Assembly (NCBI RefSeq): GCF_016786255.1
Contig: NZ_JADMKT010000082.1
Span: 5,518 to 69,517 of the forward strand
Reading direction: 5' to 3'
Source: Robertkochia sediminum
GTDB lineage: Bacteria; Bacteroidota; Bacteroidia; Flavobacteriales; Flavobacteriaceae
DNA length: 64,000 bases
Part shown: positions 1-64,000 of the stretch, in pieces
Position numbering within the stretch: position 1 is the first letter of the stretch
Layout of the letters: each line of letters opens with the position of its first letter
Position numbers and translations under genes: made by a program
The notes under the pieces: model-generated
Seen by the model: the letters and a program-made list of their open reading frames with translations, nothing else
Told to the model about the DNA's origin: nothing
Database searches by the model: none

Positions 1-20
1 TGATTGTAGGCTCAATGTGT

Positions 21-94
21 CGGGGTGGCAGGATTCGAACCTGCGGCCTCCTGCTCCCAAAGCAGGCGCGATAACCGGGCTACGCTACACCCCG
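21..94 (-). tRNA. tRNA-Pro (anticodon TGG)
   Basis: Read on the minus strand this 74-nt stretch folds as a cloverleaf. The acceptor stem CGGGGTG pairs with CACCCCG at the 3' end, the anticodon stem is CCTGC/GCAGG, and the loop TTTGGGA carries the anticodon TGG. The T-loop GGTTCGAATCC is present. CCA is not encoded and must be added by the CCA-adding enzyme. It lies 24 nt downstream of tRNA-Ser and is probably co-transcribed with it. Confidence 0.95.
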
Positions 95-118
95 ATTCAG
101 TGTAAAACTGATCGTTGC

Positions 119-201
119 GGAGAGACAGGGATTCGAACCCTGGCAACGGTTACCCGTTGACAGATTAGCAATCTGCTCCATTACCACTCTGGCACCTCTC
201 C
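119..201 (-). tRNA. tRNA-Ser (anticodon GCT)
   Basis: Class II tRNA on the minus strand, 83 nt. The acceptor stem GGAGAGG pairs with the 3' end TCTCTCC, the anticodon loop TTGCTAA carries GCT, there is a long variable arm around CAACGGGTAACCGTTG, and the T-arm contains GGTTCGAATCC. CCA is not encoded. It is the first gene of a two-tRNA unit (Ser then Pro) with its own upstream promoter. Confidence 0.95.
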
Positions 202-246
202 TAATTCTAAAATTTTTCAGAACCTGCAATCCTTAAATTGCGGTTG

Positions 247-277
247 CAAATGTATATTATCATCTTGTTTCACGCAA
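247..277 (-). promoter_or_regulatory. Bacteroidota-type promoter for the tRNA-Ser/tRNA-Pro unit
   Basis: On the minus strand the -7 element TACATTTG (247-254) matches TAnnTTTG and sits 20 nt after TTG (275-277), the -33 element. The expected start of transcription is about 40 nt upstream of tRNA-Ser. The promoter lies between the end of the pgpH-like gene and the tRNAs, so the tRNAs need not depend on read-through. Confidence 0.7.
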
Positions 278-334
278 CATTTTACTCCATTATTTTTTAA
301 ATAAATCACTTCCCTGCTGCGGTACAGACACTTA

Positions 335-2383
335 CTATTCGGGGTATTCGATACGTAAATGATAAATGTTGCTCAACTTGTGTTTCAACACCTTTTTAAT
401 GATCTCAATTTCCTTAAAGGTAATATTCGCATTGATAAACTGATCTTCCTTCACCTGCTTGCTTACAATACGCTCTACAAAGCTCTCGATCACCGAAAAT
501 GTCGGATTCTTAAGACTCTTGGAAGCCGCCTCCACAGAATCGGCCATCATTAAAATAGCTGTTTCCCTTGAAAACGGGATGGGTCCGGGATAACGAAAAT
601 CTTCAGCATCGACTTCCACCCCGGAATCCATGGCCTGCTTGTAGAAATAATACACGTAATTGGTACCGTGATGGGTGCGTATAAAATCGATCACCCGATC
701 CGGTAACTTATTCTTCTTGGCGATCTCGATGCCCTCCAATACGTGATCAATGATCATCCGGGCACTCTCCTGCGGCAAGAGTTCGTTATGCGGATTCACA
801 CTCGTTCGCTGGTTCTCGGTGAAATACATCGGATTATTCATCTTGCCGATATCGTGGTACAAAGCTCCTACCCTTACCAACATCGCATTGGCCCCGATCT
901 CGTTCGCAGCAGCTTCTGCCAGGTTGGCCACCTGTAATGAATGGTGAAACGTTCCCGGCGCCTTATCCGACAATTCCTTTAACAACTTAGAGTTGGTATC
1001 GCTTAACTCAAGAAGGGAAACATCACTAACCAGTGAAAATACCTTCTCGTAAATATAGATCAGCGGGAAAGCCGCCAGGGTTGCGAGACCATTCAGAATA
1101 AACTTAGCAAAGGTAAAAAGGTTGGCATTGTCCAGATTTCCCTCATGGATCACTAAAAAGGCGAAATACGCAATGATATAGACCAGGGTGATCTGACCTA
1201 CAGAAATAAAGAGATTCACACGCTTATGCAACTCAGAAATGGTTTGTATGGTCACGATCCCGGCAATGATCTGCAGGAACACATATTCGAAACTGTTAGG
1301 CACTATGAATCCGAGTAGCAATACGGTAAGCGTATGAACAAAAAGTCCCAACCTGGGATCAAAAAACGCCTTCAAAATAAGCGGCAGGATACACAAGGGC
1401 ACCACATAGACATAGTCAACATTGAACTTGACCACGGCCGTTGTGAGAAAGATCAATACCAAAATATTGAAGAAAATGAAAGTGACCTTATTGTTGTTCT
1501 CATAGACCTCGGCGCGGTATTTTTTCAGGAACAGCAAAAGCATGAACAGGGTAAGGGCCACAAGGATCACATACCCGAGAACGATCCAGTTGTAATTGCG
1601 TTCGTTCCACAACTGCGATTGGTACTCCTTACGCAGGGATACCAGCATATTGTACTTTTCGCCTTCAACCACTTCTCCCTTAGCTATAATACGCTTCCCC
1701 TTATCCACATTACCGCGGGTTTGCATAACCCCCGATAATTTAGCCCCAAGGGTGGTTTGTGTAAGGTCTTCATCAAAGAATACATTAGGCCTTATGATAT
1801 CAAAGAACAAGGCGTAGTACGATGGGGTAAATTCTTCTACCCCGAGATCGGTAAGCCTGTTATTGATAAACGACTCCAGTTGGTTGATCTTAAGTAACTG
1901 CCCGTACAAAACGGTAGTCTCTTCGTTATTCAATACCACATTCACCACCTTCTCATCGCTGCGGTCACTCTCCGAACGCACCACCCCTACCCGATAGATA
2001 TCATTGAGTAAGGCCTCACCTTTCGCGAATAGGGTCTCATGATCCCGGGTGCCAAAACTGTCTTTCGGAAAAAAGGTGGTGAATCGCTCTCCGTAATCGG
2101 CAACTACGGTCGCGGCGATATCCTCATCGTACTGAAAATAATCGGGATGGTTCGCAGTGATCTCCTCCCGGTCTGACTCCAATTCCTCGTCGGTCTTGTA
2201 TATCGCAAAATCGAAGGGCGCATAAAGGGTTTCTTCCTGCCACACTTTACCCTTTTGAAAATCGTACTTGAACTTGCCTCCTTTCGGAAAAAAATACACG
2301 ATAAGCACGATGGTTGCAACAAATAAAAAGCTCTTATATATAAGCGACTGGTTGGCGTAGAGCTTATCGAGAAAACGCTTCAT
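335..2383 (-). CDS. 7TM-HD family phosphohydrolase (PgpH-like, probable c-di-AMP phosphodiesterase)
   Basis: The 682-aa membrane protein has one N-terminal transmembrane segment (about residues 15-33), a long extracytoplasmic region rich in charged residues, a block of hydrophobic helices (about 264-450), and a C-terminal cytoplasmic HD domain. The HD signature is visible as FHHSLQVANLAE followed by ALYHDIGKM near residues 480-515 and THHGT further on. This order, 7TMR extracellular domain, seven-helix core, HDIG domain, is that of PgpH proteins, which hydrolyse cyclic di-AMP in other bacteria. The ligand here is inferred from family. The start ATG gives a standard N-terminus before the first membrane helix. 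It stands alone on the minus strand, divergent from the thiolase gene. Confidence 0.85.
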   Translation of the reverse strand: MKRFLDKLYANQSLIYKSFLFVATIVLIVYFFPKGGKFKYDFQKGKVWQEETLYAPFDFAIYKTDEELESDREEITANHPDYFQYDEDIAATVVADYGERFTTFFPKDSFGTRDHETLFAKGEALLNDIYRVGVVRSESDRSDEKVVNVVLNNEETTVLYGQLLKINQLESFINNRLTDLGVEEFTPSYYALFFDIIRPNVFFDEDLTQTTLGAKLSGVMQTRGNVDKGKRIIAKGEVVEGEKYNMLVSLRKEYQSQLWNERNYNWIVLGYVILVALTLFMLLLFLKKYRAEVYENNNKVTFIFFNILVLIFLTTAVVKFNVDYVYVVPLCILPLILKAFFDPRLGLFVHTLTVLLLGFIVPNSFEYVFLQIIAGIVTIQTISELHKRVNLFISVGQITLVYIIAYFAFLVIHEGNLDNANLFTFAKFILNGLATLAAFPLIYIYEKVFSLVSDVSLLELSDTNSKLLKELSDKAPGTFHHSLQVANLAEAAANEIGANAMLVRVGALYHDIGKMNNPMYFTENQRTSVNPHNELLPQESARMIIDHVLEGIEIAKKNKLPDRVIDFIRTHHGTNYVYYFYKQAMDSGVEVDAEDFRYPGPIPFSRETAILMMADSVEAASKSLKNPTFSVIESFVERIVSKQVKEDQFINANITFKEIEIIKKVLKHKLSNIYHLRIEYPE

Positions 2384-2507
2384 GGATAGGGATATTGATG
2401 TTCAAATGTAAAAAAAATAAGTCATCTCTTGCACGCTATTATTACCATAGTGACTTATGATTATCGTTATAAATTACCTAAATTCGCAACAGTAAAAAAG
2501 TTTTATC

Positions 2508-3683
2508 ATGAATAAAGTAGTCATTGTTTCAGCTGCCCGAACCCCTATCGGGAGCTTTTTAGGCGGACTTTCAAGTGTTCCGGCACCCAAGCTCGGAGCC
2601 ATTGCTATCAAAGGCGCCTTAGATAAGATCAACCTCGCTGCAGACCAGGTAGACGAGGTCCTCATGGGTAATGTTGTACAAGCCGGTGTCGGACAGGCTC
2701 CTGCGCGTCAGGCAGCGATCTTCGCCGGAATTCCCGATAGCGTACCCTGTACAACCGTAAACAAAGTTTGTTCCAGCGGTATGAAAGCCGTGATGCAGGG
2801 TGCTCAGGCCATTGCTGCAGGTGATGCCGAAGTGGTGGTTGCCGGAGGAATGGAGAACATGAGCATGATCCCTCATTATATCCACATGAGAAATGGTCAA
2901 AAATTTGGTCCTGCCACTCTCGTAGACGGATTACAGCGCGACGGACTCGTTGATGCGTACGATCAGAACGCTATGGGTGTATGTGCCGATAGCTGTGCTA
3001 CAGAATACGAATTCTCAAGAGAAGATCAGGACAACTACGCAATACAGTCGTACAAGCGCTCTGCTCAAGCCTGGAAAGATGGTAAGTTCAAGAACGAGGT
3101 TGTTCCTGTAGAAGTGCCACAACGACGTGGAGAGCCTATAGTGATCGCTGAAGACGAAGAGTTCAAGAACGTTAAAATGGAAAAGATCCCGGCCCTAAGA
3201 CCGGCCTTTACCAAAGAAGGTACCGTAACTGCTGCAAATGCCTCGACCATTAACGATGGTGCCGGTGCAGTGATCCTGATGAGTGAAGAGAAGGCTAAAG
3301 CCCTTGGACTGAAGCCACTCGCTACCATCCTTAGTTATGCCGATGCCGCTCACGAACCGGAATGGTTTACCACCGCTCCTGCAAAAGCGCTTCCTAAAGC
3401 CTTAGGAAAAGCCAACATCAGCATGGATCAGGTAGATTATTTCGAGGTGAACGAAGCATTCTCTGTGGTTGCCCTGGCCAATATGAAGATCCTCGATATG
3501 CCGGCCGATAAGGTAAACGTCAATGGAGGTGCTGTATCTCTGGGACACCCACTGGGATGTTCAGGAGTACGAATTCTCATTACCCTTATGAATGTATTAG
3601 AACAAAACGACGCCAGGATCGGTGCCGCAGGCATCTGTAACGGAGGTGGTGGAGCCTCTGCCATGGTGATCGAGAGAAATTAA
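2508..3683 (+). CDS. Acetyl-CoA C-acyltransferase (thiolase)
   Basis: A thiolase of 391 aa, the usual length. The acylated nucleophile is Cys88 in NKVCSSGMKAV; the C-terminal pair is His347 in SLGHPLGCSG and Cys377 in GICNGGGG. The sequence is closest in style to biosynthetic acetoacetyl-CoA thiolases (AtoB/PhaA), which condense two acetyl-CoA, but 3-ketoacyl-CoA thiolase activity in beta-oxidation cannot be excluded. No other fatty-acid genes are adjacent. A sequence close to the promoter -7 consensus (TAAATTCG) lies about 30 nt before the ATG. The NlpC/P60-like gene follows after 27 nt and may be co-transcribed. Confidence 0.93.
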   Translation: MNKVVIVSAARTPIGSFLGGLSSVPAPKLGAIAIKGALDKINLAADQVDEVLMGNVVQAGVGQAPARQAAIFAGIPDSVPCTTVNKVCSSGMKAVMQGAQAIAAGDAEVVVAGGMENMSMIPHYIHMRNGQKFGPATLVDGLQRDGLVDAYDQNAMGVCADSCATEYEFSREDQDNYAIQSYKRSAQAWKDGKFKNEVVPVEVPQRRGEPIVIAEDEEFKNVKMEKIPALRPAFTKEGTVTAANASTINDGAGAVILMSEEKAKALGLKPLATILSYADAAHEPEWFTTAPAKALPKALGKANISMDQVDYFEVNEAFSVVALANMKILDMPADKVNVNGGAVSLGHPLGCSGVRILITLMNVLEQNDARIGAAGICNGGGGASAMVIERN

Positions 3684-3710
3684 TAAACACTATCAACCAA
3701 GACTAACTGA

Positions 3711-4460
3711 ATGCAATACGGGATCTGCAATCTGAGTATCGTTCCTTTGCGGCAAGAACCCAACGATCAAAGTGAACTCACCTCACAGGTACTTTTTGGA
3801 GAACACTTCAAAGTATTGGAGATGCGCAAGCACTGGAGCAGGATTCGACTTGCATTCGACCGTTATGAAGGGTGGATAGACAATAAGCAGTTCGTTCTTA
3901 TCGAGGAAGCACTTTACAAGCACCTCGATAAGACACCTGCCAGACTTTCGGCAGACCTGGTGGAGTTTGTATACAACAAAACCAACGACCTGCTGCCCAT
4001 ACCGTTGGGGAGCACGATTAGCACCGCAGAACATCTCGACAGCCATTACGATGGCGCTGTAAAGACCGGGGAACAACCCAAAGAGGAGATCCTGAAAACT
4101 GCATTTATGTACCTCAACAGTCCGTTCTTATGGGGTGGAAAAACACCTTTTGGAATAGACAGTTCAGGATTTACTCAAATGGTCTACAAACTCAATGGCT
4201 ATAAGCTCCTCAGGGAACCCGGGCAACAAGCCACACAGGGTGAAGCCCTGAGCTTTATTGAAGAAAGCGAACCCGGTGATCTCGCATTTTTTGACAATGA
4301 CGAAGGAGAGATCATTCACGTGGGTATTATCATGGAGAACAACTACATTATCCATGCTTACGGGCAGGTTCGTATCGACCGTATTGACCATAGCGGGATC
4401 TTCAATGCCGATAAGAACATGCATACCCATAAATTAAGGGTGATCAAAAAGATCATATGA
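3711..4460 (+). CDS. NlpC/P60-family protein with SH3-like domain; catalytic Cys replaced by Ser
   Basis: The 249-aa protein has an N-terminal SH3-like region (about 1-65) and a C-terminal NlpC/P60 domain (about 120-249). The typical family motif is DCSGF; here the sequence reads GIDSSGFTQMVYK, so the position of the catalytic Cys is Ser151 (codon AGT at 4161-4163). The downstream IIHVGI segment supplies the expected catalytic His. Active members cut gamma-D-Glu-diamino acid bonds in peptidoglycan stem peptides. With Ser the protein may be inactive, may bind peptidoglycan only, or may use Ser. No signal peptide is obvious. It follows the thiolase gene by 27 nt and ends just before a strong terminator. 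Confidence 0.85.
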   Translation: MQYGICNLSIVPLRQEPNDQSELTSQVLFGEHFKVLEMRKHWSRIRLAFDRYEGWIDNKQFVLIEEALYKHLDKTPARLSADLVEFVYNKTNDLLPIPLGSTISTAEHLDSHYDGAVKTGEQPKEEILKTAFMYLNSPFLWGGKTPFGIDSSGFTQMVYKLNGYKLLREPGQQATQGEALSFIEESEPGDLAFFDNDEGEIIHVGIIMENNYIIHAYGQVRIDRIDHSGIFNADKNMHTHKLRVIKKII

Positions 4461-4508
4461 GTGATACGGTTATAAGGTGATGCAGTTATACGGAGTAACC
4501 GCATAAAA

Positions 4509-4538
4509 AACCACGCTCATACGCGTGGTTTTTTTTTT
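4509..4538 (+). terminator. Intrinsic terminator after the NlpC/P60-like gene
   Basis: Stem AACCACGC / GCGTGGTT with loop TCATAC is followed by a run of ten T (4529-4538). It lies about 50 nt after the stop codon at 4460 and ends the thiolase-NlpC/P60 unit. The 316-nt gap 4461-4776 holds this hairpin and a second, leftward one at 4724-4755. I see no credible gene in the rest of it. Confidence 0.9.
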
Positions 4539-4723
4539 AAGATATACTCTTACTTCATAAAGTTGTCAACCCCTAAGAAGACCAATTGCAGCAAGCCACA
4601 ACCATGATATCTCTGTTTTATCCTTCCTTGCTTTGGATACTTTTAATAACAGAAACATCCCTTTCACTTTACAGACTCACCACGCCAATTTTAAAACGAC
4701 TCGGGGAAAACCGTTTCACTGTA

Positions 4724-4755
4724 TCAAAAAAAACCCGCGCCTTTCAGCGCGGGTT
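4724..4755 (-). terminator. Intrinsic terminator after the gyrA-TPR unit
   Basis: On the minus strand, stem AACCCGCGC / GCGCGGGTT (9 bp) with a 6-nt loop is followed by a T-run, visible on the plus strand as A at 4726-4731. It lies 21 nt past the stop codon of the TPR gene. Confidence 0.9.
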
Positions 4756-4776
4756 ATTATATATCATTGAAAAATC

Positions 4777-6048
4777 TTATTGCTCTAACTCAGCCAGCTT
4801 ATCTCTCATAGCTTTGTAGCTTGCAGTTTCTCCAAGGTTACCGTAGATGTTCATTAGCGTACGGGTAGCATCAACATTCTTAGGGTTGATCTCAAGAAGT
4901 TTTTCCAGGAAAGGAACAGCTTCTTTGTACAGGTTCTCACGCTCCTTCTTAAGCTCATCATAACGCTTGTTATCGGCTGCAGAGTTTCCAAGACCATTCA
5001 TTTCTTCAACGAGTACTTTCTCCTGGTTAAGGATGGTTGAAGCCATGTTCAGGTAAGTATTCTCACTTGTAGGATCAAGATCAAGAGAGCGTTGGTAGTA
5101 CTCCATAGCTTTTTGGTTGTCTCCCTGTTCTGCAGAGATCACACCCATGTTGTAGAAAAGTACCGGGTTCTCAGGATCCATGGCGATAGCGCGCTCCATG
5201 GTCTCTTTGAACTTGTCTTTCTGGTCCAACTGGATGTAAAGGTTAGCCTCAGTAAGCAAAAGATTTACATCATCAGGGTTCTCCGCCTGAGCCTCTCTGA
5301 TCGCTGCGATCGCCTTTTCTTTTTCACCTTGCTGGTTGTAGATCAGAGCGATATTCTTAACGATCTCAGGGAATCTGTTCTCAGTTTCCTCTTCTCTTGG
5401 GTTCTCATAAGCACCGGATTTTACCATCAGGTCCATTTGATTCTTAGAACCAAAAGCCTCATCTTCTCCGGTTTCCTTATTGGTAGCAAGATACTGGGTA
5501 GTTACCCCGGTGTATCCTTTGTCCTTAAGCTCCACATACCATGGTAAAGCTTTTTCATAAGCTCCGGCATTTACAGCTCCTGATGCAGCGTAATACAAGT
5601 AATCATCGTTTCCGCTAAGCTTGTATGCCAGGTAAAGCTTATCTGCCCCTTTACCGAACTCCTTGTTTTGGTTATCGGCAACTGCAGCATTTACAAGATC
5701 TCCGGAGTTAGCCTCCATGATCTGCATCGCTTCTTCAGTATACTTATCCTTATATCCTTTTTCAAATTCGATCAGGTTGTTGAAGTACTCAGCAGACTGA
5801 GTGTAAGAATCGATGGTCTCCATGCCCTTCTTCCCCATATCTGCATACGCTTTCCCCATAAGGAAATAGTATTGCGCTTTGTATTTATCCTCAAAACCAT
5901 CTACGTTAGACAACGCATCCAGTGTAGCTTTGGCCTCAGTAACATTTCCGCCTTCCAGAGCCTTTTCTGCTGCCTTCAGTTCTTTTTTCTGAGCCATGGC
6001 AAATGTGGTAAAAAGTACCGCAGAAGCTAATAGAATTCGCTTTTTCAT
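4777..6048 (-). CDS. Exported tetratricopeptide-repeat protein
   Basis: The 423-aa protein begins with a clear Sec signal peptide (MKKRILLASAVLFTTFAMAQ, cleavage probably after AMA) and is otherwise helical. TPR-type repeats are plain in the C-terminal half, for example PENPVLFYNMGVISAEQGDN and a second unit around YYQRSLDLDPTSENTYLNMA. No enzymatic motif is seen, so a periplasmic or outer-membrane scaffolding role is the most that can be said. It starts 31 nt after the gyrA stop codon on the same strand, so it is probably read from the gyrA transcript, and a terminator follows it directly. Confidence 0.85.
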   Translation of the reverse strand: MKKRILLASAVLFTTFAMAQKKELKAAEKALEGGNVTEAKATLDALSNVDGFEDKYKAQYYFLMGKAYADMGKKGMETIDSYTQSAEYFNNLIEFEKGYKDKYTEEAMQIMEANSGDLVNAAVADNQNKEFGKGADKLYLAYKLSGNDDYLYYAASGAVNAGAYEKALPWYVELKDKGYTGVTTQYLATNKETGEDEAFGSKNQMDLMVKSGAYENPREEETENRFPEIVKNIALIYNQQGEKEKAIAAIREAQAENPDDVNLLLTEANLYIQLDQKDKFKETMERAIAMDPENPVLFYNMGVISAEQGDNQKAMEYYQRSLDLDPTSENTYLNMASTILNQEKVLVEEMNGLGNSAADNKRYDELKKERENLYKEAVPFLEKLLEINPKNVDATRTLMNIYGNLGETASYKAMRDKLAELEQ

Positions 6049-6079
6049 TGTGTAATTGAATTTAATTTTGTGTTAAGTG

Positions 6080-8626
6080 TTAATTTTCAGTTTCGGTGTT
6101 GTCTGCATCCGATCCTGTTACCGGACCTTCTTCCTGAACTTCGATATCTTCAACATCCTCGATATCATCTTCATCTTTAACCACCTTGGCTACCGCCGCG
6201 ATCGAATCGTTCTTCAGGTTGATCAGGCGAACCCCCTGAGTGGCTCTACCCATAACCCTTAGATCTTCTATCGCAAGTCTGATGGCTACACCTTTTTTGG
6301 TAATGATCATCAGGTCGTCACTGTCAGACACACTTTTTATGGCCACTAAGTTACCGGTTTTTTCTGTAATAGACATGGTTTTTACCCCTTTACCACCTCT
6401 GTTGGTGATACGATAAACCGGCTCTCCGTCTTCCGGATCGTCCAGATAGGTGCGTTTTCCATATCCATTCTCTGATACTACCAGTACATTTTCTTCAAGG
6501 TTATTGATAGAAAGCATTCCGATCACCTCATCCTTAGGATCTTCGATAGTGATACCGCGAACCCCGGAAGCACTTCTTCCCATTGGGCGGATCTTACTCT
6601 CTTCAAATCGGATGGCCTTACCGGAGTGAACGGCCAGCATGATATGGCTGTTCCCGGTAGTGAGCTTGGCTTCGAGCAGCTCATCGCCTTCGCGAATGGT
6701 GATCGCGTTGATACCATTGGTACGCGGACGAGAATATTGCTCCAGGGAGGTTTTCTTAACCACCCCTTTCTTGGTCGCCATGATCACATAATGACTATTG
6801 ATATACTCTTCATCCTTCAGGTCTTTGGTACAGATAAAGGCTTTCACCTTATCGTCCTGCTCAATATTGATCAGGTTCTGAATAGCGCGCCCCTTAGAAG
6901 CCTTGCTTCCTTCCGGGATCTCGTAAACACGCATCCAGAAACACTTCCCTTTCTGAGTAAAGAACAGCATATACTGGTGGTTGGTTCCCACGAACAGATG
7001 CTCGAGGAAATCTTCATTACGGGTAGCGGTACCTTTTTGGCCTACTCCACCGCGATGCTGGGTCTTGTATTCGGTAAGCGGTGTACGCTTGATATAACCG
7101 GCGTGAGAAATGGTGATCACCACCTGCTCATCAGGGATCATATCTTCAATACTCAGGTCTCCACCTGCGTATTCGATCTGTGATCTTCTCGGGTCACCGT
7201 ACTTTTGCTCTACTTCCAGGAGTTCTTCCTTGATGATCTCCATTCTGCGCTCCTTACGGGCGAGAATGTCTTTACAATCTTCAATGAACTTCATGATCTC
7301 ATCGTATTCCAGACGCAGCTTATCCTGCTCCAGTCCGGTGAGCTGTCTCAATCGCATCTCAACAATGGCCTTCGCCTGGATCTCCGTTAGCTTGAAGCGC
7401 TCCATGAGCTTGGCTCGGGCTTCCTCAGCGTTGGCAGAGGCACGGATCAGCGCGATCACCTCGTCGATATTATCCGATGCAATGATCAGACCTTCAAGAA
7501 TGTGTGCACGCTCTTCAGCCTTCTTCAGTTCAAATTGCGTACGTCTAACCACCACCTCATGTCTGTGATCCACAAAATGCATGATCATATCCTTGAGGTT
7601 CAGCATTTCCGGACGGCCGTTAACCAGTGCGATATTATTCACACTAAAGGACGACTGAAGGGCAGTATACTTATACAGCATATTCAGAACGATGTTCGGA
7701 ATAGCATCTCTTTTCAGGATATATACGATACGCATTCCCTTACGGTCCGACTCATCACGGATGTTGGAAATACCTTCGATCTTTTTATCATTTACCAGAT
7801 CGGCCGTTTTCTTGATCATATCGGCCTTGTTTACCTGGTAAGGGATCTCGGTTACCACGATAGCCTCCCGTCCGTTCACCTCTTCGGTATGCGCTTTTGC
7901 ACGCATCACGATACGCCCACGCCCCGTCTTAAAGGCTTCGCGAACCCCGTCGTATCCATAGATGATACCTCCGGTAGGGAAGTCAGGAGCCTTGATGTGC
8001 TCCATAAGCTCATCGATGGTGATATCGTGGTTGTCGATATAGGCAACCGTTCCGGAGATCACCTCGCTAAGGTTATGCGGTGGCATATTGGTAGCCATAC
8101 CTACGGCAATACCCGAAGCTCCGTTAATAAGCAATTGAGGTACACGCGTTGGTAATACTTTGGGCTCCTTTAACGTATCGTCAAAGTTTAACTGATGATC
8201 TACCGTATCCTTATCGATATCGGCCAGCATATCTTCCGATATTTTACGCATTCTGGCCTCGGTATAACGCATCGCTGCAGGACTGTCGCCGTCGATCGAA
8301 CCAAAGTTACCCTGCCCGTCGACCAGCATATAACGCAAACTCCATTCCTGAGCCATACGCACCATGGTGTCATATACAGAGCTATCTCCGTGTGGGTGAT
8401 ACTTACCGAGTACCTCCCCGACGATTCTTGCAGATTTCTTGTAAGCAGTGTTCGAACGCACTCCGAGTTCATGCATTCCAAATAAAACCCTTCGGTGAAC
8501 CGGCTTAAGACCATCACGAACATCTGGCAGTGCACGTGACACAATGACCGACATCGAATAATCGATGTATGCCGACTTCATCTCGTCTTCAATATTAATA
8601 GGGATCAGCTTTTCTCCTTCTGCCAT
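6080..8626 (-). CDS. gyrA: DNA gyrase subunit A
   Basis: At 848 aa this is a full-length GyrA. The breakage-reunion domain contains the catalytic tyrosine Tyr121 in [10 protein letters not shown]. The quinolone-resistance region reads [17 protein letters not shown], with Ser82 and Asp86 at the positions of E. coli Ser83 and Asp87, so the two commonest resistance sites are unchanged. The C-terminal beta-pinwheel has a GyrA-box-like [10 protein letters not shown], and the protein ends in a strongly acidic tail ([16 protein letters not shown]). The length and the lack of a long ParC-like truncation favour gyrase over topoisomerase IV. It is divergent from clpC across a 263-nt AT-rich gap, with the TPR gene downstream. 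Confidence 0.97.
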
Positions 8627-8889
8627 ATTAAATTGTTTATAATTATGGTTTGTTTACAATCGTGCCAATATACATATTTTAAAAGCGCAGAGGGATAATA
8701 TGAACATAGTTTTTCAACGTTTTTATTAACATAAACTCCCTTCAAAAATCCCGTTTAAAATCGGTGTTAATTTTTTTGTTTTTGACTCTTTTTTTTGTCT
8801 ATTAGCTAAAAGTGAATCGAATTAAGGAATAGTTTTTGCCTTGTTGTATACGATTTACTATTTTTAATAAGAAGAAAGGAACTAAGCGC

Positions 8890-11442
8890 ATGGATGACAA
8901 TTTTTCACCTAGAGTAAAAGACGTGATCGCCTACAGTAAAGAAGAAGCCCTGAGACTCGGGCACGACTTTATTGGGACCGAACACCTTATGCTCGGACTT
9001 TTACGAGACGGAAACGGAAAAGCTATTGACATTCTTACGGCCTTAAGTATCGATCTGGAGACCTTAAGACGTAAGGTAGAGATCTTGTCCCCGGCCAATT
9101 CTAATTCCGGGGTCAACACCAATGATAAACGAAACCTTCATCTGACCCGACAAGCCGAAAGAGCTCTTAAGACCACCTTTTTGGAGGCCAAACTCTTTCA
9201 AAGCACCTCGATAAACACTGCGCACCTGCTATTGTGTATTCTGAGGAATGAGAACGACCCAACCACCAAACTTTTAAACCGGCTTAAAGTGGATTACGAC
9301 AATGTGAAAGAACAATTCAAGCTCATGATCACCAGTGATGATGACTTTATAGACTCGCCAACGGCAGAATCGTTTTCTGACGATCCTTCCGATAGCGACG
9401 ACCAAAAAGATTCTCCCTTCGGAGGCTCTTCCTCTGCAGGTAAGAGCAATAAGAAATCTAAAACTCCAGTTTTAGACAACTTCGGAAGGGACCTCACCCA
9501 GCTTGCGGAAGAAGACAAGCTCGACCCGGTTGTGGGCCGTGAAAAAGAGATCGAAAGAGTATCGCAGATCCTTAGCCGACGCAAGAAGAACAATCCGCTG
9601 CTCATCGGTGAGCCCGGGGTGGGTAAAAGTGCTATAGCCGAAGGGCTGGCACTGCGAATCGTTAAAAAGAAAGTGTCGCGTATTCTCTACAACAAACGCG
9701 TGGTTACCCTCGACCTGGCATCGCTGGTAGCAGGAACCAAATACCGCGGTCAGTTCGAAGAGCGTATGAAGGCCGTGATGAATGAACTGGAAAAGAATGA
9801 CGACATCATTCTCTTTATCGATGAGATCCACACCATTGTTGGTGCAGGCGGTGCTACAGGTAGCTTAGACGCTTCGAATATGTTCAAGCCGGCACTGGCA
9901 AGAGGAGAGATCCAATGTATTGGTGCCACTACCCTGGACGAATACCGTCAGTACATCGAAAAGGACGGTGCCCTGGAGAGAAGGTTCCAAAAAGTGATCG
10001 TTGAGCCTACTTCTGTAGAAGAGACCGTAGAGATACTCAATAACATCAAAGGAAAATACGAAGAACACCACAATGTGATCTATACGCCGGAAGCTATTGA
10101 AGCGTGTGTGAAGCTCACCAACAGGTACCTCACAGACCGTTTCCTTCCGGACAAAGCGATCGACGCCCTCGATGAGGCCGGATCGCGCGTTCACATTACC
10201 AATATGGAAGTTCCAAAACAGATCCTGGAGTTGGAAAAACAACTGGAGCAGGTGAAGGAGCTGAAGAATTCGGTGGTTAAAAAACAGAAATACGAAGAAG
10301 CTGCCAAGCTCAGAGACGATGAAAAACGTCTGGAAAAAGAGCTGCAGGTGGCCCAGGAAAAATGGGAAGAAGAATCTAAGCTCCACCGCGAAACCGTAAG
10401 CGACGAGAACGTTGCCGACGTGGTCTCCATGATGAGCGGAGTACCTGTGACCAGGATCGCTAAGGCAGAAAGCTCTAAACTGGCCGAATTACCGGAACTG
10501 ATCAAAGGAAAGGTTATTGGTCAGGATGAAGCTGTTGCTAAGGTCGTTAAAGCCATTCAACGTAACCGCGCCGGACTTAAAGATCCGGATAAACCTATCG
10601 GATCCTTCATCTTTCTCGGACAAACCGGGGTGGGTAAAACCCAATTGGCCAAGGTGCTGGCGTCACAACTCTTCGATTCTGAAGACGCTCTCTTGCGTAT
10701 CGACATGAGCGAATACATGGAGAAATTCGCCGTATCACGTCTTATCGGAGCACCTCCGGGATACGTAGGATATGAAGAAGGCGGACAGCTTACCGAAAAA
10801 GTACGCAGAAAACCTTACGCAGTGATCCTTCTCGACGAGGTGGAAAAAGCACACCCCGACGTATTCAATATGCTGTTGCAGGTACTCGACGATGGTTACC
10901 TTACCGATAGCCTTGGAAGAAAGATCGATTTCCGAAATACGATCATTATCATGACCTCGAACATCGGAGCGCGTCAGCTCAAAGACTTCGGACAAGGAGT
11001 TGGCTTCGGTACCACTGCCAAAAAGGAACAGGCCGACGCCCACGCCAAAAGCGTGATCGAAAACGCCCTTAAAAAGGCCTTTGCACCGGAATTCTTGAAC
11101 CGTATAGACGATGTGGTGGTATTTAATCCGCTTGAAAGAGAAGACATCCACAAGATCATCAATATCGAGTTGGAAAAACTCTTTGGCCGTATCAAAGGAC
11201 TGGGGTACAATCTCAAGCTTACGAAAAAAGCCAAGGATTACATTGCCGATAAAGGATTCGACAAACAGTACGGAGCTCGTCCGCTCAAAAGGGCGATCCA
11301 GAAATATATCGAAGACGCCCTGGCAGAAGAGATCATCAGTTCAAACCTCAGTGAAGGAGACAGTATTCAAATGGACCTGGATGAGAAAAAGGACGAACTA
11401 ACGATCAAGATCACCAAACAGGAAGAATCGACAGAATCCTAA
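8890..11442 (+). CDS. clpC: ATP-dependent Clp protease ATPase subunit ClpC
   Basis: AAA+ unfoldase of 850 aa that feeds proteins to ClpP. Two Clp-N repeats occupy about residues 1-145. The first ATPase has Walker A GEPGVGKS (240-247); a UVR-like coiled-coil segment (KYEEAAKLRDDEKRLEKEL) lies in the middle domain; the second ATPase has GQTGVGKT (577-584) and the usual GYVGYEEGG pore region. An upstream in-frame ATG at 8836 would add 18 residues of non-family sequence; I chose 8890 because MDDNFSPRVKDVIAYSKEEA is the conserved family start and a purine-rich stretch precedes it. A terminator follows the gene. The UVR segment supports ClpC over ClpB or ClpA. Confidence 0.95.
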   Translation: MDDNFSPRVKDVIAYSKEEALRLGHDFIGTEHLMLGLLRDGNGKAIDILTALSIDLETLRRKVEILSPANSNSGVNTNDKRNLHLTRQAERALKTTFLEAKLFQSTSINTAHLLLCILRNENDPTTKLLNRLKVDYDNVKEQFKLMITSDDDFIDSPTAESFSDDPSDSDDQKDSPFGGSSSAGKSNKKSKTPVLDNFGRDLTQLAEEDKLDPVVGREKEIERVSQILSRRKKNNPLLIGEPGVGKSAIAEGLALRIVKKKVSRILYNKRVVTLDLASLVAGTKYRGQFEERMKAVMNELEKNDDIILFIDEIHTIVGAGGATGSLDASNMFKPALARGEIQCIGATTLDEYRQYIEKDGALERRFQKVIVEPTSVEETVEILNNIKGKYEEHHNVIYTPEAIEACVKLTNRYLTDRFLPDKAIDALDEAGSRVHITNMEVPKQILELEKQLEQVKELKNSVVKKQKYEEAAKLRDDEKRLEKELQVAQEKWEEESKLHRETVSDENVADVVSMMSGVPVTRIAKAESSKLAELPELIKGKVIGQDEAVAKVVKAIQRNRAGLKDPDKPIGSFIFLGQTGVGKTQLAKVLASQLFDSEDALLRIDMSEYMEKFAVSRLIGAPPGYVGYEEGGQLTEKVRRKPYAVILLDEVEKAHPDVFNMLLQVLDDGYLTDSLGRKIDFRNTIIIMTSNIGARQLKDFGQGVGFGTTAKKEQADAHAKSVIENALKKAFAPEFLNRIDDVVVFNPLEREDIHKIINIELEKLFGRIKGLGYNLKLTKKAKDYIADKGFDKQYGARPLKRAIQKYIEDALAEEIISSNLSEGDSIQMDLDEKKDELTIKITKQEESTES

Positions 11443-11474
11443 TTCGAATTCCTATAAAATTCAAATTTCATCAT

Positions 11475-11507
11475 AACGCGATAAACGGTTGTTTATCGCG
11501 TTTTTTT
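11475..11507 (+). terminator. Intrinsic terminator after clpC
   Basis: Perfect 12-bp stem AACGCGATAAAC / GTTTATCGCGTT with loop GGTT, followed by T5 past the stem (seven T in all, 11501-11507), 32 nt after the clpC stop codon. Confidence 0.93.
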
Positions 11508-11565
11508 ATGCTAAAGACACATATACTCCTTAAATTCGTAAAGATTCAATAAAACCAGGAGAAAC

Positions 11566-12939
11566 ATGGAGAAAACAGTTATCGGCAGTGAAGAATGGGT
11601 GGCCCTTCCCGACTTAAGCATTCCGGCTATAAAGGTCAGGGTAGACAGTGGAGCAAAAACCTCAGCACTTCACGCTGTTAACATCCAACCTTTTCAACGC
11701 AACAACGAAACCTGGGTCTCTTTTGATGTATACCCCCTTCAGCATAACGGTAAGAAAATGATCAGCTGCCAGGCCTTCGTGGTCGATAAACGTGTGATCA
11801 AAAGTTCTACCGGGAATCGCGAAAACAGGTATATTATCAAGACCCCTGTGACCATTGGCAATGCAACCTGGGACATTGAGATGTCTCTAACCAACAGAGA
11901 CAGCATGGGATATCGCATGCTCTTCGGGCGCGAAGCCATGCTTGGACGCATGATCGTTGACCCCGAGAACAGCTTTATGCTCGGCAACTACACCAAAGCC
12001 GATATCGACCAGAAATACCAAACCGATATTACCTATAAGAACGGATTGAAAATTGGCCTTCTAGCCAGTAATCCTGAGCTCTACAGCAATAAAAGGATCA
12101 TAGAAGCCGGTGAAAGTCGCGGTCATCAGATCGAATTCTACAACATTCGCCAATGTTATATGAAACTCGACGCACAACGTCCGGAGATCCATTACCGGGG
12201 TGGTAAGATCCTTAACGACCTCGATGCTGTGATCCCTAGAATTAAGCCCAGCATGACCTTTTACGGCTGTACGCTCACCAGACATTTCGAATCGCTCAAT
12301 ATATTTTGCCTAAATACCTCTGCCGCCATCAGGCAGGCCCGGGATAAGATCTATTCCCTTCAGCTATTGCTTAAGAACGGGATCGAGATCCCAACTACCG
12401 GATTTGCAAATTCACCACTTGACACCAACGACCTTATCAATATGGTAGGTGGCGCACCTCTTATCGTAAAGCTTCTCGAAGGTACTCAGGGTAAAGGTGT
12501 CGTATTGGCAGAAACCAAGAAGGCTGCAGAAAGTGTGATCAATGCCTTTAAAAGTCTTGATGCCAACATCCTCGTCCAGGAATTCATCAAAGAGGCCGGT
12601 GGAAAAGATCTCCGACTTTTCGTGATCAACGGGAAGGTGGTAGCTGCCATTCAAAGAGCAGCACCTCCGGGTGAATTCAGAGCCAATGTCCACCTCGGAG
12701 GCATCGCAACAGTGATCAAACCTACAGCCGAAGAGAAAAAAATAGCCGTACGAGCCACTAAAGCCATGGGACTCGATGTGGCCGGTGTAGATGTAATACG
12801 TTCCTCTAAAGGCCCATTACTTTTAGAAGTGAACTCATCACCCGGACTGGAAGGTATCGAAACCGCTACCAATCTGGGCATTGCCGAACAAATGATCATG
12901 GCGATCGAGAAAAAACTGAACTGGAAGCCTGAAGCCTGA
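11566..12939 (+). CDS. RimK-like ATP-grasp ligase with N-terminal retropepsin-like (putative zinc protease) domain
   Basis: The 457-aa protein joins two domains. Residues about 1-145 match the RimB/RloA2-type domain historically called ATP-dependent zinc protease, with the aspartic-protease-like motif RVDSGAKTSALHA. Residues about 160-457 are an ATP-grasp ligase of the RimK type, with IVKLLEGTQGKGVVLAE (nucleotide binding), VQEFIKEAGGKDLRLFVI, and LLEVNSSPGLEGIE (metal-binding end of the active site). RimK in Enterobacteria adds glutamates to the C-terminus of ribosomal protein S6. The substrate here is not shown by the sequence. A TAAATTCG promoter-like box lies about 30 nt upstream. The next two small genes are on the same strand with short gaps and may share the transcript. 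Confidence 0.9.
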   Translation: MEKTVIGSEEWVALPDLSIPAIKVRVDSGAKTSALHAVNIQPFQRNNETWVSFDVYPLQHNGKKMISCQAFVVDKRVIKSSTGNRENRYIIKTPVTIGNATWDIEMSLTNRDSMGYRMLFGREAMLGRMIVDPENSFMLGNYTKADIDQKYQTDITYKNGLKIGLLASNPELYSNKRIIEAGESRGHQIEFYNIRQCYMKLDAQRPEIHYRGGKILNDLDAVIPRIKPSMTFYGCTLTRHFESLNIFCLNTSAAIRQARDKIYSLQLLLKNGIEIPTTGFANSPLDTNDLINMVGGAPLIVKLLEGTQGKGVVLAETKKAAESVINAFKSLDANILVQEFIKEAGGKDLRLFVINGKVVAAIQRAAPPGEFRANVHLGGIATVIKPTAEEKKIAVRATKAMGLDVAGVDVIRSSKGPLLLEVNSSPGLEGIETATNLGIAEQMIMAIEKKLNWKPEA

Positions 12940-12981
12940 TCATACAAACACATGATCAAAAACCCCCAATCGTAAAACCAA

Positions 12982-13377
12982 ATGCAGACAATGTCTTCTA
13001 TCCCCCAAGACTTCATTAATGTAGAAAGATCAGATCTCGGTACTTTTTACTTTTACTCCAATATGGTCATTGGTATTTTAGAGGAAGGGACCATCCTCGA
13101 CCTTGACACCACTTCGAAACTCATAGCCCTTAGTGAGCGAAATTTCGGCCTAAGAGATTTTGTATACATCTCCTTGCGTCTCCACTCCTATTCGGTAGAT
13201 CCGACCATATATCCCTACCTCACCGAAATGAAAAACCTCAAAGGAATAGCCATTGTAAGTGAAAAGGCCAGCTACCGGAAAAACTTCGAGGTGGAGAAGC
13301 AGTTCTATGCTCATAACATGAGAATTTTCAACGATTTAGACGAAGCTATCCTCTGGAGCAGGAACCTCATCGAATAA
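12982..13377 (+). CDS. Small conserved hypothetical protein, first of a tandem paralogous pair (SpoIIAA/STAS-like)
   Basis: The protein is 131 aa without signal peptide or membrane segment. It aligns by eye with the next gene: both have a hydrophobic strand ending in G-I-[LI]-x-EG, then ISxRLxSYSxxP (here ISLRLHSYSVDP), then NFxVEKxF (NFEVEKQF), then FNDLDEAILW near the end. The pattern resembles the SpoIIAA/STAS-like small alpha/beta proteins common in Flavobacteriia, but this is a fold guess. A second ATG lies four codons in (12991). No catalytic residues are evident. Function is unknown. Confidence 0.8.
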   Translation: MQTMSSIPQDFINVERSDLGTFYFYSNMVIGILEEGTILDLDTTSKLIALSERNFGLRDFVYISLRLHSYSVDPTIYPYLTEMKNLKGIAIVSEKASYRKNFEVEKQFYAHNMRIFNDLDEAILWSRNLIE

Positions 13378-13464
13378 ATGTGTAACTCACAGGATACTTG
13401 TCAGGAAATCAGCAAGCCAACAGTATTTTCCCCTTGGATTTAACCTGACAGACCTAACACTTCG

Positions 13465-13869
13465 ATGATCAAAACCATTCAGAATGACTTTGTCACCCTG
13501 AAGTTTCACGACACTTATGTGATTGGAATTATCCATGAAGGCATAGACCTGGAAACAGAACAGGGAGCAGAGATCTTTAATCTTTGCAATCAATTTTACG
13601 GAGACAAGCCCTACGCAATTATCTCCTACCGACTAAACTCTTATTCTTTTAATCCGTTCATGCATCAGGAAGTTGTGAACCAGCAACCCAACCTGATCTC
13701 GTTTGCCATCGCTGCGCATTCACCGGTGCAGCGTATGAACTTTGCTATCGAGAAAATGTTCTTGAAGGTCCCTAACGGTTTCTTTAACAATCTTCAGGAC
13801 GCTATAGCATGGACACAAAAACAGGTCGAGAAAAGCCCTAAGCGCCAAGCATCTCCGAAGTCACACTAA
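13465..13869 (+). CDS. Small conserved hypothetical protein, second of a tandem paralogous pair (SpoIIAA/STAS-like)
   Basis: This 134-aa paralogue of the preceding protein shares ISYRLNSYSFNP, NFAIEKMF and FNNLQDAIAW at matching positions. It ends with a basic tail (KSPKRQASPKSH) that the first copy lacks. The gap between the pair is 87 nt. Its last 32 nt overlap the 3' end of hutH, which runs the other way, so the tail may have been created by read-through into the hutH end. Function unknown; the tandem arrangement suggests duplication with possible partnership. Confidence 0.8.
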   Translation: MIKTIQNDFVTLKFHDTYVIGIIHEGIDLETEQGAEIFNLCNQFYGDKPYAIISYRLNSYSFNPFMHQEVVNQQPNLISFAIAAHSPVQRMNFAIEKMFLKVPNGFFNNLQDAIAWTQKQVEKSPKRQASPKSH

Positions 13870-15349
13870 GACTATCGATAAATTTCTTTGTTTGTTCAAT
13901 ATCGTCGTGCAATACGCGATCCTGATCTACAAAAGGCACCTCTGCGGTATACTTCTCCAGGAACACTTCTATACGTTCCGAACTCTTTAACGGTCTTCTG
14001 AAGGCCATTGCCTGAGAGGCATTCATAAGCTCAATAGCCAACACACTCTTCAGATTTTCCACGATACGTAAACATTTGGTCGCTGCATTAGCTCCCATAC
14101 TTACGTGATCTTCCTGTCCGTTAGACGACACAATACTATCTGTACTGGCCGGTGTGGCCAATTGTTTACTCTGACTTACAATACTGGCAGCGGTATATTG
14201 CGGGATCATAAACCCGGAATGCAACCCGGGATCATTAACCAAAAAGGCCGGCAAGCCTCGTAATCCGGAAATAAGCTGGTAAGTTCTTCGCTCCGAAATA
14301 CTCCCTAATTCAGCCAGGGCGATCCCCATATAGTCCAGGGCCAAGGCCAGGGGTTGTCCGTGGAAATTACCCCCGGAGATGATCTCATCTTCTTCTACAA
14401 AAACATTAGGGTTATCGGTAACGCTATTGATCTCTGTACCGAACACCCTTGTCACATGGTCCAGCGCATCTTTAGAGGCGCCGTGTACCTGTGGCATACA
14501 ACGGAAAGAATACGGGTCCTGTACATTTTTTTTCTCTTGCTGTGCGAGCTCACTCCCCTTGGTAAATTCCAGAATGCGCGCAGCCGTATCCAACTGCCCT
14601 TTGTGGGGTCGTATTTCATGAATGAGCTTATTAAACGGCTCCAACCTTCCGTCAAAAGCTTCTAAGGAAACCGCCCCTATCAGGTCGGCCAGGTAAGAGA
14701 GTTTATGCCCCTGCAACAAGCTCCACACCCCATAGGCTCCCATGAACTGTGTTCCGTTAAGCAGGGCCAAGCCTTCTTTTGACTGTAAGGTTACAGGCTC
14801 CCAGTTAAAATGGTTCAATACTTCTGAAGCAGGCTTGATCTCCCCCTTAAAATACACCTCTCCACGCCCCAATAACGGGAGGGCAAGGTGAGCCAGTGGC
14901 GCAAGGTCTCCCGATGCTCCAAGTGAGCCCTGGGTGTAGATCACAGGCAATATATCATGATTGTAAAAGTCAATTAAGCGTTGTACGGTAAGTAACTGTA
15001 CCCCGGAATGCCCATAGCTTAGCGACTGTACTTTAAGCAAAAGCATGATCTTTACGATGGCCTCAGGCACCTTCTCTCCGGTACCACAGGCATGCGACAT
15101 CACCAGGTTCTCCTGCAGGTGACTCAGGTTCTCTCCTGAGATCTTAATATTACACAACGATCCGAACCCTGTATTGATACCGTAAACCGGTCGCTGATCG
15201 GCTGCCATCTTCTCATCGAGATAAGCACGACAGGCTTCGATCTTTCGGGCAGCCTCTTCTGAAAGTGCGAGTTCGTAATTTTCAGACAACAGGGTATTCA
15301 AAACTTCCAAACTAAGCTCTTCAGACGAAATATGATAAACTTTGCTCAT
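13838..15349 (-). CDS. hutH: Histidine ammonia-lyase
   Basis: At 503 aa this enzyme of the MIO-dependent ammonia-lyase family converts L-histidine to urocanate and ammonia. The MIO prosthetic group forms from Ala145-Ser146-Gly147 in GSLGASGDLAPLAHLAL. The selectivity region reads NLVMSHACGTGE, with the Ser-His pair usual for histidine lyases, rather than the RSH or HH forms of tyrosine and phenylalanine lyases. The catalytic Tyr region YGINTGFGSL is intact. No other hut genes (hutU, hutI, hutG) are in the window, so histidine breakdown would depend on genes elsewhere. Its 3' end overlaps the convergent small gene by 32 nt. Confidence 0.92.
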   Translation of the reverse strand: MSKVYHISSEELSLEVLNTLLSENYELALSEEAARKIEACRAYLDEKMAADQRPVYGINTGFGSLCNIKISGENLSHLQENLVMSHACGTGEKVPEAIVKIMLLLKVQSLSYGHSGVQLLTVQRLIDFYNHDILPVIYTQGSLGASGDLAPLAHLALPLLGRGEVYFKGEIKPASEVLNHFNWEPVTLQSKEGLALLNGTQFMGAYGVWSLLQGHKLSYLADLIGAVSLEAFDGRLEPFNKLIHEIRPHKGQLDTAARILEFTKGSELAQQEKKNVQDPYSFRCMPQVHGASKDALDHVTRVFGTEINSVTDNPNVFVEEDEIISGGNFHGQPLALALDYMGIALAELGSISERRTYQLISGLRGLPAFLVNDPGLHSGFMIPQYTAASIVSQSKQLATPASTDSIVSSNGQEDHVSMGANAATKCLRIVENLKSVLAIELMNASQAMAFRRPLKSSERIEVFLEKYTAEVPFVDQDRVLHDDIEQTKKFIDSLSVTSEMLGA

Positions 15350-15577
15350 GATATACGCAATACAGTTAGTAATTGTTCAAGATCCTGGTTTTACAACCTA
15401 CACTCCCCTGGTAAAAGGGTCTTTGACCACACCTTGGTGTTCCTGCCCAGGGAAAATTGCTGCGAAGAACGTAAAACTCCCCATTACAGACAAGACTTTG
15501 CCTTTATATTACACCCATCGAGAAGACGCCGATCTCCGGAGACCAGGAGAATATCGACCTGCGTTGCAAGGTACGAC

Positions 15578-17092
15578 CTATTTTTTCAATGCACTCAGAT
15601 GCAAAAAGGCATCTCCCAGAAAATCGATGATATCGGTGGCCGTAAGGGCCCACTGTGACGTTTGCCGTACTGCAATATCGGCTGCCAATCCGTGAATATA
15701 AACTCCGAGCCGTGCCGCCTCCATAGCAGTATATCCCTGCCCCAGTAATGAAGCTATAACCCCCGTAAGCACATCGCCGCTACCCCCGGTAGCCATTCCC
15801 GGGTTTCCCGTTGAATTAAAATAGACCTCACGTCCATTTGTCACCATGGTATAAGCCCCTTTAAGCACCAGAACAACTCCTTTTTGAGAGGCCATAGCCA
15901 TGGCTTTTTCCATCATTCCCCTGTCACTACCCCACGCCCCGGCAAGTCGACGGAATTCCCCGGGATGGGGTGTGAGCACAGCATTTTCCGGCAGGAATCG
16001 CCAAAGCCGGGGATCACCGGCCAATATATTCAAAGCATCGGCATCCAGCACCAACTTTCCATGGTAATGTTCCAGCAGATCGGCAAGAGCTTTAGCAGTA
16101 TCGTCATGAGTGCCCAAACCAGGACCTATGGCAAACACATCAGGATCGAAATCCGGTCTGATCTCATCAAGATGATCTACCCCTGTAACAGGCACACACA
16201 TCACCTCCGGCACTGCTGTTTGAAACACCCCATAACCACATCGGGGCACCAGGGCAGAAACCAATCCGCTACCTGCTGTCAAGGCTGCTTCGGCACACAT
16301 TAGAGGCGCACCGATCTTCCCGTAGCTCCCACCGCAAACCAGCACATGACCATAACTCCCTTTATGTGAAAATCGCTCCCTCCTTCGCAGCATCGCAACC
16401 ATCTCTTCTTCCTCCGTAAAAAAGAAAGGTGTAACCTCAGCCGCTATAAAATCTTTATCCTGATCAATACCAACAACACTCCAGCTGCGCGTAAACTTAC
16501 CGGTATCCGGAAGCAGGAATACCAACTTGGGCAGCTCAAAAGTGTAGGTATGTTGAGCCTTGATCACCGCATGCTCATCTGGAACCATGCCATTCATGAA
16601 GAGTCCCGAAGGAACATCTACCGCAATAATCTTGACCGCTGCGGCATTCAAATGCCCAATGAGCCCTGCCACCCAGGCAGGTGGTTCCCGGTTAAGGCCG
16701 ATACCAAAGATCGCATCGACCACCAGATCTCCCTCTTCAATTACAGGGTAAACACTTCCCTCATGAAGCTCATCTATTGCCACCCCGGTTTCCAGTAACC
16801 GGTCGTAATTCAGTAGAAAATCAGCAGACCTGTGCTTGCTGAAATTCACGATAACCGCCCTGACCTTATAACCTGCATCAGAAAGATACCTCGCTATGAC
16901 CAGACCGTCTCCCCCGTTATTTCCGATCCCGGAAAACACCCAAACCGTGCCTTCTACCGGCAAAAAGGCGTCCCTTAAACGCCTGAACACCCTGAAAGCA
17001 GCCCGCTCCATAAGCTCAATACTGCTTATTTGCTGCCGCGATATTGTGATGTTATCAGCAATACGTATCTGATCTGCATTAAAAATCTTCAT
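15578..17092 (-). CDS. Bifunctional NAD(P)H-hydrate epimerase / ADP-dependent NAD(P)H-hydrate dehydratase
   Basis: The 504-aa two-domain metabolite-repair enzyme restores hydrated NADH and NADPH. The N-terminal YjeF_N epimerase domain (about 1-210) contains NNGGDGLVIARYL and DAIFGIGL. The C-terminal ribokinase-like dehydratase domain (about 225-500) contains GPGLGTHDD, VLTPHPGEFRRL and the ATP/ADP-site motif GMATGGSGDVLTG. This fusion is standard in bacteria (nnr, YjeF). The 228-nt gap to hutH (15350-15577) shows no gene. It is divergent from the thr operon and faces it across a 285-nt regulatory region. Confidence 0.95.
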   Translation of the reverse strand: MKIFNADQIRIADNITISRQQISSIELMERAAFRVFRRLRDAFLPVEGTVWVFSGIGNNGGDGLVIARYLSDAGYKVRAVIVNFSKHRSADFLLNYDRLLETGVAIDELHEGSVYPVIEEGDLVVDAIFGIGLNREPPAWVAGLIGHLNAAAVKIIAVDVPSGLFMNGMVPDEHAVIKAQHTYTFELPKLVFLLPDTGKFTRSWSVVGIDQDKDFIAAEVTPFFFTEEEEMVAMLRRRERFSHKGSYGHVLVCGGSYGKIGAPLMCAEAALTAGSGLVSALVPRCGYGVFQTAVPEVMCVPVTGVDHLDEIRPDFDPDVFAIGPGLGTHDDTAKALADLLEHYHGKLVLDADALNILAGDPRLWRFLPENAVLTPHPGEFRRLAGAWGSDRGMMEKAMAMASQKGVVLVLKGAYTMVTNGREVYFNSTGNPGMATGGSGDVLTGVIASLLGQGYTAMEAARLGVYIHGLAADIAVRQTSQWALTATDIIDFLGDAFLHLSALKK

Positions 17093-17144
17093 TTCACAGC
17101 GATTTAAGCGATTTGTTATGTATTTATTATTTTTTATGTTAAAG

Positions 17145-17175
17145 TTTGTTCAGGTCATCAAAGTTCCTACATTTG
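17145..17175 (+). promoter_or_regulatory. Promoter of the thr leader-thrABC operon
   Basis: TTTG (17145-17148), a 19-nt spacer, then TACATTTG (17168-17175): a complete match to the Bacteroidota housekeeping form TTTG-N19-21-TAnnTTTG. The predicted start of transcription is near 17181, about 200 nt before thrA, which leaves room for the leader peptide and its hairpins. Confidence 0.75.
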
Positions 17176-17191
17176 ACATGAAAACATATTC

Positions 17192-17290
17192 ATGCCATTA
17201 ACCAACCACATACCCTCTTTCAGAACCTTCCACCCGGAAGGCGCATTTGGCATGACCTCTACCATTACAACCACCATTATCACCCCTTAG
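17192..17290 (+). CDS. Putative thr operon leader peptide
   Basis: A short reading frame ends TSTITTTIITP-stop, encoded ACC TCT ACC ATT ACA ACC ACC ATT ATC ACC CCT TAG at 17255-17290. Nine of ten codons before the final Pro are Thr or Ile (the other is Ser), matching in style the E. coli thrL run of Thr and Ile codons that senses charged tRNA-Thr and tRNA-Ile. Two in-frame starts exist: ATG 17192 (32 aa, about 10 nt from the predicted transcript start) and ATG 17252 (12 aa, with GGAAGG ten nt before it). The frame sits between a consensus promoter and thrA, with hairpins on both sides. Too short for routine gene calling. Confidence 0.75.
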   Translation: MPLTNHIPSFRTFHPEGAFGMTSTITTTIITP

Positions 17291-17340
17291 GGGGTAATGT
17301 TATTCATATGAACCAAAGCATATGACCCGTATTTCGGGTC
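17226..17340 (+). promoter_or_regulatory. Leader hairpins between promoter and thrA (possible attenuation region)
   Basis: Three small perfect hairpins surround the leader peptide's control codons: CCTTCC-ACCC-GGAAGG (17226-17241), which would hide the GGAAGG before ATG 17252; ACCCC-TTAG-GGGGT (17282-17295), overlapping the leader stop codon; and GACCCG-TATTT-CGGGTC (17324-17340). CATATG occurs at 17305-17310 and 17319-17324 and could pair across the gap. None is followed by a T-run, so a classical transcription attenuator is not evident. A translational or Rho-linked mechanism is equally possible. Confidence 0.45.
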
Positions 17341-17377
17341 TGAAACACCGCATACCCAATAACCAATAAAATCCTCT

Positions 17378-19822
17378 ATGAAAATATTAAAATTCGGCGG
17401 AACCTCCGTAGGTAATTCACAGAATATCAAAAAGGTATACCAGGTCGTGAAACAGGCCAACAGCAATGACCTTATTGTCGTGGTCTCAGCCATGTCCGGA
17501 GTAACCAATCTGCTGGAATCGGCTGTAGCCAGCGCTGCAGCAGGGAGCAGGGATTTTGAAGCATCCCTCAAAAAGCTTGAAGACCACCATTTAGTAACCA
17601 TAAGAGACCTGTTTGCAGTATCGGAGCACAGCAAGCTCATCGGGTATTTTAAAAGAGAGCTCAACAAACTGGAAACCCTCCTTGAAGGCGCCTTTATGAT
17701 CGGGGAATCCACCCCGAGACTGAAGGATAAGGTTCTTAGTTATGGCGAGCAGTTCTCCTCATACCTCATTCAACAGTACTTTGCCTGCAATGATCTCGAT
17801 AGCTGGCTGGGCGATAGCAGGGCGCTTATCAAGACCAATGAGAACTTTGGTAAGGCCCAGGCAAACGTCGAACTTACACACAACCTGATCAGGGAAGCCG
17901 TTAAAGACCACAAGGGAAAAGTAGGCGTACTTCAGGGGTTTGTAGCTTCTTCAGAGAACGGACACACCACCACCCTCGGCAGGGGTGGCTCCGACTATAC
18001 GGCAGCCATCGTAGCCGCTGCTACAAATGCCGAAATCCTGGAGATCTGGACCGATGTGAGCGGTATGTATACCGCAGACCCAAGGATGGTAAAACAAGCT
18101 TTTGCCATACCTCACATCTCTTACGAGGAAGCCATGGAACTTTCACATTTCGGCGCCAAAGTACTCTATCCGCCAAGCATTCAACCGGTACTGGAAAAAG
18201 CCATCCCGATCGTTATTAAGAACACCTTTGATCCGGAAGCTCCCGGAACCAAAATCGCCAAAAGAGCCGAAGCCACCAAACGCGCCGTTCGCGGTATAAG
18301 TCGTATAGGAGATATAAGCCTCCTGTCTTTGGAGGGTCCCGGACTCATCGGTATACCCGGAACATCACAACGCTTTTTCAATGTGCTTTCTTCCGGAAAC
18401 ATCAATGTGGTCATGATCACCCAGGCGTCGTCCGAGCATTCCATATGCGTGGGCATCGCCGATGAAGATGCAGAAAAGGCCATCGCCATGCTCAGACAGG
18501 AATTCGAAAGAGAGATCGCATCTCATAAGGTATACCCACCCCTGACCGAAAGGGAGTTGAGCATCATCGCTCTTGTGGGAGACCAGATGAAGAGCTACCA
18601 GGGACTAAGCGGACGCATGTTCAGTGCACTTGGTAAGAACAACGTGAACATAAGAGCGATCGCCCAGGGCGCCTCAGAGCGTAACATATCTGCGGTGATC
18701 GCCAACAAAGATGTTAAAAAAGCCCTGAACACACTCCACGAAGAATTTTTTGAAGACCGCATCAAACAGCTCAACCTTTTCGTAATGGGCGCCGGAAATG
18801 TAGGGAAACGCTTCCTGGAACAGGTGCGAAGCCAAAAAGCATTCCTGAGGGAACAGCTCAAGATCAATATTCGCGTAACCGGTCTTGCCAATTCACGTAC
18901 CATGGTCTTTAACGACCAGGGACTCGAACTGGACCAATGGGAAAAAGACCTGCCAAAGGGTGAAAAGGCTTCCCTGGAAGGTTTTTACAACAAGGTTCTC
19001 GACCTCAACCTTAGAAATAGTGTCTTTGTAGATATCACTGCGAACGAAAAGGTAGCCTTTACGTATGCCGATTACCTGTCTAAAAGTGTGGCAGTGGTTA
19101 CGTGTAATAAGATCGCAGCCTCCGCAGATTACGCCCATTACCGCAAGCTGAAAGAGCTCTCAAAGCATTACAACACCCCCTTCTTGTTCGAAACCAATGT
19201 AGGAGCAGGTTTACCGGTACTGGACACCCTTAAACATCTGGTGATCTCCGGAGACCAGGTCAACAGGATCGAAGCCGTACTTTCGGGTAGCCTGAATTTT
19301 ATATTTAACAACTACAACCAAAAGACCTCCTTTAATGAGGTGGTGCAAAGGGCCATGGACGAAGGATATACCGAACCCGATCCACGCATCGACCTCAGCG
19401 GCGTCGATGTCATGCGCAAGATTCTCATCCTGGCACGTGAAAGCGGTTATGAGCTCGATCTCGAGCAGATCACCAGAAACGATTTTCTTCCGGAAGGCGC
19501 ATTAGACACAGCGTCGCCGGAAGAGTTCCTGAAGGTATTGAGTGAGAACGAACCTCACTTCGAGTCCCTCCTGAACAAGGCCGAAAGCAAAGGCTGTAAA
19601 CTCAAATATGTCGCTTCCTTTAACCAGGGCAAAGCCAGTGTTGGCCTCCGGGAGATCCCCGATGACCATCCGTTCTATCACCTGGAGGGTAAAGACAATA
19701 TCGTATTGTTCTACACGAACAGGTATCCCGACCAGCCACTCAACATCAAAGGGGCCGGGGCCGGGGCCGAAGTTACCGCCTCGGGGATCTTTGCAGATAT
19801 CATCAGAACCGTAAACCAATAA
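17378..19822 (+). CDS. thrA: Bifunctional aspartokinase I / homoserine dehydrogenase I
   Basis: The 814-aa fusion catalyses the first and third steps of the aspartate-to-threonine pathway. The aspartokinase domain begins at once with LKFGGTSVGNS (residues 3-13), followed by ACT regulatory repeats (around residues 315-460, for example ISLLSLEGPGLIG and LSIIALVGDQM). The homoserine dehydrogenase domain begins near residue 464, with the Rossmann motif FVMGAGNVGKRF, then CNKIAAS, FETNVGAGLPVL and EPDPRIDLSGVDVMRK. The architecture and order thrA-thrB-thrC match the gammaproteobacterial operon. Feedback control by threonine is likely through the ACT domains. Confidence 0.97.
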   Translation: MKILKFGGTSVGNSQNIKKVYQVVKQANSNDLIVVVSAMSGVTNLLESAVASAAAGSRDFEASLKKLEDHHLVTIRDLFAVSEHSKLIGYFKRELNKLETLLEGAFMIGESTPRLKDKVLSYGEQFSSYLIQQYFACNDLDSWLGDSRALIKTNENFGKAQANVELTHNLIREAVKDHKGKVGVLQGFVASSENGHTTTLGRGGSDYTAAIVAAATNAEILEIWTDVSGMYTADPRMVKQAFAIPHISYEEAMELSHFGAKVLYPPSIQPVLEKAIPIVIKNTFDPEAPGTKIAKRAEATKRAVRGISRIGDISLLSLEGPGLIGIPGTSQRFFNVLSSGNINVVMITQASSEHSICVGIADEDAEKAIAMLRQEFEREIASHKVYPPLTERELSIIALVGDQMKSYQGLSGRMFSALGKNNVNIRAIAQGASERNISAVIANKDVKKALNTLHEEFFEDRIKQLNLFVMGAGNVGKRFLEQVRSQKAFLREQLKINIRVTGLANSRTMVFNDQGLELDQWEKDLPKGEKASLEGFYNKVLDLNLRNSVFVDITANEKVAFTYADYLSKSVAVVTCNKIAASADYAHYRKLKELSKHYNTPFLFETNVGAGLPVLDTLKHLVISGDQVNRIEAVLSGSLNFIFNNYNQKTSFNEVVQRAMDEGYTEPDPRIDLSGVDVMRKILILARESGYELDLEQITRNDFLPEGALDTASPEEFLKVLSENEPHFESLLNKAESKGCKLKYVASFNQGKASVGLREIPDDHPFYHLEGKDNIVLFYTNRYPDQPLNIKGAGAGAEVTASGIFADIIRTVNQ

Positions 19823-19825
19823 GGC

Positions 19826-20749
19826 ATGAATAAGATCGAAGTATTTTGCCCGGCTACCGTTGCCAATATCTCCTGCGGTTTTGATGTGCTGGGGCTGTGC
19901 CTGGAAACCACGGGCGACCATATGGCCTTTTATGAACATTCAGAGCCGGGTGTTATGATCCTGCAGAATGAAGGTCCTATGCTCCCTACCGATCCCTACA
20001 AGAATGTAGCGGGCATCGCTGCCTTGTCGTTACTAAAGGAATTAAACTCAAAAAAGGGGGTGGTTATAGAGATCAGCAAGAAGATCAAGCCGGGCAGCGG
20101 CATTGGCAGCAGTGCTGCCAGTGCTGCAGGTGCTGCATTTGGGGTGAACCAGCTGTTTGGCGCTCCCCTCTCGCCTAAGCAATTAATTCCTGCGGCAATG
20201 CAAGGTGAAGCCCTGGCCAGTGGCGTTCCGCACGCAGACAATGTAGCCCCTGCCCTGCTGGGAGGCATAACCCTCATACGCTCTTACGACCCCCTGGAAG
20301 TGCTTTCACTACACACGCCAAAAGACCTCTTCGCTGCCGTAATTCACCCCCAGATAGAATTGCGAACAGCCGATGCCCGATCTGTGCTCAAAAGTCAGAT
20401 CCCCATGGAGAAAGCCATTCGTCAGTGGGGCAACCTGGGCGCTCTGGTAGCAGCCCTGTACACCGAAGACTACGCCTTACTGGGCAGGTCACTTCACGAT
20501 GAGATCGTAGAACCTATGAGGAGTCCGCTCATTCCGGGATACGACGAGGCCAAGCAAGCCGCGATGGAAAGCGGAGCCCTGGGAAGCGGGATCTCCGGAT
20601 CGGGCCCATCTATATTCGCCCTGTGTAAAGGAGAAGAAACCGCAGCACGTGCGGGCACGCAAATGCAAAACGTATATAACCGCTTAGGTGTTGCCAATGA
20701 AGTGCATATATCGCCCATAGCAAAACAAGGTACCCACCTTATCAAATAA
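19826..20749 (+). CDS. thrB: Homoserine kinase
   Basis: GHMP-family kinase of 307 aa that phosphorylates homoserine for threonine synthesis. The ATP-binding motif KPGSGIGSSAASAAGAAFG is at about residues 89-107, the N-terminal substrate motif ATVANISCGFDVLG is intact, and the C-terminal GSGISGSGPSIFAL motif is present. It starts 3 nt after the thrA stop codon, consistent with translational coupling. Confidence 0.97.
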   Translation: MNKIEVFCPATVANISCGFDVLGLCLETTGDHMAFYEHSEPGVMILQNEGPMLPTDPYKNVAGIAALSLLKELNSKKGVVIEISKKIKPGSGIGSSAASAAGAAFGVNQLFGAPLSPKQLIPAAMQGEALASGVPHADNVAPALLGGITLIRSYDPLEVLSLHTPKDLFAAVIHPQIELRTADARSVLKSQIPMEKAIRQWGNLGALVAALYTEDYALLGRSLHDEIVEPMRSPLIPGYDEAKQAAMESGALGSGISGSGPSIFALCKGEETAARAGTQMQNVYNRLGVANEVHISPIAKQGTHLIK

Positions 20750-20762
20750 ACCCCTACCAACA

Positions 20763-22073
20763 ATGAAATACGCAAGCCTAAATAACACGCATAAAGGCCA
20801 AAACCCGGTGAGCTTCCAGGAAGCCCTGGTCAAGGGCCTGGCAGAAGACAAGGGACTCTACTTCCCTACAGCCATCCCTCAACTGGATCCTGAATTCACA
20901 CATAACCTCCCCGCTTACAGTAAAGCGGAGATCGCTTACCGCGTGATCGCACCGTTCATCGGTGAGGAGATCCCTGAAGACACCCTGCGTCAGATCGTAT
21001 CAGAAACCCTCGCCTTCGATATTCCGCTGGTACACCTCAACGATACTTACAGCAGCCTCGAGCTTTTTCACGGCCCTACCATGGCCTTTAAAGATGTAGG
21101 CGCGAGATTTATGGCGCGATGCCTGGGCTATTTTAACAGGGAGAAAAAGAACAGAACGGTAAGAGTGCTGGTGGCTACTTCCGGCGATACGGGAGGAGCC
21201 GTAGCCAACGGATTCCTCAATGTACCCGGCGTGGAGGTGGTGATCTTATACCCTGAAGGTAAGGTGAGCGATATCCAGGAAAGACAACTTACCACCTTAG
21301 GAGCCAACATCAAAGCCCTAAGAGTAAAAGGCGATTTTGACGCCTGCCAGCGCATGGTAAAAACAGCCTTCCTCGATGAAGAAATAGACCACCTTAACCT
21401 CACCTCGGCAAATTCGATCAATGTGGCCCGGTGGTTACCCCAGATGTTCTATTACTTTCTGGCCGTACGTCAATTGCAGCAAGAAGGGAACAACAAGCCC
21501 GCACTCTTCTCGGTGCCCAGCGGAAATTTCGGGAATATTTGCGCCGGGATCATGAGCTACAGGATGGGATTACCCATGAAGCATTTTGTTGCTGCCACCA
21601 ATGTCAATGATACCATCCCCAGGTATATGGCTACAGGCAATTACGCCCCTAAGTCCACAGTACCTACCATCGCTAATGCGATGGATGTTTCAGACCCTAG
21701 TAATTTCATCCGCATCGAAGCCCTTTTCCGCGAAACTCCGGAGCAACTCAGGCAACATTTCTCCTCTTACAGCTTTAATGACCGGGAGACCAGGGAGGCG
21801 ATGAAAACCCTGAAAGACGATTTCGGCTATATCGCCGATCCCCATGGGGCAATAGGTTACCTGGGGGCAGAAAAGAAGTTACCGGAATACAAGGGGTATA
21901 AGGCAATATTTCTGGAAACAGCCCACCCTGCAAAATTCAAGGATGAGGTAGAAACCACCCTGGGCATCCGTATCGATCTGCCACCGCAATTACAAGCCGT
22001 TATGCACAGGGAAAAGGAATATGCGACCATAGCTACCTATGATGAATTAAAGGACTTTTTAGGGGCGCTGTAA
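20763..22073 (+). CDS. thrC: Threonine synthase
   Basis: PLP enzyme of 436 aa that turns O-phosphohomoserine into threonine. The PLP lysine lies in GPTMAFKDVGARFMAR (near residue 110), and the phosphate-binding motif is TSGDTGGAVANGF. The N-terminal segment YASLNNTHKGQNPVSFQEA is typical of the thrC family. It follows thrB by 13 nt and completes the operon. The next gene has its own promoter. Confidence 0.97.
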   Translation: MKYASLNNTHKGQNPVSFQEALVKGLAEDKGLYFPTAIPQLDPEFTHNLPAYSKAEIAYRVIAPFIGEEIPEDTLRQIVSETLAFDIPLVHLNDTYSSLELFHGPTMAFKDVGARFMARCLGYFNREKKNRTVRVLVATSGDTGGAVANGFLNVPGVEVVILYPEGKVSDIQERQLTTLGANIKALRVKGDFDACQRMVKTAFLDEEIDHLNLTSANSINVARWLPQMFYYFLAVRQLQQEGNNKPALFSVPSGNFGNICAGIMSYRMGLPMKHFVAATNVNDTIPRYMATGNYAPKSTVPTIANAMDVSDPSNFIRIEALFRETPEQLRQHFSSYSFNDRETREAMKTLKDDFGYIADPHGAIGYLGAEKKLPEYKGYKAIFLETAHPAKFKDEVETTLGIRIDLPPQLQAVMHREKEYATIATYDELKDFLGAL

Positions 22074-22099
22074 ATAATTCAGGATTATTGGAGTTTAGG

Positions 22100-22131
22100 T
22101 TGAATTCTCCTGATTATTTTAAATAATTTTG
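22100..22131 (+). promoter_or_regulatory. Promoter of gcvT
   Basis: TTG (22100-22102), 21-nt spacer, TAATTTTG (22124-22131). The longest open frame for gcvT would begin at 22129 inside this -7 element, which argues for the downstream ATG at 22156. Confidence 0.65.
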
Positions 22132-22155
22132 CGACACCAAAAAGATCCAATAAGA

Positions 22156-23241
22156 ATGAAAAATACCGCATTAACAGACAAACATATTGCGCTTGGAGCC
22201 AAAATGGTTCCTTTTGCCGGATTCAACATGCCTGTACAGTACGAAGGTGTGAATATCGAACACGAAACCGTGAGAGAGCACGTAGGTGTATTTGATGTGA
22301 GCCATATGGGTGAATTCTTCGTGACCGGACCCAAGGCGCTTGAGCTCATCCAGAAAGTGAGTAGTAACGACGCTTCAAAACTTACCGATGGTCGCGCCCA
22401 ATATTGCTGCATGCCTAATGAAGACGGCGGTATTGTTGATGATCTTATTGTTTACAGGATCAACGAAGAGAAATACCTTTTGGTAGTGAACGCCTCTAAT
22501 ATCGAGAAAGACTGGAAGTGGATTAGCAAGTACAACGAGGAGATCGGCGCCACCATGGAAGACGCTTCAGAACAATACAGTCTGCTAGCCATTCAGGGCC
22601 CAAAGGCAGTTGAAGCTATGCAGTCGCTAACCCCTACAGACCTCTCAGCCATCAAGCCTTTCCATTTTGAGATCGGCGAATTTGCCGGAATGCCCGAAGT
22701 GATCATTTCTGCCACCGGATATACAGGTAGTGGCGGATTTGAAATGTATATAAAGAATGAATCTGCAGAACAGGTTTGGGATCGCGTTCTCGAGGCTGGT
22801 GCAGACTACGGGATCAAACCTATTGGCCTTGCAGCGAGAGATACCCTGCGTTTGGAAATGGGATTCTGCCTCTACGGTAATGATATTGACGATACCACTT
22901 CTCCTATAGAAGCCGGACTCGGATGGGTGACCAAATTCACCAAGGACTTTGTGAACGCAGATGCGCTTAAGGCCGAAAAAGAAGCCGGACCAAAGCGTAA
23001 GCTCATCGCTTTTGAACTTACAGAACGCGGTATTCCACGCCAGGGATACGAACTCTTTAATCAGGATGAAGAAGCGATTGGCGTAGTGACCAGCGGTACC
23101 ATGTCACCATCTCTCAACAAAGGGATCGGAATGGGATATGTCCTTGCAGATTACAAAGCTCTGGAGACCGGGATCCTGGTGAAGATCCGCAAGAATATGG
23201 TGCCGGCCAAAGTGGTTAAGCTGCCATTTTACAAAAAATAA
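22156..23241 (+). CDS. gcvT: Glycine cleavage system T protein (aminomethyltransferase)
   Basis: The 361-aa tetrahydrofolate-dependent aminomethyltransferase transfers the methylene group from the H-protein lipoyl arm to tetrahydrofolate. Family features are [12 protein letters not shown] at the N-terminus, [14 protein letters not shown], the [13 protein letters not shown] segment, and [16 protein letters not shown]. The ORF is open from 22129, but that start lies inside the promoter, and [20 protein letters not shown] is the conserved start. The other glycine-cleavage genes (gcvP, gcvH) are not in the window, which is common in this phylum. A perfect hairpin follows it. Confidence 0.96.
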
Positions 23242-23250
23242 CAACCTCAT

Positions 23251-23276
23251 CGGTACCGGGATATGCCCCGGTACCG
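23251..23276 (+). other. Perfect 10-bp hairpin after gcvT without a T-run
   Basis: CGGTACCGGG (23251-23260) pairs with CCCGGTACCG (23267-23276) across the loop ATATGC. It lies 9 nt past the gcvT stop codon and just before the TTG start of the next gene. There is no T-run after it, so it may be a weak terminator, a 3'-end stabiliser, or a brake on the next gene. Confidence 0.6.
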
Positions 23277-23294
23277 TGCTAAAACGCGACTGCT

Positions 23295-24101
23295 TTGACC
23301 AGAATATTGATCTTAGGAGCCAGCGGATTTATTGGTGGGGCGTTGTACAAGGAATTATGCCATTACTACGATACCTACGGGACCTATCACACCGGGAGGA
23401 TCTATTCTGAAAACAGGCATTTTATCCATTACGACATGGAGCAACAAGATGTTTATAACCTGCTTCTTGAACTGCGCCCCACCATTATTATTTCTGCCTT
23501 GAGAGGGCCCTTTGAGGCCCAGGTAGAAGCTCATGGTCAAATAGCAGCCTATTGTCGCACCAATCGCACCAGGATCATCTTCCTTTCTTCTGCAAACGTG
23601 TTCGACGCCTTTAGCAATTTCCCTTCCTACGAATACGACAAAACCCTCTCTGAGAGTCCGTATGGCAAGCTGAAGATCCGTTTGGAGAACATGTTCATGA
23701 AACTCCCCGAACGGCAACACCTTATTGCCCGCTTACCCATGGTTTTCGGCAGCCAGTCGCCCAGGATCAAAGAATTGAAATACCACCTTGAAAACAAGCA
23801 GGCCTACGAGGTCTTCCCGAACCTGGTGATGAACGTCACCAACGACAACATCCTCAGCAGGCAGTTGCACTATATGATCAACAGAAAACGCAAAGGGATC
23901 TACCACCTGGGATCTACAGACCTTATACACCATAACGAATTCATTAAGGAATGCTGTGCTGCTCTAGGGGTCGAATCACCTTTTTTTAAAAATGTCTACA
24001 CCTCAAACTTCGATCGTTTTCTCGCCGTATTACCTAAATACCAGCACCTTCCCAAACACCTGAGGTTTACCCATCGGGAAGTCATCGAAGAATTACGCTA
24101 A
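23295..24101 (+). CDS. NAD(P)-dependent extended short-chain dehydrogenase (RmlD/sugar-nucleotide-reductase-like)
   Basis: The 268-aa Rossmann protein has the nucleotide motif LGASGFIGGALY at residues 7-18 and a YGKLK motif (about 116-120) that fits the catalytic YxxxK of extended SDRs. The sequence ARLPMVFGSQSP and the later YHLGSTDLI are typical of the RmlD-like group acting on nucleotide sugars. The only start codon between the upstream stop (23280) and the Rossmann motif is TTG at 23295. It follows gcvT by 53 nt with a hairpin between. The specific substrate cannot be read from the sequence. Confidence 0.8.
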   Translation: MTRILILGASGFIGGALYKELCHYYDTYGTYHTGRIYSENRHFIHYDMEQQDVYNLLLELRPTIIISALRGPFEAQVEAHGQIAAYCRTNRTRIIFLSSANVFDAFSNFPSYEYDKTLSESPYGKLKIRLENMFMKLPERQHLIARLPMVFGSQSPRIKELKYHLENKQAYEVFPNLVMNVTNDNILSRQLHYMINRKRKGIYHLGSTDLIHHNEFIKECCAALGVESPFFKNVYTSNFDRFLAVLPKYQHLPKHLRFTHREVIEELR

Positions 24102-24146
24102 GGGTACGGTTTAATTCTTATATTTAAGAAACTAAATACTATACCA

Positions 24147-24434
24147 ATGAAAAAATTAACAGAGCAGGAGATCAAGGAACAGGTTGCCGAACTGCAATAC
24201 TGGGATCTGGATGACAATATGCTGGTGACCTCCCTGGACTTTAAAAACTTTGCCGATGCCTTTGCAATGATGACCAGGATCGCTTTTGAAGCAGAAGCCA
24301 ACAATCACCACCCTGAATGGTCGAATGTCTACAACAACCTCACCATCAGACTCACCACCCACGATGCCGGCGGACTCACCGATAAGGATTTTCATTTAGC
24401 GGAAAGAATAGAAGCTATTATCAACGGAGAGTAA
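24147..24434 (+). CDS. 4a-hydroxytetrahydrobiopterin dehydratase (pterin-4a-carbinolamine dehydratase)
   Basis: The 95-aa protein has the family signature: [18 protein letters not shown], with the catalytic His pair, then [17 protein letters not shown]. The enzyme recycles the pterin cofactor of aromatic amino acid hydroxylases. Length and motif spacing are normal. No hydroxylase gene is in the window. Confidence 0.95.
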
Positions 24435-24492
24435 CCCATCAATTCTTTCAATTTTCCTATTTTTGCTCAAAACCAAAACCTAGATAATTTTT

Positions 24493-25212
24493 ATGGGAAG
24501 AGCTTTTGAATTCAGGAAGGCGCGTAAAATGAAACGCTGGGCCAGTATGGCCAAGACCTTTACCCGTATCGGTAAGGATATCGTTATGGCCGTTAAAGAA
24601 GGTGGACCCGATCCTGACTCCAACGCAAAGCTCCGGGCAGTGATCCAGAATGCGAAAGCCGCCAATATGCCCAAAGACAACATCGAAAGGGCAATAAAAA
24701 GAGCTTCAGATAAGAATACAGAAGAATACAAAGAAGTATTGTTCGAAGGGTACGCCCCCCACGGTATAGCTATACTCATCGAAACCGCTACCGACAACAA
24801 CAACCGTACGGTTGCCAACATCAGAAGTTACTTTAACAAATGTAACGGTAGCCTTGGTACGAGTGGGTCTGTAGAATTCATGTTCGACCACACCTGTAAT
24901 TTCCGCATCAATGGCGAAGGCATCGACCCGGAAGAACTCGAACTGGAAATGATCGATTATGGAGCTGAAGAAGTGTTCGCAGATGAAGACGGCATCATTA
25001 TTTACGCCCCATTCGAAAGCTTTGGAGCTATTCAGAAGGAACTGGAAAGTCGCAATATCGAGATCCTGTCTTCAGGATTCGAGCGCATCCCTCAGGTAAC
25101 CAAGGAGCTATCTGAAGAAGAGGTGGCCGATGTCGAAAAATTACTCGAAAAGATCGAAGAAGACGAAGACGTTCAAAACGTTTATCATACGATGAAAGAA
25201 ACCGGAGATTAA
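24493..25212 (+). CDS. YebC/PmpR-family DNA-binding protein / translation factor
   Basis: The 239-aa protein carries all hallmarks of the YebC family, including GRAFEFRKARKMKRWASMAK at the N-terminus, NIERAIKRA, and FEGYAPHGIAILIE. Members have been described as transcriptional regulators and, more recently, as helping ribosomes translate difficult sequences. A promoter-like TATTTTTG lies at 24458-24465 with no good -33 partner. Its 3' end overlaps the convergent acyltransferase gene by 4 nt. Confidence 0.95.
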   Translation: MGRAFEFRKARKMKRWASMAKTFTRIGKDIVMAVKEGGPDPDSNAKLRAVIQNAKAANMPKDNIERAIKRASDKNTEEYKEVLFEGYAPHGIAILIETATDNNNRTVANIRSYFNKCNGSLGTSGSVEFMFDHTCNFRINGEGIDPEELELEMIDYGAEEVFADEDGIIIYAPFESFGAIQKELESRNIEILSSGFERIPQVTKELSEEEVADVEKLLEKIEEDEDVQNVYHTMKETGD

Positions 25213-25754
25213 GGCTCGAAAGAGTACTCCGGTTTTTTCCCTTTTACGCCTTTAAAGTAAGCGTAGATCTCCTGCATATCAGACTCCATGTCATTCCCCG
25301 GATAGAAAGGCTCGGCTATTCGAACCTCCTTATGTTCAAAATCCAGGGCGATCATCACTATGGGAACCCCTGCCCCTTTGGCCACATAGTAAAACCCCGT
25401 TCTAAAGACAGAAACTTTTTTTCGGGTGCCTTCGGGCGCAATAGACAACCTGAACTCATCGCGCTCATTAAAAATATCAATGATCGCATCTACGGTATTC
25501 GAGCGCTTCCCCCGATCAACAGGTGCCCCTCCGGTCCATCGAAAATACCAGCCAAAAGGAGGCTTGAACAATTCCTTCTTCCCCACATAATTGATCTTTG
25601 TTCTGGTCATGCTCCTTACGAGGAGACCGATATAAAAATCATGCCAGCTGGTATGCGGCACAGCTATGATCACGTACTTTTTTAGATCGGGAAAACTTCC
25701 TTTGAGCTTCCAGCCCATCATTCCCGAAAAGATCATTTTCGATAACCACTTCAT
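25209..25754 (-). CDS. 1-acyl-sn-glycerol-3-phosphate acyltransferase-like protein
   Basis: A small (181 aa) PlsC-like acyltransferase. The catalytic HxxxxD motif is seen as PHTSWHDFYIG near residue 34, followed by the substrate-binding SIAPEGTRKK. A weakly hydrophobic N-terminus (MKWLSKMIFSGMMGW) suggests membrane association. It is the last gene of the leftward kdsB cluster, 3 nt after the KdnB-like gene, which hints at a role in lipid A or envelope lipid, but that is inference. Its stop codon overlaps that of yebC. Confidence 0.85.
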   Translation of the reverse strand: MKWLSKMIFSGMMGWKLKGSFPDLKKYVIIAVPHTSWHDFYIGLLVRSMTRTKINYVGKKELFKPPFGWYFRWTGGAPVDRGKRSNTVDAIIDIFNERDEFRLSIAPEGTRKKVSVFRTGFYYVAKGAGVPIVMIALDFEHKEVRIAEPFYPGNDMESDMQEIYAYFKGVKGKKPEYSFEP

Positions 25755-25757
25755 CCT

Positions 25758-26840
25758 TTAAATTTTTTCATAGAGCTCACGCACCTTGCGCTCGTCGATC
25801 ACATCCTTCCAGTTCTTACCCAAAGCATTCTCCCAGAGTGGCTCCAGGCTCAGCGCCACACGGGTCATATTGGCGAATTGATCTGAGGTAAGATCACTAC
25901 ACACCCCCTGAGGCAATGTGATATCGTGTGTTTCTTTCATGGTTTTGAACATGCGCACCCCTTCCGGGTAATAATCTTCTAAATGATCAAAGACCATACA
26001 ATTACCGATCCCGTGGCGCACCCCCAATTCATAAGAAAGACCGTAACTCAACGCGTGAGCTACTCCCACCTGCGAATAGGCAATGCTCATACCACCATGC
26101 CATGAAGCCATCATAAGCTTATCCTGCTGTTCTTCTGCTGGCATATCGCCATGAGTAAATACTTCTACACACATTTCATGCGCCTTCTCCCCGTAACTTT
26201 GAGAAAAAGCGTTGAGATAATGCCCTTCTAAAGATTCCACACAGTGAATAAAGCAGTCCATTCCTGTATAGAACCATTGATCTTTGGGCACCCCTGCAGT
26301 AAGTTCAGGGTCCAGGACCACCTGATCAAAAGGCGTGAAATCTGAATTGATCCCCAATTTCTTTTCCGGCCCCGTAAGCACCGTGGTTCGCGATACCTCA
26401 GCTCCGGTGCCGCTTATGGTGGGCACCCCCACATGATAAACCCCTTTTTTCCTGATGAGGTCCCATCCCTGGTATTTGGCAGCCCCACCCTCATTGGTAA
26501 GACACAAGGCTGCGGCTTTGGCAAGATCCATGATCGTACCCCCTCCTATCCCTATGATCCCTGATGGCATTTCGGCTGAACCGGCCTTGATCATTTCCAC
26601 CAGAGCATCTACCTGTTCGGTCTTTGGCTCCTCCCAGGAATTGATAAAGATCACCCGGTCTTCGAACATTAGCGGGATGCGTGAAAGCAAATCTTCCCGC
26701 CGCTCGAAAACATCATCCACCAAAAAGATAAAGGGCGATTCACTATTTCGTCTTACAGGCATAAGAATGTCTCCAAGGGCATTAAAACTGCCCCTGCCAA
26801 AGATCACTCTGGGTACCATCGGAAAGTTCTTGAACTTCAT
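25758..26840 (-). CDS. Iron-containing alcohol dehydrogenase family protein, resembling KdnB (Kdo 8-oxidase)
   Basis: The 360-aa type III alcohol dehydrogenase fold protein has the NAD-binding motif GIIGIGGGTIMDLAKA and metal ligands in YTGMDCFIHCVES (Asp and His), GVAHALSYG and RHGIGN. Its segments KYQGWDLI, HVGVPTISGTGAEVSRT and DQWFYTGMDCFIH recall KdnB of Shewanella, which oxidises the C8 hydroxyl of Kdo before transamination to 8-amino-Kdo. The presence of kdsB (Kdo cytidylyltransferase) in the same operon supports this. The partner aminotransferase KdnA is not in the window, so the call remains tentative; a generic alcohol dehydrogenase is the alternative. Confidence 0.65.
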   Translation of the reverse strand: MKFKNFPMVPRVIFGRGSFNALGDILMPVRRNSESPFIFLVDDVFERREDLLSRIPLMFEDRVIFINSWEEPKTEQVDALVEMIKAGSAEMPSGIIGIGGGTIMDLAKAAALCLTNEGGAAKYQGWDLIRKKGVYHVGVPTISGTGAEVSRTTVLTGPEKKLGINSDFTPFDQVVLDPELTAGVPKDQWFYTGMDCFIHCVESLEGHYLNAFSQSYGEKAHEMCVEVFTHGDMPAEEQQDKLMMASWHGGMSIAYSQVGVAHALSYGLSYELGVRHGIGNCMVFDHLEDYYPEGVRMFKTMKETHDITLPQGVCSDLTSDQFANMTRVALSLEPLWENALGKNWKDVIDERKVRELYEKI

Positions 26841-26846
26841 ATATGG

Positions 26847-27485
26847 TTAAAGCTGGTATTTTGTATTCATAAACGTTTCAAAGTATTCCGAAAAGACCCC
26901 TACATGAGACCCGTCGGCAAGGGCGTGATTTACATGAACAGAAACGGGCATCATCCACGCTTCTCCTTCACGAAACACCTTTCCTACCGAGATCTTCGGA
27001 ACACTATCTTCTTCATTGAACCGCCTTGCATGCGTCAAAGCCGTAAACCTAAGCCAGGGCAGGGCCGAAAAATGTACGGTACCTGCATTATCGGCTGAGG
27101 GATCCAGGTCGTCTCCGGCCTGCACCCTTGAGATCTCTTCCTCTGCCAGCGCCTTGAACGCCGCAAAACCCTCACGGTATTCCATGTAAGAGAATCCAAA
27201 GGTATCATCGGCGCGCTTTATGGTAGGTGAAATACTCACCTTATCGTAAAGCACAGGCCGATCATTAACAATGCGATATTTAAAGGCTTCGACCTCATTA
27301 ACCGCCCTTAAGGCAGCATAGAGGTAGTACACAAAAAAAGAACCCCCTTCTTCCTTGCACCATGTAAATCCGTCGGTCACATTCACATTAAAAGTGACCC
27401 CAAAAAAAGGCTCATCAAAATCTTTAAAGAATCCGTAATGTTCCCGTCGCTTCCATGTGGTCAGATCGATCTCCTTATAACTCAT
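26847..27485 (-). CDS. Chloramphenicol acetyltransferase-like (CAT family) acyltransferase
   Basis: The 212-aa protein has the shape and length of type A chloramphenicol acetyltransferases. The catalytic HxxxDG motif is present near the C-terminus as NHALADGSHVG, and the N-terminus (EIDLTTWKRREHYGFF) is typical of the family. The canonical form is HHAVCDG, so the first His of the pair is Asn here. Chromosomal CAT-like genes often act on unknown acceptors; placement between the KdnB-like gene and a HAD hydrolase in a kdsB operon suggests acylation of a cell-envelope precursor, but drug acetylation is possible. The 4-nt overlap with the HAD gene indicates coupling. Confidence 0.8.
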   Translation of the reverse strand: MSYKEIDLTTWKRREHYGFFKDFDEPFFGVTFNVNVTDGFTWCKEEGGSFFVYYLYAALRAVNEVEAFKYRIVNDRPVLYDKVSISPTIKRADDTFGFSYMEYREGFAAFKALAEEEISRVQAGDDLDPSADNAGTVHFSALPWLRFTALTHARRFNEEDSVPKISVGKVFREGEAWMMPVSVHVNHALADGSHVGVFSEYFETFMNTKYQL

Positions 27486-28183
27486 AACAGGTCGAGTACT
27501 TCTTTTAAACTATCGATGGTATGATACCCACCGTTATTATCTTCATCCCTTACTGTTTCATGAGCCCAGGTGGTATGAAAGGGCACATGTATCGCATGGG
27601 CTCCAAGCTCAATAATGGGCAATACATCAGACTTGAGGGAATTCCCTATCATCAAAAATTCTTCTTCCGGAATTTCCAGATGATCGAGGAGGTTCTTATA
27701 GTTGGAAACCTTCTTATCACTGAGCACTTCCACATGATGAAAATAGTCTGACAATCCCGACTTTTCGAGTTTGCGTTCCTGGTCGAGAAGGTCGCCCTTG
27801 GTCAGAACGATCAATCGGTAATTTCGCTCGGAGAGTGACTTCAACACCTCTTCTACTCCATCCAGTAACTCCACCGGATGATTGAGCATTTTCTTGCCCA
27901 GATCAATGATCTTGGTCATGACCTTAGCGTCTATGCGACCATTAGAAAGGTCGATGGCGCTTTCCATCATGGAAAGCATAAATCCTTTGATCCCGTATCC
28001 GTAGATATCGAGATTCTTTATCTCTGTTTTAAAAAGCTCCTGGTCGATCTTATTCTCGGTCTCATAACCGGAAAGTAAGCGGGCGAACTCGTGTTCGGCC
28101 TCCCTGAAATAGGTTTCATTCACCCACAGGGTATCATCGGCATCAAAACCTACAACCTTGACCTTACTGTAATCTATTTCCAT
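27482..28183 (-). CDS. HAD-superfamily hydrolase
   Basis: The 233-aa protein has HAD motif I as [13 protein letters not shown] (nucleophile Asp and acid Asp), motif II as LIVLTKGD, and motif III/IV as [15 protein letters not shown] helical cap lies between motifs I and II. The length and motif I form differ from KdsC (about 180 aa, DVDGVLTDG), so it is probably not the Kdo-8-phosphate phosphatase despite its place beside kdsB. Substrate unknown. It overlaps kdsB by 10 nt and the CAT-like gene by 4 nt. Confidence 0.85.
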
Positions 28184-28902
28184 TCTTTGATCGCTTTTTC
28201 CAGATCTTCAGGGGTATCGATCTCTATCCCGGTTACTCCGGTTTCGACCATCCTGATGGTCTTTCCGTATTCGAGGTATCGTATCGCTTCTATCTTTTCT
28301 GTTGCCTCCAATGGCAACATAGGCCATTGGGCGAAATCCATTAAAGCAGCTTTCCGGAAGGCATACACACCTTTGTGCTTGTAATACGTTACGCCTGTTT
28401 TTTCATCTCTTGGATACGGAATGGGAGATCTCGAAAAGTACAAGGCATTCCCGCGTTGGTCGGTGATCACCTTTACCACATTAGGGTCCTTAATATCGTC
28501 CCAGGAATGGATAGGCGTTTTCAACGAGGCCAGGTCTACCTCCTTATTGGGATCATTGCGAAACACCTCGATAAGACTCACAAGACTCTCCTTATCGGTA
28601 AAAGGCTCGTCTCCCTGCACGTTCACCACCACATCAACATCCATCGATGCAACCGCCTCTGCAATGCGGTCACTGCCACAATCGTGCTCTTTTATGCTCA
28701 TCATGGCCTTGCCGTTATGTGCTGTGATCTCTTTGTATATGATATCGCTGTCTGTCACTACAAATACATCGTCAAACAACCCTGTGCTCAAGGCTGCCTC
28801 GTAGGTTCGTACGATCACAGACTTACCTTTAAGGTCTTTCATAAGTTTTCCCGGAAAGCGGGAAGCGGCATATCGCGCCGGGATCATTGCTATGATTTTC
28901 AT
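28174..28902 (-). CDS. kdsB: 3-deoxy-manno-octulosonate cytidylyltransferase (CMP-Kdo synthetase)
   Basis: The 242-aa enzyme activates Kdo (or an 8-amino variant) with CTP for lipopolysaccharide inner-core assembly. The N-terminal [16 protein letters not shown] is the nucleotide-binding signature; the segments [26 protein letters not shown] and [12 protein letters not shown] are all conserved. It is the first gene of a tightly packed leftward operon (kdsB, HAD, CAT-like, KdnB-like, acyltransferase). A promoter -7 element lies 26 nt before the ATG. Confidence 0.95.
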
Positions 28903-28927
28903 GATTTCCTGTTAAAAAAACGTCCGT

Positions 28928-28935
28928 CAAAGTTA
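28928..28935 (-). promoter_or_regulatory. Probable -7 element of the kdsB operon
   Basis: Minus-strand TAACTTTG matches TAnnTTTG and lies 26 nt upstream of the kdsB start. No TTG at the right distance was found, so only half of the promoter is supported. Confidence 0.45.
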
Positions 28936-28946
28936 CGGCTTATCGA

Positions 28947-29519
28947 TTACAATTTATGACGACGCGGACGTAATTTTCGGTAGAGCCAATACATACTTAC
29001 CAGAATGAGTAAAGCCACAACCCCTGCAACAACAGGAGCCACGAAAGACAAGATACTCATACCCACGGCACTGGCCGTCTCCACAGTAGAGACCACTGGA
29101 TTACCAAGTCCTGCAGTAGATACCGAAGAACCGAGCCTCGTACTGGCTGTAGCCCCTTTAACCGCTGTGGCCGTTCCGCCACCGGCAATAATGGCCAGGG
29201 CCCAGGTGATCAAAGGCGACATGTCGGTCATAGTGGCTACCATAACGGCGGTACCTGCAATACCCGCCAATGGCAGGGCAATACTATCAAGAAGGTTGTC
29301 TACCCAAGGAATATAATAGGCCAGCAACTCTGCGACCATAGCTACGCCCAGAGATATCAGCGCCGCTGTACTACCCAGCCATTGCCAGCTCTCATCGAGA
29401 GTCCATACATCAAAATAAGCCGCCAGGCTAAGCGCAAACAAAGGGAGAAAGATCCGGAAACCGGTAGCGGCAGCCAATCCTATACCCAGAAACAGGCTAA
29501 TGATCAAAGGAGATTCCAT
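28947..29519 (-). CDS. DUF4126-family membrane protein
   Basis: The 190-aa protein is almost wholly hydrophobic, with five or so membrane helices, and matches the DUF4126 pattern: ISLFLGIGLAAATGFRIFLP at the N-terminus, a PWVDNLLDSIALPLAGIAG centre, and a Gly/Ala/Thr-rich segment. It ends with a basic tail (RKLRPRRHKL), which by the positive-inside rule places the C-terminus in the cytoplasm. Function unknown. Confidence 0.85.
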   Translation of the reverse strand: MESPLIISLFLGIGLAAATGFRIFLPLFALSLAAYFDVWTLDESWQWLGSTAALISLGVAMVAELLAYYIPWVDNLLDSIALPLAGIAGTAVMVATMTDMSPLITWALAIIAGGGTATAVKGATASTRLGSSVSTAGLGNPVVSTVETASAVGMSILSFVAPVVAGVVALLILVSMYWLYRKLRPRRHKL

Positions 29520-29582
29520 AAATAATTCATTTTAAGGTTGTTCGCAAACACCCTTAAAGATAACAAATCTGCAAGGCATCAC

Positions 29583-31007
29583 CTAGTCTTCGAAAAAGTC
29601 GTCTTTAAATCCGATGAGATAGAGTTTTTCACTGGCCCGGGTCACTGCGGTATACAACCAACGCATGTAGTCCCGGTCTATACCATTGGGAGCATAGGGC
29701 TGCTCGATGAACACATTCTTCCACTGCCCACCCTGACTCTTATGACAGGTAACCGCGTAGGAGAATTTTACCTGCAGGGCATTGAAATATTTATTGTTCT
29801 TTACTTTCATGAACTTCTTGTAATTGGAGGTTTCCCCCTCGTAATCCTTCATCACCTCCTGGTAGAGCCTGTTCCCATCTTCATAAGGCAAGGCCGGGGT
29901 CTCTGCAGTTATGGTATCGAGCATGAGCACCGTTTCAAAAGGCTTCATCTGCGGATAATCGACCATTTGCACCTTGACCTCTGCAAAGCGAAAACCATAC
30001 AACTCCTTGAAGGCAAAGATCTCCAGCACTTCCAGGATATCACCATTGGCAATGAAACCGGCATCAGAAGTAGCCTTGATCCAGAAATAATTATTCTTCA
30101 CCACCATAAGGAAATCTCCGGCAGAAAGCTCATTCTCCTGGAAAAGTATCCGCCCCCTGATCTGCTGATTGTAGAGGTTGGCCCTTTTATTGGACCTCAC
30201 GATAATAGCAGTTTCTTCCCTGCCGTTCTCACGATAGGAAGTATCGATGGCATCCTGGATCTCATAACCATCTACCAGGCGTACGATATCGGTGAAGCCC
30301 TGGGTACGAAAGGCAAAATTATCGTAGTATTCAGATTGGATCTGCTCCCTGAGATTCGTTGCATTATAAAGGATCCCTGAGTCCAGCTGCTGTCTTACCA
30401 CCTCGTCGAGCTCCATGACCCGAACCTCTTTATTATAGTTTAGCAAAAGGGTATTCTCACTAAGTGCCGGACTCAGATCGAGGTTCACCGGTGGTAACTG
30501 GGCGGTATCTCCTATTAATATGAGTTTACAGTTATGTCCCGAATAAACGTATTGTACCAGGTCGTCGAGCAGGGAACCGTTCTCAAAGAGTTTAGAGTCT
30601 GAGGGTGCATCGGGGATCATCGAAGCCTCATCTACAATAAAAACGGTATCGCGATGTTTATTTGGCGACAAGACGAACTTGACCCCGCCTGCGCGTTGCT
30701 TTCGCGGAAAATAAATATGCTTATGTATGGTATGGGCCGTACGGCCAGAATAATTGGTGATCACCTTGGCCGCCCTACCCGTTGGAGCAAGCAGGACCGA
30801 CTTCTTCATGGCCTTCCACAAATTGGTGACCACCGACCCTATGATCGTGGTCTTTCCGGTACCGGCATAACCCCGCAGCATGAAGACCTCGTTCTTCTCT
30901 GAAGAGAAGATAAATTCAGAAAGTTGCTGCAATACAACATCTTGCTTTAAGGTGGGTTGGTGCGGGAAACTTTGCTTGATCAATTTGTAAAAAGAAGTTG
31001 CGTCCAT
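29583..31007 (-). CDS. RecD-like superfamily 1 ATP-dependent DNA helicase
   Basis: The 474-aa helicase has Walker A GYAGTGKTTII, motif Ia LLAPTGRAAKVI, Walker B VFIVDEASMI, motif III LILIGDTAQLPPV, and C-terminal motifs YAVTCHKSQGGQW and LYTAVTRASEKLYLIG. It lacks the long N-terminal region of RecD2 and no recB or recC is nearby, so it is a stand-alone RecD/Pif1-like helicase of the kind widespread in this phylum. A -7 element (TATTTTTG, 31025-31032, minus) lies 17 nt before its start. Confidence 0.9.
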   Translation of the reverse strand: MDATSFYKLIKQSFPHQPTLKQDVVLQQLSEFIFSSEKNEVFMLRGYAGTGKTTIIGSVVTNLWKAMKKSVLLAPTGRAAKVITNYSGRTAHTIHKHIYFPRKQRAGGVKFVLSPNKHRDTVFIVDEASMIPDAPSDSKLFENGSLLDDLVQYVYSGHNCKLILIGDTAQLPPVNLDLSPALSENTLLLNYNKEVRVMELDEVVRQQLDSGILYNATNLREQIQSEYYDNFAFRTQGFTDIVRLVDGYEIQDAIDTSYRENGREETAIIVRSNKRANLYNQQIRGRILFQENELSAGDFLMVVKNNYFWIKATSDAGFIANGDILEVLEIFAFKELYGFRFAEVKVQMVDYPQMKPFETVLMLDTITAETPALPYEDGNRLYQEVMKDYEGETSNYKKFMKVKNNKYFNALQVKFSYAVTCHKSQGGQWKNVFIEQPYAPNGIDRDYMRWLYTAVTRASEKLYLIGFKDDFFED

Positions 31008-31024
31008 GAAGTCGGATTCTGCCT

Positions 31025-31032
31025 CAAAAATA
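31025..31032 (-). promoter_or_regulatory. Probable -7 element of the RecD-like helicase gene
   Basis: Minus-strand TATTTTTG matches TAnnTTTG, 17 nt upstream of the ATG. No matching -33 element was seen. Confidence 0.4.
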
Positions 31033-31077
31033 GGAATGTTTTTTAAGGCTCTCCCTTTCGCGAAAGAAAAAAAATTG

Positions 31078-31085
31078 TAGATTTG
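31078..31085 (+). promoter_or_regulatory. Probable -7 element of the orf-DUF3822-rsmD operon
   Basis: TAGATTTG matches TAnnTTTG and lies 31 nt before the ATG at 31117. The -33 region has only TTTCG at 31056-31060. With the box at 31025-31032 it makes a divergent promoter pair. Confidence 0.5.
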
Positions 31086-31116
31086 CGTAAAAGCACTCTA
31101 ATACAAAAAACAAAAA

Positions 31117-31761
31117 ATGAAGACAGTAATACAAATTGTTCTTTGGGCTTTAAGCATCTTCTTCGCTTACCAGATCTACAATTCGGTAATGGAGCCAATC
31201 AAATTTGACAAGGTTAAAAAACAGCGTTATATGGCTACTATTGAAAAGCTGAAAAGCATCCGTGATGCTCAGGAAGCTCACCGTAGCATCCACAACAACT
31301 ACGCTGCTAATTTCCAGGACCTTATCTCCTTTATCGACACTGCTCAATTTGTTATTCTTGAAAAGAGAGACTCTTCATTCATGAGATACAACAGAACTTT
31401 CCGTATCGATATGCCTGTTGACACCGTTGTGGTTGACACACTTGGTTTCCGTGCCGTGAAAGATTCACTTTTCAAATCAAGAAACTACAAGGATCTTGAG
31501 ATGGTTCCGTTCGCTCAGAACGACGCTAAGTTCGAAATGAAAACAGAGATCCTCGATAAGAACGGATACAAAGCTCCTGTATTTGAAGCTAAGGTTCCAA
31601 AAGATATTCTTCTTTACGATCAGCCTGATTACCTCGTTGAGCGCGAGAACACCATGATCGATGTAGAAGAAGTTAACGGAAACGAGATCAAAGTAGGAAG
31701 CCTTACCGATGTGAGTACAAGTGGAAACTGGCCACCGTATTATGACACAAAGAAAGACTAG
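31117..31761 (+). CDS. Membrane-anchored hypothetical protein
   Basis: The 214-aa protein has one N-terminal membrane helix (about residues 5-22, IQIVLWALSIFFAYQIYN), then a helical region with RYMATIEKLKSIRDAQEAHR and a soluble, probably periplasmic domain rich in charged residues. The hydrophobic N-terminus followed by an amphipathic helix and AHRSIHNNYAANFQDLISFI is reminiscent of pilin-like or pseudopilin proteins, but no prepilin peptidase site is seen. It leads an operon with DUF3822 and rsmD. Function unknown. Confidence 0.8.
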   Translation: MKTVIQIVLWALSIFFAYQIYNSVMEPIKFDKVKKQRYMATIEKLKSIRDAQEAHRSIHNNYAANFQDLISFIDTAQFVILEKRDSSFMRYNRTFRIDMPVDTVVVDTLGFRAVKDSLFKSRNYKDLEMVPFAQNDAKFEMKTEILDKNGYKAPVFEAKVPKDILLYDQPDYLVERENTMIDVEEVNGNEIKVGSLTDVSTSGNWPPYYDTKKD

Positions 31762-32572
31762 TAACATTCTAGATAAATCTTTAAAAGAATTGTCCATTCA
31801 GGTTAGCTTGAGTGGACTTTCTTTTTCTATACGCGATGCCGCTGAAGATCGCGTAATCCGACTGGATCACAGGTATTTTGAAAAACCTTCGAATGCTGAA
31901 AAGCTCGTGGAGGCGCTAGACGACCTTTTGAAACAGGAAGGCTTGGGACGGAGCAACTTTAAAGATGTGAGAGTTATTCACGATAACGAGCTGTCTGCGC
32001 TCGTACCCAAAGCCCTCTTCAACGAGAGTAACCTATCTGATTACCTTAAGTACAATGTCAAATTATTTGAAACCGACTTCATAAGTTTTGACGAACTTAA
32101 AGGACATGAGATGTTTAATGTTTACGTACCGTTCACCAATGTGAACAACTACATCTTTGATCGTTTCGGCGCTTTCGAATACAAGCACGCCAGCACCATA
32201 CTGCTTGAAACCCTGCTCAACCAGGCGGGACGTAGCGAGGTTAAAAACGTTTACGTACAAGTAGGCAGGAATAATTTTGAGGTAGTAGTGATCGACGATC
32301 AGAAGCTGTTACTTTACAACCGCTTCCCCTACCAGACCCGGGAAGATTTTATTTATTACGTGCTTTTTGTTTACGAGCAACTGGGACTCAACAGGGAGAA
32401 AGACCCATTACACCTCCTGGGAGCTATCAATGAAGACGACAGTCTTTACAAAATGGCATACACCTACATCAAGGAGATCGCTTTAGGCAAGAACCATCAT
32501 CGCCAAAACATCGCAAAGGGACTCCCCAACATACCCGATCATCAAGACCTGACCCTGTTAAATAGTTTCTAA
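31742..32572 (+). CDS. DUF3822-family protein
   Basis: A 276-aa protein if begun at the ATG at 31742 (MTQRKTSNILDKSLKEL), overlapping the upstream stop by 20 nt; a GTG at 31721 would add seven residues. The sequence fits the DUF3822 family, with FNVYVPFTNVNNYIFDRFG and YVQVGRNNFEVVVID; the family is thought to have an actin/ASKHA-like fold and nearly always precedes rsmD in Flavobacteriia. Its stop codon shares one base with the rsmD start (TAATG), so the two are translationally coupled. Confidence 0.85.
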   Translation: MTQRKTSNILDKSLKELSIQVSLSGLSFSIRDAAEDRVIRLDHRYFEKPSNAEKLVEALDDLLKQEGLGRSNFKDVRVIHDNELSALVPKALFNESNLSDYLKYNVKLFETDFISFDELKGHEMFNVYVPFTNVNNYIFDRFGAFEYKHASTILLETLLNQAGRSEVKNVYVQVGRNNFEVVVIDDQKLLLYNRFPYQTREDFIYYVLFVYEQLGLNREKDPLHLLGAINEDDSLYKMAYTYIKEIALGKNHHRQNIAKGLPNIPDHQDLTLLNSF

Positions 32573-33147
32573 TGCGCATCATCTCCGGAAAATACAAGTC
32601 AAAACGCATCACAGCCCCAGGGAATCTGCCTGTAAGGCCAACGACAGACTTTGCCAAAGAAGCCCTGTTCAATGTGCTCAACAACTTATATTACCTCGAT
32701 GAGATAAGTGTTACCGATCTGTTCGCAGGAACGGGAAACATAAGCTATGAAATAGCCAGTCGCGGCAGCCGGGACATCACAGCGGTCGACGCCCATTCCG
32801 GCTGTGTACGTTTCATTTCTAAAACGGCCACAGAACTCGATATGCCTATAAAGGCCATAAAGTCTGATGTTTTTAAATACCTCGAAAGAACCCTTAAGAA
32901 AACCGACCTCATCTTTGCCGACCCTCCTTACGATATGCCGGCAGAAGACATGCTTAAAATAGCAAATCTGGTCTTCGACAGGGAATTGCTGCTGGAAGGA
33001 GGAACCCTGGTGATCGAGCACTCCAAGCACACCGATCTTTCAGATCATCCTTATTTTTCACAATCCCGCCGGTACGGAGGCAGTGTATTCAGCTTTTACG
33101 AAATTCCGGAGGAAGAAGATTCAGAAGAAGAAACAGAGGAGGCATAA
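32572..33147 (+). CDS. rsmD: 16S rRNA (guanine(966)-N(2))-methyltransferase RsmD
   Basis: The 191-aa SAM-dependent methyltransferase modifies G966 of 16S rRNA. The N-terminus MRIISGKYKSKRI and RPTTDFAKEALFNVL are characteristic; the SAM motif is VTDLFAGTGNISYEIASRG and the catalytic motif IV is FADPPYDMP. The C-terminus is acidic (EEEDSEEETEEA). It is coupled to DUF3822 by a one-base overlap and converges on the RNase P RNA gene 4 nt later. Confidence 0.95.
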   Translation: MRIISGKYKSKRITAPGNLPVRPTTDFAKEALFNVLNNLYYLDEISVTDLFAGTGNISYEIASRGSRDITAVDAHSGCVRFISKTATELDMPIKAIKSDVFKYLERTLKKTDLIFADPPYDMPAEDMLKIANLVFDRELLLEGGTLVIEHSKHTDLSDHPYFSQSRRYGGSVFSFYEIPEEEDSEEETEEA

Positions 33148-33151
33148 AAAA

Positions 33152-33453
33152 ATGCAGGTCATAAGCCGGATTCTGTGCCCCTCGCGGGGTCCCTATCATT
33201 TATCTGGCCTTACCATTACTGATAAGATCTAGCCGCCTACCCTCCGGCATCGGACGCGCAATCCTCAAGCACCGGTTTACATGGCGTTTCACCGCATAGA
33301 GTTTACCTGATTTCACTACAGCATGACCTGTACATTCTTTCTGTTGCACTTGTCCTCGTTTTTCAACGGACGGCTGTTAACCGCTATGCTGCGCTGTGGT
33401 GTCCGGACTTTCCTTCCCGAAATAACTTCGGAACGATAGGGTGACCTGCCCGG
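33152..33453 (-). ncRNA. rnpB: RNase P RNA (bacterial type A)
   Basis: No protein gene fits this 400-nt gap, but the minus strand shows the RNase P RNA core. The 5' P1 strand GCAGGTCA (33442-33449) pairs with TGACCTGC at the 3' end (33154-33161). The conserved GGAAGGAAAGTCCGGAC lies near the 5' end, and ACAGAATCCGGCTTATGACC near the 3' end. This RNA is the catalytic subunit that matures tRNA 5' ends. A TATTTTTG promoter box directly upstream supports the 5' end near 33449-33453. Ends are approximate to a few bases. Confidence 0.93.
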
Positions 33454-33461
33454 CAAAAATA
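33454..33461 (-). promoter_or_regulatory. -7 promoter element of rnpB
   Basis: Minus-strand TATTTTTG matches TAnnTTTG and ends right at the start of the RNase P RNA, putting the first transcribed base at or near the P1 stem, as expected for a stable RNA. Confidence 0.65.
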
Positions 33462-33537
33462 CTATTTTTTTAACGCGCATTGTTAATAATTAAATAGAAA
33501 TACAGTCCTGAAAAAACGCATATTAACCTGCAATTTT

Positions 33538-33545
33538 TATCTTTG
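33538..33545 (+). promoter_or_regulatory. Probable -7 element of dnaX
   Basis: TATCTTTG matches TAnnTTTG and ends 5 nt before the dnaX ATG (33551). If used, transcription would start at or beside the start codon, giving a leaderless or nearly leaderless mRNA. No TTG was found at the -33 position. Confidence 0.4.
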
Positions 33546-33550
33546 CTCTG

Positions 33551-35392
33551 ATGGAACACTTTGTCGTATCGGCCCGAAAATACAGGCCAAAGACCTTTAA
33601 AGATGTGGTTGGCCAGCAAGCCATTACCAACACCCTGCTTAATGCCATTGAGAACAATCACCTGGCTCAGGCCTTGCTGTTCTGTGGTCCGAGAGGAGTT
33701 GGTAAGACCACCTGTGCCCGTATCCTGGCAAAAATGATCAACCAGGATGGCTCAGAAAGTGAAGACGAAGACTTTGCGTTCAATATCTTTGAGCTCGATG
33801 CTGCCTCCAACAACTCAGTAGACGACATCCGAAGCCTGATCGATCAGGTGCGCATTCCACCGCAAACCGGAAAGTACAAGGTGTATATCATTGATGAGGT
33901 ACACATGCTTTCCACCTCGGCGTTCAACGCCTTCCTGAAAACCCTGGAAGAACCGCCAAAACACGCCATTTTTATTCTGGCTACTACCGAAAAACACAAG
34001 ATCATCCCGACCATTCTTTCGAGATGTCAGATCTTCGATTTTAAACGTATCACCGTAGCCGACGCCAGGGAATACCTGAAGTACATCGCAGAAAGTCAGG
34101 GCATACAAGCAGAAGAAGACGCATTGCATATTATCGCAGAAAAGGCCGATGGCGCCATGCGAGATGCCTTGTCTATTTTTGACCGCGTAGTGAGCTTTTC
34201 CGGAAAAGAACTTACCAGGACAGCGGTAACCCAAAACCTCAACGTTTTGGATTACCAAACCTATATGGAGGTTACCGACCTCCTGCTGGAAAACAATATC
34301 CCTGAATTGCTTATCAGGTTCAACAAATTATTGGCTCTTGGCTTTGACGGCCACCATTTTATTTCAGGGTTGAGCTCTCACTTCAGAGACCTTATCGTGT
34401 GTAAGAACGAGGCTACCATCGACCTTCTCGAGGTAGGTGAAGAATCGCGTCAAAAATACCGCGAGCAAAGTAAGAAGGCCTCTCCTGAGTTTCTTATGCA
34501 AGCCCTGGAGCTCGCCAACCGTTGCGATTTCGAATACAGGAACAGCAACAACCAGCGTCTGCACGTCGAGCTTTGCCTCATGCAACTGGCCTCCATCAAC
34601 TACGATGGAGAAAAAAAAAACGGCTCTAAATTCATAATCCCACCATCCCATTACTCAACCAATGGGAAACCTCAGGTGGCAACGAATGCAGAAAGATCTG
34701 TAACGCATGTAACAGCACAACAGCCAGCCGATAGTACAGCCGGAACACAGCAGCAACCTGCTCCGCAACCAACACCTCAACCAATACCCCAACCCGTTTC
34801 GCCAGTGGCCACTCACCCCAGCGGAACCATGGGAACACCGGTAAACACGGCTACAACACCCAAGGAACCTGCCGTAGCAGAAGTCGCTCAAGAACCTGCA
34901 CCGGCTAAAAAACCACTCATTTCACGCGGAAAAGCCGTTTCAGGACTTTCGCTACGAAGCATTAAAGAAAAGAAGGCTCACGAGGAAGCCAAGAAAAATC
35001 AAAAACCCACCACCGAAACCCTGCCGGAAGATCCGTTTACAGAACAGGCCATGCAAGAGGCGTGGAATACCTATGTAGACATTATCGACAAGCAGGGTAA
35101 AAAGATCCTTAGTTCGGCATTGGCCTCAGATACACCTAAGCTTAAAGATCCAAAGACTATATGGATCGAACTCCCTAACGATACCATGAAAAAAGAGGTA
35201 GAGCGCGATCAATATCCGCTTATGGAGTTCCTCAAGGAAAAACTCAATAATCACTACATTGAATTGAAAGTGAGCGTGAATGAGCAATCGGCCAAGCAAT
35301 ACGCCTTTACCCCTGTAGAAAAATTCCAGAAAATGTGCGAGACCAATCCTGTTCTCGACCTGCTGAGAAGGGAACTCGATCTCGAAGTATAG
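33551..35392 (+). CDS. dnaX: DNA polymerase III subunit gamma/tau
   Basis: Clamp-loader ATPase of 613 aa. Walker A is GPRGVGKT (46-53), the DExx box is YIIDEVHMLS, and the sensor/Arg-finger region reads TILSRCQIFDF. The zinc-binding Cys cluster found in E. coli between Walker A and the DExx box is missing; the corresponding stretch is an acidic QDGSESEDEDFAF. After the clamp-loader core comes a Pro/Thr/Gln-rich linker (about 370-480) and a C-terminal tau-like domain. An A10 tract at codons 354-357 sits at the core-linker boundary and may allow a short gamma-like form. It converges tightly on the leftward ebo operon, whose last gene ends one nt away. Confidence 0.95.
   Translation: MEHFVVSARKYRPKTFKDVVGQQAITNTLLNAIENNHLAQALLFCGPRGVGKTTCARILAKMINQDGSESEDEDFAFNIFELDAASNNSVDDIRSLIDQVRIPPQTGKYKVYIIDEVHMLSTSAFNAFLKTLEEPPKHAIFILATTEKHKIIPTILSRCQIFDFKRITVADAREYLKYIAESQGIQAEEDALHIIAEKADGAMRDALSIFDRVVSFSGKELTRTAVTQNLNVLDYQTYMEVTDLLLENNIPELLIRFNKLLALGFDGHHFISGLSSHFRDLIVCKNEATIDLLEVGEESRQKYREQSKKASPEFLMQALELANRCDFEYRNSNNQRLHVELCLMQLASINYDGEKKNGSKFIIPPSHYSTNGKPQVATNAERSVTHVTAQQPADSTAGTQQQPAPQPTPQPIPQPVSPVATHPSGTMGTPVNTATTPKEPAVAEVAQEPAPAKKPLISRGKAVSGLSLRSIKEKKAHEEAKKNQKPTTETLPEDPFTEQAMQEAWNTYVDIIDKQGKKILSSALASDTPKLKDPKTIWIELPNDTMKKEVERDQYPLMEFLKEKLNNHYIELKVSVNEQSAKQYAFTPVEKFQKMCETNPVLDLLRRELDLEV
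34611..34620 (+). promoter_or_regulatory. A10 tract in dnaX: candidate slippage/frameshift site
   Basis: The frame reads GAA AAA AAA AAC GGC TCT (codons 354-359). One extra A (or a -1 ribosomal shift) gives AAA CGG CTC TAA, a stop three codons later. One missing A (or +1) gives ACG GCT CTA AAT TCA TAA, also a stop. Either event would release a product of about 360 residues that keeps the whole ATPase core, like gamma of E. coli or Thermus dnaX. Confidence 0.5.
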
Positions 35393-35393
35393 C

Positions 35394-35747
35394 TTATACT
35401 TTCTTAAACCGAAGTACGATGGCATACCCCATCATGACAAGGGCAGTGATCAACAGCCCTAAAGCCTCCCTTCCTTCTTCGATATTCTTGATATCTCCCT
35501 GCCCGATGGTGACCCCTTCGAATTGCTGAGGCCAGGTAATGATAACCCCTGCCAGACAAGCTATTCCGGCGATCAAAGCCACCCAAAAGGGGAGCTTTTC
35601 GAAAATGTACATCATTGAGATCACTGCGGCCATACCATAAATAAAATACCAGAGATACGGGTCGGGATCGTTGTATTGTACCAAAGCCGAGATCAGGAAT
35701 AATAAGGTAAAAAGGGCTGCTGCGATCTTAAGTAATAAGGCTTTCAT
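35394..35747 (-). CDS. TMEM220-like small membrane protein
   Basis: A small protein (117 aa from ATG 35747; an ATG at 35768 would add seven residues) with four predicted membrane helices. The segment SALVQYNDPDPYLWYFIYG is the mark of the TMEM220 family. It overlaps the 3' end of eboF by 20 nt and is the last gene of the ebo transcript. Function unknown; the coupling suggests a membrane role connected with the ebo pathway. The 3' end lies one nt from the convergent dnaX stop. Confidence 0.85.
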   Translation of the reverse strand: MKALLLKIAAALFTLLFLISALVQYNDPDPYLWYFIYGMAAVISMMYIFEKLPFWVALIAGIACLAGVIITWPQQFEGVTIGQGDIKNIEEGREALGLLITALVMMGYAIVLRFKKV

Positions 35748-37128
35748 ATTGATCTTTTTTAGTAGCAAGTTCGCTGATTATCGTATGTACCTCCGTCGAG
35801 TCGATCTCCTCCACCCCATCGAACAGTGGCGTATTGGCCATCACCAAAGGGTAGAACCCTTTATTTTCAGGGATCCGGCCATGTGAGCCCTTCACCAGGT
35901 TCGCTTCTAAGGGGATCACATCCATAAGCACTCGGAAACCTAATTTCTTCAATACCAATTTCCAGAGTATTCGAAGCTTTACTAGTCTTTTACCGGGATC
36001 GGTAAACATCTCTGCAGGATCATAACCGGGCTTGCGGTGAATGTCTACGGTTCTTGCAAAATCGGGCGCCCTTTCGTCGTCAAGCCAGTAATAATAGGTA
36101 AACCAGCTTTCATGATCGGCCATGACCACAATATCGCCGGAGCGCTCATGATCCATATGGATCGCTTTTCGCTCTTCTCCTACCCACAATCGATCTACTC
36201 CGGGAACAGTCTTTAAGATCCCGGCAACCGCCGCTATATTCTCTTTATGCCGTACATAAACGTGCGCTACCTGGTGATCGGCCACTGCAAAAGCCTTACT
36301 GGCCCCTGCGTCGAGCAACTCGCGACCTCGTTCTATCCTTAAAGCCAGATATCCGTGTTCCCGAAGTACGCGGTTTAGATGAACCGGCCTGCTTACCCCT
36401 GTAATACCGTATTCTGATAATAAAAGTACGCTGGCACCTCGAGCTTCGTAAAAACCTACCAGGTCTTCTAAAACGGCATCTATGGCTTTAAGATCATCTC
36501 CCACCTGCTCAGGGTCCGGCCCATGGCGTTGTAAATTATAATCAAGATGTGGGAGATAGATCAGGGTAAGCGTTGGATCGTATTTCGTTTCCACCCGTTT
36601 CGCTGCATCGGCTATCCATTGCGAAGAGCTTATATCTGTAGCCGGACCCCAGAATTTAAACAAGGGAAATTGCCCGAGTTCTTTTTGCAGGTCATCTCTG
36701 AGGCCTGATGGATAACTGTATACATCCGGGATCTTGCGGCCATCTGCAAGGTAGTTAGGCCTGGGCGTAACACTGTAATCGGCCTCTGAGTACATATTAT
36801 ACCACCAAAAAAGATTGGCACAGGTAAACTCAGGATCTTCTGCCTTTAATCGATCCCAGATACGTGAAACCCGAACCAGGTCGCTACTCTGTCGCCAAAA
36901 TTTTACTTCATGTTCTTCTTTAAAATACCAACCATTGGCCACAATGCCGTGTTCAGAAGGCGTCTTCCCGGTAAGGTAGTTAGTTTGTGCAGTGCAGGTT
37001 ACTGCGGGAAATGCAGGACGTACGCGCGCCATACTCCCCTGCTCTCCGAAGCGTTTAAGAAATGGGGTATGCCCGCCCAATAAGGCAGGAGAAAGTCCTA
37101 CAACATTTATAACTACCGTCTTATTCAT
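35728..37128 (-). CDS. eboF: EboF: alkaline phosphatase/nucleotide pyrophosphatase superfamily protein
   Basis: A 466-aa protein from ATG 37128, chosen because MNKTVVINVVGLSPAL starts at the first strand of the fold and overlaps eboE by 8 nt; a longer frame begins at 37173. The alkaline-phosphatase-superfamily core is clear: AVTCTAQTNYLTGKTPSEHGI with the likely Thr nucleophile, and PHLDYNLQRHGPD with metal-ligand Asp and His. Other metal positions differ from classical nucleotide pyrophosphatases: the first strand has no Asp (NVVGLSP rather than xxDGLRP), and SDHG is SEYG. It is the sixth gene of the ebo order. Reaction unknown. Confidence 0.85.
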   Translation of the reverse strand: MNKTVVINVVGLSPALLGGHTPFLKRFGEQGSMARVRPAFPAVTCTAQTNYLTGKTPSEHGIVANGWYFKEEHEVKFWRQSSDLVRVSRIWDRLKAEDPEFTCANLFWWYNMYSEADYSVTPRPNYLADGRKIPDVYSYPSGLRDDLQKELGQFPLFKFWGPATDISSSQWIADAAKRVETKYDPTLTLIYLPHLDYNLQRHGPDPEQVGDDLKAIDAVLEDLVGFYEARGASVLLLSEYGITGVSRPVHLNRVLREHGYLALRIERGRELLDAGASKAFAVADHQVAHVYVRHKENIAAVAGILKTVPGVDRLWVGEERKAIHMDHERSGDIVVMADHESWFTYYYWLDDERAPDFARTVDIHRKPGYDPAEMFTDPGKRLVKLRILWKLVLKKLGFRVLMDVIPLEANLVKGSHGRIPENKGFYPLVMANTPLFDGVEEIDSTEVHTIISELATKKDQYESLIT

Positions 37129-38332
37129 TCGAATTCGTAAATTTTTCTTTGACCCAGAGTAGTTCGCGTTCAATACATTCCTGAACGCTGGTCTTAAGGT
37201 CCTGAGGAAGTGCCTCCCAGGTATAGGTCTCTACTTCCAGATGTTCACATACATCTTCGTGTTTCCTAAGATACTCAAAGGTGGCCAGGATATTATCCTG
37301 GGTAGAATCAAGCAAGCCGTAGTTCTCCAGAAATACAGGAACGTGAAAATGTGCCCTGAGCTCTTTAAAGCTTCGCTTGCTGTTAAGCACCATGGGAAGG
37401 TCCTGGTATACTTTCACCGTATCGCCACGAACCTCTGTAACCTGATGCAAATACACAGGCTCATCGAATTGCGAAAGCAATTCCATTTTCTCCTGATCAT
37501 GGCGTCCGTCAAGCACCACCTTAAGCGCAGAGCTCAACTGTATTTTTCCCACCCTGATCCCGGTCTGTCGAAAACGCTTAAAGGTGCGTTGAGGCGATTC
37601 ATAGGCCAGGGAGAAATGACACACATCGTAACAAACATTGATATATTTAAGCACCATCTCCTCGGCATCATAGGGCATCCGGTCTATCTTTTCCTCGATG
37701 TATTCTGAAGCGATAGGGATCAGGTATTCCCTGAAGAAATCGATCACCTCAAGGCTGTTCTGCATGAGTCCGTCGGGTTCGGGCTCAAGGTCCAGGTGAA
37801 TATACACTCCCGTCTCCTTTTCCAATCCGTAAAGCTTAACCACTACCCTGGCCAATTGGCGTGCGGCCTTTTTCATGCATTTATCTCTGAACTCTTCAGA
37901 GGTATACCAGTGGCGATAGCTAAGCGGTGAGGTCGATATACTCCCTGTGAGTCCGCGAGGTAGTAAATAGGCCAATTGATCGATAAGCCTGAAGGTGTAA
38001 TCCAGGCGATCGTCTGTAGTCCAATCGGGAGCATGTACCAGGTCTTTAACCTCTTTAAAATGAAAATTCCCATAGGGAAAACCATTCATGGTATACACGT
38101 AAAGATCGTTCTCCAGAAGCCAGATCTTAAAGGCTTCCAGACGGTCACCCATACCCAGTTCTTCACTGGCCTTGTTAGACAACCGCAACCCGACCCCAAA
38201 GGGAATATCGGGAGCCACCCTGCTTTTGATTTCCGGGAGGTATCTTTTAAGATTTTCCCATGTTTGTTGCCACCCCTCTCCGGGATGTATATTGGAGCAA
38301 TAGCTAAGGTGAAAATTATTTCTTACCAACAT
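37121..38332 (-). CDS. eboE: EboE: xylose-isomerase-like TIM-barrel protein
   Basis: The 403-aa TIM-barrel protein of the sugar isomerase/epimerase group opens with VRNNFHLSYCSNIHPGEGW, and the probable metal ligands are the Glu of HLDLEPEPDG and the Asp/His of CYDVCHFSLAYE. No signal peptide. It overlaps eboD by 17 nt and eboF by 8 nt, so its translation is coupled on both sides. Gene order and fold match EboE of cyanobacterial and algal-symbiont clusters. Substrate unknown. Confidence 0.88.
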   Translation of the reverse strand: MLVRNNFHLSYCSNIHPGEGWQQTWENLKRYLPEIKSRVAPDIPFGVGLRLSNKASEELGMGDRLEAFKIWLLENDLYVYTMNGFPYGNFHFKEVKDLVHAPDWTTDDRLDYTFRLIDQLAYLLPRGLTGSISTSPLSYRHWYTSEEFRDKCMKKAARQLARVVVKLYGLEKETGVYIHLDLEPEPDGLMQNSLEVIDFFREYLIPIASEYIEEKIDRMPYDAEEMVLKYINVCYDVCHFSLAYESPQRTFKRFRQTGIRVGKIQLSSALKVVLDGRHDQEKMELLSQFDEPVYLHQVTEVRGDTVKVYQDLPMVLNSKRSFKELRAHFHVPVFLENYGLLDSTQDNILATFEYLRKHEDVCEHLEVETYTWEALPQDLKTSVQECIERELLWVKEKFTNSNE

Positions 38333-39506
38333 CGCTTAAAGATTGATTAATAAACACCCGGTTACGAACCCGGTGAACCGCCTCTTTCATGAGGTCTTTA
38401 TCGATCTGGTGCACATCTTTTTTTATCCCAATTCCATTTATAAGGGTTACGGTAAGCGTTCCCCCAAGGTGCTCTCTGAATTCTTCCAATCCGCTATAGA
38501 GCATCTCAAAATCGACTTCCTCCGGAATGGTAAGTTCAAATCCTATGTCCTCAAGCACTTTGAGGATCAGGGCATGCTCCTCCCCACTTATTAATTTCAG
38601 CAGGAGGGCATAGGTAACATCGATGGCCATTCCCACTGCCACGGCCTCTCCATGACGCCATTCAAATCTGGTGAGCTGCTCCAGTTTGTGGGCTGCCCAA
38701 TGACCGAAATCCAGCGGTCTGGACGATCCTTTTTCGAAGGGATCCCCACCCCCTATATGCTCCATATGTAAACGGGCGCAATGGTAGATGAGACTTTGCA
38801 TGGCGGCTTCATCGCGATGCCTTAGCGCCTCAGCATTTTCGGTGATCTCTGCGAAGAAACGGGCATCCTTGATCAGTGCCACTTTCACAGCCTCGGCAAT
38901 TCCGGATATCCAGTCTCTTTGCTCGAGGGTCTTCAGAAATTCGCTGTCGTTGATCACGGCTACGGGCGGACTAAACGTCCCTATAAAATTCTTTTTACCC
39001 CTCCAGTTCACACTGTTCTTGACCCCGATCCCGGAATCGTTCTGGGACAGTACGGTGGTAGGGATACGAATATGTCGGATTCCCCGATGTGCTATGGTTG
39101 CTGCGAAACCAACCATATCAAGCACTGCTCCGCCACCGATGGCCACTAAGAAAGAGTGCCGGCAGACACCATTGGCATCGACCTCCTCCAGGACATTTTG
39201 AAGGTGAACGGCTTCATTCTTCACCTTCTCTCCCCCGGGGATCACAAGCAATCCGGAGAGTTTGATCACCCCACTATAAGTTTCGGCATACGTCTGTATA
39301 TCGTTGATCAGATCGGGATGTGACTTGCTCACCCCCTTATCGATCACAAACAAGACCTTTACCGGCGTTCCATCGTGATCCTCTCCCAGCAGATCTTTCA
39401 AAAGGGCATTATCCCCATCAAAGATCCTATGGGTAAAATGAACCTGGTAGGAGTAGGTCACTTTAAAGTGCTGTTCCAATCGCGAATAATTCTTCATCTC
39501 ATACAA
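38316..39506 (-). CDS. eboD: EboD: 3-dehydroquinate synthase-like sugar phosphate cyclase
   Basis: The 396-aa protein belongs to the dehydroquinate synthase fold. The NAD-binding motif is VAIGGGAVLDMVGFAA; probable zinc ligands are the Glu of SGIAEAVKVALIKD and the His residues of LDFGHWAAHKLE and RHGEAVAVGM. A real aroB is expected elsewhere, because the ebo member forms a separate subfamily that may cyclise a different sugar phosphate. A second ATG lies three codons in (39497). It starts 4 nt after eboC. Confidence 0.88.
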   Translation of the reverse strand: MYEMKNYSRLEQHFKVTYSYQVHFTHRIFDGDNALLKDLLGEDHDGTPVKVLFVIDKGVSKSHPDLINDIQTYAETYSGVIKLSGLLVIPGGEKVKNEAVHLQNVLEEVDANGVCRHSFLVAIGGGAVLDMVGFAATIAHRGIRHIRIPTTVLSQNDSGIGVKNSVNWRGKKNFIGTFSPPVAVINDSEFLKTLEQRDWISGIAEAVKVALIKDARFFAEITENAEALRHRDEAAMQSLIYHCARLHMEHIGGGDPFEKGSSRPLDFGHWAAHKLEQLTRFEWRHGEAVAVGMAIDVTYALLLKLISGEEHALILKVLEDIGFELTIPEEVDFEMLYSGLEEFREHLGGTLTVTLINGIGIKKDVHQIDKDLMKEAVHRVRNRVFINQSLSDVGKK

Positions 39507-39510
39507 CTTT

Positions 39511-40413
39511 TTAGGTCACTGCAAATCGCCTTGACAGCCACAAAGACAGCGGTAATAAAAGCACGACGCTCAAACCGGCCTGCCATCCGGCAAAGATCAC
39601 CGCGATACACGCATCGAGAAGGATCAAAGAGATCACTCCTGCCTTTACGGCCCTTCGTATATTATCGGGTGTATTCTCCCGATAAGCCCACCACAAAGGG
39701 ATCAGGATCATCAAGCAAAACACGATTATAAATGGCAGGGTGTACCACATAGACGTTAACCCATACCTGTAGAGCCCCGCAACAAGAGCCACTACCAATA
39801 TATAGAGCAAGAACGCCACACGAATATGACTCCTGTTGCTTCCATTCACCTCTCCCCGACTCACCAGGGTAATGGCTCCGATATACATCACCGGTATCAA
39901 CGCCATCCACCACATGACCGGGAATCCGATAACACTCATTCCCAACAGCAAATTAAGTCCGCGACACACCCCCATATTCAAGGGCCCTAACACGGTGCTT
40001 TGCTTTGCCATACTGTCATAGGAGAGTATGGCCGCTCCGAGAAGGATTGCAATTCCGCCGCTTATCGTCGAAACCATAAATGCAAGCGCAATACCCGCAA
40101 ACATGAGCACACTGCCGAATACGGCAGCCGACCGGGCCGTTACCACCCCGCTGGGAATGGGACGTTCGGGTCTTTCTATGGCATCTGTCTCCCTATCGAA
40201 GTAATCGTTAAAGACCACTCCTGAGGCGTACAGGCACACAGAGGCAAGAGACAACAAGATCACAGGCCTTGCGAATCGCCCTATATTCAGATCGGTAAAT
40301 ACGTCAGGGTAGGTCATCGCCAGGCTCACCGCAGCTCCCGCCATGATATCGGCTATGGCCGTTGGCAGGTTTGCCGGTCGCGTTAACGTTATGTACCCCC
40401 TTAATGTGTTCAT
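39511..40413 (-). CDS. eboC: EboC: UbiA-family prenyltransferase
   Basis: The 300-aa integral membrane protein has seven to nine hydrophobic helices. The first prenyl-diphosphate binding motif is FNDYFDRETDAIERPERPIP (NDxxxDxxxD), typical of UbiA enzymes; the second Asp-rich region is around SYDSMAKQS. The protein probably transfers a prenyl group to an unknown acceptor in the inner membrane. It follows eboB by 2 nt. In the Nostoc scytonemin system the ebo genes are needed for export of a precursor monomer to the periplasm. Confidence 0.9.
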   Translation of the reverse strand: MNTLRGYITLTRPANLPTAIADIMAGAAVSLAMTYPDVFTDLNIGRFARPVILLSLASVCLYASGVVFNDYFDRETDAIERPERPIPSGVVTARSAAVFGSVLMFAGIALAFMVSTISGGIAILLGAAILSYDSMAKQSTVLGPLNMGVCRGLNLLLGMSVIGFPVMWWMALIPVMYIGAITLVSRGEVNGSNRSHIRVAFLLYILVVALVAGLYRYGLTSMWYTLPFIIVFCLMILIPLWWAYRENTPDNIRRAVKAGVISLILLDACIAVIFAGWQAGLSVVLLLPLSLWLSRRFAVT

Positions 40414-40415
40414 TC

Positions 40416-41324
40416 CTATACGATCTTTCCTTCATCCACACGAGGTTCCTGCCCGCGTAGCACGCTATTATCATTAAACAAGGCCCTTTGATCTACTCCG
40501 GAGGCGTCTTCCCAATCAGACTCTTTCATTTTACCACTCTTGCCAAAAACCGCAAGCGCATTGCTGTAACAAGTTTTCTTAACATCTTCCGGATCGATCC
40601 CGCTCCTAAGCATCAGGTTAGCCGTCTTTGGCACCGCCAAAGGATCACTTACCCCCCAATCTGCCGAGCTATCAACAATAATCCGTTCACTTCCGTATTG
40701 CTGTACTACGGCAACCATGCGCTCATTACCCATTTTCGTTTTCGGATATATGGTAAAGGCCGCGTTAAACCCTTTGTCGAGCACATCTTTTACCGTCTCT
40801 TCATTGTTGTGATCGATCACCACCATTTCAGGGTCGAGCCCGTGTTCAAGGCATACTTCCATACTCCTTAGCGTACCCTGCTTCTTATCGCGATGCGGGG
40901 TGTGCACCTGCACCACCATATTGTATGTTTTTGCCAGTTCGAGCTGCATTCGGAAGTACTTATCTTCCATGGGTGTCTGATCGTCGTAGCCGATCTCCCC
41001 TATGGCCACAACATTCTCCTTGAACAGGTAAAGCGGCAACAATTCCATGACCTGCTCTGCCAGGGCTTCGTTATTGGCCTCTTTACTATTAAGCCCTATG
41101 GTACAGTAGTGCCTGATCCCGAACTGACTGGCTCTGAAGGGCTCCCACCCTACCAGGCTACTGTAGTAATCCTGAAAAGAACCGACCTGGGTTCGCGGTT
41201 GCCCCAACCAGAACGACGGTTCGATCACGGCCACCACTCCTGCCCGGGCCATAGCCTCATAGTCGTCTGTGGTTCTGGAAGTCATGTGAATATGTGGATC
41301 GATAAATTTTAACTGTTGTTCCAT
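40416..41324 (-). CDS. eboB: EboB: TatD-like metal-dependent hydrolase
   Basis: The 302-aa amidohydrolase-fold TIM-barrel protein carries the usual metal ligands: HxH in FIDPHIHMTSR, Glu in AIGEIGYDDQ, His in VVQVHTPHRDK and VVIDHNNEE, and Asp in VDSSADWGVSD. TatD relatives are hydrolases or nucleases; the substrate here is unknown. It starts one nt after the eboA stop codon. Confidence 0.9.
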   Translation of the reverse strand: MEQQLKFIDPHIHMTSRTTDDYEAMARAGVVAVIEPSFWLGQPRTQVGSFQDYYSSLVGWEPFRASQFGIRHYCTIGLNSKEANNEALAEQVMELLPLYLFKENVVAIGEIGYDDQTPMEDKYFRMQLELAKTYNMVVQVHTPHRDKKQGTLRSMEVCLEHGLDPEMVVIDHNNEETVKDVLDKGFNAAFTIYPKTKMGNERMVAVVQQYGSERIIVDSSADWGVSDPLAVPKTANLMLRSGIDPEDVKKTCYSNALAVFGKSGKMKESDWEDASGVDQRALFNDNSVLRGQEPRVDEGKIV

Positions 41325-41325
41325 A

Positions 41326-42204
41326 TTATAATTTTAAGTTATTCCAATTCAGGGTTTTATTTGCTATGCGTTCCAGGATCTCCTTCCGGGAACTCACCAT
41401 TTCCATTAATTCCTCGTTATTTGAAAGTATGGCCACCAGTACAGCTGCATGCACTTCCTCCTCAGTCCCGTTTTCCAGCAAGTGCTGCATATCTGCCTTA
41501 ATAGCGTCGACAGGAGCAAAAGCTACCGGTCTCCAGATATGAGGATCGATATCACGGGAAGCAGCCCACCGCTCATGAGCATAATCCGAAATGATACGAC
41601 TCAGGGTCAGATTGGCCCTGTTTTCAACTCCCCAGATCTGCAATAAAGGGCGCTGCATAAATGCGGCCTTCAGGTACATTTGATTCCATTGCTGCTCATT
41701 AAAGTAGTGCTCCGGATACGGATTATTTAGAGCTATTGCATCAAATACAGGAGCTATATTCGTACGAAGGGCGTCGGTTGCCGTATGAATAAACGTTCCG
41801 GCATAAGGCAGAAAGAACACGTATTTTAAAAAGGTAATAAGTTCCTTACTATCCGCAACCTCTGTTATCTTTTTTACGCCTCCCAGGTATGCCTCCCCCT
41901 GATCGGCAAGGAGTTCCGCTATGAGGTAGATACGTGCCACTTCCGGCCAGGTAGCCTGATGGTCCTTCAGGTAGGCCAGACACACATCACCAGTGGTATC
42001 TCCTACCGTCACCCCTTCGTCTCCGAACTTTTGCCCGATAAGGGTATAAGTGAGATAGAAATTGGCGTTCGCTACAGTTTCCTTTAAGTCTTGAATTTGC
42101 TCCTCGAGCCACGTAAATGGAGTAGGATCGGGAAGGGAATGCAGGAGACCTCTAAGCGTTTTTAGCATTGCAGAAGGTATGGTATCGTCTCGGGTAATGA
42201 TCAT
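41326..42204 (-). CDS. eboA: EboA-domain protein
   Basis: The 292-aa protein of the EboA family has no other assigned domain. The motif DYAHERWAASRDIDPHIWRPV near residues 205-230 is the family signature. It appears soluble and mostly helical (ARIYLIAELLADQGEAYLGG). As first gene of the operon it lies downstream of a 205-nt gap shared with the divergent miaE gene. A second ATG occurs at 42168. Biochemical function unknown in any organism as far as I know. Confidence 0.88.
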   Translation of the reverse strand: MIITRDDTIPSAMLKTLRGLLHSLPDPTPFTWLEEQIQDLKETVANANFYLTYTLIGQKFGDEGVTVGDTTGDVCLAYLKDHQATWPEVARIYLIAELLADQGEAYLGGVKKITEVADSKELITFLKYVFFLPYAGTFIHTATDALRTNIAPVFDAIALNNPYPEHYFNEQQWNQMYLKAAFMQRPLLQIWGVENRANLTLSRIISDYAHERWAASRDIDPHIWRPVAFAPVDAIKADMQHLLENGTEEEVHAAVLVAILSNNEELMEMVSSRKEILERIANKTLNWNNLKL

Positions 42205-42354
42205 AATACACGTACTAAAACGTCAATGCGCTGACTATTAACTTTTTAAATGTATTGATATTGGAAGGAGGGATTTTTAAACTTCGATGAATACTTAAAT
42301 TAATCGTTATATCCCTGAACGCGTATATGGCCTTAATCCCAAGAATATCAAGCC

Positions 42355-42386
42355 TTGGCAGAAGGTCGATAAAATTCATAAATTTG
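42355..42386 (+). promoter_or_regulatory. Promoter of miaE
   Basis: TTG (42355-42357), 21-nt spacer, TAAATTTG (42379-42386), 23 nt before the ATG. No equally good match was seen on the opposite strand for the ebo operon. Confidence 0.6.
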
Positions 42387-42409
42387 TAGAATATTAAGAA
42401 AGAGGCAGC

Positions 42410-42991
42410 ATGTTAGGATTAAAACTTCCCACCGACCCGAGATGGGTGAATATCGTAGAGAAGAATATCGAAGAAATACTCACCGATCACGCCTGGTGTG
42501 AACAAAAAGCGACCAGTACGGCGATCTCTCTCATCGTTCAATTTCCCGAACACACCGAATTGGTCCAGGCCATGACTGCCCTGGTGAAGGAAGAAATAAG
42601 CCATTTCAAAATGGTGCATGACAAGATCCTTGAGCGTGGCTGGGTTCTGGGTCGTGATCGCAAAGATGAATATGTGAACAGGCTCATGCAGTTTTTCCCT
42701 AAAGGCGGAAGCCGAACCACTCACCTGGTCAACAAACTGCTCTATGCAGCGCTAATAGAAGCACGAAGTTGTGAACGTTTCCGGTTGTTATCAGAAGAGC
42801 TGCAAGACAAAGAGCTGGCCGAATTCTACAGAAAACTTATGGTAAGTGAAGCCAATCACTATACCATGTTCCTCAAATTTGCACGGGAGTACGGCAACAG
42901 GGAAGAAGTAGACAAAAAGTGGCAGGACCTGCTTACTTTCGAGGCAGAGATCATGAAAGACCTTGGCAAGAAAGAAACCATTCACGGTTAG
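42410..42991 (+). CDS. miaE: tRNA-(ms2io6A)-hydroxylase (MiaE-like)
   Basis: The 193-aa ferritin-like diiron protein resembles MiaE, which hydroxylates the isopentenyl group of ms2i6A at tRNA position 37. Diiron ligands are in VKEEISHFKMVH, EARSCERF and SEANHYTMF, at proper spacing on four helices. The segment PKGGSRTTHLVNKLLYAALIE is conserved in the family. The 4-nt overlap with the convergent ppx gene leaves no terminator between them. Confidence 0.92.
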   Translation: MLGLKLPTDPRWVNIVEKNIEEILTDHAWCEQKATSTAISLIVQFPEHTELVQAMTALVKEEISHFKMVHDKILERGWVLGRDRKDEYVNRLMQFFPKGGSRTTHLVNKLLYAALIEARSCERFRLLSEELQDKELAEFYRKLMVSEANHYTMFLKFAREYGNREEVDKKWQDLLTFEAEIMKDLGKKETIHG

Positions 42992-43893
42992 ACCAGGGTT
43001 TCCTGTCCCATTTCCTGATTGTACAGCAATTTTACGATCCCGTCAGAGAGGCCGATCTTGGGCACAATGATCTTTCGGGCCCCACTCCATTTACAGGAAT
43101 TAAGATAGATCCTGGTAGCAGGAATGATCACATCTGCCCGGTCCGGATTCAGTCCAAGCTCTGCTATACGTTGGTCATAAGTGAGTTCCTGAAGAAAATG
43201 GTACTGAGCATTCAGGTAAATATAAGACAACGGCGTTCCTGGTTTACGTCCGGACATCTTGAACAGCTTATTGATATTTCCCCCTGAGCCAATAATGATC
43301 ATATTCTTGTAGCCCCCGGTATGCTCGCGAACCCATTTTTCTACATTACCCCAATATGCATCAGGGATCATTTCGTTGAGTAACCTCACAGTACCTATGC
43401 GGAACGACCTGGAGGCTACGATCTCACCCTTGCTGAAAATGGTGAATTCGGTGCTTCCACCCCCTACATCCACATAGAGATAGTTCTTATCGCTGTCTAT
43501 GAGCTCGTGGAGGTCTGTAGAGGCTATAATGGCGGCCTCCTTCTTACCATCAATGATCTCAATGTCTATACCGGATGCCTCTTTGATCTTTTCGGTAACC
43601 TCGTGTCCGTTCGCGGCCTCCCGCATCGCTGAGGTAGCGCAGCCCATATATTTTTCAACCTGATGTACCTTCATTAAATGCCTGAAGGCGATCATGGTAT
43701 CGACCATTCTCGATATATTAGCATCAGAGATCTTGCCGGCTGTAAATACATCCTGTCCCAGCCTGACCGGAACACGTATCAAAGCACTTTTTTGAAACTG
43801 GGTCTCCCGGTCGGGAAACTCAATAACATTATTTACCAGCATTCTTACCGCATTAGACCCAATATCAATGGCTGCAAATTTTCTTAATTTCAC
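42988..43893 (-). CDS. Exopolyphosphatase / guanosine pentaphosphatase (Ppx/GppA family)
   Basis: The 301-aa ASKHA-fold phosphatase lacks the C-terminal HD extension of E. coli Ppx and GppA, as usual in Bacteroidota. The phosphate-1 motif AAIDIGSNAVRM and phosphate-2 motif YVDVGGGSTEFTIF are clear, followed by IIGSGGNINKL. It degrades polyphosphate or pppGpp; the neighbouring polyphosphate kinase favours polyphosphate. It is third in the sixA-ppk-ppx operon, 12 nt after ppk. Confidence 0.92.
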   Translation of the reverse strand: MKLRKFAAIDIGSNAVRMLVNNVIEFPDRETQFQKSALIRVPVRLGQDVFTAGKISDANISRMVDTMIAFRHLMKVHQVEKYMGCATSAMREAANGHEVTEKIKEASGIDIEIIDGKKEAAIIASTDLHELIDSDKNYLYVDVGGGSTEFTIFSKGEIVASRSFRIGTVRLLNEMIPDAYWGNVEKWVREHTGGYKNMIIIGSGGNINKLFKMSGRKPGTPLSYIYLNAQYHFLQELTYDQRIAELGLNPDRADVIIPATRIYLNSCKWSGARKIIVPKIGLSDGIVKLLYNQEMGQETLV

Positions 43894-43905
43894 GATCGCT
43901 CCGAA

Positions 43906-46002
43906 TTATAGATTTTTCTTCAAATAGTATTCGTAGGTAGCAAACTGCGAACGGATCGGGGTCTTTTTATTTTTCCGGTACGCATTATCCTGTTTCTCGG
44001 AGAATACCCTGGCCTTGACATTATCCTGCCAGCAAATATCAAAGGTTTCCAGGAGTTCTTTCTTAATATCCTCATCGTAGATCGGACATCCAACCTCTAC
44101 ACGGTAGTCCAGGTTTCTGGTCATCCAGTCGGCAGAAGAGATATACATTTTAGGATCTCCCCCATTTCCAAATATGAACAGGCGCGAGTGCTCCAGAAAA
44201 CGATCCACTACACTAATGGCTTCGATATTTTCACTCATGCCCGGTATACCGGGGATCAAACAGCAAACCCCGCGCACAATAAGCTGGACCTTTACTCCGG
44301 CTCTGCTGGCCTCATACAGCTTATCGACCATCTTATAAGAGGTGAAACTGTTCATTTTTATACGTATCCAGGCTTCCTTGCCATTTTTGGCATTTTCGAT
44401 CTCCTGCTTGATCAGCTTTCCAAAGATATTCTTGGTGTAATGAGGAGAGACTATAAGATGTTTATACTTATAAACCTTATAATTTACCTCAAAAAATCCG
44501 AACACCTTATTTACCTCCCGAAGCAAAGATTGATTGGCCGTAAAAAGCGTATAATCGGTGTACACCCTTGCAGTAGCTTCATTAAAGTTACCCGTACTTA
44601 TAAATCCATACCTCTTTAGTTCCCCATTTTCTACACGCTCTACCACGCAAACTTTACTGTGCACCTTGAGGCCCTGAATCCCGAAAATGAGCTTCACCCC
44701 TTCGGCCTGTAATTGTTCGGCGTACTTAATATTGGCTTCCTCATCAAAACGCGCCTGCAATTCGATCTGTACGGTGACTTCCTTTCCGTTCTTCACGGCA
44801 TTGACCAGGGCACTGGCCACCTGAGAATTCTTCGCCAACCTGTATACCGTGATCTTAATAGATTTCACAGAAGGATCTATGGCTGCCTCCCTGAGGAACT
44901 TCACCACATAAGAGAAAGTATGGTAGGGTGTGTATTGTAAATAGTCTTTCCTGGCAATAGAATCAAAGATGCTGTCTACCATGCTCAAGCCTTTAACCTG
45001 CAAAGGCGGAAATGTTTTGTAAAGCAGATCTGTTCGGCCCAGGCTGGGGAATTTCATATAGTCCTTTCGGTTGTGGTACCTACCTCCCGGGATCACACTA
45101 TCGGTTTCGTCTATCCCCATTTTCTGTTTGAGAAAACTCAGGGTATCCTTCGCTATGGTCTTATCGTACACAAAACGCACCGGCTCACTTATCCTTCTTC
45201 CTTTAACGCTGCTAGAGATCTTTTCAATAAAGCTCTTCGACAGGTCATTATCAATATCCAGTTCGGCATCCCTGGTGATCTTGATCATATGGGCCGAAAG
45301 CGAATCGTATTTAAAAATATTGAAGATACTGTCCATACAGTACCTGATGAGATCATCCAGGATCATGATGGTCTGCTTATCCCCTCTCGCCGGCAATACA
45401 ACGAATCGGTCTAAGTGTCTTGGGATCTCCACCAGGGCATACCGCACATCTTTTCCCGATCCCTTGATCAGCTTCCTGATACCCTTAACCTCTTTCTCCG
45501 TGCTGAGCTCCATCTTTACCGCCAGGTAGGCCGCATTGTCCTTCAGGGTAGGAAATTCAGTGATCTCGTTTAACATGATCACGGCCAGGGACGGACTAAT
45601 ACGTTCGTGGAAGAATTGCTTGATAAACGCTTCCTGATCTTCAGAGACACCCTTCTCATTGATCATGTAGATATGCTCCTTCTCCAATTCACTCTCGATC
45701 TTTTTGAGGATCTTGAGACTTTCTGCCTGCTGGTCGATCACGATCTTGGTAATCTCTTCCATAAGATCGGTCGCATTGGTTCCTCCGAGAACGCTTTTCC
45801 CGGTCTTTCCGGATAAGGCTATACGCTTAACCGTTGCATAGCGCACCTTGAAGAATTCGTCGAGGTTGTTAGAAAATATTCCAAGAAAACGAAGCCGCTC
45901 AATAAGAGGAACGCTTCGGTCTGCAGCCTCCTGCAAAACCCTGGCATTGAAGTGTAACCAACTTATTTCACGATTTACATACCTGTTTTGTACTTTATCC
46001 AT
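43906..46002 (-). CDS. ppk1: Polyphosphate kinase 1
   Basis: The 698-aa enzyme polymerises ATP gamma-phosphate into inorganic polyphosphate. It starts NREISWLHFNARVLQEA, the conserved N-terminus. The two histidine motifs of the phospholipase-D-like core are KVHSKVCVVE (autophosphorylated His) and FLEHSRLFIFGNG. The motif FISTGNFNEATARVYTDYTL is conserved. It begins immediately after the sixA stop codon (no gap). Confidence 0.96.
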   Translation of the reverse strand: MDKVQNRYVNREISWLHFNARVLQEAADRSVPLIERLRFLGIFSNNLDEFFKVRYATVKRIALSGKTGKSVLGGTNATDLMEEITKIVIDQQAESLKILKKIESELEKEHIYMINEKGVSEDQEAFIKQFFHERISPSLAVIMLNEITEFPTLKDNAAYLAVKMELSTEKEVKGIRKLIKGSGKDVRYALVEIPRHLDRFVVLPARGDKQTIMILDDLIRYCMDSIFNIFKYDSLSAHMIKITRDAELDIDNDLSKSFIEKISSSVKGRRISEPVRFVYDKTIAKDTLSFLKQKMGIDETDSVIPGGRYHNRKDYMKFPSLGRTDLLYKTFPPLQVKGLSMVDSIFDSIARKDYLQYTPYHTFSYVVKFLREAAIDPSVKSIKITVYRLAKNSQVASALVNAVKNGKEVTVQIELQARFDEEANIKYAEQLQAEGVKLIFGIQGLKVHSKVCVVERVENGELKRYGFISTGNFNEATARVYTDYTLFTANQSLLREVNKVFGFFEVNYKVYKYKHLIVSPHYTKNIFGKLIKQEIENAKNGKEAWIRIKMNSFTSYKMVDKLYEASRAGVKVQLIVRGVCCLIPGIPGMSENIEAISVVDRFLEHSRLFIFGNGGDPKMYISSADWMTRNLDYRVEVGCPIYDEDIKKELLETFDICWQDNVKARVFSEKQDNAYRKNKKTPIRSQFATYEYYLKKNL

Positions 46003-46494
46003 TTATCGAAGTAGCTTTGGAAAAATTTTTAATCGGGTTACCCCCTTTTCGATATCTGCCCAATGTTCGCATTCAAAATGAATATGAACAAGACCGGCCG
46101 TGGGCAAATTCTCTATTTTTTCACTACCAAAGATATTAGAAATTGATGTGAATGCATGATTATGTCCAAAAATCATGACATTTTCATAAGAATCATCCAA
46201 ATTTCGTATAAATGCTTCAACACTACCTCCGGAAAAATCATATAGCTCATCGGTGATCGTTAATCGCTCATATGGGATACCGAGTTGCCGCATGGCAATG
46301 ATACAGGTATGTAATGCCCGGTTTGCCGGACTCGAAAAGACTACCTCAGGCATTGGCATCTTGTCACTTACGAATTGTGCAACCCGAAATGCATCCTTTA
46401 CTCCCCGCTCTTGTAAGGGTCTATCCTGATCTTTGACATCGTTTTCCCACGAAGATTTTCCGTGACGCATAAGGGTAATTTTTCTATCTTGCAC
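46003..46494 (-). CDS. SixA-type phosphohistidine phosphatase
   Basis: The 163-aa histidine-phosphatase-superfamily protein has the RHG signature as LMRHGKSSWEN and a second catalytic His in MIFGHNHAFTS. Small members of this kind (SixA) remove phosphate from His-containing phosphotransfer proteins. Its place at the head of a polyphosphate operon (sixA-ppk-ppx, zero and 12 nt gaps) raises the alternative that it acts on phosphohistidine in that pathway. That is inference. Confidence 0.9.
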   Translation of the reverse strand: MQDRKITLMRHGKSSWENDVKDQDRPLQERGVKDAFRVAQFVSDKMPMPEVVFSSPANRALHTCIIAMRQLGIPYERLTITDELYDFSGGSVEAFIRNLDDSYENVMIFGHNHAFTSISNIFGSEKIENLPTAGLVHIHFECEHWADIEKGVTRLKIFPKLLR

Positions 46495-46740
46495 CGCTTT
46501 AATAATTAATGGTTTAACTATAAAGTTAGGTGGTTTATGAACGATAAAAAATACATTTAGTCAAAATTATTGTGAGAAAAACCTGTAATCTTCTTACATT
46601 TATCGCGAAAACAACTTTCCCCGAAAAATACTTTTAGATAACGATCGCCCAAATCTTATCTACCTTCGCGAATTTCCAATGAAGAGGAGCACCTATTGCG
46701 CTTACTTGCTAATGCGTGGTACCAAATTTTATGCGTGCGT

Positions 46741-49700
46741 ATGATGAGAAAACTACTACTACTATTCTTTTTATCGAGTTTAACGTTTCCTGCCTTTGCT
46801 CAGGACATCATCTTTGATGGTCATAACTGTAAACCGGGAGGTGGTTCCGAATGGGGAATGCCCGATTATGCAGACAGTGACACCGATGGCGATGGTTATG
46901 GCGACCGAGATACTCCTACAGGCACGGCCGATGTGCTTAATCTGTGGTACAGACAAAGCCCTGAACATTTTCTTTTGGCCTTTGAGCGCAGAAAGACAGG
47001 GAACTCCTATTTCGCATTTTATCTGAATACCGATTGCGATACCTCGACCGGAGACCCTTCGATGAACGGAGCCGATATGGCCCTGTATTTTGACATCAGG
47101 CCGGGAATCAACGCAAAGATCACCAACAATACTATTTACAGATGGAATAATGTGGAATACATAGATTCGGGAAAATCCTTTGAGGCCAAGGTTGGTATGG
47201 AATCCTGCGATGGTGCCATAGGAAACTTCTTCGAATTTCGCATTCCTGTTGCCGATATCTTTGAGGTTTGCGGCGGTACCAATGCATGTCACAACATTAC
47301 CCTCAACCAGGCGGCTTCGCTTGCAGGAGGTTCACCTAATTCTAAAGACAAGGATGTCTTTGCCTTTGAAATCGGATTTGGGATCAATTCTGATCCGAAA
47401 GCCATGATCGAAGCTCCCGAAACGATTTGTAAGGGAGATGAATTTATCCTTGACGGAAGTGCTTCTACTGCTTTCAATTCTGATCTATACACTGCAGCGA
47501 ATGCTCCCGACTTTATGGACAGCATAGTAGCGTATGAATGGGACCTGGATTTTGACGGACAAAATTTTGAGACCGATCTTACCGGAGCCTCTCCTGCGGT
47601 TAGCTTTGACCAACCGGGAAAGCATATTATCGCTTTAAAGGTTACCGATGCCTACGGATGCTCGCATTGGGTTACGCACGAGGTGTTCGTAAACAACACT
47701 CCCCAGGCGGCGTTCGAGTACGAGGCTATCGACGATTGCGGACAATATATCGCATTTGACGCTTCTCACAGCGAGGCTTCTTCAAACAACTACGGCATTA
47801 CCGAATATGAATGGGACTTTAATTTCGATGGCACTTTCCAGGCCGATGCCAATAGTGAAAAAACCAGTTGGAATTACGAGGCCTGTGGCACCTATACCGT
47901 TGCCCTTAGGGTCACAGATAACAGTGATTCATGCAACAGCCATATGGTCGTGCAAACCCTGGAAGTTACAGACGACCAAGCTCCCGAATTCACAGTGCCT
48001 GCAGATATCGAGATTGCTATTGATCAGGATCCACAGGACCTTCGCATTACCGGCGAAGTTACCGATGCTACCGACAACTGTGAGGTAGCTAATGTTAACT
48101 TTAATGACGAGGTGACGACCGATGCATGTGGTGCAGGAGAGATCAGCAGAACGTGGACCGTCACCGACCGCTGCGGAAACGAAACCGTAAAGATCCAGAA
48201 GATCAGCGTTAGTGCAGATGAGATGGAATATACAGTAACCGCACCCGAAGACATGGTCTTTTCATGTGGCAACGATTACATTCCGTGTATCGACTTTGAA
48301 GGTGTTGAGAATGTGACCAGTTTTACCCATGCAGGACGAATGATCACCATTACCGCCGGTTCTTCAAAAGGAAGCAGAACGCCTAATTTATTCGACTCAT
48401 CTACCCCTGTATCTTCCGATAGAGACCTGGGAACCCCAAATGAAGATTTTGGAGGACCCGGAGTAGGCGCTGAGGGCGGGGCTAACAGTGCGTACGTCAA
48501 CTTTATTCCGCAAAAAAATATTCTCATCGTTCAGAATCCGCGCGAAAGTGAACCCAATGACAATAACGAAAAAGGGACCTTTCTCCAGTTTGACCTGAGC
48601 GACTTTAACGGAGTTACCCTTCAGGGGATCACCGTGATGGACAAAGAGAACAATCAAAAGAATAAGAAGGTAGAACTTCTTGGCCAGAGTGGTAACCTCA
48701 TTGGATCTGTAGAGATCCCGACAGTTGGAGATAACGGAATTACCACCCTGGACCTTAGCGCATTCGAAGACGTATACACCCTTAGAGTGATCCTCGACGG
48801 ATCGGGAGCAGTGGCTTCTCTGTGCTTTAAAAATGACAACTTCGATACCGGCATGGCTACGGTAAGTGATGCCTGCATGCCGTCACCCGGTGTTTGGTAC
48901 GAAGACGCAGTAACCGCCAACGAGTGTGGGATAACTCAGATCATCCGTACCTGGAAAACCACCGACAGGGCAGGAAACATCTATTCAGATGAACAGGTAA
49001 TTACCTTTATGGATGAAGTAGCTCCTGAATTCAGCGAGCCCCTTCCGGAAGACAACCTGGAGGTATCTTGTAACGAGATCCCTGAGGTAGCCAACCTGAC
49101 AGCAACAGACAATTGCGATCCCGAGGTTACCGTGGTATTCGAAGAGACCTTAAGCGGGATGGACGACGATTGTGCTTCTGAATACACCATCGTTCGCAGC
49201 TGGACCGCTACCGATTGCTCTGGAAACAGCGCATCGTACACACAGACCATTACCGTAGTAGACGAGACCGCTCCGGCGTTTAATGAAACTGAATTACCGC
49301 AAAGCACCGAGGTTAGTTGTGATACCATTCCCGAAGCCGCCGTGCTTACGGCTTATGATATTTGTGATGGCGATGTGGCGGTGATCTTCGAAGAGACCAC
49401 AGAGCATAACAACGACTGCGGTACGGAAGCCACCATCACAAGAACATGGACCGCTACCGACTGTGCAGGAAATACCGAACAACATACTCAGATCATCACG
49501 GTGATCGACGAGACCGCTCCTTCCTTTGTTGAGAGACTGCCTGCCAACACTACCTTAAGCTGTGAGGCTATTACAGATGCTCCTGTACTTACAGCAAAAG
49601 ACAACTGTGACACACAGGTAGAAGTGGTATTTACTGAGACCATAGACAATGCTAATGATTGCGGTACCACCGGAACCATTGTAAGAACATGGACCGCTAC

Positions 49701-51540
49701 CGACTGTGCAGGAAACACCGCCACACATACGCAAACCATTACAGTTACCGATGAGGTGGCTCCTACATTCAATGAATCCCTGCCTGCCAATACAACGGTA
49801 ACTTGCGAGGATCTTCCCGATGCCTTGACGCTTACCGCCACAGATAACTGCGATACCGAAGTAGAAGTAGTATTCAAGGAGGAAATAAAAGAGACCAATG
49901 ACTGCGGAATGGCTATCGAGATCCACAGAATCTGGACCGCCACCGATTGTGCCGGAAACAAGGTTACACATTGCCAGGTGATCACGATCATCGATGAGAC
50001 CGCACCTGAGTTCGACCAGGCATTACCGGGAGACATTACCCTGGACTGTGACACCCTGGAAGACGCTCCGGTGATCACAGCTACCGACAGCTGCGACGGA
50101 GCAATTGAAGTAGCCTTTACCGAAGAGGTTACGGCAACCAACGATTGCGGTATTGCCAGTGAGATCGTGAGGACATGGACGGCTACCGATTGTGCCGGCA
50201 ACACCGCCACACACCAACAGACCATAAAGATCATTGACACCACCGCACCGGTATTCAGCGAAACACTGCCTGAGAAGATCACCCAGGATTGTCAGGGAGC
50301 TTCAGTTGCGCCTGTACTTGCTGCTTCTGATGCCTGTGACGGTTCGGTTCAAGTGATCTACAATGAAACCATCAGTGAAACCAACAGCTGCGGGATCGCC
50401 TCTGTGATCACCAGAACGTGGACGGCAACCGATTGCGCCGGTAACACTGCTACCCAAACCCAGGTGGTTACGATCACTGACACTACGGCTCCTGAATTTT
50501 CCGGAAACCTGCCCGCAGATGTCACCGTACAATGTGGGGTGGCGCTGCCTGACACCACCACGCTAACCGCCACCGATAATTGCGACACAGCTGTATCGGT
50601 AACCATGAGCGAGGAAACGGTAGAGGGAAGTTGTGCCAATGAGCAGCAGATCATCAGAACCTGGACGGCAACCGACTGTGCCGGTAATACCAACACCCAT
50701 ACCCAGGTGATCACGATCGAAGATAATGAAGCTCCTATACTGGTAAGCGACCTGGATACCGAGGTCTCTGTAACCTGCGGGGAGATCCCTGAAGTTCCGG
50801 AACTCGAATTCGAAGACGCATGTGGAACTATTACTGAGGTTACTTTAGAAGTTAAAGACGATTACAGCACCCCTACTGAAGATTATATGATCACCAGGGA
50901 GTGGACAGTAACCGATGCGTGTGGTAACACCGCTGTTTTCTACCAGGATATATTTGTAATGGTAGAAACCGAAAAAACAATCCTGGATCCTATCACACGA
51001 TGTGCAGATGAACCGGAGGTTGATCTTAACGAATTCTTACCACCTAATGTTCAAGGCACAGGGGTTTGGGAAACCATATACGGGTCATACACTCCGGACA
51101 ATGGTATTTTTGACCCATTCATTGCCAATACCGGAAACTTCCTCCTCAATTACGTGATCACTGAGGGTGATTGCCCGGTGATCTACGAGATCGAGGTCGA
51201 GATCACAGATGATTGTGAAGTACTTCCATGTACCTCAGAAGACGATATTATGATCTCTATGGCGGTAACTCCGAATGGAGACGGACACAACGATTACTTC
51301 ACGGTAAGTGGTATTAATGAAGCTTGTGGATTCCGCATCAAGGTGATCATCGTAAACCGCGATGGCGCGCTGGTATATTCTTCTGACAATTACCAGAACG
51401 ACTGGGCAGGAGTTGCTTCGGCGAATTCGGTAGGAGGCGCAGGACAGCTCCCTGCAGGAACGTATTATTACGTAGTGACCCTTGTTGACAGCGGCATTGA
51501 TCCGATCGAAGGTTATTTCTATTTAGGTACCGGCTCCTAA
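46741..51540 (+). CDS. Giant T9SS-secreted HYR-repeat protein with type B sorting domain
   Basis: A 1599-aa secreted protein from ATG 46741 (signal peptide MMRKLLLLFFLSSLTFPAFAQ); the open frame extends back to a TTG at 46696 that lacks a signal. Order: an N-terminal domain with the Asp-rich DSDTDGDGYGDRD; two PKD-like domains (about 235-430) with YEWDLDFDGQ and YEWDFNFDGT; one HYR domain; a beta-sandwich-like insertion (about 510-690); eight Cys-containing HYR-like repeats of about 81 aa; and a C-terminal gliding-motility-associated (type B) T9SS domain with MAVTPNGDGHNDYF. It is likely exported by T9SS and attached to the surface as an adhesin. PorP/SprF and OmpA genes follow. Confidence 0.9.
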   Translation: MMRKLLLLFFLSSLTFPAFAQDIIFDGHNCKPGGGSEWGMPDYADSDTDGDGYGDRDTPTGTADVLNLWYRQSPEHFLLAFERRKTGNSYFAFYLNTDCDTSTGDPSMNGADMALYFDIRPGINAKITNNTIYRWNNVEYIDSGKSFEAKVGMESCDGAIGNFFEFRIPVADIFEVCGGTNACHNITLNQAASLAGGSPNSKDKDVFAFEIGFGINSDPKAMIEAPETICKGDEFILDGSASTAFNSDLYTAANAPDFMDSIVAYEWDLDFDGQNFETDLTGASPAVSFDQPGKHIIALKVTDAYGCSHWVTHEVFVNNTPQAAFEYEAIDDCGQYIAFDASHSEASSNNYGITEYEWDFNFDGTFQADANSEKTSWNYEACGTYTVALRVTDNSDSCNSHMVVQTLEVTDDQAPEFTVPADIEIAIDQDPQDLRITGEVTDATDNCEVANVNFNDEVTTDACGAGEISRTWTVTDRCGNETVKIQKISVSADEMEYTVTAPEDMVFSCGNDYIPCIDFEGVENVTSFTHAGRMITITAGSSKGSRTPNLFDSSTPVSSDRDLGTPNEDFGGPGVGAEGGANSAYVNFIPQKNILIVQNPRESEPNDNNEKGTFLQFDLSDFNGVTLQGITVMDKENNQKNKKVELLGQSGNLIGSVEIPTVGDNGITTLDLSAFEDVYTLRVILDGSGAVASLCFKNDNFDTGMATVSDACMPSPGVWYEDAVTANECGITQIIRTWKTTDRAGNIYSDEQVITFMDEVAPEFSEPLPEDNLEVSCNEIPEVANLTATDNCDPEVTVVFEETLSGMDDDCASEYTIVRSWTATDCSGNSASYTQTITVVDETAPAFNETELPQSTEVSCDTIPEAAVLTAYDICDGDVAVIFEETTEHNNDCGTEATITRTWTATDCAGNTEQHTQIITVIDETAPSFVERLPANTTLSCEAITDAPVLTAKDNCDTQVEVVFTETIDNANDCGTTGTIVRTWTATDCAGNTATHTQTITVTDEVAPTFNESLPANTTVTCEDLPDALTLTATDNCDTEVEVVFKEEIKETNDCGMAIEIHRIWTATDCAGNKVTHCQVITIIDETAPEFDQALPGDITLDCDTLEDAPVITATDSCDGAIEVAFTEEVTATNDCGIASEIVRTWTATDCAGNTATHQQTIKIIDTTAPVFSETLPEKITQDCQGASVAPVLAASDACDGSVQVIYNETISETNSCGIASVITRTWTATDCAGNTATQTQVVTITDTTAPEFSGNLPADVTVQCGVALPDTTTLTATDNCDTAVSVTMSEETVEGSCANEQQIIRTWTATDCAGNTNTHTQVITIEDNEAPILVSDLDTEVSVTCGEIPEVPELEFEDACGTITEVTLEVKDDYSTPTEDYMITREWTVTDACGNTAVFYQDIFVMVETEKTILDPITRCADEPEVDLNEFLPPNVQGTGVWETIYGSYTPDNGIFDPFIANTGNFLLNYVITEGDCPVIYEIEVEITDDCEVLPCTSEDDIMISMAVTPNGDGHNDYFTVSGINEACGFRIKVIIVNRDGALVYSSDNYQNDWAGVASANSVGGAGQLPAGTYYYVVTLVDSGIDPIEGYFYLGTGS
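49012..50966 (+). repeat. Eight tandem HYR-like coding repeats, about 244 bp each
   Basis: Each unit starts D-E/T-x-A-P and contains LTATDNCD-like and RTWTATDCAGNT-like segments, about 81 codons. Units two to seven are the closest; the DNA coding RTWTATDCAGN is nearly identical (agaacatggaccgctaccga) at 49440 and 49680. Two to four Cys per repeat could form disulphides. High identity between units makes the number likely to vary between strains. Confidence 0.9.
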
Positions 51541-51558
51541 CCATAAATTTTTTACCCT

Positions 51559-52479
51559 ATGAGAATCTTAATTTCTACCATATTTGTGCTTATCACCTGG
51601 AGTAGCCTGGGGCAACAGCTGCCTCAGTTCACCCAGTATATGTATAACACCATAGCAATAAACCCGGCCTATGCCGGCTCCAGAGAAAGTCTGAGTTTTG
51701 TAGGCCTGCACCGCAGTCAATGGAGCGGATTTACAGGAGCACCGGAAACCCTCACCGCCTCGATTCACAGTCCGCTACGCAACGATCGCGTCGGACTCGG
51801 TCTATCGGTGATCAACGATCAACTGGGGTATGAGAACTTCACCTATGTGTATGGTGATTTTTCATATACCATCCCTACCGGCGAAAAAAGTCAGCTGGCC
51901 TTCGGATTAAAAGCAGGAGTTACCCAATTCAGCCTGGATTCAGAATTCCTGAACAACCCTGCCATCGCAGGCGACCCGTATTTTCGTGACCTTTCCAATA
52001 TGATCAGTCCGAATATCGGAGTCGGGATCTACTGGCATAGTTACCGCTGGTATGTGGGGCTGTCTGCTCCGAGATTGTTCAATAACGACTACAACAATGG
52101 GGGTGTCCTCAACCAGGAATTTGCTGCAAGTGAACGGGTAGGCTACTATTTTACCGGTGGTCTGGTATTTGATATTGCTCCTCAGGTGCAACTCAAACCC
52201 TCGTTTATGATGAAGGCTACCAACGGGGCCCCGGTATCTCTGGATACGACCATGAATGTACTCTTTTACCAGCGTCTGTGGCTGGGAGCCACCTACCGAT
52301 GGAATCAAACCATAGGGGCTATCGCCGATTTTCAGATCAGCAAAAGCCTTCGCGTGGGTTATGCCTACGACTTTGTGGCTTCAGAGCTCGCTCCCTATAC
52401 CAACGGGAGCCATGAGATATTCCTTCTCATCGATGTAGGGTTGAATAATCCGAAATTTAAATCACCACGTTACTTTTAA
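51559..52479 (+). CDS. PorP/SprF-family T9SS outer-membrane protein
   Basis: The 306-aa protein has a signal peptide (MRILISTIFVLITWSSLGQ) and the PorP/SprF signature QLPQFTQYMYNTIAINPAYA at the mature N-terminus, followed by SRESLSFVGLHRSQWSGF. The rest is an outer-membrane beta-barrel with alternating aromatic strands. Proteins of this family are needed to attach specific type B substrates to the cell surface. It starts 18 nt after the giant repeat protein, its probable partner. Confidence 0.93.
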   Translation: MRILISTIFVLITWSSLGQQLPQFTQYMYNTIAINPAYAGSRESLSFVGLHRSQWSGFTGAPETLTASIHSPLRNDRVGLGLSVINDQLGYENFTYVYGDFSYTIPTGEKSQLAFGLKAGVTQFSLDSEFLNNPAIAGDPYFRDLSNMISPNIGVGIYWHSYRWYVGLSAPRLFNNDYNNGGVLNQEFAASERVGYYFTGGLVFDIAPQVQLKPSFMMKATNGAPVSLDTTMNVLFYQRLWLGATYRWNQTIGAIADFQISKSLRVGYAYDFVASELAPYTNGSHEIFLLIDVGLNNPKFKSPRYF

Positions 52480-52490
52480 AGTCAGCGCAT

Positions 52491-54398
52491 ATGAAACGTA
52501 CCATACCAGCCCTTACCGCCCTTTTTATGTTTGCAGCTACCTTTATGGTACAGGCGCAATACGGTACCCAGAAAAAGGCCGATGCCCTGTTCAATCAGTT
52601 CGCCTTTCCTGAGGCAGCAGAGACCTATAAAGAACTTGTTGCGAACGACTACAATACCGACTACGCCATTAGAAAACTGGCCGATTGTTACTGGCTCCTA
52701 AGAGACACCAAACAAGCAGAGAAGTACTATGCCATGGCCGTAGAACAGGAAGGCGTAGATCCTGACTATTACTTTAATTACGCCCTGGTACTTCAGGCCC
52801 TGGGAAAACCGGAAAAAGCCGCAAAATGGGCAGAGATCTACCGGGATAAGGGAGGCGAAAAACGCAAGTACCGCGAACTGAAAAAGTCAGAGGTACAAGA
52901 TAATTTCTTTCAGACTGGAACCTTTTTTGAGGTTGCTCCTGTTACGTTCAATACCGCATTCAGCGACTTTGGTATATTCGAGTTCAAAGACGAACTTTAC
53001 TTTGTGAGTTCGCGACCTCACACCACAAAGTCAGACAAGAAATACAAGTGGAACGAACAACCCTTTCTGGACATCTATAAAAGAGATGTAAAAGGTGTAA
53101 TAGATCCCTTACCCGGAGCTATTAATTCTAAATTTCACGAAGGCCCACTAGCTATAAGTCCGGACGGGAAATACATCTATTTTTCCAGAAATAATTACAA
53201 TAACAAAAGGATAGGAAAGGACGAAGAAGGTGTAAGTCACCTGAAGATCTACCGGGCAGAACGCGTAGGCGATGAATGGGGAAACATTACAGACCTTCCC
53301 ATGAACGGAGCCGACTACTCCGTCTCTCACCCCGCTATTAGCCCGGATGGCAAAACCCTTTATTTTGCCTCAGATATGCCCGGCAGTCTCGGGAAGAGCG
53401 ATATTTACAAGGTAGCTGTTTTCGAAGACGGAAGCTTTGGTGAGATCATTAACCTCGGAGACAAGGTAAACACCCCTGAGAACGAATTATTCCCTCATAT
53501 AAACAACAGCAACAACCTTTTCTTTTCTTCGGCCGGCCATGGGGGTTATGGCCTCCTGGACATCTACGGCACTATTTTGAACAGTGAACAAGAGATCACC
53601 GAGGTGATCAACCTGGGAGAACCCATTAACAGCGCTAAAGACGATTTCTCATTCTTTATGGCCAACAATGGCTATGAAGGGTACTTCTCCAGCAACAGGA
53701 AGAACGATCCTTTTGACGACGACATCTACTATTTCGAGAAGATCCCGCCACTTATGCTACGCGGACTCGTTAAGGATTCGATCAACCACAAGCCGATCCC
53801 GAATGCCCTGATCAGCCTGAAAGACCAGAACGGAAATGAGATCGCTTTCCTGGAAACCGATGCGAACGGAAGGTATGAGATCAATATCGACCGCGAGAAA
53901 GATTACAACGTGGGGGCATCACACAAAAAATACCAGGAAACCGGCAACAAGCCGTTTACCAGTAAAGACCTGCGAAAAAGGGCTGAAGAAGTTATTGTGA
54001 ACTTCGAGCTTGTTCCCGTTAAAGACATCAGGGTATTGGCCGACCTGCAAAGAATATACTTTGACTTTGACAGCTACGAGATACGCGATGACGCAGCCAG
54101 AGAACTGGATAAGATCGTAAACCTGCTCGTTAATGAGTATCCCGATATGGTGATGCGTATCGAGGCACATACCGATTCGAGAGGAAGCTATTCCTACAAC
54201 GATAAACTTTCACTCGATCGCGCTAACGCCACAGCAGAATACTTGATCTCCAAGGGACTTCCTGAGGAACGTATCATCGCCGCCAGAGGCTATGGTGAAC
54301 GCAAACTAACTAATGGCTGTGCAGATGGTGTGAACTGTGAAGAAGAACAACACCAGCAGAACAGACGAACGAAATTCACCGTAGAACGCATGCAATAA
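52491..54398 (+). CDS. OmpA-family protein with TPR and WD40-like repeats
   Basis: The 635-aa protein begins with a signal peptide (cleavage near QAQ), then a TPR-like region (about 30-140), WD40/PD40 beta-propeller repeats (for example LAISPDGKYIYFSRNNY and PAISPDGKTLYFASDMPG), a carboxypeptidase-regulatory-like beta-sandwich (about 425-500), and a C-terminal OmpA peptidoglycan-binding domain with IYFDFDSYEIRD and RIEAHTDSRGSYSYN. The same domain set follows PorP/SprF in many Flavobacteriia. Gap of 11 nt from the PorP gene. The probable role is anchoring the surface complex to the cell wall. Confidence 0.93.
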   Translation: MKRTIPALTALFMFAATFMVQAQYGTQKKADALFNQFAFPEAAETYKELVANDYNTDYAIRKLADCYWLLRDTKQAEKYYAMAVEQEGVDPDYYFNYALVLQALGKPEKAAKWAEIYRDKGGEKRKYRELKKSEVQDNFFQTGTFFEVAPVTFNTAFSDFGIFEFKDELYFVSSRPHTTKSDKKYKWNEQPFLDIYKRDVKGVIDPLPGAINSKFHEGPLAISPDGKYIYFSRNNYNNKRIGKDEEGVSHLKIYRAERVGDEWGNITDLPMNGADYSVSHPAISPDGKTLYFASDMPGSLGKSDIYKVAVFEDGSFGEIINLGDKVNTPENELFPHINNSNNLFFSSAGHGGYGLLDIYGTILNSEQEITEVINLGEPINSAKDDFSFFMANNGYEGYFSSNRKNDPFDDDIYYFEKIPPLMLRGLVKDSINHKPIPNALISLKDQNGNEIAFLETDANGRYEINIDREKDYNVGASHKKYQETGNKPFTSKDLRKRAEEVIVNFELVPVKDIRVLADLQRIYFDFDSYEIRDDAARELDKIVNLLVNEYPDMVMRIEAHTDSRGSYSYNDKLSLDRANATAEYLISKGLPEERIIAARGYGERKLTNGCADGVNCEEEQHQQNRRTKFTVERMQ

Positions 54399-54432
54399 AA
54401 AAAGCCCCGGAAATATTCCGGGGTTATTTTTT
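54397..54432. terminator. Bidirectional terminator between the T9SS operon and the CAP gene
   Basis: Stem CCCCGG (54405-54410) / CCGGGG (54418-54423) with a 7-nt loop, flanked by A7 on the left and TTATTTTTTT on the right. It serves the OmpA gene (plus) and the CAP lipoprotein gene (minus), whose stop codon lies inside it. Confidence 0.88.
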
Positions 54433-54918
54433 TACAAAGATCTGAGTGAAAAAATACTTGCCGTCTTCACCTTTCATAACACAGATGCTGGCGTGGGTAA
54501 AATCACCCTCGATCACAGCTTTGTGCGAGGTGCTTTCTATCCAGGCACCAACCACTCCTTCGGCAGTGTTGTAGGCATAGGCCACATTCTCTGCCACAGC
54601 CTGAGCGCCGGCAACAGAAACAAGATAGGCCTCTCTGTCAAAAAAGAAGTCGTGATTAGGCTTACCCAATTCCACCATATATGCGGTGTGCTCTTTCGCC
54701 TTAAGATAGGCGGGATCCAGAAAATCCAGCACAGGCAGTTCCTGTGAAATTCGGTGTGCATTAACAAGGTCGAAAACCTCAGCTTGTAGTTCGGTTACGA
54801 TTTCGCTTTGGGGGGCGTAAAGTGGATCTTCTTCATGTGTACTACACGCGAAGAAAAGGCACCCCAAAAACAAAAGGAAACACCAGCGTATGGCGCCCTT
54901 TAACATTGGAGCATTCAT
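54424..54918 (-). CDS. CAP-domain (SCP/PR1-like) lipoprotein
   Basis: The 164-aa protein has a lipoprotein signal peptide with lipobox LFFAC, so Cys25 is probably lipidated. The CAP fold follows: LVNAHRISQELPVLDF, HTAYMVELGKPNHDFFF and AENVAYAYNTAEGVVGAW, with the C-terminal FTQIFVKK. CAP proteins of bacteria are exported; their activity is uncertain. Single gene with the bidirectional terminator at its end. Confidence 0.9.
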   Translation of the reverse strand: MNAPMLKGAIRWCFLLFLGCLFFACSTHEEDPLYAPQSEIVTELQAEVFDLVNAHRISQELPVLDFLDPAYLKAKEHTAYMVELGKPNHDFFFDREAYLVSVAGAQAVAENVAYAYNTAEGVVGAWIESTSHKAVIEGDFTHASICVMKGEDGKYFFTQIFVKK

Positions 54919-55022
54919 AGGTTAATTTAATAAGATTTGGCCTAACTAAATTAAGACTACCCCTACAAGAAATATGTTAAAGAAATGTTAATGTATGCGA
55001 AAATACCTGAGAATGTTGTGAA

Positions 55023-55679
55023 TCAGGGCGCAAGGCGCTCGATCTTCCAATCGTAGTCTTCCTGAAGGGTATAACGTATGCGATCGTGAAGCCTGTTAGG
55101 CCTTCCCTGCCAGAATTCTATAGCTACAGGCCGCACCAGGTAACCACCCCAATACTCGGGTCTCGGCACTTCCTTTCCCGCAAATTCCGCTTCCAGATCA
55201 CGTAATTCGTTTTCGAGAACCTCACGAGAGGCGACCACCGAACTTTGGTCGGAAACCAAAGCCCCCAACTGGCTTCCCTTAGGACGCGAATCAAAGTAGC
55301 CGTCAGACATATTTGCAGGCAGCTTCTCTGCCCTGCCCTTAATGATCACCTGCCGCTCGAGCACCGGCCAGAAAAAAGAAAGACATAGTCTTGGGTCGGC
55401 TTCAATGGCCTTGCCCTTCTCGCTCGTATAGTTGGTATAGAAAATGAATCCTTCTTCATTAAAACGCTTCAGCAGCACAACCCTGGTCTTGGGAAATCCG
55501 TCCAGTCCGGTCGTAGCAACGCTCATGGCGTTAGCCTCATCCATAGCGCCCGACTCTTCGACCTCATAGAACCAGGTCTGAAAGAGTTGTAGCGGATTAT
55601 CCGGAACCTGATCTTCCATCAGTTCCGATTTTTGGTAATTCCTTCTGTAATCGCTTAGGTCTTTTCCTTTTGTCATCAT
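55023..55679 (-). CDS. pdxH: Pyridoxamine 5'-phosphate oxidase
   Basis: The 218-aa FMN enzyme makes pyridoxal 5'-phosphate. The N-terminal DYRRNYQKSELMEDQVPDNP, the FMN-site segment KTRVVLLKRFNEEGFIFYTN, the SQLGALVSDQSS motif and the C-terminal WQGRPNRLHDRI are all conserved. Last gene of the leftward pyrR-pyrB-orf-rnz-pdxH set, 9 nt after rnz. Confidence 0.96.
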   Translation of the reverse strand: MMTKGKDLSDYRRNYQKSELMEDQVPDNPLQLFQTWFYEVEESGAMDEANAMSVATTGLDGFPKTRVVLLKRFNEEGFIFYTNYTSEKGKAIEADPRLCLSFFWPVLERQVIIKGRAEKLPANMSDGYFDSRPKGSQLGALVSDQSSVVASREVLENELRDLEAEFAGKEVPRPEYWGGYLVRPVAIEFWQGRPNRLHDRIRYTLQEDYDWKIERLAP

Positions 55680-55688
55680 CCGGTAAAT

Positions 55689-56594
55689 TTAATAAACAAA
55701 CTCCTTCCCGTCTTCGGCGAGTACAGTATTTTCAAAGATCACCTGCGCCTCCTTTTTAAACCGATCCAGGCGATCGTAACGGGTAGAATAATGACCGAGT
55801 ATCAACTTCCCTACTCCGGCCTTTTTAGCTATGGTAGCGGCTTGTTTTGCCGTAGAATGCCCCGTGGGTTCGGCGAGATCCTTATGTGCCTCCAGAAAGG
55901 TTGATTCGTGGTAGAGCCAGTCAGCCCCTTCGATGATCGGAATAATGGTTTCGTTATACCTGGTATCACTGCAAAAAGCATAACTCTTTACCGGTGGCGG
56001 ATCGAAGCTTAGTTTTTCATTCGGGATCACCGTACCATCGTCAAGGGTAACGTCTTTTCCCTGTTTGATATTCCTAAAATAACAGGTTTCTACCCCGTAC
56101 TCTTTCGCGGCTTCCGGATCGAGCCTGCGCTCTCCGGGCTTCTCCCTAAAAAGAAATCCGTTGGTATACACACGATGATCCAGCGGAATGGTATACACTT
56201 CTACCTTTTCATCTTCAAAAATAAGTTCCGACGACCTGGATTCCAGTTCGTGAAAGTACAGGGGATAATTGGTCCATGAATTTCCCAGCTTCAGCATGAG
56301 CGTCATAGCCTGCTTAATACCCTTTGGTCCATAGATATGCAAGGGCGCTTCCCTTCCCAACAAACGAAACGTACTAATGAGTCCCGGAAGACCAAAAAAG
56401 TGATCCCCGTGTAAATGAGAAATAAAAATATGTTTGATACGGGCAAACTTCACCTTTTGTTTGCGCAGTTCCACTTGGGTGCCCTCTCCGCAATCAATAA
56501 GGAACAGGTGATTCTTGATATCCAAAACCTGAGCTGTAGGATGTGTGAATGCTCTCGGGGTAGCACTGTAACATCCTAATACATATAACTTCAT
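55689..56594 (-). CDS. rnz: Ribonuclease Z (tRNase Z)
   Basis: The 301-aa beta-lactamase-fold endonuclease trims tRNA 3' ends. The zinc motif HLHGDHFFGLPGL is complete, with further ligands in FCSDTRYNETI and the C-terminal GHYSTRY. It suits this genome because both tRNAs seen here lack encoded CCA, the case in which RNase Z is required. It follows a small STAS-like gene by 46 nt. Confidence 0.96.
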   Translation of the reverse strand: MKLYVLGCYSATPRAFTHPTAQVLDIKNHLFLIDCGEGTQVELRKQKVKFARIKHIFISHLHGDHFFGLPGLISTFRLLGREAPLHIYGPKGIKQAMTLMLKLGNSWTNYPLYFHELESRSSELIFEDEKVEVYTIPLDHRVYTNGFLFREKPGERRLDPEAAKEYGVETCYFRNIKQGKDVTLDDGTVIPNEKLSFDPPPVKSYAFCSDTRYNETIIPIIEGADWLYHESTFLEAHKDLAEPTGHSTAKQAATIAKKAGVGKLILGHYSTRYDRLDRFKKEAQVIFENTVLAEDGKEFVY

Positions 56595-56640
56595 GAATAG
56601 ACGTTAATACGGGTTGGCCAACAACCTACGCATGTGCGCA

Positions 56641-56976
56641 TCAGGCATCCAGGTCTCTGGCGATCTCATCCATTTCGACCAGATCGTAGGCCTCTTTAAC
56701 AGTGGGCACCACGACCAGATCGGTATGAACATCGTCGTAGTTCACCGAATCGTTAACAATAACGAACGATTTCCCCGATTTCTCAATATGGTCCAGGGCC
56801 ACCTCGTGCAATTCCATCAGGTCATTTGCCGTAATACCGGTAAATGCCAGTAAATTCACAATAATGTTATCGTTCTTGAACTTATCATAAGCCTCCCCGA
56901 AACGCGATCTGAATGTCGCCAACGAAATAACCTCCTGGGTGATCAGGGTAATGTTATCCTTTTTATCAATAATCAT
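56641..56976 (-). CDS. Small STAS-like hypothetical protein between pyrB and rnz
   Basis: A soluble 111-aa alpha/beta protein. The alternation IIVNLLAFTGITANDLMELHE and SGKSFVIVNDSVNYDD resembles STAS-type (anti-sigma antagonist) proteins. Homologues in related genomes are often named ribonuclease Z only because they neighbour rnz; the metallo-beta-lactamase motifs are absent here. It is 4 nt downstream of pyrB. Function unknown. Confidence 0.82.
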   Translation of the reverse strand: MIIDKKDNITLITQEVISLATFRSRFGEAYDKFKNDNIIVNLLAFTGITANDLMELHEVALDHIEKSGKSFVIVNDSVNYDDVHTDLVVVPTVKEAYDLVEMDEIARDLDA

Positions 56977-56980
56977 AATC

Positions 56981-57910
56981 CTACTGTTTTATTTTACTTG
57001 CCAATAAATAAATGACTGCCATTCGAACCGCCACCCCGTTCTCAACCTGGTTGAGAATAATGGCCTGGCCGGAATCGGCTACGTCACTGGTAATTTCCAC
57101 CCCCCTGTTTATAGGACCCGGGTGCATGACCACGATCTCCTTATCCAGGGATTCAAGTAAGTTCTTATTCAATTGGAATTGTTGGGAGTATTCTCGTGTA
57201 GAAGGAAAGTAACTAATGTCCATACGCTCATTCTGTACGCGAAGCATATTCGCCACATCGCACCACTCCAGGGCCTTTCTCAGGTCCGGTTCTACGGTAA
57301 CCCCAAGCGTATGAATGTATTTAGGGATAAGTGTTTTTGGGCCACAGACCTTAACCTCAGCCCCCTGTAATTGCAGGGCAAAGATATTAGACAAGGCCAC
57401 ACGGGAATGCAGGATATCACCAACGATGACCACCTTTTTCCCGGCTACTTCTCCAAGCCTTTCACGTATGGAATAGGAATCGAGCAAGGCTTGTGTCGGG
57501 TGCTCATGAGCCCCGTCGCCCGCATTGATAATGCTGGCATCAACATGCTTGGATAAAAACACCCCTGCACCGGGATTCGGATGCCTCATAACCACCATAT
57601 CGACCTTCATCGAAAGAATGTTGTTCACCGTATCGATCAGGGTCTCTCCTTTTTTCACAGACGACTGTGATGCCGAAAAATTGATCACATCGGCAGAAAG
57701 GCGTTTCTCTGCCAGCTCGAACGACAACTTGGTACGTGTACTGTTTTCAAAAAAGAGATTGGCAATGGTTATATCACGGAGCGATGGAACCTTCTTGATA
57801 GGCCTGTTGATCACCTCCTTAAAGTGATCTGCCGTTTCAAAGATCAGGTCTATATCTTCCTTTTGGAGGTATTTGATACCCAATAAGTGATCCACACTTA
57901 ATTCACTCAT
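56981..57910 (-). CDS. pyrB: Aspartate carbamoyltransferase catalytic subunit
   Basis: The 309-aa enzyme catalyses the committed step of pyrimidine synthesis. The carbamoyl phosphate motif is FFENSTRTKLSFELA, with further conserved NAGDGAHEHPTQALLD and the C-terminal HPGPINRGVEI. It follows pyrR by 10 nt. No pyrI regulatory subunit is present, so control is probably through PyrR. Confidence 0.97.
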   Translation of the reverse strand: MSELSVDHLLGIKYLQKEDIDLIFETADHFKEVINRPIKKVPSLRDITIANLFFENSTRTKLSFELAEKRLSADVINFSASQSSVKKGETLIDTVNNILSMKVDMVVMRHPNPGAGVFLSKHVDASIINAGDGAHEHPTQALLDSYSIRERLGEVAGKKVVIVGDILHSRVALSNIFALQLQGAEVKVCGPKTLIPKYIHTLGVTVEPDLRKALEWCDVANMLRVQNERMDISYFPSTREYSQQFQLNKNLLESLDKEIVVMHPGPINRGVEITSDVADSGQAIILNQVENGVAVRMAVIYLLASKIKQ

Positions 57911-57920
57911 GCTATTAATC

Positions 57921-58460
57921 CTATTTATTTACCAAAAAAACGGTGTCTTCACCATCCTGTTCTTTCCAGGTTACCTCTACCCTCTCCTCATTGATCGCAT
58001 CGACCTGGCGCCCCCTGTAATCAGGTTGAATAGGCAGGTGTCTGCTAAAACGTCTGTCGATAAAAGTAAGCAGTTCGATCTCAGACGGCCGCCCAAAACT
58101 CTGAATGGCCGTAAGGGCCGAACGTATACTCCTTCCGGTATAAAGTACGTCGTCAATAAACACCACCTTCTTGCCCTCTACCAGAAAATCGATACGGGTC
58201 TTATTCGCCTCCAGGGTCTTGTCACCACGGCGAAAATCGTCCCTGAAAAAGGTAATGTCCAGATACCCGAGCTTAACCCCGTCTATGTGGTATTCTTCTT
58301 CGAGGATCTTTTTCAGTCGCTCGGCAACATGAACCCCTCTGGGTTGTATACCAATAAGCACGGTATCCTTAAAATCAAGGTGATTTTCTATGAGTTGACA
58401 AGCCAGACGATGTAAAATGATATTTATTTCTTTGGCCGAAAGCAGTACTTTTTGACTCAT
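57921..58460 (-). CDS. pyrR: PyrR: pyrimidine operon regulator / uracil phosphoribosyltransferase
   Basis: The 179-aa PRTase-fold protein carries the PRPP motif VVFIDDVLYTGRSIRSAL and the RNA-binding-type segment FFRDDFRRGDKT. An upstream start at 58544 would add 28 residues without family similarity; MSQKVLLSAKEINIILHRL at 58460 is the conserved beginning. In Bacillus PyrR binds pyr mRNA and promotes termination when UMP is high. No obvious attenuator was found in the short gap to pyrB here. Confidence 0.93.
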   Translation of the reverse strand: MSQKVLLSAKEINIILHRLACQLIENHLDFKDTVLIGIQPRGVHVAERLKKILEEEYHIDGVKLGYLDITFFRDDFRRGDKTLEANKTRIDFLVEGKKVVFIDDVLYTGRSIRSALTAIQSFGRPSEIELLTFIDRRFSRHLPIQPDYRGRQVDAINEERVEVTWKEQDGEDTVFLVNK

Positions 58461-58651
58461 ATGCTTGGAGAAAGTGTATAGCGTTGTAAAAGTAAACATT
58501 TTTGGTGACAATACTTCATCAACATCCATGTTTAAACTTCCCAAAGGCTCCTCCCGAATATAGTGATCCCGCTAACCCTTTTTCTGTCAGCAGGTCATCG
58601 TGTAAGATAAATGTTTATTTTAGAAGAACATTAATTCAACACCAAACACTT

Positions 58652-60088
58652 ATGAAACACTGCACTCCGGTTTTTCTCTTACTTACCTTCTTGCTGGCCA
58701 TACCCGTTCAGGCCCAAAAAATGAGTAAGGAAAAGAAGACCCTTATCGACCACATTGAACAACAAAGATCAGAAATGACCGCCATTTCCGATAGCATCTG
58801 GGCGCTTGCAGAAGTAGCCTTCGAAGAGCAAGGCTCCAGCGAACTACTCGCCAGTTATGCCGAGAACAACGGCTTTCAGGTAACCCGCGGTGTGGCTGGA
58901 ATGCCTACTGCCTTTGTGGCCACCTATGGTTCCGGGAAACCGGTGATCGGGATCCTGGGCGAATTCGACGCACTGCCAGGAATTTCCCAAAAGGCCCAGC
59001 CAACGAAGTCGCCTCTTAAGGAAGGCGCTGCAGGGCACGGGTGCGGACACAACCTTTTTGGTACCGCCAGTCTCGGAGCTGCGATCGCGATCAAGAAAAT
59101 GATCGAGGACGGAAGCCTGAAAGGTACCGTGAAGTTCTACGGTACGCCTGCCGAGGAGAAATTCTTCGGTAAGATCTGGATGGTAGAAGCAGGCCTCTTT
59201 GACGATCTTGACGTTTGTATGGACTGGCACCCTGCCGCAGAGACCAAGGCCGATGTGCAAAGCTCTCTTGCCCTGGTCGATTTTATCGTGGAGTTTCACG
59301 GGCAAGCTGCCCACGCTGCAGGAGACCCATGGAACGGCCGGAGCGCATCAGACGCCCTGGAGCTGTATACCACCGGGATCAACTATTACAGAGAACATGT
59401 AAAGCCTACCGTTCGTATTCATTACCACATTCAGGATGGCGGACAGGTAGTGAACGTGGTACCCGATTACTCTAAGCTTTGGGTACGGGTTCGCGATACC
59501 AAAAGAGAAGGCCTTGCTCCTGTTTACGAGCATGTAAAACGCATGGCAGAAGGTGCTGCCATCATGGCCAATGTAGACCATGAGGTTTCCCTGGTTTCCG
59601 GGATCTACGAACTCCTGGTGAACCGTACCGGGGGCGCTGCTATGCACAAGAACCTGGAACTTTTGGGCGACATCACCTACACTCCGGAGGAGATCGCCTT
59701 TGCCAAAAAGATACAGGAAGCGGTGAACAAACCTACCGTTGGAATGAACAGCAAACTCAAGCCCTTTGAAAAGACCAAGGAAAATCCCGGCGGTGGAAGT
59801 ACCGATGTAGGAGATGTGAGCTGGGTAGTACCTACCATAAGGATGGGCGCCACTGTAGCTCCTAAAGACACCCCCTGGCATTCCTGGGCCGTAGTGGCCT
59901 GTGGCGGCATGTCTATTGGTCACAAGGGAATGCTCCACGCCTCCAAGGCTTTGGGTATGACCATGATCGACCTCTATAAGGACCCGAAACTAATCGAAGA
60001 GGTAAAAGCCGAATTCAAAGAGCGTAAGGGCGATCACGAATACAAGGCCCTTATCCCCGAGGGTGGCCCTCCGGTAGGAAGCAATTAA
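58652..60088 (+). CDS. Exported M20-family amidohydrolase (AbgB-like)
   Basis: A 478-aa protein from ATG 58652, chosen because it starts a signal peptide (MKHCTPVFLLLTFLLAIPVQAQ); the open frame reaches back to 58502 with no signal. The dinuclear metal site of M20 amidohydrolases is seen in GAAGHGCGHNLFG, with further ligands in GTPAEEKFFG and DWHPAAETK; the dimerisation segment follows (EFHGQAAHAAGDPWNGRSA). Relatives cleave p-aminobenzoyl-glutamate or N-acyl amino acids. Export indicates a periplasmic or extracellular substrate. Divergent from pyrR. Confidence 0.92.
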   Translation: MKHCTPVFLLLTFLLAIPVQAQKMSKEKKTLIDHIEQQRSEMTAISDSIWALAEVAFEEQGSSELLASYAENNGFQVTRGVAGMPTAFVATYGSGKPVIGILGEFDALPGISQKAQPTKSPLKEGAAGHGCGHNLFGTASLGAAIAIKKMIEDGSLKGTVKFYGTPAEEKFFGKIWMVEAGLFDDLDVCMDWHPAAETKADVQSSLALVDFIVEFHGQAAHAAGDPWNGRSASDALELYTTGINYYREHVKPTVRIHYHIQDGGQVVNVVPDYSKLWVRVRDTKREGLAPVYEHVKRMAEGAAIMANVDHEVSLVSGIYELLVNRTGGAAMHKNLELLGDITYTPEEIAFAKKIQEAVNKPTVGMNSKLKPFEKTKENPGGGSTDVGDVSWVVPTIRMGATVAPKDTPWHSWAVVACGGMSIGHKGMLHASKALGMTMIDLYKDPKLIEEVKAEFKERKGDHEYKALIPEGGPPVGSN

Positions 60089-60123
60089 TAATCGTCGTGT
60101 GAGCAGCGTATCACCCTAAAAAT

Positions 60124-60160
60124 AAGCCCCCGCAAGTGTAAAACTTACGGGGGTTATTTT
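60124..60160. terminator. Terminator between the amidohydrolase and murA genes
   Basis: Stem CCCCCGCAAGT / ACTTACGGGGG with loop GTAAA and one C-A mismatch, followed by TTATTTT on the plus strand. On the minus strand T5 also follows a few bases later, so it may serve convergent murA as well. Confidence 0.8.
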
Positions 60161-60198
60161 ATGATATCCCTCTAAGGGGTGTTATGTGCTGTGTCTGC

Positions 60199-61509
60199 TT
60201 AGTCGACCCTTACGATCCTGGCTCCGATCGCTCTCAGGCGCCCGTCGATATCCTGGTATCCACGATCGATCTGCTCAATATTGTGGATGGTCGAAGTTCC
60301 CTCTGCAGAAAGGGCTGCAATAAGCAAGGACACTCCTGCACGAATATCGGGAGAGGTCATGGTGGTTGCCTTGAGTCCCGATTCAAAATCGTGACCGATC
60401 ACTGTAGCGCGGTGTGGATCACAAAGTATGATCTTGGCGCCCATATCTATAAGCTTATCTACGAAGAAAAGACGGCTTTCGAACATCTTCTGGTGAATAA
60501 GCACACTACCCCTGGCCTGCGTAGCCACGGTAAGAATGATACTTAAAAGGTCGGGAGTAAATCCGGGCCATGGGGCATCGGAGATGGTAAGCACCGACCC
60601 GTCTATATAGTTTTGTACTTCATATCCGTCTTTGTGCTCCGGAATATGAATATCGTCTCCCCTGCGCTCAATGGTGATCCCCAGTTTGGCGAATACAGAA
60701 GGAATAACACCGAGGTTATCCCAACTAACATTCTTTATGGTGATCTCACTCTTGGTCATTGCTGCCAGACCGATCCAGCTCCCGATCTCGATCATATCAG
60801 GTAACATGGTATGCTCTGTACCTACCAGTTTCTCTACCCCTTCAATGGTAAGCAGGTTCGACCCGATCCCGGAGATCTTAGCTCCCATGCGGTTGAGCAT
60901 ATTACAAAGTTGCTGCAGGTAAGGTTCACATGCTGCGTTGTAAATAGTCGTGGTACCTTCTGCCAGCACTGCCGCCATAACGATGTTGGCCGTACCCGTT
61001 ACCGAAGCTTCATCGAGTAACATATAGGTTCCTTTGAGCTTTTCGGCTTCAACCCCATAGAAGTATTCTTCGCGGTTGTAGCGAAAGCTAGCCCCGAGTT
61101 TGATAAAACCTTCGAAGTGCGTGTCGAGACGTCTTCTCCCGATCTTATCACCCCCCGGTTTCGGAATAAATCCGCGACCAAACCTGGCCAACAGCGGCCC
61201 TACGAGCATGATCGACCCCCGGAGTCCTCTTCCGTCCCGCTTATATTCTTCAGAATGCAGGTACTCCAGATGAACATCATCGGCTTTAAAGGTATAGGAT
61301 GAAGGTCCGATCTTCTGGATCTTCACTCCCAGGTTCTCCAACAGATCGATGAGCTTATTCACATCGATGATATTGGGAATATTATGAATCGTTACTTTTT
61401 CGTCGGTGAGCAATACCGCACATAGAATCTGGAGCGCCTCATTCTTTGCGCCCTGAGGAGTGATCTCTCCCTGTAGGCGGTGCCCCCCTTCAATTTTAAA
61501 GGTTCCCAT
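60199..61509 (-). CDS. murA: UDP-N-acetylglucosamine 1-carboxyvinyltransferase with Asp at the fosfomycin-target position
   Basis: The 436-aa enzyme transfers enolpyruvate from PEP to UDP-GlcNAc, the first step of peptidoglycan synthesis. The N-terminal GGHRLQGEITPQGAKNEAL and the RGLRGSIMLVGPLLARFG segment are conserved. In the catalytic loop, where E. coli has PGGC (Cys115), this protein has KPGGDKIGRRRLDTH with Asp121 (codon 61147-61149, minus). This substitution retains activity but blocks fosfomycin attack in Mycobacterium and Chlamydia. Second gene after DUF4290, 19 nt gap. Confidence 0.96.
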   Translation of the reverse strand: MGTFKIEGGHRLQGEITPQGAKNEALQILCAVLLTDEKVTIHNIPNIIDVNKLIDLLENLGVKIQKIGPSSYTFKADDVHLEYLHSEEYKRDGRGLRGSIMLVGPLLARFGRGFIPKPGGDKIGRRRLDTHFEGFIKLGASFRYNREEYFYGVEAEKLKGTYMLLDEASVTGTANIVMAAVLAEGTTTIYNAACEPYLQQLCNMLNRMGAKISGIGSNLLTIEGVEKLVGTEHTMLPDMIEIGSWIGLAAMTKSEITIKNVSWDNLGVIPSVFAKLGITIERRGDDIHIPEHKDGYEVQNYIDGSVLTISDAPWPGFTPDLLSIILTVATQARGSVLIHQKMFESRLFFVDKLIDMGAKIILCDPHRATVIGHDFESGLKATTMTSPDIRAGVSLLIAALSAEGTSTIHNIEQIDRGYQDIDGRLRAIGARIVRVD

Positions 61510-61528
61510 AGCTGATTTTTAATAAGGT

Positions 61529-62179
61529 TTAGTAGCGTTTTTTACCACGTCCCTTCCCGTGGTGTTTGCGTCCGCTTCTGGACTTGTGACTCTGGCTGCT
61601 GCTGTTGTTGGTGCGCACCAGGTTTTTACTTTCGGCCAGATCTTCATCCCATTTAGCAAGGTTGATCTGCCCATCGCTCAATTCGAAAAGATGATGAAAG
61701 ATCACCTCGTCTTCAACGGTATCCTTGTTCCAGTTGAGGTAACTCTTTTTCATATGATTAGCAATGGTAAACTTCAGGGCGTCTTTAAGGTCGCCATCTT
61801 CCCAGCTCACACATTCGTCGATCATCCGCTTGATATTGTTTCCGTAAAAGCGGTATTTGGGATGATTTTGAGGATACTCGAGGGGCTCAGGTCGCTCAGC
61901 GAGCATCTCTCTCGTAGGTTTAGGATAGGGTGAGTCTACATCAAGACGAAAGTCGGATATGATAAACAGCTGGTCCCAAAGTTTATGCTGAAAATCGGGA
62001 ACGTCACGCAAATGCGGATTCAGGTTACCCATCACCCCTATAATGGCATTGGCCACCTTATTGCGCTCTTCCCTGTCTTCAATAGCTACGGCATCGTTCA
62101 CCATTTTCTGAATATGTCGTCCGTATTCAGGAATGATCAATTTCTCCCGTTCGCTGTTGTATTCTAAATTGTCGATCAA
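61529..62179 (-). CDS. DUF4290-family protein
   Basis: A soluble 216-aa protein. The segment EYNSEREKLIIPEYGRHIQKMV opens the DUF4290 family, found almost only in Bacteroidota. It continues with DFQHKLWDQLFIISDF and ends in a very basic Lys/Arg/Gly/Ser tail (RSGRKHHGKGRGKKRY) that suggests nucleic-acid or ribosome binding. It usually precedes murA, as here. Function unknown. Confidence 0.9.
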   Translation of the reverse strand: MIDNLEYNSEREKLIIPEYGRHIQKMVNDAVAIEDREERNKVANAIIGVMGNLNPHLRDVPDFQHKLWDQLFIISDFRLDVDSPYPKPTREMLAERPEPLEYPQNHPKYRFYGNNIKRMIDECVSWEDGDLKDALKFTIANHMKKSYLNWNKDTVEDEVIFHHLFELSDGQINLAKWDEDLAESKNLVRTNNSSSQSHKSRSGRKHHGKGRGKKRY

Positions 62180-62267
62180 AATATTTGTTGATTATTTAAC
62201 TGAAGTATGCTTGCAGTCCGTGTTATGATTCCGAAAAATACTAAAAATATATCATCCGGAAGGATCC

Positions 62268-62558
62268 TTAAAGGGAAATAACCCCTTTGATCTTCCCAAC
62301 CTCCTTGTATTTCAGGATCACGGCTTCAGGACTATCCATCACTACATTAATTGAAACACTGGTGTACTTTCCTCCCGAAGACGCTTTTTTTCGAATTACC
62401 GCCCCGGTATTATCAAACAGCTTCTCAATGGCCTCCATCTTCCCCTCTTCACTCTTTACAATGAATTTGTAAAGGTATTGGGATGGCCAGGTAGTACTCT
62501 TTTCCAATTCGTCATGTAATCGCTGGTAGAACGCTTCCGCTTCTTGAGGATCTTTCAT
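62268..62558 (-). CDS. DUF493 (YbeD-like) family protein
   Basis: A 96-aa protein. The open frame begins at 62582 with a TTG lying inside the promoter -7 box (62580-62587), so the real start is ATG 62558 (MKDPQEAEAFYQRLHDELE). The ferredoxin-like fold of the family is suggested by YKFIVKSEEGKMEAIEKLF and YTSVSINVVMDSPEAVILKY. Homologues are thought to be small ACT-like regulators. Function unknown. Confidence 0.88.
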   Translation of the reverse strand: MKDPQEAEAFYQRLHDELEKSTTWPSQYLYKFIVKSEEGKMEAIEKLFDNTGAVIRKKASSGGKYTSVSINVVMDSPEAVILKYKEVGKIKGVISL

Positions 62559-62579
62559 GTGGTCTGTTTGCTTTTTTTG

Positions 62580-62587
62580 CAAAGATA
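62580..62587 (-). promoter_or_regulatory. -7 promoter element of the DUF493 gene
   Basis: Minus-strand TATCTTTG, a match to TAnnTTTG, 21 nt before ATG 62558. No TTG was found within 19-21 nt upstream. Its place decides the start codon of the DUF493 gene. Confidence 0.5.
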
Positions 62588-62637
62588 GGCCTTAGAAATG
62601 TATTTTTTATTACCAATTCATTTAGTTATTTTGCCAT

Positions 62638-63192
62638 ATGAAGCAGAATGATGCAAGAATTAAGAAGATCGTAGTAACCGGCGGGCCCGGAACCGGAAAG
62701 ACCACCCTTATTGATAAGTTAAAGGAAAGAAACTTTCATTGTCTTCCTGAGATCTCCCGACAAGTAACCCTGGAAGCTCGTAAACAAGGTATCGAACAAT
62801 TGTTTCTTACAGACCCGATACTCTTTAGCCGCAAGTTAATGGAAGGGCGCATCAACCAGTACCACGAGGCCATGCGAAATGACGAGGGACTGGTATTCTT
62901 TGATCGCGGAATTCCAGACGTGCTGGCTTATATGGATTACATCGGAGACAAGTATCCGTCAGAATTCGAAGAGGCCTGTCATGATCATCTTTACGACCAG
63001 GTATTCGTTCTGCCGCCATGGAAAGATATCTACATCTCAGACAATGAGCGGTACGAGAATTACGATCAGGCCAGAAGAATACACGATCACCTGCTGCTTA
63101 CCTACGACCGTTTCGGATACCGTGTCTATGAAGTACCTACCGGGACTCCGGAGGTTCGAACGGATTACATCATTAACAACATCACCGGATAA
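62638..63192 (+). CDS. P-loop ATPase of the AAA_28/NadR-kinase-like group
   Basis: The 184-aa protein has Walker A VVTGGPGTGKTTLIDKL near its N-terminus and a lid-like FFDRGIPDVLAYMDYIGD. It resembles the nucleoside-kinase-like ATPases related to the kinase half of NadR, without a partner domain. The C-terminus has YDRFGYRVYEVPTGTPEVR. Substrate unknown. It is followed one nt later by recQ. Confidence 0.85.
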   Translation: MKQNDARIKKIVVTGGPGTGKTTLIDKLKERNFHCLPEISRQVTLEARKQGIEQLFLTDPILFSRKLMEGRINQYHEAMRNDEGLVFFDRGIPDVLAYMDYIGDKYPSEFEEACHDHLYDQVFVLPPWKDIYISDNERYENYDQARRIHDHLLLTYDRFGYRVYEVPTGTPEVRTDYIINNITG

Positions 63193-63193
63193 C

Positions 63194-64000
63194 ATGAGAT
63201 CAAAAAACCCTGAGGAGGTACTGCAAACCTATTGGGGTTATCCATCGTTCAGGGAACCTCAAAAACAGATCATCGACCACGTTCTGGGAGGCGACGATGC
63301 CATGGTCCTGCTCCCCACCGGAGGAGGCAAATCCCTGTGCTACCAGGTACCGGCTATGTGCAAAGAAGGTATATGTGTAGTTATTTCACCCCTTGTAGCC
63401 CTGATCAACGACCAGGTAAACCAACTCAAAGAAAAAGGGATCAAGGCCCTCGCGATCACCGGAGGTATAAGTCCGATAGAGTTAAGCGACCGACTTGACA
63501 ACGCCATTTTTGGTAATTATAAATTTCTTTATCTGTCTCCCGAGCGACTGCAACAGGAACTGGTACTGGAAAGACTGCGGCAAATGCCTGTTAACCTTAT
63601 CGCGGTAGACGAAGCCCACTGCATCTCCCAGTGGGGTAACGATTTCAGGCCGGCTTACCGCGAGTGCGGGATCCTGAGAGAGATCCTGCCGGAAGCTCCC
63701 CTAATCGCCCTTACTGCTACGGCAACCTCCCGGGTAACCGAAGACATCAAGAAGAATCTGGATATTGAACATTCGAAGACCTTTAGTACCGACTTTCGAA
63801 GACCCAACCTTCGGTACTGGATACGGGAATGCGAAGATAAATATCACGAATGCGCTAAGATATTCAGCAAGCTAAAAGGTAGCGGCATCGTTTATATAAG
63901 GAGCCGGAGAAAGAGTGTTGAATTTGCGCGGGAGCTCAACGCCAGGGGTATTGATGCCACCTTTTTTCACGGCGGACTCACTGCTGCAGAGAAAAAGGAC
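63194..64000 (+). CDS. recQ: ATP-dependent DNA helicase RecQ (5' part, runs off the window)
   Basis: The first 269 codons of a RecQ helicase. The start ATG at 63194 lies one nt after the preceding stop codon. Motif I is LLPTGGGKSLCYQVPAM, motif II DEAHCISQWGNDFRPAY, motif III ALTATATSRVTEDI, and the later YIRSRRKSVEFARELNARG and ATFFHGGL are conserved. The C-terminal RQC and HRDC regions lie outside. RecQ works in recombination repair. Probably co-transcribed with the P-loop ATPase. Confidence 0.95.
   Translation, partial: MRSKNPEEVLQTYWGYPSFREPQKQIIDHVLGGDDAMVLLPTGGGKSLCYQVPAMCKEGICVVISPLVALINDQVNQLKEKGIKALAITGGISPIELSDRLDNAIFGNYKFLYLSPERLQQELVLERLRQMPVNLIAVDEAHCISQWGNDFRPAYRECGILREILPEAPLIALTATATSRVTEDIKKNLDIEHSKTFSTDFRRPNLRYWIRECEDKYHECAKIFSKLKGSGIVYIRSRRKSVEFARELNARGIDATFFHGGLTAAEKKD

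Follow-up and report, generated by a model that had tools for sequence, protein, structure and literature searches.

The thrABC operon of Robertkochia sediminum is preceded by a leader that we hold with high confidence, on sequence grounds, to be a sensor of threonine and isoleucine. Its short open reading frame (ORF) ends in a conserved run of Thr and Ile codons, one hairpin (P2) spans the leader stop codon, a second, covarying hairpin (P3) follows without a T-run, the start of the ORF co-evolves with a downstream partner (P1), and the thrA start is predicted to remain unmasked. We rather favour a model in which the position of the leader ribosome reports on Thr/Ile-tRNA and sets thrABC expression without an intrinsic terminator, a Rho-linked step being the preferred output. 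The window referred to below is the whole 64,000-nucleotide stretch of DNA analysed.

A threonine/isoleucine leader and its distribution

The leader ORF is flanked by divergently oriented genes: thrA, thrB and thrC follow it (Table 1), and on its other side a minus-strand gene (15578-17092) appears to encode an NAD(P)HX-repair enzyme. Read from the sequence, the arrangement is the one described in the original prediction, a Thr/Ile leader ORF that comes after a promoter and, with its hairpins, before thrABC. The promoter fits the Bacteroidota consensus TTTG/TAnnTTTG, with a -33-like TTTG and TACATTTG at -7, and the transcript would be expected to start at about 17181-17184; in the family, 61 of 69 leaders have TAnnTTTG no more than 48 nt 5' of their ATG, against 5% in shuffles. 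The ORF, which has an internal ATG at 17252, ends in MTSTITTTIITP and a stop codon, and nine of the 11 residues of its terminal TSTITTTIITP are Thr or Ile. No second Thr/Ile run of such density was found on either strand of the 64-kb window. Searches of curated RNA, leader-peptide and protein models gave no match of the leader to any Rfam, Pfam or NCBIfam model. Elsewhere in the window, a bacterial class A RNase P RNA lies on the minus strand at 33147-33452 (Rfam RF00010, 193 bits).

Table 1. Coordinates of the thr leader, its predicted structures and the downstream genes in the window
Feature	Position	Strand	Description	Basis
Promoter	17145-17175	+	TTTG 17145-17148, 19-nt spacer, TACATTTG 17168-17175	sequence
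P1	17190-17255	+	start region TCATGCCA 17190-17197 paired with TGGCATGA 17248-17255; encloses mid-ORF hairpin	predicted fold
Leader ORF	17192-17290	+	32 codons, MPLTNHIPSFRTFHPEGAFGMTSTITTTIITP and stop	sequence; Thr/Ile-rich end conserved in frame 0 only
Mid-ORF hairpin	17226-17241	+	CCTTCC-ACCC-GGAAGG	sequence and fold
Thr/Ile codon run, proposed sensor	17255-17284	+		
P2, hairpin across leader stop TAG 17288-17290	17275-17299	+	core ACCCC-TTAG-GGGGT 17282-17295, extended CATTA...TAATG	
Linker with conserved CATAT element	17300-17323	+	CATATGAACC 17305-17314	relatives' consensus YATATnnTCCG
C-over-G-rich stretch, P2 to thrA	17300-17377	+		
P3, second hairpin	17324-17340	+	GACCCG-TATTT-CGGGTC, then no T-run	sequence
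thrA	17378-19822	+	aspartokinase - homoserine dehydrogenase, 814 aa	ORF and homology
thrB	19826-20749	+	homoserine kinase	ORF list; function from sequence and gene order
thrC	20763-22073	+	threonine synthase	ORF list; function from sequence and gene order

The genome set includes four congeners of the window's genome, and its named neighbours are Flavobacteriaceae. Upstream regions of thrA were drawn from 94 genomes of the family; 82 of them show the ORF-end hairpin pattern and 75 were retained for strict counts. In these 75 leaders the 12 codons 5' of the stop hairpin are 53% Thr or Ile (32% Thr plus 21% Ile) in the leader frame, with not one stop among 900 codons, while the other two frames over the same codons have Thr/Ile contents of 1.6%/3.2% and 0.1%/2.0% and do contain stops. 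Synonymous codons vary freely among relatives (ACT/ACC/ACA, ATT/ATC). Such conservation and frame specificity refute a chance run of Thr/Ile codons, the probability of which we regard as practically nil.

Conservation of the ORF and of its Thr/Ile codons, named beforehand as the refutation test of the original prediction, extends from congeners to other orders of Bacteroidia. Outside the family, leaders occur in Chitinophagaceae, Hymenobacter, Fulvivirga and Chryseobacterium, as well as in other families of the same order and in additional families of the class. A profile search recovered the leader element in 59 of 149 genomes of the family, once in each; this is a lower bound, as the covariance model (R1) retained 2 base pairs, because loop lengths differ, and hence worked mainly as a sequence profile. 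The element stands upstream of thrA in every genome compared, bar one in which thrA is split over contigs (positions relative to thrA were computed for 34 plus-strand cases).

Some records depart from the common pattern. The 0.6 Mb genomes of one family (L203-L210), probably those of insect endosymbionts, have thrA and have lost the leader. Two records titled Pyrinomonadaceae (Acidobacteriota) and Flavobacterium (L313 and L314) carry ThrA that falls with other Bacteroidota / Chitinophagaceae in the tree, and are probably mislabelled or contaminated MAGs. Three leaders (L244, L246 and L248) contain two or three Thr codons only (MCTTTLRG, MCTMTLRG, MTPWGV), yet retain the stop-spanning hairpin; they are possibly degenerating or serve as a different sensor.

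Hairpins of the leader and the question of a terminator

P2, P3 and P1 are the structures backed by conservation, none of which had been singled out in the original prediction. Among 104 Thr/Ile leaders across Bacteroidia, picked by Thr/Ile content alone, a GC-rich P2 is present in 92 (88%); shifting the search region lowers the figure to 1-25%. It occurs in 56 distinct sequences, including ACCCC..GGGGT and the C/G-inverted ACGGGGTAACCCGT and CAATCCGCTAAGCGGATTG, so that structure rather than sequence is what is conserved. Its 5' arm usually starts at the last Thr codon. In one family (L235, L238 and L240, all upstream of thrA) the C and G arms are exchanged (ACGGGGTAACCCGT) and the placement relative to the last Thr codon is the same. 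Six of eight pairs show compensatory changes in the counterpart of P3 from 27 relatives, and the covariation score of the whole structure, both hairpins together, was reached by none of 500 shuffles. For P1, pairing of the 5' part of the ORF with its last 15 codons in the 75 leaders is stronger than after synonymous-codon randomisation (z -5.5) or with swapped partners (z -8.1); the partner of the leader start is the region just before or within the Thr run. In the linker between P2 and P3, ATAT is present in 84% of 75 sequences versus 31% in shuffles and TCCG in 43% versus 5%, and columns A55, T56 and A57 of alignment A2 are at least 90% conserved.

The mid-ORF hairpin had been proposed to act by hiding GGAAGG. 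This claim is not supported: the hairpin lies in the middle of the ORF, and many relatives, judged by eye, have a hairpin of altered sequence at this site and do not keep GGAAGG. A hidden Shine-Dalgarno was rejected on the same grounds of location and sequence, and also as the family lacks such sequences (for flavobacteria, see PMC9723704). The wider suggestion of a non-classical output is supported in its direction.

The absence of a T-run after the hairpins, noted in the original prediction, was borne out well beyond the window. No T-run follows any of the window's leader hairpins (17226-17241, 17275-17299, 17324-17340), and among the 82 thr leaders none has a T-run terminator at 7 of 8 T's, with four weak cases at 6 T's. 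The same scan applied to his leaders as a control found T-run terminators in 29 of 29 (at 6 T's). The his, phe and ilv operons were examined through family searches: textbook attenuators, complete with T-run terminators, precede hisG and pheA in the same set of 29-30 genomes, whose ilv leaders have T-run terminators too. In the genome of the window, the hisG leader (L106, G000:C69) encodes MNTVFVHHHHHFPLAQAR, followed by a stop, with AACACCCGTTTGAG..CAGGCGGGTGTTTTTT; the pheA leader (L155, G000:C64) encodes MNASSYIWTFFYFYFYFFKGEKGTCIA, followed by a stop, with AAGTCCCGG..CCGGGACTTTTTTTTT; and a T-run terminator lies about 250 nt upstream of ilvD (L171, G000:C68). Five Bacteroidia genomes (L222, L231, L234, L236, L237) do have a thr leader of the classical kind, T-run terminator included, and they make up a single cluster in the ThrA tree. 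As the stop hairpin is absent from all five, the two designs are mutually exclusive in this sample.

Could P2 or P3 nevertheless end transcription as a U-poor intrinsic terminator, perhaps aided by NusG or NusA, with the ribosome deciding on its formation? Both are real hairpins, and four thr leaders have 6 of 8 T's after P2. Moreover, an AUAU stretch is found 3' of the leader stop in 93% of his, 90% of phe and 84% of thr leaders (17305-17309 in the window), above shuffles; it precedes the terminator in his and phe and sits between P2 and P3 in thr, so P3 occupies a terminator-like position. Perhaps this stretch is a pause element of the flavobacterial RNA polymerase. However, strong T-run terminators serve his and phe in the very same genomes, P3 in many relatives is rich in A and U, T-runs are lacking, and duplex tests of natural versus swapped segments revealed no co-evolving alternative partner, and so no antiterminator, for either P2 or P3. 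P2 would, in addition, form with the ribosome stalled 5' of it, the opposite of what a biosynthetic operon requires; P2 as a terminator was rejected for this reason and for the missing T-run. A long-range pairing between ACGGAC in the ORF and GTCCGT in the linker, which inspection by eye had suggested in about five leaders, was likewise dropped (natural versus swapped, z -0.6). We consider a U-poor terminator unlikely and believe, with good confidence, that the leader is not a classical terminator switch.

Possible routes from the leader ribosome to thrABC expression

An effect on translation appears no more promising. In favour of a leader ribosome that alters access to the thrA start codon, ORF segments fold onto thrA codons 6-10 in some leaders, with a weak preference (z -2.0 and z -2.2). 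Predicted accessibility of the thrA start is 0.53 without a ribosome, 0.55 with a stalled one and 0.56 with a ribosome at the stop, and the stretch ahead of thrA tends not to pair with the thrA start (z +3.9). Translational attenuation is thus improbable in our estimate, and masking of the thrA start of the ermC type was rejected given the near-constant predicted accessibility in the three ribosome states. Another explanation is that the uORF senses nothing and serves for ribosome loading, mRNA end protection or reinitiation at thrA. Leader ORFs are common near genes and may increase expression (PMC4833913), but the joint conservation of the Thr/Ile codons, the stop hairpin and P3 would be left unexplained, and the distance to thrA, about 70-100 nt, is far from the Bacteroidetes reinitiation peak at 11-14 bp (PMC4833913). 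We regard a non-sensing uORF as very unlikely.

Since P2 and P3 have no alternative partner and the thrA start is not masked, the output should fall on RNA polymerase or on naked RNA. From P2 to the thrA ATG the family mean is 17.7% C and 7.2% G, a skew of +0.42 (n=75), although start regions free of structure should show such a skew too; control skews over the upstream 80 nt are +0.06 for his, -0.24 for phe and -0.06 for ilv. The stretch of the window ranks second in skew among the window's 22 gene upstreams. The window's own genome has a Rho gene (G000:C65:289581-291287). Its open frame, of about 571 codons, is longer than the 415-position family model, as are the other Bacteroidota Rho proteins searched. 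The C-over-G skew and the presence of Rho are why a Rho-linked step is preferred, and toiL offers a precedent for a uORF that acts through Rho (PMC12121999). Rho as the effector is nevertheless a tentative proposal drawn from composition, with the chances slightly against it.

In the model that we prefer, when Thr and Ile are plentiful the ribosome would reach the stop in or beside P2 and depart. P1 would then re-form and close the start codon of the leader; before thrA, RNA rich in C and poor in G would lie bare, and Rho would use it to end transcription early. Under shortage of either amino acid, the ribosome would be parked on the run, where it would hold P1 open and cover the C-rich Thr codons; being close to RNA polymerase, it would keep Rho off, and thrABC would be expressed. 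It should be noted that a parked ribosome would also bare the RNA downstream of it, so the Rho step requires either loading at the Thr run or contact between ribosome and RNA polymerase. The few leaders that are poor in Thr codons (L244, L246, L248) are counted against the sensor model, and its Rho-linked form accounts for neither P2 nor the YATATnnTCCG linker. P2 may have a task of its own, for example in the timing of ribosome and RNA polymerase. It could possibly be a pause hairpin of the his type, though its spacing to the linker is off the usual 10-12 nt. It is conceivable, if rather doubtful at present, that Bacteroidia have a distinct leader class in which the stop-codon hairpin and the YATATnnTCCG linker read the arrival of the ribosome and control RNA polymerase, by pausing or through Rho, with neither a terminator nor an alternative RNA structure.

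Comparison with known leaders

Leader-peptide attenuation in flavobacteria was proposed in 2021 from 'strong clues' 5' of amino-acid operons of Flavobacterium psychrophilum, and pheA and hisG elements are named among its structured 5' regions in the main text of PMC9723704. That main text names no thr element and describes no terminator-less class. We found no description of a thr leader of Bacteroidota or of a terminator-less class in the literature searched, to which older subscription papers and the supplement of PMC9723704 did not belong. The thr leader without a terminator seems to be a new variant that is widespread in Bacteroidia. It points to broad use of ribosome-sensing control for threonine synthesis in a phylum whose regulation is mostly unstudied. 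It also means that two designs share one genome: his and phe have classical attenuators with T-runs, and the thr leader does without a terminator.

The likeness to E. coli thrL (Rfam Thr_leader) is clear: a promoter and a short ORF dense in codons for Thr and Ile stand before a gene for aspartokinase-homoserine dehydrogenase and thrBC. Unlike thrL, the leader described here has no T-run terminator, no terminator/antiterminator pair and no Rfam match, and it does have a hairpin across the leader stop. The initial view that it reproduces E. coli thrL is therefore right for the peptide and wrong for the terminator; being thrL-like as a sensor and lacking both terminator and antiterminator in our tests, it is best called a variant of the thrL type. 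With the flavobacterial his and phe attenuators it shares an ORF with runs of the sensed residues (HHHHH; FFYFYFYFF), hairpins and AUAU after the stop, whereas theirs have antiterminator sequences at the leader end and strong T-run terminators. As in tnaC, mgtL and toiL, a ribosome stalled in a uORF would set the fate of the transcript with no intrinsic terminator; here, however, the signal would be a shortage of charged Thr/Ile-tRNA and not a bound ligand or antibiotic, and the action of Rho is putative. A further comparison is with the five classical thr leaders of Bacteroidia, which follow the same Thr/Ile peptide logic upstream of the same gene and differ in having T-run terminators and no stop hairpin. 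Because some Bacteroidia retain this classical form, the class offers a natural comparison for attenuation without a terminator.
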